Positions 1 through 21,847 of a stretch of DNA of 21,847 bases are shown piece by piece (positions within the stretch are counted from its first letter, which is position 1; every line of letters starts with the position of its first letter). The notes beneath the pieces are model-generated. The model was not told the origin of the DNA. It worked only from the letters and a program-made list of their open reading frames with translations, and ran no database searches. The translations under genes and the position numbers were made by a program. Location of the stretch: NCBI GenBank assembly GCA_023489425.1, contig JAMDCG010000093.1, positions 1 to 21,847 of the forward strand, written 5' to 3'. The stretch is from Thermoplasmatota archaeon. GTDB lineage: Archaea; Thermoplasmatota; Thermoplasmata; Thermoplasmatales; Thermoplasmataceae.

Positions 1-17
1 TCATGCAATTTATTCTT

Positions 18-28
18 ATTATTTAAAA
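18..28 (+). promoter_or_regulatory. TATA-box candidate for the first APC permease gene
   Basis: An A/T run reading TTATTTAAAAA is centred about 50 nt before the ATG at 75. Archaeal transcription usually starts about 25 nt downstream of the box, which would give a short leader of roughly 25 nt. No Shine-Dalgarno sequence is visible close to the ATG. Confidence 0.4.
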
Positions 29-74
29 ACGTTTTGGAGTAAGACTTTTATGTTATAGTGCTGATATTCCATTG

Positions 75-1820
75 ATGGAATCTTCAGCAAAAGTAACAAA
101 AAAATTAGCTAGAAAACCTCGATTAAAGAAAGAGCTAGGGTTCTATGAACTTTTGATTATAGGAATTGCCGGATCTCTTGGAAATGGAGCTTTGTTTGGA
201 ACAATTGATATGGTAGCTGGAGCAGGGCCAAGTGCGATTTTGGCATTTGTATTCGGAGCTTTTATTTACTTACTGGTTGCTTTTACATATGTAGAGCTTA
301 GCAAGGTATACCCTGAAGCTGGTGGTCCAACGAGGTACAGTATATATACACATGGGAGATGGACTAATTTAATAAATTCAATGGCAGATATACTCTGGTA
401 TTTATTTATTCCACCAATAGAAGTAGTGGCAATAATTATAGGTTCTGGGTTTTTCCTGCCCGGAGTTTTTGTGACAGATCTTGGATACCCAACAATTGAT
501 GGAGGACTTCTAGGTGTAGCCCTTCTTCTTACTTTTATTCCAATCAACTACTTTGGAATTAAGCAGTTTGGAAAAACAAGTAACTGGATCGGTTTGGTAA
601 AACTGGTATTTTACTTAGCCATGGTGATAGGCCTAATTGGATTCGTTTTTGACGCTAAGAATTTATTTAAATATGGATTTTTCACCACACACACTCCTAT
701 CATTTCATTTCTATCGATCATGCCACTGGCTATGTATGACTTTGGTGCAACCAGGGTTATACCAGATCTTGCAGAGGAAACGAAGCATAAGAGTGATGTA
801 ACAAAGGCTATGATTTTTACAGTTGTTATAGAATCTCTTATCTATATTGGGGTGGCCTTTGCTATAATACTTGGATTCCACTGGAGTTCATTTGGTATTA
901 AGCCTGGAGATTTTGGTGCATTGACCAGTGCGCATGCTCTCGTTGGGTTAAATCCATTCTTTGTGTTTACAAAAAGGTCCGGATTTTACTGGATTTTCAT
1001 AGCTGCTTTAGTTACAGGATTCATGGCTCCATATGTAACAGGATACATTTACGCAGGAAGTGGCGCAAGGGTAATGATGGCTATTGGGAGATCTGGATTT
1101 ATTAATAAGAAATTAAAGTCTATAAATTTAAAACATTCTATACCTCTAGTAGCACTTATCACATTCACAATGATAGGAGCTATTATTGTTTTCCTATCTG
1201 CTCCTGTCCCATCTATATACAGTTTTATAGACGACGCATCAGCTGCTGGATACCTAGGACTAGCGGTTACTCCAATAGCATTAATGGTATCAAGAAGACA
1301 GGGAGTAACTAAAGAAGAAGATAAATTTAAAGGAATGTGGTTAATTGCACCACTTTCAGTCGGTTTAAGTTCTTTGATTCCCTTTTGGGCAGGATGGCCT
1401 TCTGAGCCTTATGCAGTTTTCTTGATGTTTATAGGTTGTGCACTAATAGGAATTATTTCTAAGGTCAAGATTGGGGCAAAAAACGCCATATGGTATGTAG
1501 TTTATATTCTATTCCTTACTATTATGACACTAATAGGTAGTGATGGCTTTACTGGTACAATCACTTCACTGAACTTCTCCTCCATCGGAATCCATTACAC
1601 TTTCTCTCTTACTCTTCCATCATCATGGGGAACATTAATTCCATTTGATTATGCAACTCTGATTATATTAATTGTAGCAATGGCAGTCTTTTACCCATGG
1701 GGAGTGCTTTCAGGTTTTAAGAAACAGTTCGATCATCCTGAGTTTACAAGACCTGTTCTTGATGATCTACGAATAGGGAATGTTGAAATGGTAAAGAATT
1801 CAGAGACAGTAGAAGAGTAA
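75..1820 (+). CDS. APC-superfamily amino acid/polyamine permease
   Basis: A membrane transporter of the amino acid-polyamine-organocation superfamily, expected to move an amino acid or related amine across the cytoplasmic membrane with a cation. The 581-residue product has about 12 or more hydrophobic segments after a basic N-terminus. The first segment carries a GIAGSLGNGALFG motif like the unwound TM1 of APC carriers, and the cytoplasmic signature LAEETKH follows TM6 (around residue 235). An in-frame TTG lies one codon upstream, but the ATG at 75 is preferred. It is longer than the typical 450-520 residues because of extra C-terminal hydrophobic segments. It ends 291 bp before the sugar ABC operon and is probably transcribed separately. 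The substrate cannot be told from sequence. Confidence 0.88.
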   Translation: MESSAKVTKKLARKPRLKKELGFYELLIIGIAGSLGNGALFGTIDMVAGAGPSAILAFVFGAFIYLLVAFTYVELSKVYPEAGGPTRYSIYTHGRWTNLINSMADILWYLFIPPIEVVAIIIGSGFFLPGVFVTDLGYPTIDGGLLGVALLLTFIPINYFGIKQFGKTSNWIGLVKLVFYLAMVIGLIGFVFDAKNLFKYGFFTTHTPIISFLSIMPLAMYDFGATRVIPDLAEETKHKSDVTKAMIFTVVIESLIYIGVAFAIILGFHWSSFGIKPGDFGALTSAHALVGLNPFFVFTKRSGFYWIFIAALVTGFMAPYVTGYIYAGSGARVMMAIGRSGFINKKLKSINLKHSIPLVALITFTMIGAIIVFLSAPVPSIYSFIDDASAAGYLGLAVTPIALMVSRRQGVTKEEDKFKGMWLIAPLSVGLSSLIPFWAGWPSEPYAVFLMFIGCALIGIISKVKIGAKNAIWYVVYILFLTIMTLIGSDGFTGTITSLNFSSIGIHYTFSLTLPSSWGTLIPFDYATLIILIVAMAVFYPWGVLSGFKKQFDHPEFTRPVLDDLRIGNVEMVKNSETVEE

Positions 1821-2111
1821 TCAATTATAATTTCTAAATTTTCATTTAAATTACCACTATTACCACTGTATCATTTATAAATGGAGTTTAAACGAATAAT
1901 TAAACTATTTAAAAGAGTAAAAAAACTAAATATTATTTTCAAGCTATGGTATTAATTTAACATTAAATTTAAAGAAGTTTAACTTCAGTACTGAGTAGTA
2001 AGTAATCTGGATAGATATTAAAAAAGCAGAAAGGGTGAATAAATCTTGATAAACGAAAAGCCCTCATAGAATAAGATAAATCAAAAAACTCGTAATTAAG
2101 CGTGATCCAAA
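1821..2111. other. 291-bp intergenic region upstream of the sugar ABC operon
   Basis: No gene is visible here. It holds a tandem 9-bp repeat (TTACCACTA/TTACCACTG, 1851-1868), an inverted repeat AGTTTAA-N8-TTAAACT (1885-1906), and a 13-bp palindrome GAAGTTTAACTTC (1974-1986) followed at once by CAGTACTG (1987-1994). A TATA-like stretch lies around 2070-2082. One or more of these could be operators of the ABC operon, but such repeats also arise by chance in AT-rich DNA. Confidence 0.4.
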
Positions 2112-3038
2112 ATGGAAAATGAAAATCGTATGGATAAGAACAAATCTAAAGGCAGTAACGTAACTAAAGAAGACTTTCTTTCGAGACGAAATGTTTTCAA
2201 GAGGTCAGCAAAAAGGAATATATTCTATCTTATTTTTGCCATCCCCGCATTAGCTTATGTAATAGGTTTGGCAATAATTCCAGCCATAACTGTGGTCTAC
2301 GATAGTTTTATAGGAAAGCACGGTTTTACCATAGCAAATTATTTAGCCTTGCCCAGTTATGGACTATATGGTGCTATAATTAATACTTTGCTTGTTAGCG
2401 TAGGGGCTCTTATGATTCAGCTTTTTATAGCGCTGGCAATTGCAATGGTACTGATAAAGCCATTCAAAGGTAAGAAAGCGTTTTCTACACTAGTTATTAT
2501 TCCACTAGGTATATCCACTGTAGTCAGTGCCTTTGTGTTTTCTATAATATTTCAGGCTGTTGGGGGATATGCAAACTCGGCTCTTGTTTCAATCGGATTA
2601 AAACCTGTGGACTGGTTTAATACAAACAGTTCTTCACTTGGTGTTGTAATGTTTTCTGATTTCTGGAAGAATACACCTCTGGTTGCATTAATTCTTTACG
2701 GAGGTTTGTCGTCTTTACCTCCTACATTATATGAGGCAGCATCAGTGGATGGGGCTGGTGCAGTTAGTCGATTTATACACATTACCCTCCCAAACATTGC
2801 ACCAATAATGTCAATTGCACTTCTCGTTAGGGGTGTAAGTGAATTTAATATTTTCGCATTGCCGCTGGTAATTATAGGGTATCATCCACTTATAATGAAT
2901 ACCCTAATCTTCGAAAATTACTCTTCGCTTCAGACAAGGAATATTTCTTACGCGGCAGCAACGATTCTACTTGCTATCATAATGGTGTATTCTGTCATAG
3001 TGGTAAGACTTGGAGGTGCAAAAGATCATGTCAGATGA
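2112..3038 (+). CDS. Carbohydrate ABC transporter permease, MalF/UgpA type
   Basis: One of the two membrane subunits of a carbohydrate-uptake ABC importer. The 308-residue product has a polar N-terminal tail of about 35 residues and six predicted membrane segments. The conserved cytoplasmic EAA loop is at about 208-228 (EAASVDGAGAVSRFIHITLP), which docks onto the ATPase. Length and motif fit the CUT1-family inner-membrane component. It is the first gene of a three-gene operon: its stop overlaps the next start by 11 bp. The ATG at 2112 follows AT-rich DNA without an evident ribosome-binding site. The substrate is probably a mono- or oligosaccharide, given the nearby GH15 enzyme, but that is inference. 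Confidence 0.9.
   Translation: MENENRMDKNKSKGSNVTKEDFLSRRNVFKRSAKRNIFYLIFAIPALAYVIGLAIIPAITVVYDSFIGKHGFTIANYLALPSYGLYGAIINTLLVSVGALMIQLFIALAIAMVLIKPFKGKKAFSTLVIIPLGISTVVSAFVFSIIFQAVGGYANSALVSIGLKPVDWFNTNSSSLGVVMFSDFWKNTPLVALILYGGLSSLPPTLYEAASVDGAGAVSRFIHITLPNIAPIMSIALLVRGVSEFNIFALPLVIIGYHPLIMNTLIFENYSSLQTRNISYAAATILLAIIMVYSVIVVRLGGAKDHVR
3012..3018 (+). promoter_or_regulatory. Shine-Dalgarno site fixing the second permease start
   Basis: GGAGGTG lies 9 nt before the ATG at 3028, inside the 3' end of the upstream permease gene. It supports that ATG over the in-frame TTG at 3010, which would sit on the site itself. Confidence 0.75.
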
Positions 3039-3855
3039 GAAGGGAAAATGGACAACGTATATTGCAGTAATTATCCTTGCAATAGTTTTCATATATCCAC
3101 TATGGATACTAATAATTTATGCCTTCCAACCAGCTTATTTAACCTTTGAAAAGATATACCCTGGGCAGATCCCACTTGCTTTCACACTGGGTAATCTTTT
3201 TGAGTCATTCAAGGAAGTTGATTTAATAGGTCCATTAACAAGAAGTCTGGAAGTAGCATTCATGGTTGGTCTTATTGCAATTGGTCTTGGAATACCAGCA
3301 GGTTATGGTCTTTCTAAGCTTACATCAAGTCTTTCAAACAAGCTAATTGTCTTCCTGTTCATAATCAATATGATGCCAGGGCTGGTCATTGCTATACCAA
3401 TATCAGTTTATTTTCTTAATGCGAATCTTGACAACACGGTGTTTGGCGTTGCATTTGCACAGGAACTGGTCGTATTGCCACTTTCAGTTTTTATCATGTT
3501 GAGCGGATTTAGAAGTTTACCACATGATCTGGAATATCAGGCAAGGGTGGACGGGGCTTCTTTTTCTTCCACATTTTTCAGACTTTTAATGCCAATGATA
3601 AGAGTACCAATTATGGTTGCATTTTTACTCGCATGGATGACATCATGGGATGAATTCACTTATGCTGTGATCATTGCCCCAATAGTGCCAACAGATTCTA
3701 CATTCCCTGTAACATTGTATAATTATGTGTCAAGGAACCTTCCACTGGAATCTGCAACATTTGCATTGGTAGCAACTATACCAGTCATAATATTAGCAGC
3801 TGTGCTTCAAAAGTACCTAAAAGGACAATATTTATCAGGAGGTTTAGTCGGATGA
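3028..3855 (+). CDS. Carbohydrate ABC transporter permease, MalG/UgpE type
   Basis: Second membrane subunit of the sugar importer. The 275-residue product has six predicted membrane helices. An EAA-like loop at about 169-190 (E-Y-Q-A-R-V-D-G-A followed by F-x-x-L-x-M-P) matches the ATPase-contacting loop of MalG-type proteins, with Q where the first Ala usually is. The start at 3028 is chosen because a strong GGAGGTG precedes it. It overlaps the upstream permease by 11 bp and the downstream ATPase by 4 bp (ATGA), so the three genes are translationally coupled. CUT1 permeases work as MalF/MalG heterodimers, and the upstream gene supplies the partner. Confidence 0.9.
   Translation: MSDEKGKWTTYIAVIILAIVFIYPLWILIIYAFQPAYLTFEKIYPGQIPLAFTLGNLFESFKEVDLIGPLTRSLEVAFMVGLIAIGLGIPAGYGLSKLTSSLSNKLIVFLFIINMMPGLVIAIPISVYFLNANLDNTVFGVAFAQELVVLPLSVFIMLSGFRSLPHDLEYQARVDGASFSSTFFRLLMPMIRVPIMVAFLLAWMTSWDEFTYAVIIAPIVPTDSTFPVTLYNYVSRNLPLESATFALVATIPVIILAAVLQKYLKGQYLSGGLVG
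3837..3843 (+). promoter_or_regulatory. Shine-Dalgarno site for the ABC ATPase
   Basis: AGGAGGT lies 8 nt before the ATG at 3852 and within the end of the upstream permease gene. Together with the ATGA overlap it confirms the ATPase start. Confidence 0.75.
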
Positions 3856-4874
3856 ACGTAAAAATGAGTTATGAAAATATTTATAAATTATATGGAAAGA
3901 AAAGGGTATTAAATAAGCTAAATCTAGAAATATATGACGGTGAGTTCTTAGTCGTACTCGGGCCATCAGGAATGGGGAAAAGTACTTTATTAAGAACAAC
4001 AGTAGGAATTGAAGAGTTGACTGCTGGAAAAATAATCCTTGATGGAAAGGACATAAGTAAATTACCTCCTAATAAGAGAAATATAGCAATGGTGTTTCAG
4101 AACTATGCTCTCTATCCTAACATGACAGTTTATCAAAACATTCAGTTTCCATTGAAAATGGCAAAATATGAAAAGAGTAAAATAAAAGGTAAAATAGAAT
4201 CAATTGCAGAAACTCTGAAGATTGGAGATGTCCTAGAAAGAAACATTAACCAGCTAAGTGGAGGACAAAAGCAGAGGGTTGCTCTGGCCAGGGCACTTGT
4301 AAGGGACCCAAAAATTTTTCTTCTTGATGAACCTCTAAGCAATCTTGATGCAAGAGTGAGATATACTGCGAGAGCCGAACTAAAGAAGATTCAAAAGGAA
4401 CTTGGTCACACCTTTGTTTATGTTACACATGATCAAACTGAGGCTTCTACACTTTCTGACAGGGTCGCCGTGTTGAGAGATGGGAAGATTGAGCAAATAG
4501 GCGTTTATGACGAGATCCTAAATGAACCAAAAAGTAAATGGCTTGGGGACTTTGTCGGAGAATATCCAATGAACTTCATAAGTGGAGATAGTATAAACAA
4601 TTCAGGTAAAATAATTGGATTCAGAGATCACTGGATAAGTGAGGGGGATGATCTAACTGGTACCGTAGAATGGTGCAATCAGGAGGAAGATAGTTTTCAC
4701 GTAAGCTGCAGGCTTGATAATAAAAATCTGGAAACTGATTCAGATGAAGAAGGTGGGCACCCAATAATATTAAAAACCAACAAAAGGTATGAGTTGGGAG
4801 CAAAGATAGGTTTCAGTCTCAAGAGATATAATATATACAATGAAGACGGATCACTGCTTCAAATAGTTAAGTAA
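3852..4874 (+). CDS. Sugar ABC transporter ATP-binding protein, MalK/UgpC family
   Basis: Cytoplasmic ATPase that powers the sugar importer encoded with it. All nucleotide-binding motifs are present: Walker A GPSGMGKST (37-45), Q-loop Gln83, signature LSGGQKQR (135-142), Walker B IFLLDEP (155-161) with D-loop SNLD, and the switch His193 in VTHDQTEA. After about residue 235 comes a C-terminal TOBE/regulatory domain, as in the 340-380-residue CUT1 ATPases; here it is short and acidic. It overlaps the permease upstream by ATGA. Such ATPases can be shared between several sugar transporters, so it may also serve other permeases in the genome. Confidence 0.94.
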   Translation: MNVKMSYENIYKLYGKKRVLNKLNLEIYDGEFLVVLGPSGMGKSTLLRTTVGIEELTAGKIILDGKDISKLPPNKRNIAMVFQNYALYPNMTVYQNIQFPLKMAKYEKSKIKGKIESIAETLKIGDVLERNINQLSGGQKQRVALARALVRDPKIFLLDEPLSNLDARVRYTARAELKKIQKELGHTFVYVTHDQTEASTLSDRVAVLRDGKIEQIGVYDEILNEPKSKWLGDFVGEYPMNFISGDSINNSGKIIGFRDHWISEGDDLTGTVEWCNQEEDSFHVSCRLDNKNLETDSDEEGGHPIILKTNKRYELGAKIGFSLKRYNIYNEDGSLLQIVK

Positions 4875-5325
4875 ATACAAATTAAATCTTCGTTCCATTC
4901 TAAAGTTACATATTTTCATTTGAGAAACTGTACTTTGATTGATTTTAGATTTACCTCAGTCTTACGTGTGATGATAATACACAATGGTTTCTATTAAAAC
5001 TATTATTAAACACCACCACGTGAAAATAGCGCTTTATGCGCACTATCACATAATTGATTGAACAAGATAAAGGAAAAATAAGATCAGCAACCTTCCCGAT
5101 GAATGTCCCCATACTTTGTTTCATTTTAAACCTTTAAAATTTAATGTTTTACTCCAAATCCTGTCTTCAGGTTTAAGATACTTATTTAATAGAAACAAAG
5201 ACCAGAGAACAGTTATCGCAAAAACCTAATAGAGTTTGAGATAATATAATTTCAATTTTCTTTATACTTGCAAAAGTTTGATTGTTTTATCATTTAAAAA
5301 AATAAATATTTGGTAGTTTAAAAAC
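4875..5325. other. 451-bp intergenic region between convergent genes
   Basis: It lies between the 3' ends of the ABC ATPase (+) and the binding protein (-). I find only very short open frames and no RNA gene. It holds a small imperfect hairpin GCGC-TTTAT-GCGC flanked by ATAG/CTAT (5026-5045) and a weak TGTG-N9-CACA element (4967-4983). Just beyond the binding-protein stop, the minus strand reads a T-rich stretch (complement of about 5295-5310), as expected for an archaeal terminator. No function is assigned to the rest. Confidence 0.45.
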
Positions 5326-6741
5326 TTACTGCCCTTCTATTGGCGCGTATGTACCATTTTCATACTGGTCTGCAACGTTTTGATTGTAATTAGTCGCCAG
5401 GAAGCTTTTTAAAGCGCTGTTTTGACTAGCAAGTATTGATGGTATACTAGAATATGATGAGTGGTCGACTACAATACTTGTCCATGCTTTGTCCATTAAA
5501 GTTTGCCATTCTCCAATCCATGAAACTGGTGATCTAAGGAACACTCCACCGTTAATTGCTGCTAGCGATTCATTGGTTACAGTGTCTGTTGAGTTATAGG
5601 ATTTCATTCCAAGTTTTGTAAGGTTGACAGAACCTGGCCACTGATAGTACATCATTGAGTAAGTGTTAGATGCAAGTCCGGTATAGGTTGCCCAGTATGA
5701 TGTTTTGTAATCTGGTGAAAAGTATGCACTCAGGTTATATATGTATTCCATAGCATGAATATCCCCAGTATCATTGAACATCATTGGGTTTCCACCGAAT
5801 TGAACCATCCACTGATAAAGTTCTGTGGGTGTGCTTGCTCCTCCATGTCCCTGCATGTTAATTTCTCCAACACCATATTTCTTATCAAGGATCTTTGCAT
5901 CAGTATAGAGTTGTGTATATGTTGTGGGTACCTTGGTGATTCCTGCACCCTGAAGTGCTGTATAATCAACCCATACAAGAGGTATATTGACAAGCTGTGT
6001 CAGGAAGTATACTCCTCCGAACTCTGATACTTCGTAGTTGTTAAGATTTGAAATTGAACTTATAACTCCTTCTCCGGCAGTAATCTTTGCGGCATTGATT
6101 GATGCTAGATAGCCATCATAAAAGAGAACTCCAACATCAAGATTATCAATAGTCATAACAACATTTGCGTGAGAATTTCCAGTTACAAGTGATGAAATCT
6201 CCTCAACCATGGATGCAGCGGTTATGAAACTAACACTCACTTGGATGTTTGGGTATGCCTTCTCAAAATTGTTTATAACCCCAGTAACATAGGACTCATC
6301 CGCTGTGCTTATACTCGTGTAATATGTAACAGTCGCTGTCGCATTGCTTGAAGCGTATATTGATGGTACTGTTGTACTTGGTGAAGACGTATATGCTCCC
6401 TGATCAACAGGTATAAATCCAGTATGGGCTTCACAGGCCTTCTGGATCGCAGGGTTCATCAGATAAGCCATTAACTGCGCTGACGCAGCTGGAGTCGATC
6501 CTCCCTTCATTTCAGCTATTACACAACCTCCAAGCAGATGCTCAGAATTGACCGGGCCACTCACACCAGTATAGACATATAACACATTGTTAGACGTGGT
6601 TGGAGTGGGCGTTGTTGTTTTCACTAGATTTTTGTAATCTAGTCCAACAAACGACCCTACAATAACTATCACCACAACAATTGCTATTATGGCTATCAGT
6701 TTATTTCCTTTTTTTTCTTTTGGTTCTATAGGATTATCCAT
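5326..6741 (-). CDS. Membrane-anchored ABC solute-binding protein with rearranged segment order
   Basis: A surface protein that should capture a sugar for an ABC importer. Residues 1-14 are charged, 15-34 form a single membrane anchor, and a Thr/Pro-rich linker (42-50) follows. Residues 135-390 look like the first part of a SBP_bac_1/MalE-type protein: strand VTYYTS, an NNFEKAYPNIQV helix-strand, and MMYYQWPGSV near 363-372. Residues about 396-465 resemble the C-terminal helices. The piece normally between those two blocks (PG..G...lGG..i...k...AA..l..yl..p..Q......G.iP) instead seems to lie at 52-125, before them. At least seven N-x-S/T sequons fit an exported glycoprotein. It is monocistronic or follows the GH15 gene by 102 bp, and converges on the ABC operon, its likely partner. 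Confidence 0.82.
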   Translation of the reverse strand: MDNPIEPKEKKGNKLIAIIAIVVVIVIVGSFVGLDYKNLVKTTTPTPTTSNNVLYVYTGVSGPVNSEHLLGGCVIAEMKGGSTPAASAQLMAYLMNPAIQKACEAHTGFIPVDQGAYTSSPSTTVPSIYASSNATATVTYYTSISTADESYVTGVINNFEKAYPNIQVSVSFITAASMVEEISSLVTGNSHANVVMTIDNLDVGVLFYDGYLASINAAKITAGEGVISSISNLNNYEVSEFGGVYFLTQLVNIPLVWVDYTALQGAGITKVPTTYTQLYTDAKILDKKYGVGEINMQGHGGASTPTELYQWMVQFGGNPMMFNDTGDIHAMEYIYNLSAYFSPDYKTSYWATYTGLASNTYSMMYYQWPGSVNLTKLGMKSYNSTDTVTNESLAAINGGVFLRSPVSWIGEWQTLMDKAWTSIVVDHSSYSSIPSILASQNSALKSFLATNYNQNVADQYENGTYAPIEGQ

Positions 6742-6770
6742 TTTTAATCTTTACTCCATCTAAATCATTT

Positions 6771-6782
6771 TATTTAAATTTA
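6771..6782 (-). promoter_or_regulatory. TATA-box candidate for the binding-protein gene
   Basis: An AATTTAAATA-like element on the minus strand is centred about 35 nt before the ATG at 6741. It would give a leader of roughly 10 nt. The gene therefore probably has its own promoter, despite lying behind the GH15 gene. Confidence 0.4.
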
Positions 6783-6843
6783 AAAAATGCTTAAATACTA
6801 CAATTAGGAGAAGAAAATATATGTATTAATCTATAAATATTAT

Positions 6844-8703
6844 TTAATATAAAGTGAACTTTAACTCATGTTCGATTTTCCCGTAATTTTTGGAAACTCT
6901 ATTCAATCTTACTGCCGCTCTGACCATGCCAAGGTGACTCAACGCCTGTGGAAAATTGCCAAGCAATTCGCCTGTTTTTAAATCAATTTCTTCTGACATT
7001 AGACCAAGATGATTGGAATGTGAGACAATTTTGCCCAGAACTTCCCTCGCTTTTTTTACTTTTCCAGTTATTATAAGGTCTTCTACATACCAGTAGGATA
7101 AAAGAACAAACGCGTTATCATCTGAAACAAAATTGTCCTTGTCATTATACCTTTTGAAAAGGTACCCGTCCACCATTAGATCGGTCTCAATCTTCTTTAT
7201 CGTTCCAAGAATATATGGATGATCAGGTGGTAAGAATCCTAGAAGGGGCATTCTTAAAAGAGATGCATCAGTACTTTCAGAGCCATAGAACTGCATAAAG
7301 GAGTTATGCTTTTCACTATATGCGTTTTCCATTACATCCTTTTTTATTAGATCGGCCTGAAGTTTCCAGTCAGAAATTGGTGCTGAAAGCTCCAATCTTT
7401 TGGACATTTCAATACCTCTTTGAAACGCTGACCATGCAATAACTTTTGAATAAGTATAATTTAATGGTTCTGATCTGAATTCCCAGATGCTGGAATCTCC
7501 ATATTTCCATATCTCGGTTAACTTTGAAAGTATATTCCTCACAAAATCCCATAAGTATGTATTAATAGTTCCTTCATTCTTAGAGACATGGTATATGGCA
7601 TTTATGAGGCTACCATATTCGTCAATTTGTAACTGGCTCGCAGCCAGATTTCCTACCCTTACAGGAGATGATTTCCTATAACCTTCATAGTTGATAAGTT
7701 TCTCTTCAAGATTCTGGTATTCGTTTATTGTGTATATTGTCTTGAGGTGACCCTCCATTTTTACCCTTTCCATTACATCATAAAGAAACTTTACCGATTC
7801 ATTTTTATAACCAAGCATTGAAAGTGATTCTATAACATATGCCACATCTCTAACCCAGCAGAATCTGTAATCATAATTTCTGTCTCCGCCGATAGCCTCG
7901 GGTAAGCTTGTTGTAGGGGCAGCGACCATCAATCCAGTCGGTTCATATATCAAACCTTTTAGAACCAGAGCAGATCTCACTACTTCATGATTGTATATAA
8001 GTGGAAAATTTCCTTCAGATACCCACTCCTTCTGAAATTTTGCGGTTTGCTCCATTAGATCAAATGACTTAAAATCGCTTGTTTTTTGTACATGCTGCAT
8101 ACCATAAAAAACAATGATCCATCCACTCCCATTCTTATTCGTTTTAAAATTTGCAGCAATCTTGTTACCATATACCTTGAAGTTAAAATCTGAAGATACC
8201 CCAACATATTCATCCTTGTATTTGAATATATATCCGTTTTTGTGTTTAACCACGTCTTCAGGTAAATTACCGAAGTGGAACGAGAGTTTTATCTCAGAAC
8301 GAATTTCCACACCTTCAACAGGGGTTTCGACATATCTATGAATCTCCGGGAAATTAATCGTACTGTATTTTGAGGTTGGAATGAAATCTGTAACTCTTAG
8401 TATTACCTGATTTTTTTTCTTAAATTCTGTTACAAGTATGTTTGTATTATCAATGTAATACTGGCTGGATTCAACATTCTGAAAATCAACAGGCTGAATT
8501 GAAAAACTGCCTCCTTTTTTACTGTCAAGGATCGAATCAAATATAGGGTCGGAGTTAAAATTCGGAAGACATGCCCAGTCAATTGTTCCATTCATTCCTA
8601 CCAGGGCAGAAGTTCTGTTGCTTGCAATTATTCCGTGGTGTGAAATTTTGAGATATTCCTCAGCATTTAGTTCAGAAAGTAAGATGGATCTGCGTGATGG
8701 CAT
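6844..8703 (-). CDS. Glycoside hydrolase family 15 (glucoamylase/trehalase-like)
   Basis: An inverting exo-alpha-glucosidase that releases glucose from non-reducing ends. It is probably cytoplasmic, since no signal peptide is seen. The start is set at the ATG at 8703 (619 residues); a TTG five codons upstream opens the same frame but would overlap the promoter region. The N-terminal beta domain holds the GH15 entry motif SNRTSALVGxNGTIDWACLP (about 28-47). The catalytic (alpha/alpha)6 barrel holds GDRNYDYRFCWVRD (273-286), QIDEYG (359-364), SSIWEFR (404-410) with the likely general acid Glu408, SEEID (570-574) with the likely base, and GNFPQALSHLG (582-592). Archaeal GH15 members include glucoamylases, glucodextranases and trehalases, and motifs alone do not separate them. 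The neighbouring sugar transporter suggests it handles an imported oligosaccharide. Confidence 0.92.
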   Translation of the reverse strand: MPSRRSILLSELNAEEYLKISHHGIIASNRTSALVGMNGTIDWACLPNFNSDPIFDSILDSKKGGSFSIQPVDFQNVESSQYYIDNTNILVTEFKKKNQVILRVTDFIPTSKYSTINFPEIHRYVETPVEGVEIRSEIKLSFHFGNLPEDVVKHKNGYIFKYKDEYVGVSSDFNFKVYGNKIAANFKTNKNGSGWIIVFYGMQHVQKTSDFKSFDLMEQTAKFQKEWVSEGNFPLIYNHEVVRSALVLKGLIYEPTGLMVAAPTTSLPEAIGGDRNYDYRFCWVRDVAYVIESLSMLGYKNESVKFLYDVMERVKMEGHLKTIYTINEYQNLEEKLINYEGYRKSSPVRVGNLAASQLQIDEYGSLINAIYHVSKNEGTINTYLWDFVRNILSKLTEIWKYGDSSIWEFRSEPLNYTYSKVIAWSAFQRGIEMSKRLELSAPISDWKLQADLIKKDVMENAYSEKHNSFMQFYGSESTDASLLRMPLLGFLPPDHPYILGTIKKIETDLMVDGYLFKRYNDKDNFVSDDNAFVLLSYWYVEDLIITGKVKKAREVLGKIVSHSNHLGLMSEEIDLKTGELLGNFPQALSHLGMVRAAVRLNRVSKNYGKIEHELKFTLY

Positions 8704-8721
8704 TAATGCCCAATACAATAA

Positions 8722-8729
8722 AATATAAA
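8722..8729 (-). promoter_or_regulatory. TATA box for the GH15 gene (leaderless)
   Basis: The minus strand reads TTTATATT about 23 nt upstream of the ATG at 8703. The distance implies a leaderless or nearly leaderless transcript and argues for the ATG rather than the TTG at 8718. Confidence 0.5.
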
Positions 8730-8836
8730 TTTTTTGTTTTAATGTTCTCTATTTTTGAAAATATATAATAGAATGCCGAAAGGGTTGGGTAGCAATAAAT
8801 AAACTTCTGTTAATGGTAGAACTTATCAATGTTTAA

Positions 8837-8867
8837 GGAGTTAAATCACAACGCAGATATTAACTCC
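8837..8867. repeat. Inverted repeat GGAGTTAA-N15-TTAACTCC
   Basis: Perfect 8-bp arms separated by 15 nt, in the gap between the second APC permease (3' end at 8920) and the GH15 start at 8703. On the minus strand it is preceded by a T-rich run (complement of about 8868-8878). It may be part of the permease terminator or an operator more than 130 bp upstream of the GH15 gene. Confidence 0.45.
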
Positions 8868-8919
8868 AATAAAAAACAGTTATTAATGGAAAAAGTCAAC
8901 TATTTACGAATTAATTAGT

Positions 8920-10479
8920 CTATTGGCTTTTTTTCTCCAATTCCACTAATTTTTCTTCTTCAACCAGATTTACGGACTTACCGGCACGGGCTGCAACTTC
9001 CGGCTTTAATTTTACTGTTCTGATTGCATAAAAGATGGCAAATACAAGATAGGCAGAAGCTCCTATTACAGCCTCAGTAATTGGAAATACAGGGGGTATT
9101 ATAGATTCATACAATACCCATAGAAATATTACAGTTGCAATTATGGGTAAGACATAGTGCTCTGTGATATGTACTACTATGTAAATTCCATGGTGCTTTT
9201 CCTTCAGTCTGATGAATAAGGTCATTACGCTTGTATTTAGCAGAATGTGAGTTATGATGAGCCCAAATAGGGCAAGAGTTGTAAGAAAGTCAAAACTATT
9301 CCCTAGAGAAGAGGATACTACTAAACTTGATGACATATTTGTTAATAAGGAAACAAATGTATGCCCCATCAACCCATTAATTAACATAGTTCCACCAATT
9401 GCAAGAATGGATGCCATCGTACCAATAAACAATAATGCTTTGTGAGGAGTAACATATTTTTCGTGTAATTCTGCAAAGTAATGTGGGAGCACTCCATCCC
9501 GTCCCATTGCAAAATAAACCCTGCCTGCATTGGATTGCATTGCGACAGAATCCGAAAAAGCTGAGTTGAAAGCCACAAGGGAAAGCATGACTCCACCTGC
9601 TACACCCGTATAAGCTGTTGCAACTATTATACCAGGGATGTTAGCCTGAGCAAATGATGACATAAGAGAAACGCCCCATCCAACAGTTAAAGCATAAGCA
9701 ACCTCGGTTAAAACAACTCCAACTATTATAAGACCGAAGACTAAACTTTTAGTTATCGCTCTACTGTTCACTGCCTCTTCTCCAAGTGGTGCAGAACCTC
9801 CGTAGCCAATAAAACTCGTCAAACCAAATATCATTCCAAGTCCAAGACCACTTAGCGGCCCCCCTACCTTATTAAAAATTTGGGATTTTGTAAAAGGGTC
9901 AAAAACTGCAAGCGTATTGTCCTTTGCCTCAATTATTATAATTGCTGATAGTACTCCCAGAAATATAACTTCAAAAAAGGCAGCTATCCTTACATATTTC
10001 ATCTGTGGCCTTATTCCAAAAATGGATAAAGCTATAGGAGCCAGGATAAATAGGAGAATGAATGGAATCCATATCCAACCAGGTAGTGACATTCCAAGGA
10101 AATAGGATAGAACTCCTGGGAGTACAACGCCCCCAACATATACCGGTATAGCCGCTGTACTTGCTATCTGATACATAACATATAGCAATCCGCTCGTTAT
10201 GGCTGGTGTTGGACCAAATGCTGTTCCTATATATCCATAATATCCACCAGCGCTTGCATGTCTTGTCGACAAGTGATAGAGAGTATTAACTTCGAGAAAC
10301 ATGGTTAGGGTTGCAATGAGGAAGGCAAGTGGAGTTAAAAAAAATGCAAAAGCTGCAGCAGATGTAATGAACGCAACTGTATCACATGCTGGCGCCATAG
10401 CTGCAATTTCCTCAGCAATAGCACCCCAGACACCTACCTGATTTTTCATCAATCTATTTGAGTTTTTTCCAGAATCCAT
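8920..10479 (-). CDS. APC-superfamily permease, adjacent to an MntR-like regulator
   Basis: Cytoplasmic-membrane transporter of 519 residues with about 12 hydrophobic segments. APC features are visible: a TM1 region with AEEIAAMAPACDTVAF, the loop LGEEAVNSRAITKS (about 235-250), and the long cytoplasmic motif NAGRVYFAMGRDGVLPHYFA followed by HEKYVTPHKA, typical of amino-acid permeases. The in-frame TTG two codons upstream is rejected in favour of the ATG at 10479. It lies 78 bp behind the regulator gene on the same strand but has its own TATA box with two operator-like palindromes, so it is probably repressed by that regulator. The substrate is unknown; the metal-type regulator makes a metal- or thiol-related amino acid conceivable but unproven. 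Confidence 0.87.
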   Translation of the reverse strand: MDSGKNSNRLMKNQVGVWGAIAEEIAAMAPACDTVAFITSAAAFAFFLTPLAFLIATLTMFLEVNTLYHLSTRHASAGGYYGYIGTAFGPTPAITSGLLYVMYQIASTAAIPVYVGGVVLPGVLSYFLGMSLPGWIWIPFILLFILAPIALSIFGIRPQMKYVRIAAFFEVIFLGVLSAIIIIEAKDNTLAVFDPFTKSQIFNKVGGPLSGLGLGMIFGLTSFIGYGGSAPLGEEAVNSRAITKSLVFGLIIVGVVLTEVAYALTVGWGVSLMSSFAQANIPGIIVATAYTGVAGGVMLSLVAFNSAFSDSVAMQSNAGRVYFAMGRDGVLPHYFAELHEKYVTPHKALLFIGTMASILAIGGTMLINGLMGHTFVSLLTNMSSSLVVSSSLGNSFDFLTTLALFGLIITHILLNTSVMTLFIRLKEKHHGIYIVVHITEHYVLPIIATVIFLWVLYESIIPPVFPITEAVIGASAYLVFAIFYAIRTVKLKPEVAARAGKSVNLVEEEKLVELEKKSQ

Positions 10480-10490
10480 ATTCAATCAAC

Positions 10491-10505
10491 TTAGTATTAG
10501 GTTAA
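10491..10505. promoter_or_regulatory. Operator-like palindrome, distal copy (imperfect)
   Basis: TTAGTATTAGGTTAA matches the TTAG-N7-CTAA pattern with one half-site change. It lies exactly 20 bp (two helical turns) from the perfect copy at 10511, between the permease transcription start and its ATG. That spacing suits two dimers bound on the same face. Confidence 0.5.
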
Positions 10506-10510
10506 TGCAA

Positions 10511-10525
10511 TTAGTATTATACTAA
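10511..10525. promoter_or_regulatory. Perfect 15-bp palindrome at the permease promoter
   Basis: TTAGTATTATACTAA is a perfect palindrome around a central T. It lies directly downstream of the minus-strand TATA box (10528-10538), covering the region where the polymerase would load. DtxR/MntR-family operators often have TTAG/CTAA-type arms, so the adjacent regulator is the natural ligand. Confidence 0.6.
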
Positions 10526-10527
10526 TG

Positions 10528-10538
10528 TATTTAAAAAT
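10528..10538 (-). promoter_or_regulatory. TATA box of the second APC permease gene
   Basis: The minus strand reads ATTTTTAAATA here, about 54 nt before the ATG at 10479. The predicted start near 10507 falls between the two operator-like palindromes and leaves a leader of about 28 nt. Confidence 0.5.
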
Positions 10539-10557
10539 TACTATACGAGTCACATTT

Positions 10558-10974
10558 CTAATCGTGTATCTGTTCTATGGTTCTTCCATGTGGACATTTT
10601 CCGGGTTTTCCGAGCTTTAGAAACATTGTGTCAATCGAATCATGGTCAACCAGATAATCTATTTGTTCTGAAATTAAGCACGCACGATCGATATCCATAC
10701 CATAAGTAACCATAAGCGTCTCGATTATTCTGTGGTTTTCCTCTATTTCGTGATAAAAAGATTTTCCCTTATTAGTTAAATGAATCATTCCTTTTACATG
10801 GAGTACAAGTTTTTTCCCCTCGAGTCTCTTAATAAGATTTAATGTTGTTGGTGGTCTAACGTTTAACATATCTGACAAATCTATAAGTCTCAGTGGGAAT
10901 TCATCTACTTCATGATCCCCGATTGTAATCAGGCAGTCCCGTTCTTTCTTTGTTAGAAGTTTAAGGTTATTCAT
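10558..10974 (-). CDS. MntR/DtxR-family metal-type transcriptional regulator
   Basis: A 138-residue protein with an N-terminal winged helix (about 8-72) and the DtxR-type dimerisation/metal domain (75-137), without an SH3/FeoA domain, so MntR-sized. His81 and Glu85 (HRIIE) match conserved metal ligands. In the next ligand helix, SEQIDYLVD, Glu103 and Asp106 fit the MntR pattern, but Tyr107 takes the place of the usual His. The C-terminal LGKPGKCPHG loop is the family's conserved C/P-P-H-G signature. It is divergent from the sulfurtransferase gene, upstream of the permease, and a 15-bp palindrome abuts its start codon, pointing to autoregulation. The metal, and whether metal is bound at all, cannot be read from sequence. 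Confidence 0.85.
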   Translation of the reverse strand: MNNLKLLTKKERDCLITIGDHEVDEFPLRLIDLSDMLNVRPPTTLNLIKRLEGKKLVLHVKGMIHLTNKGKSFYHEIEENHRIIETLMVTYGMDIDRACLISEQIDYLVDHDSIDTMFLKLGKPGKCPHGRTIEQIHD

Positions 10975-10989
10975 TTAGTAGATACCTAA
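10975..10989. promoter_or_regulatory. Operator-like palindrome abutting the regulator start codon
   Basis: TTAGTAGATACCTAA follows the same TTAG-N7-CTAA design as the sites at the permease promoter and ends against the ATG (10974). A minus-strand TATA element (11000-11007) about 29 nt before the ATG puts the predicted transcription start inside it, so binding would block the regulator's own transcript. Confidence 0.55.
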
Positions 10990-11054
10990 TTAAATTCGCA
11001 TTATAATAGTTTTTCTTTGAAGGCCAACAAAGATTTTATTAAAACTTACGATTA

Positions 11055-11876
11055 ATGGTTATGGAATCTAAAGTACTAATTTCTGTAAAAGAGCTGAAAC
11101 AAATTCTTCATAAAGTTACACTTCTAGATTGCAGATACAGACTTACAGAACCCGATTATGGATTTAATGAATTTGTTAAGTCTCACATTCCAGGAGCATT
11201 TTTTATGGATCTTAATAGTCATCTCGCATCTGAAGTTAAATTAACTGGAGGTAGACATCCACTTCCGGACATTGATATTTTAAAAACAAGACTGGAGGAG
11301 GTAGGTATTACAAACGATACCAGTATTGTATGTTATGATGATAATTTATCTGGAGCTGGCAGATGCTGGTTTTTATTAAAATATATGGGTATTTTAAACG
11401 TAAGGGTTCTTAACGGAGGCTTTGATGAATGGAATAAATTTGGATTAGTTGTCGAGTCTGGTCCAGAACGAAAAGTTCCACCGGGCCATATTGATGTAAA
11501 ATTAAATTCAGATTTGATTGCAACACATGAAGACATATTGAACCAATCAAATAAACATAAAATAATCGATGCACGTGAAACATACAGATATGAAGGAAGA
11601 AAAGAACCAATTGATAAAATCGCTGGCAGGATTCCTGGTGCTATTAATATACCATACACAGAACTGATGAATGGCACTGTTATGAAGAGAAAAGATGAAC
11701 TAAAAAAACTATTGAACGGTTTACAGGATGGAGACATTTTATACTGTGGCTCTGGAGTCACATCATGTGTAAATTTTCTGGCAATGGAATATATAGGTAT
11801 AAGACCAAAGCTATACGTTGGAAGTTACAGTGACTGGATAAGCAGGGATCTTGATGTAGAAAGAGACCAAGATTAA
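11055..11876 (+). CDS. 3-mercaptopyruvate-type sulfurtransferase (tandem rhodanese)
   Basis: A cytoplasmic enzyme that transfers sulfane sulfur from a thiol donor to an acceptor. It has two rhodanese domains, about 5-135 (LLDCRYRL, HIPGAFF, GGFDEW) and 150-270 (IIDARETYRYEG, GRIPGAINIP). The C-terminal one carries catalytic Cys231 in the loop CGSGVTSC. CGSGVT is the loop of mercaptopyruvate sulfurtransferases (SseA/MST), whereas thiosulfate-preferring rhodaneses have CRKGVT. Length (273) is normal. A TATA-like ATTTTATTA (11033-11041) lies about 24 nt before the second in-frame ATG at 11061, so that may be the true leaderless start. MST enzymes commonly use thioredoxin as acceptor, and a thioredoxin operon lies 6 kb away. 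Confidence 0.9.
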   Translation: MVMESKVLISVKELKQILHKVTLLDCRYRLTEPDYGFNEFVKSHIPGAFFMDLNSHLASEVKLTGGRHPLPDIDILKTRLEEVGITNDTSIVCYDDNLSGAGRCWFLLKYMGILNVRVLNGGFDEWNKFGLVVESGPERKVPPGHIDVKLNSDLIATHEDILNQSNKHKIIDARETYRYEGRKEPIDKIAGRIPGAINIPYTELMNGTVMKRKDELKKLLNGLQDGDILYCGSGVTSCVNFLAMEYIGIRPKLYVGSYSDWISRDLDVERDQD

Positions 11877-11912
11877 GTTATTAAAGCATGTTCCATAATT
11901 TGTATTATTAAG

Positions 11913-11943
11913 TATTGCAAAGCATATTAACAAAATTGCAATA
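11913..11943. promoter_or_regulatory. Inverted repeat TATTGCAA-N15-TTGCAATA at the thiolase promoter
   Basis: Perfect 8-bp arms, 15 nt apart, lie 17-47 nt before the thiolase ATG. A TATA-like CATATTAA (11923-11930) sits inside the spacer, so a dimer bound to the arms would cover the promoter. It is a good candidate operator for the acyl-CoA operon. Confidence 0.55.
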
Positions 11944-11959
11944 TTGACATTAGATAACG

Positions 11960-13126
11960 ATGAAAAACATTTATATTATTTCTGCAAAGAGAACGCCTCA
12001 CGGAAAATTTGGAAAATCTCTTTCAGGCATTAGTGCAACCAAACTTGGTGGGATAGCAATAAGAGGAGCACTGGAATCATCTCAAATAGATCAGGAATTG
12101 GTAGATGAGGTGATATTTGGAAATGTAATTCAGGCAGGAAATGGACAAAACCCAGCCGGTCAATGTAGTACACATGGTGGCATAAGATCGCAAGTTACGA
12201 AAAATACTGTTAATGTTGTATGTGCATCAGGGATGCTGGCAATGGAAAATGCATACAGGGAGATAGCTTTAGGAGAAAGAGATGTGGTTGTTGCAGGAGG
12301 TACAGAAAGTATGAGCAGAGGACCATACCTGCTATCGAGTAATTTCAGGTACGGTGTAAAAAACATGTTTTCTACACGGGAAACCCTAACAGATTCCATG
12401 TACAATGACGGTTTAATGGACGCATTTTACCAGAATTCAATGGGGTTTTACGCTGATAAAACTTCAAATAAATTTAATCAGACCAGGGATATGGTTGATG
12501 ACTATGCATTTCAGAGTTATACGAGAGCCATGAAAGCCACAAGAATGGGTTATTTCAAAGATGAAATTATCCCAATGGATGAATTAAATTTTGATGAGGG
12601 TATTAGGGAAACAAGCATAGAAACTCTTTCAAGGCTTAAGCCTTCCTTTAGCGACAATGGAATTCACACCGCGGGAAATTCATCGCAAATTTCTGATGGA
12701 GCATCGGCGCTGGTTTTAGCTTCAGAAAAAGCCGTAGACCAGTACGACCTCAAGCCCATTGGAAAGATAAATGGATTCTGGTCATCAAGTATGGACCCTA
12801 GGGATTATATTGAAGCACCCATAAAATCAACCAGGGAAATGCTTCAGAAATACAACTGGAATATAAACGAATTCGACCTTGTTGAGCACAATGAGGCATT
12901 TTCAGGAGGATGTATTCTTTTAAGGGATCAGCTGGGTATTGATAATGACAGATTCAATGTGAATGGAGGGGCTATCGCTTTTGGTCATCCTCTGGGGAGC
13001 AGTGGTTCCAGAATAGTGGTAACATTACTTCATGCCTTGCGACAGAGAAAAATGAATAAAGGTATTGCTACCTTATGTCATGGGGGAGGAGGAGGTCATT
13101 CTATGGCAATAGAGGTGGTTAATTGA
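11960..13126 (+). CDS. Thiolase (acetyl-CoA C-acyltransferase)
   Basis: Catalyses thiolytic cleavage of 3-ketoacyl-CoA or the reverse condensation of two acyl-CoAs. The 388-residue length is typical. Catalytic Cys88 lies in NVVCASGMLAME, NEAF is at 311-314, His343 in GGAIAFGHPLGSSGSR, and the second catalytic Cys373 in TLCHGGGGGHS. All four diagnostic motifs of degradative/biosynthetic thiolases are intact, unlike archaeal SCP2-type thiolases that pair with DUF35 proteins. It is the first gene of an operon whose next two genes encode the neighbouring beta-oxidation steps. Chain length and direction (oxidation or synthesis) are not decided by the sequence. Confidence 0.94.
   Translation: MKNIYIISAKRTPHGKFGKSLSGISATKLGGIAIRGALESSQIDQELVDEVIFGNVIQAGNGQNPAGQCSTHGGIRSQVTKNTVNVVCASGMLAMENAYREIALGERDVVVAGGTESMSRGPYLLSSNFRYGVKNMFSTRETLTDSMYNDGLMDAFYQNSMGFYADKTSNKFNQTRDMVDDYAFQSYTRAMKATRMGYFKDEIIPMDELNFDEGIRETSIETLSRLKPSFSDNGIHTAGNSSQISDGASALVLASEKAVDQYDLKPIGKINGFWSSSMDPRDYIEAPIKSTREMLQKYNWNINEFDLVEHNEAFSGGCILLRDQLGIDNDRFNVNGGAIAFGHPLGSSGSRIVVTLLHALRQRKMNKGIATLCHGGGGGHSMAIEVVN
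13111..13125 (+). promoter_or_regulatory. Ribosome-binding site with TTG start overlapping the thiolase stop
   Basis: AGAGGTGG (13111-13118) precedes a TTG at 13123 that overlaps the thiolase TGA (TTGA). No ATG exists before the Rossmann glycine motif, so this TTG is the start of the dehydrogenase and the two genes are translationally coupled. Confidence 0.75.
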
Positions 13127-13971
13127 AGTTTTCTGTTGTTGGTTCGGGAACCATGGGTCGTGGAATAGGACAAATTTTTGCACAAAGTGGCTACAATGTT
13201 GTTCAGGTAGATGTAAGCAAACAGGCTCTTGACAATGCAAGGGTTGCAATTATTGATTCACTGAATAAGCTTGAAAGGAAAGGATCACTTAAAGATACAC
13301 CCGATCGGATAATTTCAAGAATGGAATTCACGGATAATATGGATTCCATTAGTGAAAGTGACATGGTTATAGAAGCGGTGTTTGAGAGATTAGATATTAA
13401 GACTGAAACACTGAAAAGAATTGGAGCAACAGTTGGCAAAAATACAATTATAGGGTCAAACACCTCATCCATATCTATAAATTTACTATCGGCATATGTT
13501 GATAATCCTGAAAGATTCATGGGGATTCATTTTTTTAATCCAGTACCTGTTATGAAGTTAGTGGAACTTGTATCCGGTGAAAAAACTTCATCAGATTTGA
13601 TGAAGAAAGTGTATGAATTACTTGTAACAATTGGCAAGGATCCAGTAACGGTGAGAGATTTTCCAGGGTTTGTTTCAAACAGGGTACTGATGCCATTAAT
13701 AAGAGAAGCAATACTTGCTTTTGAAGAATCTGTTGCAAGTGCTTCGGATATAGATAAAACATTTAGACTTGGTATGAATCATCCAATGGGCCCACTGGAA
13801 CTGGCAGATTTCATAGGTCTGGATGTATGCCAGGATATCATGGAAGTGTTATATACCAACTACGGAGACCCAAGATTCAAACCACCCATCACCCTTAGAA
13901 ATCTGGTGAATTCAAAAAAGCTTGGCCGGAAGACTGGTGAGGGTTTTTATAAATATGAGGTAAAAAAATGA
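13123..13971 (+). CDS. 3-hydroxyacyl-CoA dehydrogenase (3-hydroxybutyryl-CoA type)
   Basis: NAD(P)-dependent oxidoreductase interconverting 3-hydroxyacyl-CoA and 3-ketoacyl-CoA. The N-terminal Rossmann fold has GSGTMGRG (7-14), with Asp30 at the end of the second strand suggesting NAD preference. The active-site region shows SNTSS (112-116), His136 in GIHFFNPVPVMKLVE, Glu148 and FPGFVSNR with Asn186. The C-terminal helical domain has PMGPLELADFIGLD and the terminal LGRKTGEGFYKY. It is 282 residues, a stand-alone single-domain form like bacterial Hbd/PaaH rather than a multifunctional fusion. It starts with TTG behind a good ribosome-binding site and overlaps the crotonase gene by ATGA. Confidence 0.93.
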   Translation: MKFSVVGSGTMGRGIGQIFAQSGYNVVQVDVSKQALDNARVAIIDSLNKLERKGSLKDTPDRIISRMEFTDNMDSISESDMVIEAVFERLDIKTETLKRIGATVGKNTIIGSNTSSISINLLSAYVDNPERFMGIHFFNPVPVMKLVELVSGEKTSSDLMKKVYELLVTIGKDPVTVRDFPGFVSNRVLMPLIREAILAFEESVASASDIDKTFRLGMNHPMGPLELADFIGLDVCQDIMEVLYTNYGDPRFKPPITLRNLVNSKKLGRKTGEGFYKYEVKK

Positions 13972-14729
13972 AAAATATAATGGTTGAAAAGGAAGGAAGA
14001 TTGCTGAAAATATTCATAAATAGAGAAAAGAAATTAAATCCACTTGATATTGAAACAATAGAAGAGATTGGAGAAGCCCTCAAAGATGAAAAATATATAG
14101 GAATTATATCAGGGATGAATAAAGCCTTCAGCGCCGGTGCAGATATTAATGTTTTTTTGAACCTTGATCCTGTTACAGCTTTCGATTTTTCAAAACGTGG
14201 TCACCAGGTCATGGATTTCATAGAAGAAAGGCAAATGCCAGTTATAGCAGCAATACATGGGTTTGCTCTGGGAGGGGGATTTGAACTTGCGCTTGCATGC
14301 GATATAAGAATTGCTCATCCAGACACCTATTTCGGATTACCAGAAGTTACCCTGGGAATTATACCGGGATTTGGAGGAACTCAAAGACTCAGGAATCTTG
14401 TGGGCGATAACATGGCATTCCAACTTGCTTCGCTTGGAACAAAAGTTGATTCAAACAGGGCACTCAATCTTGGAATTATTAGTGAAATAAACGAGAAATA
14501 CATGGAAAGAGCCATTGAAATAGGCAAGCAGTATGAAGCGCTGCCATATGAGTCACTTGCATACATAAAGGAGCTTACAAGAGGTAAGAATAGAGATTTA
14601 TTTGACAGGGAAAAAGAATATTTCGGAAATATGTTCAAAACAGAAAATCAAAGAGAAGGTGCCAGGGCATTTATTGAAAAAAGGAAGGCAAATTTCAACA
14701 CAAAAATAAATAATAGCCTATTTGAATGA
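13968..14729 (+). CDS. Enoyl-CoA hydratase (crotonase)
   Basis: Adds water across the double bond of trans-2-enoyl-CoA. The 253-residue crotonase fold has both oxyanion-hole segments (AFSAGADI, 53-60; GFALGGG, 98-104) and both catalytic glutamates, Glu106 in GGFELALACD and Glu126 in LPEVTLGIIPGFGGTQRL, which favours true hydratase activity over an isomerase-only role. Its ATG overlaps the dehydrogenase stop (ATGA), with GAGGT 7 nt upstream. With the two preceding genes it forms a complete hydratase-dehydrogenase-thiolase set. No acyl-CoA ligase, acyl-CoA dehydrogenase or electron-transfer flavoprotein gene is adjacent. Its 3' end overlaps the convergent cysteine-synthase-like gene by 12 bp. 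Confidence 0.93.
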   Translation: MKNIMVEKEGRLLKIFINREKKLNPLDIETIEEIGEALKDEKYIGIISGMNKAFSAGADINVFLNLDPVTAFDFSKRGHQVMDFIEERQMPVIAAIHGFALGGGFELALACDIRIAHPDTYFGLPEVTLGIIPGFGGTQRLRNLVGDNMAFQLASLGTKVDSNRALNLGIISEINEKYMERAIEIGKQYEALPYESLAYIKELTRGKNRDLFDREKEYFGNMFKTENQREGARAFIEKRKANFNTKINNSLFE

Positions 14730-15728
14730 AATAAATCCATCTCTCATTTCTCTAACAGTTGTACTTAGATCCTCAATTTCCATCCCTGTCAATATGCCAC
14801 TATTGTGGTAGAATTCACTGTATTTTACGCCACTGTCAGGAAAAACAGTATATACATTTATATTCTCTCTAGATTCTGCAATCTTCAGCGCGCCCATAAA
14901 ATTTGCACCAGAAGAAAATCCAACAAAAATTCCAAGTTCTCTGGCCAGTTTTTGAACACCATCACTGGCATCTCGCTCATTAACATTTATCATTTTATCT
15001 ACCAGAGATATGTTCTTTTCTATGATTGTCTTATCTTTTGCCTTTAGAAAATTCCTTATTCCCTGAATATACGATGTTTGATCTGACTGAAGCATATAAA
15101 CTGTTATGGTTGGGCTTCTTCCCTTAAAATATTTAGCGTTCCCAATTATTGATCCTCCTGTTCCCATTGCAATAGCAACGGCATCTGGCAATTTGCCCAT
15201 CTGCTTTTCAGATTCAGGGGCAGTAGTATAAACATGAGATAGATAATTGAACTCGTTTCCATGCTGATGGAGGCAAACATAAGTCTCTGGTTGTTTCATC
15301 GCAATATCAATTGCAGAATTTATAGCAGTCTCAGTGCTGGTAGTATCTTTTGGTTCATTTGTTTCGATGACAGTTGCTCCAGATTTAATTAATTCTTTCT
15401 TTGTCTCTTCAGAAGTCCCTGGAGGAATAAAAAGCATGGACTTAATCCCAAGTTTCCTGCAGATATTCCCTATTGCGATTCCTGTATTGCCGGACGTCCC
15501 TTCTACAATGATCTTGTTTTTAATAGAGTCATCTGTATGAATCAGATGGTCGATCATGAAAAAAGCTCCCCTATCCTTAATAGAGCCAAATGGATTGAAA
15601 TACTCAAGTTTAGAATAAACTGCGGAACCATTAGGCGTTTCATACTTTAGCATAGGAGTATTACCAAAACCCTGACTGTAAAAGTCATTTGTGATTGTTC
15701 TGCACAGTTTTTCCTTATCTTCGCTCAT
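14718..15728 (-). CDS. Cysteine synthase-family PLP enzyme
   Basis: A fold-type II pyridoxal-phosphate enzyme of the O-acetylserine/O-phosphoserine sulfhydrylase and cystathionine beta-synthase group, probably making cysteine from an activated serine and sulfide. Lys51 in NPFGSIKDRGA is the PLP lysine, EGTSGNTGIA (76-85) is the substrate/cofactor Asn loop (the usual Pro or Ala is Gly here), and GTGGS (189-193) binds the phosphate. The C-terminus VFPDSGVKYSEF fits the family. The 336 residues contain no CBS domain. The amino-acid substrate cannot be fixed. The gene converges on, and overlaps by 12 bp, the enoyl-CoA hydratase gene. A minus-strand TATA-like element about 27 nt before the ATG (near 15755) suggests a leaderless message. 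Confidence 0.87.
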   Translation of the reverse strand: MSEDKEKLCRTITNDFYSQGFGNTPMLKYETPNGSAVYSKLEYFNPFGSIKDRGAFFMIDHLIHTDDSIKNKIIVEGTSGNTGIAIGNICRKLGIKSMLFIPPGTSEETKKELIKSGATVIETNEPKDTTSTETAINSAIDIAMKQPETYVCLHQHGNEFNYLSHVYTTAPESEKQMGKLPDAVAIAMGTGGSIIGNAKYFKGRSPTITVYMLQSDQTSYIQGIRNFLKAKDKTIIEKNISLVDKMINVNERDASDGVQKLARELGIFVGFSSGANFMGALKIAESRENINVYTVFPDSGVKYSEFYHNSGILTGMEIEDLSTTVREMRDGFISFK

Positions 15729-15815
15729 AATTCCCCATGTAATTTTTCGATATTATTGTTTCCTGAATTTATCAGTAACATATGAATAGTTATTTTCAAT
15801 GAGAGTAAGATTAAT

Positions 15816-16895
15816 TTGTCTGACTACAACAAAGAGATAGCTGAAGGGTTTGAATTATTAACCCAGGGAGAATTCGAGAAAAGCCTTGAAAAATTCATTA
15901 CAGCCATAGAGATTGATTCAACCAGGCCTGATGCCTTTTCACTGGCTTCAGAGGCATTTGCGCAAATTGGCGATATTGAGAATGCAAAATCTCACGCTGA
16001 GCAAGCGTATAAAATGGACTCTGGAAAACCAGAATACGTGCTTCAGTATGCCTCCATGCTTTATGCAACAGGTGATAGCGAGGAGAGCTTAAAACTCGCA
16101 AACGAGGCCCAGAAGAAGGGTGAAATGCCTGAGATACATCTTTTGAAAAGCAATATCTATATGGATATGGAGGAAGCCCAGAAAGCTTTAAAGGAAGCTA
16201 AAATAGCATTTGAAATGGATAAGAACCCCATATACAGGACAAATTATGCCATAGTTCTCAAGGAAAGCGGCAAGATAAAGGAATCGACTGAAATTCTTAC
16301 TAAGATGATACAGGAAAAACCAGATGATCTGGATGCGCTTTACTTACTCTTCCAGAATGAACTGGCAGAAGAGCATCTAGATGAAGCAATGAACTATATT
16401 ACAAAATGTATATCACTTAATGACTCTGAGCCCCTGTTCTATTCAGAACTTGCTTCAATGATGGAAGATTTCGAAGATAATGAAAAGGCTGAAAAATATT
16501 ATAAAAAGGCATTGGAGGTCTCCGACAATGATCCAGAGATGGCAATGCAACTTGCAGAATTTTATCAGTCCATGGATAAATTTCAGGAGGGAATTGATGT
16601 TCTGGAGGGGGCACATAGCGATGAAGATCCAGAGTATTTTTTAATGATGGGAAAACTTCTCCTTGGAAAGAAGGAATACAACAAGGCCTTATCTCATCTG
16701 GACATAGTAATTGAAATGGCAGATGACCCAGAGGCTAAAATTGTAAAAGGGACCTGCTTGATGGAAATAAACAGGTTAAATGATGCTCAATCCATTCTGA
16801 AGGAGGCACTAAAGCAAGATTTTCAAACCGAATATGTTGAGTCTTTGTTAAATCAGATCTGGTGGAAGGAGAATAGCAAGAAATTCAAACTATAA
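15816..16895 (+). CDS. Tetratricopeptide-repeat protein
   Basis: A soluble, acidic 359-residue protein made almost entirely of about nine to ten TPR-like 34-residue helix pairs, seen as repeating A/G/Y patterns such as GEFEKSLEKFITAIEID (about 17-33), NEKAEKYYKKALEVS and KEYNKALSHLDIVIEM. TPR arrays are protein-binding scaffolds; no catalytic domain, signal peptide or membrane segment is present. The start is a TTG at 15816: no ATG exists between the upstream in-frame stop and the second repeat. It is divergent from the cysteine-synthase-like gene, and its 3' end overlaps that of the Rieske gene by 11 bp. A specific partner cannot be inferred. Confidence 0.85.
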   Translation: MSDYNKEIAEGFELLTQGEFEKSLEKFITAIEIDSTRPDAFSLASEAFAQIGDIENAKSHAEQAYKMDSGKPEYVLQYASMLYATGDSEESLKLANEAQKKGEMPEIHLLKSNIYMDMEEAQKALKEAKIAFEMDKNPIYRTNYAIVLKESGKIKESTEILTKMIQEKPDDLDALYLLFQNELAEEHLDEAMNYITKCISLNDSEPLFYSELASMMEDFEDNEKAEKYYKKALEVSDNDPEMAMQLAEFYQSMDKFQEGIDVLEGAHSDEDPEYFLMMGKLLLGKKEYNKALSHLDIVIEMADDPEAKIVKGTCLMEINRLNDAQSILKEALKQDFQTEYVESLLNQIWWKENSKKFKL

Positions 16896-17211
16896 TCTCC
16901 AGCTCTTCCCCATTTATTTTAACTTCGTATGTTTTCAGCTTTGAACAATTTGCATAGTCTCCCATTGTTTTAGGAATAGGATTTTCAAGAACATCTCCAT
17001 TATTTAGATTGAAAATGATATGATGGGAAGGACACATTATTCTATCATCAGAAAGGGTTCGACATAGAAACAAAGGCCCACCTTTATGAGGGCATTTTGA
17101 TTCAAACGCAAAGTATTTTCCATTCTGCTTTAGTATTGTAATATCTTCCCCGTCAAGTTGAACTCTTTTCCTGTCCTTGGAATCAAATCCATCATTATGT
17201 ACACTTATCAT
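16885..17211 (-). CDS. Rieske-type [2Fe-2S] ferredoxin-like protein
   Basis: A small soluble electron carrier of 108 residues. The cluster ligands are Cys40-x-His42 in CPHKGG and Cys60-x2-His63 in CPSHH, with normal spacing for soluble Rieske ferredoxins or nitrite-reductase small-subunit-like proteins; there is no membrane anchor. The frame remains open 34 codons further upstream from a GTG, but that would overlap the thioredoxin reductase gene. The ATG at 17211, four bases after the reductase stop, fits an operon and the domain limits. As third gene behind thioredoxin and its reductase, a role in passing electrons to that flavoprotein is plausible, though not shown. Its 3' end overlaps the TPR gene. 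Confidence 0.88.
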   Translation of the reverse strand: MISVHNDGFDSKDRKRVQLDGEDITILKQNGKYFAFESKCPHKGGPLFLCRTLSDDRIMCPSHHIIFNLNNGDVLENPIPKTMGDYANCSKLKTYEVKINGEELEIIV

Positions 17212-17215
17212 ACTT

Positions 17216-18190
17216 TTAGAGAGAGATTTTTGATTTCTTATTAAGATCAACGAACTTCCAGTCACTTCTGACGGATCCCATTCCCCGTTTCTTGTGAACG
17301 TAGTTAATTGCACTTAAAGCAGCTACAGAACCCTGTCCTGCTGATATGACTGCCTGTTTATAGGGGATATTTGTCACATCTCCTGCAGCAAACACTCCCT
17401 CCCTACTTGTTTTTCCGTTCATGTCTATAATGACTTCATTTTCTTTGTTCATTTCCACAAATCCCTTCAGCATTCCTGTTTTGGCGATATATCCCATTTC
17501 AACAAAAACTGCCTTCACCGGGATCTGTTCAACAGAACCATCTTTTTTCTTTAATGACACTGCATTCACGGTCTTATCTCCAAGTATTTCATCCACTTCA
17601 GATTCATAAAGGAATTTTACGTTTTCCAGCGATCTTGCCTCTGCGATCATGTCCTCTGAACCTGAAATACGATTTGCCTTCTGAGTTACATAAACCTTTG
17701 AAGCTACAGTCCCAAGATATAGGGCTGCCTGCAGTGCGTGATCTCCTGCTCCAGCAACGAGAACATCCTTGTTTTTATACAGTGGCCCATCGCAGATAGA
17801 GCAGTAGGAAACACCTCTTCCCTTATATTTCTCCTCTCCTTTACTACCAAGATCCCTCGGAGTTTTACCAAAGGCAAGTATGAGTGCATCGCATTCATAC
17901 TGCTCTTCTACACCTTTCAAGATGAACTGATTATCAGACTCAGTAACAGTTCTAATTTCATCATATGAAAATTCCGTACCGTACATCTGAGCCTGTGCCT
18001 GAAATTTAGAAGCTAAATCAAATCCTGAAATGCTCTCAAAACCCGGATAATTTTGGATGTCAGTTGTAAGCAAACCCTGCCCCCCTATATCCTTTGTAAC
18101 CACAAGTGTCTTCATCCCCTGCCTTGATGAATATATGGCAGCGGATAACCCAGCAAAGGCACCACCTATTACAATAATATCGTATTTCAT
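17216..18190 (-). CDS. trxB: Thioredoxin reductase-like flavoprotein
   Basis: A low-molecular-weight FAD disulfide reductase of 324 residues that should reduce the co-encoded thioredoxin. The FAD site is VIGGAFAGLSAA (7-18) and GVFAAGDVT (265-273), and the redox pair is Cys130-x2-Cys133 in CSICDGP. The central pyridine-nucleotide domain is degenerate: the Rossmann motif reads AGAGDHALQAA (146-156), and the usual HRRxxxR for the NADPH 2'-phosphate is replaced by VTQKANR (168-174). The true reductant may therefore not be NADPH. From memory, a Thermoplasma acidophilum homologue was reported not to use NAD(P)H. The ATG directly follows the thioredoxin stop with no gap, and the Rieske gene follows four bases after its own stop. 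The C-terminal tail beyond residue 300 is basic. Confidence 0.92.
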   Translation of the reverse strand: MKYDIIVIGGAFAGLSAAIYSSRQGMKTLVVTKDIGGQGLLTTDIQNYPGFESISGFDLASKFQAQAQMYGTEFSYDEIRTVTESDNQFILKGVEEQYECDALILAFGKTPRDLGSKGEEKYKGRGVSYCSICDGPLYKNKDVLVAGAGDHALQAALYLGTVASKVYVTQKANRISGSEDMIAEARSLENVKFLYESEVDEILGDKTVNAVSLKKKDGSVEQIPVKAVFVEMGYIAKTGMLKGFVEMNKENEVIIDMNGKTSREGVFAAGDVTNIPYKQAVISAGQGSVAALSAINYVHKKRGMGSVRSDWKFVDLNKKSKISL

Positions 18191-18601
18191 TCAGTTCAAC
18201 AGCTTCTTGAGTTTAGCATCCAGCATTGTCTTTGGTACTGCACCTATGCTCACATCGGCTACCTTTCCGTTTTTGAACATTATCACAGTTGGAATACTGG
18301 TGATATTGAAGGACGAACTTACTTCAGGGTTTGCGTCCACATCAACCTTTCCAAAAGAGATTTTGCCACTGTACTCATTGGCCAGTTCTTCAACTATGGG
18401 AGAGAGAAATCTGCATGGAGCACACCAGGATGCCCAGAAGTCCACTACCATAATTTTATTTTTCTTAACCTCATCATTGAAAGTTGCATCTGTTAATTCT
18501 ACCGGTTTCATTACTTTTACCTCCTTTTTCTTATTCTCATCTTGAATTCTTGCCATTAACTTTTTCCTTATGTTTTCTAATTCCAAATCGTCTTCTGACA
18601 T
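18191..18601 (-). CDS. trxA: Thioredoxin with a charged N-terminal extension
   Basis: A protein-disulfide reductant of 136 residues. The thioredoxin fold (about 33-136) has the classical WCAPC active site (Cys60, Cys63) and the cis-Pro motif SIPT. About 30 extra N-terminal residues form a highly charged, probably helical segment (ELENIRKKLMARIQDENKKK) not found in the standard 105-residue thioredoxin. It is the first gene of the thioredoxin / reductase / Rieske operon, and its promoter region is shared with the divergent wHTH gene. A minus-strand TATA-like element (18619-18625) about 21 nt before the ATG suggests a leaderless transcript. Confidence 0.93.
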   Translation of the reverse strand: MSEDDLELENIRKKLMARIQDENKKKEVKVMKPVELTDATFNDEVKKNKIMVVDFWASWCAPCRFLSPIVEELANEYSGKISFGKVDVDANPEVSSSFNITSIPTVIMFKNGKVADVSIGAVPKTMLDAKLKKLLN

Positions 18602-18611
18602 AATTGAATTC

Positions 18612-18630
18612 TACTGGATATTATACTGGA
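18612..18630. repeat. Direct repeat TACTGGA x2 over the thioredoxin promoter
   Basis: TACTGGA occurs at 18612-18618 and 18624-18630, 12 bp apart, flanking the minus-strand TATA-like element of the thioredoxin operon. It is a possible second regulatory element beside the inverted repeat at 18646. Confidence 0.35.
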
Positions 18631-18645
18631 GTTAATCAATGTTAC

Positions 18646-18670
18646 GGTTTTGTCAAAAGCATACAAAACC
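18646..18670. promoter_or_regulatory. Inverted repeat GGTTTTGT-N9-ACAAAACC, candidate operator
   Basis: Perfect 8-bp arms, 9 nt apart, lie in the 101-bp gap between the divergent thioredoxin and wHTH genes. The right arm touches the TATA box of the wHTH gene (18671-18680), so binding would occlude its BRE. The adjacent regulator is the obvious candidate to bind it. Confidence 0.6.
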
Positions 18671-18680
18671 ATATATATAA
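18671..18680 (+). promoter_or_regulatory. TATA box for the wHTH regulator (leaderless)
   Basis: ATATATATAA is centred 28 nt before the ATG at 18703, the distance expected for a leaderless archaeal transcript. Confidence 0.6.
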
Positions 18681-18702
18681 CTCCATAATATCATAGTAAA
18701 GT

Positions 18703-19086
18703 ATGAAAATAACATCGAAATTGAATTCAGATATTGCATGCTGTTCCGATTTATTAGAGTCTGTTTTTAACTTTGGAAAAACAGATGTGGAGATATTTTA
18801 CGCACTTACACCAGGGAAATGGTTCAGAATAGAAAAAATTTCAAAGGACATAAAAAAAGATCAAAGCACCGTTTACAGATCCTTACAAAAGTTGATTAGC
18901 ATGGGTTTTGTAATGAGGGATTCAAGAATTATTGAAAATGGCGGTTACTATTATGAATATGCACTATCAGTTTCTTCAACGCTGGACAAGGTAATAAGAG
19001 AAAAAATCGATGAATTAACTGATCGTTTGAGAAGTCTTTCAAGAGACCTTATTAGGGAGTTGGAATCGAGAGAAATGATACAGTAA
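18703..19086 (+). CDS. TrmB-like winged-helix regulator with vicinal cysteines
   Basis: A 127-residue DNA-binding protein. Residues about 15-88 form a TrmB/MarR-like winged helix: FNFGKTDVEIFYALTP, a recognition helix around DQSTVYRSLQKLISMG (53-68), and a wing at 72-86. Residues 91-125 form a charged amphipathic helix likely to dimerise as a coiled coil. The sugar-binding domain of full-size TrmB is absent. Cys13 and Cys14 are adjacent and are the only cysteines, which could make a thiol-based switch. It diverges from the thioredoxin operon across a perfect inverted repeat, so control of that operon and of itself is the simplest reading. The target and signal are inferred. Confidence 0.8.
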   Translation: MKITSKLNSDIACCSDLLESVFNFGKTDVEIFYALTPGKWFRIEKISKDIKKDQSTVYRSLQKLISMGFVMRDSRIIENGGYYYEYALSVSSTLDKVIREKIDELTDRLRSLSRDLIRELESREMIQ

Positions 19087-19089
19087 TTC

Positions 19090-20046
19090 TTATCTTACCA
19101 TTGATATAAATCTTTGAGCTTCTTCTACAATTCTTACTACTCTATATCCATCATTACCTGTTGCTATTTTGCTTTTTTCTCCCCTAGTATATTTTTCGAA
19201 TTCTGCCACTTCCTCTGCATATAGGTTTCCTGTTTTGAATTCCTTTGTCGTTTCATCGTTAATTTCAATGGTTGCATTTAGAGTTGTACCGAAGAAATTT
19301 TTACATCTTATTTTCCTATCAGAAGTTAATAAAGTTAAATCATTTGAAAATCCCTCCATTTGTCTGGAAGATAAAGCCGTAGCAAATCCCTTTTCAAATT
19401 GCATATTTACAACCATTGATTCATCAATTATTTTTTCTTCTGGCATTCTGAATGAAGTTACCTTCCTGGGGAATCTGTTATGGAATGAAATCAGTGTATC
19501 AATGACGTGAACACCAGTCCCCATCACGGATCCACCACCTACTTTATCAGGCTCGTTCCACCATTTACTATCCGCAGTTTGTTCCCTTGGAATAGAAAGA
19601 TGAGTCCATATACCTGATTCATAAATTATATCCTCATTTGGCTTTAGTAATTCACCTCTTATGTATTCAAGAGCTGGGTGCATTCTGAGGTGGAAACCAA
19701 TGCCCAGTTTAACCTTTCTTTCTGTTGCAAGAGAAATGAGTTCTTTAGCATCAGCGGATCTTAGGGTCATCTGTTTTTCCAGTAAAACGTGTTTACTGTG
19801 ATTTAATGCTTTTCGTGCATGTTCATAATGCATGAAATTCGGTGAACCGACATAGACAGCGTCAATATCATCGGAAAGCATTTCACCATATGTGGAATAA
19901 TACTTGCATGAAAATTTCTCAGCTGTTATGGCCCCTTTTTCCTTATTAGCTGTAGTAATTCCAGAAATTTCATTACCACTTTCCAATATGGCAGGCATCA
20001 CTCTGCTTATTGCATGATTACCGATACCGACTATCCCAAACCTCAT
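19090..20046 (-). CDS. Gfo/Idh/MocA-family protein with altered catalytic motifs
   Basis: NAD(P)-binding protein of the glucose-fructose/inositol dehydrogenase family, 318 residues from the ATG at 20046 (a TTG lies two codons upstream). The Rossmann motif is GIVGIGNHA (4-12), and the C-terminal alpha/beta domain starts near 120. Members usually oxidise a sugar or polyol hydroxyl with a Lys/Asp/His set. Here the EKP motif reads EKQ (Lys91 kept, Pro replaced), and the DxGxH motif reads GTGVH (176-180): His180 is present, but Gly176 stands where the catalytic Asp is expected. It may act on an unusual substrate or have lost dehydrogenase activity. It lies end-to-end with the wHTH gene, 3 bp apart, convergent. 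Confidence 0.86.
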   Translation of the reverse strand: MRFGIVGIGNHAISRVMPAILESGNEISGITTANKEKGAITAEKFSCKYYSTYGEMLSDDIDAVYVGSPNFMHYEHARKALNHSKHVLLEKQMTLRSADAKELISLATERKVKLGIGFHLRMHPALEYIRGELLKPNEDIIYESGIWTHLSIPREQTADSKWWNEPDKVGGGSVMGTGVHVIDTLISFHNRFPRKVTSFRMPEEKIIDESMVVNMQFEKGFATALSSRQMEGFSNDLTLLTSDRKIRCKNFFGTTLNATIEINDETTKEFKTGNLYAEEVAEFEKYTRGEKSKIATGNDGYRVVRIVEEAQRFISMVR

Positions 20047-20071
20047 AATCAAATATGGTGAGTCTGTTAAT

Positions 20072-20079
20072 AATATATT
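20072..20079 (-). promoter_or_regulatory. TATA box for the Gfo/Idh/MocA gene
   Basis: The minus strand reads AATATATT about 29 nt before the ATG at 20046, consistent with a leaderless transcript and with the ATG start. Confidence 0.45.
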
Positions 20080-20117
20080 CTATTATCTTGTTGAATTTGT
20101 TCATCTTGTGTCAAATC

Positions 20118-20126
20118 TTTAAATAT
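20118..20126 (+). promoter_or_regulatory. TATA box for the DUF929-like gene; decides its start
   Basis: TTTAAATAT is centred 26 nt before the ATG at 20148, the expected leaderless distance. It lies inside the longer open frame that begins near 20055, so that upstream extension is unlikely to be coding. Confidence 0.6.
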
Positions 20127-20147
20127 GCAAATTCGATATTATTCAGA

Positions 20148-20960
20148 ATGGCTAATCCCAAAAAAACAAACAGGCAAAAGGAAGAGGAATTAAGACTTTT
20201 AATCCAGAAAAGAAGGAGATTATTAACAACGGCAGTAACAATAGTGGTTGCTGTCATAGTAATTGTAGCAGTACTTATTTTTTCAGGGGTACTCAATTCA
20301 TCATCCACCGGTACAGGTTCCACTGTAGTTCAAAGTGGAACTTTTATAAAGATTAGCAATTCAGACGTTTCTTCTGATGGAGGAGTGAACATATATTTCC
20401 TTTCATGGCAGGGTTGTCCCATTGGTGCTTCTGATAGCTGGATAATTTATAACTACGTTCACTCGCAGGACCCATCTCTGTCGAATTCAACTATCTATAA
20501 AGAGATGCATTTTAGTGACCCTGACGAATCACCAACCAACATACCAGGATTACTTTTTAATAATTTCTCATACACTCTTAGTGGAATAAATTACCATTTC
20601 CACGTAATCTATGTTTACGGAGAATATCTCCCACCAGATGGACCAAGTTCAGTAAGTCAGGGATCATCTGTACTAAAAGCAAACTTCCCATCCTCGGTAT
20701 CATCCTTATTCCTTAAGTATGAAACACAGTACCCAACTTCTGGACTTAACGGTCAGGCAATAGCTAATTATGCAGGCCACCTAACATCGAGTCTGATAAT
20801 TACCGGCCCATCTGGAACATACTATGCCGAGGGAGAATTATACAATCCATCAACCATAGCCAACATACAACCAGGAGTGCTGATAAATGAATTATCACAA
20901 TACTCTGGAATAACAGGAGGAACAAGTGAACTTGGTACTGCCATAAATTCCGTAATCTGA
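20148..20960 (+). CDS. DUF929-like membrane-anchored protein
   Basis: Function unknown. The 270-residue product has a basic cytoplasmic head (1-25), one membrane segment (about 27-47), a Ser/Thr/Gly linker (50-60) and an extracytoplasmic domain. The sequence YFLSWQGCPIGASDSW (83-98) resembles the conserved motif of archaeal DUF929 proteins, which seem thioredoxin-like at a CxxC position; here the second Cys is Gly (C90-P-I-G93), leaving no redox pair. The family link is from recalled motif shape, not a search. An in-frame extension of 31 codons is rejected because the promoter lies within it. It is divergent from the Gfo/Idh/MocA gene and precedes a membrane protein by 19 bp, so the two are probably co-transcribed. 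Confidence 0.72.
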   Translation: MANPKKTNRQKEEELRLLIQKRRRLLTTAVTIVVAVIVIVAVLIFSGVLNSSSTGTGSTVVQSGTFIKISNSDVSSDGGVNIYFLSWQGCPIGASDSWIIYNYVHSQDPSLSNSTIYKEMHFSDPDESPTNIPGLLFNNFSYTLSGINYHFHVIYVYGEYLPPDGPSSVSQGSSVLKANFPSSVSSLFLKYETQYPTSGLNGQAIANYAGHLTSSLIITGPSGTYYAEGELYNPSTIANIQPGVLINELSQYSGITGGTSELGTAINSVI

Positions 20961-20979
20961 ACAGTGTGAGAAGAAATAG

Positions 20980-21847
20980 ATGGATATTTATGCTGACTTT
21001 CATAATATAAAAAAAATCATTCTCTCCCTAACCATCCTCTTTTGTCTTCTTATAATGTGGCATTATGGCATAGTGGCAATTTTTTATGTATTATTGTTTT
21101 CAATAGTTTTATCAGGCGTCATTGCAGTAATTTATTCTCTTTGGATGGATTCTAATTCGTATCACGAAGCCTCAGGTGTATGGGTTTTTCCTTTCATCGC
21201 ATATCTTTTTCTTCGGTTGGATTTTTCCCGAAACATAACAAATATGATCAAATTGATAGAAATACCATTTTTGTCAGATTCTATAATATGGATTCTGGTT
21301 GGAATATTTATCATTAACTTTGTGATTCACCTGGAGCCTCATAATGCTATTCAGAATGATTCAGCAGATCAATATGAATCCTATGGATACTGGTTATCCA
21401 TTTCAACAATAATAGGAATGGGAATAACAATTACTCTATCAGGATTAACAAAAGGCCATATATTTATTCTTCCAGACACATACATGATTCCCATATTTTA
21501 TGGTTCCATAATACTATCTTCACAATTTAGATTCCCAGTGACAGGTAGGAGAAGTATAAATGGGATAGTAATTATTCTTTTACTGTATTCTACTATGGCT
21601 ATCTACGAAAATATTATAAAAGGGACATTTCCACCAATTATTCCCATATTAATAGAATTAATTTTACTAATATCATTCTTCTGGATGGCAATGAAACCTG
21701 AAGAAAGAGAAGGAAAATATACAGGTTCAGTAATATCTTATCCACATTATAGAATAAAATTCTTTCTAGTTGTCGTGTGGTTTCTCATACTTTATTTCAC
21801 CATACCAAAGGAATATCAGTTAGTTGAATCTGTTCTCATATTTCCTC
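20980..21847 (+). CDS. Unrecognised multi-spanning membrane protein (3'-truncated by window end)
   Basis: An ATG at 20980 opens a frame with no stop up to the last base, at least 289 codons. The translation is strongly hydrophobic, with about eight or nine membrane segments (e.g. around residues 13-30, 32-52, 65-78, 100-115, 137-155). A short polar loop HLEPHNAIQNDSADQYES lies near residues 117-134, and a more hydrophilic stretch MKPEEREGKY near 238-247. I recognise no family motif. It starts 19 nt behind the DUF929-like gene, so the pair may form an operon with a common envelope-related role; that is inference. Confidence 0.75.
   Translation, partial: MDIYADFHNIKKIILSLTILFCLLIMWHYGIVAIFYVLLFSIVLSGVIAVIYSLWMDSNSYHEASGVWVFPFIAYLFLRLDFSRNITNMIKLIEIPFLSDSIIWILVGIFIINFVIHLEPHNAIQNDSADQYESYGYWLSISTIIGMGITITLSGLTKGHIFILPDTYMIPIFYGSIILSSQFRFPVTGRRSINGIVIILLLYSTMAIYENIIKGTFPPIIPILIELILLISFFWMAMKPEEREGKYTGSVISYPHYRIKFFLVVVWFLILYFTIPKEYQLVESVLIFP

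Follow-up and report, generated by a model that had tools for sequence, protein, structure and literature searches.

A solute-binding protein gene of a Thermoplasmatota archaeon, found in the 21,847-nucleotide stretch of DNA analysed here (the window), encodes what is, judged by sequence, an N-terminally anchored ABC-importer receptor in which two adjacent blocks of the chain are transposed, giving the order B-A-C in place of A-B-C. Our main reading, to which we assign a probability of roughly 0.85, is that of an anchored sugar-binding protein of the cluster D-I type that underwent one ancient transposition of block B and retained the canonical fold and sugar delivery. Sequence comparisons establish the homology of the blocks, their crossed order and the conservation of that order, and trees of A+C and of B agree on a single clade of B-A-C proteins. 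The gene, its parts and its neighbours are as follows.

2112..3038, + strand: ABC importer permease 1 (PF00528)
3010..3855, + strand: ABC importer permease 2 (PF00528; GlcU-like, below cut-off)
3852..4874, + strand: sugar-importer-type ATPase (UgpC/GlcV/MalK-like by domain and equivalog models, below equivalog cut-offs)
5326..6741, − strand: permuted (B-A-C) solute-binding protein, 471 aa plus stop (open reading frame, Pfam, crossed profile matches, block order)
5329..5580, − strand: block C, residues 388-471; last return-segment helix, hinge III and C-lobe tail helices (block profiles, mapping)
5581..5610, − strand: new junction A to C, residues 378-387 (breakpoint alignment)
5611..6336, − strand: block A, residues 136-377; first part of the N-lobe, hinge I and main part of the C-lobe (block profiles, crossed matches)
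6337..6354, − strand: new junction B to A, residues 130-135 (breakpoint alignment; confident in the model)
6355..6588, − strand: block B, residues 52-129, whose canonical place is between A and C (block profiles, crossed matches, pairwise comparison)
6532..6543, − strand: hinge II equivalent, residues 67-70 (profile mapping onto published TdCIBP boundaries)
6589..6639, − strand: linker, residues 35-51, Thr/Pro/Ser-rich from 42 (sequence; low model confidence at 41-48)
6640..6702, − strand: N-terminal membrane anchor helix, residues 14-34 (hydrophobic run; helix H14-34 in the model)
6844..8718, − strand: GH15 enzyme, trehalase (TreH1)-like (PF00723; PF19291, TREH_N domain; NF041084 at 387.7 bits, below the cut-off of 820)

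For block assignment, five canonical homologues were cut into A, B and C and one profile was prepared per block. The sequence-only reading of this DNA had placed a C-terminal-type segment directly behind the anchor, and residues 52-129 indeed match the segment that canonical proteins carry between A and C. That early placement stands; its edges shift slightly, with B running to about residue 129 rather than 125 and A starting at about 136 rather than 137. The usual last helices are kept at the end as proposed, with the addition that the helix closing the canonical return segment (residues 388-398 of the window protein) was also left behind with block C. B-A-C is no rotation of A-B-C and hence not a circular permutation, a point of the earlier reading that crossed profiles and block homology bear out. 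Breakpoints are clean: canonical A stops before the strand L-G-V-Y-P-G-P, B extends to about S-T-I-Y, C opens with the next helix, and the permuted proteins shown are cut at the same sites within a few residues. The database copy of the window protein, P0001, differs from it at 2 of 471 residues. Rfam gave no match at gathering scores anywhere in the window; over 4800-6900, bacterial-type scans gave no terminator (shuffled mean 1.0) and four promoter-like sites (shuffled mean 8.7).

By score (34.7 bits, cut-off 26) the window protein belongs to Pfam SBP_bac_1 (PF01547), and the match covers only model positions 4-223 of 307, at residues 146-355, with no end-to-end colinear match. The same model reaches positions 306-307 in the four canonical relatives scanned (P0064, P0062, P0132, P0100) and stops at 199-237 in permuted P0068, P0040, P0042 and P0026; these truncated matches are explained by the swapped blocks. 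The best SBP_bac_8 stretches pair the end of that model with roughly the first hundred residues, model positions 200-267 falling on residues 17-89 of P0040 and 202-263 on residues 33-104 of P0042. The genome that contains the window has three further SBP_bac_1 genes, all of which match the model in the usual order.

Profile alignment, a check of the kind suggested earlier, gives stretches that cross on solved binding proteins. Used alone in phmmer against the PDB, the window protein gives weak matches of residues 63-147 to 9lff 316-397 (whole-sequence E 9e-5, 0.13 for the stretch alone) and of residues 131-325 to 3zkk 15-205 (E 0.004). A profile of 61 permuted relatives places positions 115-295 on 35-211 of 9xf5 (E 1.6e-9) and positions 59-126 on 310-376 (E 0.056), in crossed order. 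On 1eu8 it places 143-286 on 13-157 (E 2e-6) and 63-154 on 286-384, the latter not significant alone (E 2); its best stretch on 9lff is 65-120 on 318-375. These two structures, TdCIBP (9xf5) and the Thermococcus litoralis trehalose/maltose-binding protein (1eu8), are the best solved relatives by profile and have the same lobes and hinges by mapping, but the permuted profile matches them only as crossed stretches, whereas a profile of 49 canonical relatives runs through each without interruption.

Block for block, the permuted proteins are homologous to the canonical ones. Between P0001 and canonical P0064, identity is 111/233 (48%) in block A (z 82 against shuffles), 24/69 (35%) in block B (z 18.9, 200 shuffles) and 41/75 (55%) in block C (z 43 against shuffles). 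Permuted and canonical proteins share 42-55% identity over the main block A in the pairs compared, and 33-55% over 47-72 residues of block B in all 20 pairs compared; block B of the DPANN member P0068 is identical to canonical B at 35 of 69 positions. In a conservation count that left out P0033, P0110-P0120, P0171, P0172 and the fragments P0027, P0047 and P0061, B was the least conserved block and had the weakest correlation between the two orders.

Homologues with the same order, which had been called for, are plentiful. Three lists were collected (the best 120 of 122, 78 of 78 and the best 120 of 219), with candidate proteins limited to 0.55-1.75 times the query length; in the two later searches, scoring was confined to the 7996 candidates with the most words in common. 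The first list holds 62 B-A-C proteins, 55 A-B-C proteins and three fragments. Over all lists, 222 proteins comprise 64 B-A-C, 153 A-B-C, two distant members with A-B only and three fragments. As findings that would speak against it, the sequence-only reading had named a colinear end-to-end alignment to ordinary binding proteins, a second copy of B in the usual place and a fold in which B forms a separate domain. Profiles align crossed and not colinearly; none of the 222 listed proteins has two B hits or a B-A-B-C duplication intermediate; and block B is predicted to share all five secondary-structure elements of its canonical equivalent rather than to form an unrelated extra domain, this last being the least complete of the three comparisons.

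In a collection with one genome per species, 34 loci were examined. The order is B-A-C in 28 and A-B-C in one (L034); three that lie at a contig end (L013, L022, L027) have A-C alone, L033 shows only B-A in its open frame, and L032 has no block in any open frame of at least 200 residues. The loci are labelled Thermoplasmata and relatives, and five of them (L024, L025, L026, L028, L029) Nanoarchaeota or Parvarchaeota; one listed protein, P0122, is named ARMAN-5. In the window's order, Thermoplasmatales as judged from its nearest relatives, 59 of 117 genomes have some match at E 0.001. In 26, all in the window's family, the permuted match is colinear and extends at least from profile position 9 to 452 (9-452); six further genomes have pieces only (G055, G064, G071, G095, G096, G107), and in 20 a canonical relative appears, its match broken into three crossed stretches. 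Both orders occur together in two genomes (G048, G078). Across the phylum, 21 of 292 sampled genomes have a match at E 1e-10, and the ten permuted ones are again all in the window's family. No relatives were found among viral contigs.

Incomplete frames also occur. The Thermogymnomonas acidicola contig L033 has only B and part of A in one frame, and the match at G096:C8:85795-87212 runs through three separate open frames, although a 451-aa B-A-C protein (P0040) is listed for T. acidicola. Sequencing error or decay may be the cause.

An assembly or binning artefact, in which a misjoined read or contig made the odd order, would fit the origin of many relatives in metagenome bins. It is nonetheless virtually inconceivable: the window belongs to a 99.34% complete genome assembled as one contig (1,938,699 bases), and the order recurs in full-length or nearly full-length copies in 25 other genomes of the 117 (one of which, G068, is likewise one contig) and in proteins of Picrophilus oshimae, Oxyplasma meridianum and T. 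acidicola. The misassembly that the sequence-only reading wished to see excluded can thus be set aside.

The history of the swap was read from trees, from which the fragments P0027, P0047 and P0061 and partial P0033 were left out; the careful trees also omit P0171 and P0172, which have just A-B. In the careful A+C tree (37 of 216 proteins, picked by identity clustering and rooted on an A-B-C outgroup), B-A-C proteins form one clade with support 93/85, present in 92% of bootstrap trees; a quick A+C tree of 116 of the first 120 proteins shows one change (SH-aLRT 91). The B-block tree, unrooted and limited to this subfamily, gives the same split, with B-A-C as one clade (92/91). The B-A-C clade, with good but not maximal support, spans Thermoplasmatales and DPANN archaea and derives from A-B-C. 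Given the agreement of the B tree, block B probably relocated inside this lineage, or gave way to its own duplicate, and did not come from a distant family.

Replacement in the stronger sense, with an N-terminal B-like piece coming from another binding-protein gene and the original internal B being lost, would suit the lower conservation of B relative to A, and a different-gene origin is proposed for the permuted part of TpMglB-2 in the portion of PMC4990184 available. We consider it rather unlikely here, given the identity of B to canonical B of the same subfamily in 20 of 20 pairs and the one-clade B tree within that subfamily; a B supplied by a second copy of this very gene would look just like a moved B. 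Independent permutations at the same place in the Thermoplasmatales and DPANN lineages would accommodate the clade support of 93/85, with 8% of bootstrap trees lacking the clade, and the canonical GGD and PYR motifs kept by six DPANN proteins. Two such events are a poor prospect against breakpoints equal within a few residues, a YQWPG junction common to both lineages and a B tree that also unites them. A third alternative concerns the protein rather than its history: as a domain swap, the front B would complement the N-lobe of a neighbouring molecule, making an obligate dimer or oligomer on the membrane. The new termini and the anchor next to B make this conceivable, but the junction from B to A is short (about six residues) and confident in a single-chain AlphaFold model (pLDDT 93-95 over residues 121-140), and we hold swapping to be quite improbable. 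A B that is only loosely placed is likewise conceivable.

The main reading, a single transposition within one chain, supposes that internal B (hinge II together with the bulk of the return segment of the N-lobe) came to lie directly behind the N-terminal anchor in one ancient event. The likely route is either that A-B was duplicated in tandem and the first A and second B were then lost, or that the block was transposed directly within the gene. The chain would then enter by the return strand, continue into the usual first N-lobe strands, cross to the C-lobe and finish with the usual tail.

TdCIBP is classed in cluster D-I and has the chain order N-I, C-I, N-II, C-II with three hinge segments. 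Block B opens with the final strand of the C-lobe's first half, continues through hinge II and takes in most of the return segment of the N-lobe, and mapping through the TdCIBP boundaries gives the window protein the order N-II body, N-I, C-I, last N-II helix, C-II, which departs from that of cluster D-I / Type II. The model does have the two alpha/beta lobes of solved proteins of this class. AlphaFold predicts the same 28 secondary-structure elements as in canonical proteins, in swapped order, with a strand at residues 71-78 of block B. Without B, blocks A and C superpose on solved binding proteins with about 300 residues aligned, spanning the full chain range. The same two-lobed shape is predicted to be kept despite the swap. 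In MsBP the N-lobe sheet order is 2-1-3-8-4, with a late strand inside. We infer that in the window protein the strand of B is still part of this sheet, which would leave the lobes, hinge and ligand cleft canonical. In Foldseek, the 50 matches listed for the permuted model had TM scores of 0.26-0.50 (by query length) at rmsd values of 7-18 Å; such scores read as a chain-order-keeping aligner failing on the swap, and lend the fold no independent support.

The idea that the swap makes both lobes contiguous with one hinge crossing was rejected by the mapping, because B opens with a C-lobe strand and the last return-segment helix stays with C. By TdCIBP boundaries, the permuted chain makes four crossings against three in the canonical one; if that helix is counted with the C-lobe, which we take to be the MalE division, the permuted chain makes two.

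Motifs near the cleft were surveyed by simple pattern counts. GGC is found in 50 of 58 Thermoplasmatales B-A-C proteins, canonical proteins having mostly GGD. The P-x-R that precedes the N-x-P-L motif in most readable A-B-C proteins is absent from all 58, and all six DPANN B-A-C members have canonical GGD and PYR. Since the DPANN members keep these residues, the swap is probably older than the GGC and P-x-R changes and does not itself require them. At the end of A, YQWPG occurs in 63 of 63 B-A-C proteins with a readable motif and YQWPY in 138 of 153 A-B-C proteins. The final Tyr of YQWPY aligns with TdCIBP Trp290, one of the three sugar-stacking residues of that protein; its replacement by Gly indicates that the end of A was remodelled. 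Given GGC, the missing P-x-R and YQWPG, ligand or binding mode may have changed in B-A-C proteins.

The neighbourhood is that of an ABC sugar importer receptor, with two permeases and an ATPase alongside at 2112-4874; an ATPase and at least one permease lie near the binding-protein gene in 28 of 34 loci. The GH15 gene is codirectional with and upstream of the binding-protein gene; one is near in 10 of 34 loci and was not found in the other 24, some of which are short. Several relatives are named ‘trehalose transport system substrate-binding protein’ by JGI. Most likely the window protein works as an ordinary Venus-flytrap sugar receptor, perhaps for trehalose, the leading guess for its ligand because of the TreH1-like neighbour and the JGI names. 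The receptor would bind its sugar (perhaps trehalose or a related glucoside), close and hand it over to the neighbouring permeases. The GH15 enzyme is possibly a divergent trehalase paired with the importer; characterised archaeal GH15 trehalases are from Thermoplasma and Sulfolobus, according to the part of PMC10969515 available.

Gene orientation varies. Transporter genes (+) are convergent with the binding-protein gene (−) in the window, codirectional with it in L014-L017, L024-L026, L028 and L029, and divergent in L019-L021, L023, L030 and L031. In the five Nanoarchaeota or Parvarchaeota loci the permuted gene is accompanied by both permeases and the ATPase, and in four of the five by GH15-like genes; these groups are known for reduced genomes, and a full importer set is unexpected there. 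Elsewhere in the window, translations read by eye show Rieske-type ferredoxin-, thioredoxin reductase- and thioredoxin-like genes head to tail at 16885-18601 (−), and thiolase-, 3-hydroxyacyl-CoA dehydrogenase- and enoyl-CoA hydratase-like genes in a row at 11960-14729 (+) that look like a small fatty-acid oxidation set.

To our knowledge, natural non-circular permutations have rarely been documented. Among the papers listed from the open-licence literature on permuted binding proteins and non-circular permutation (15 of 35 and 15 of 54 in two of the listings), none described a permuted cluster D or archaeal solute-binding protein, and none is reported in the available parts of PMC8306680 and PMC3454389. 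We tentatively suggest, as a possibility we would not yet favour, that these proteins form the first recognised topological subclass of cluster D. One ancient non-circular transposition would have brought the N-lobe return strand to the front, leaving most of the N-lobe in one stretch and letting the tether enter beside hinge II and the C-lobe, not at the first N-lobe strand; by changing how the receptor docks on its transporter, the re-sited tether would have led to fixation of the arrangement in Thermoplasmatales and in DPANN archaea that live in similar habitats. The swapped-block proteins of these acid-loving archaea are a natural experiment in protein rewiring. Both orders survive side by side, in two genomes together, and since they coexist at 42-55% main-block identity, they allow one to test directly how far folding, hinge motion and docking depend on chain order in a receptor fold that is in wide use. 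Engineered circular permutation is already employed in binding-protein sensors, as the available part of PMC3454389 describes, and the swapped proteins provide a template for rewiring such sensors that arose by natural evolution.

Among known systems, the canonical archaeal sugar-binding proteins of Sulfolobales HS-7 (P0064), Saccharolobus shibatae (P0132) and Cuniculiplasma (P0100) are homologous in all three blocks and have an N-terminal anchor by sequence; they differ in the order A-B-C and, in most, in YQWPY. The major capsid protein of BPP-1 is a non-circular permutation of the HK97 fold with the fold conserved, as the part of PMC3863775 available describes, but its fold and function are unrelated. 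The nearest precedent, on the available part of PMC4990184, is TpMglB-2 of Treponema pallidum (Type Ic / Cluster Bc), likewise a naturally rearranged, tethered and bilobed binding protein with an extra hinge crossing. It is a circularly permuted Type I protein whose chain makes a fourth crossing, a change that, its authors suggest, tethering may have driven. The window protein lies outside Type Ic / Cluster Bc, its order being no rotation and its relatives being SBP_bac_1 proteins. TpMglB-2 is circular and of cluster B, whereas the window protein is an adjacent-block swap of the cluster D type with an unchanged C-terminus: a different rearrangement, found among MalE-like proteins and accompanied by a clean set of close relatives that are not permuted.
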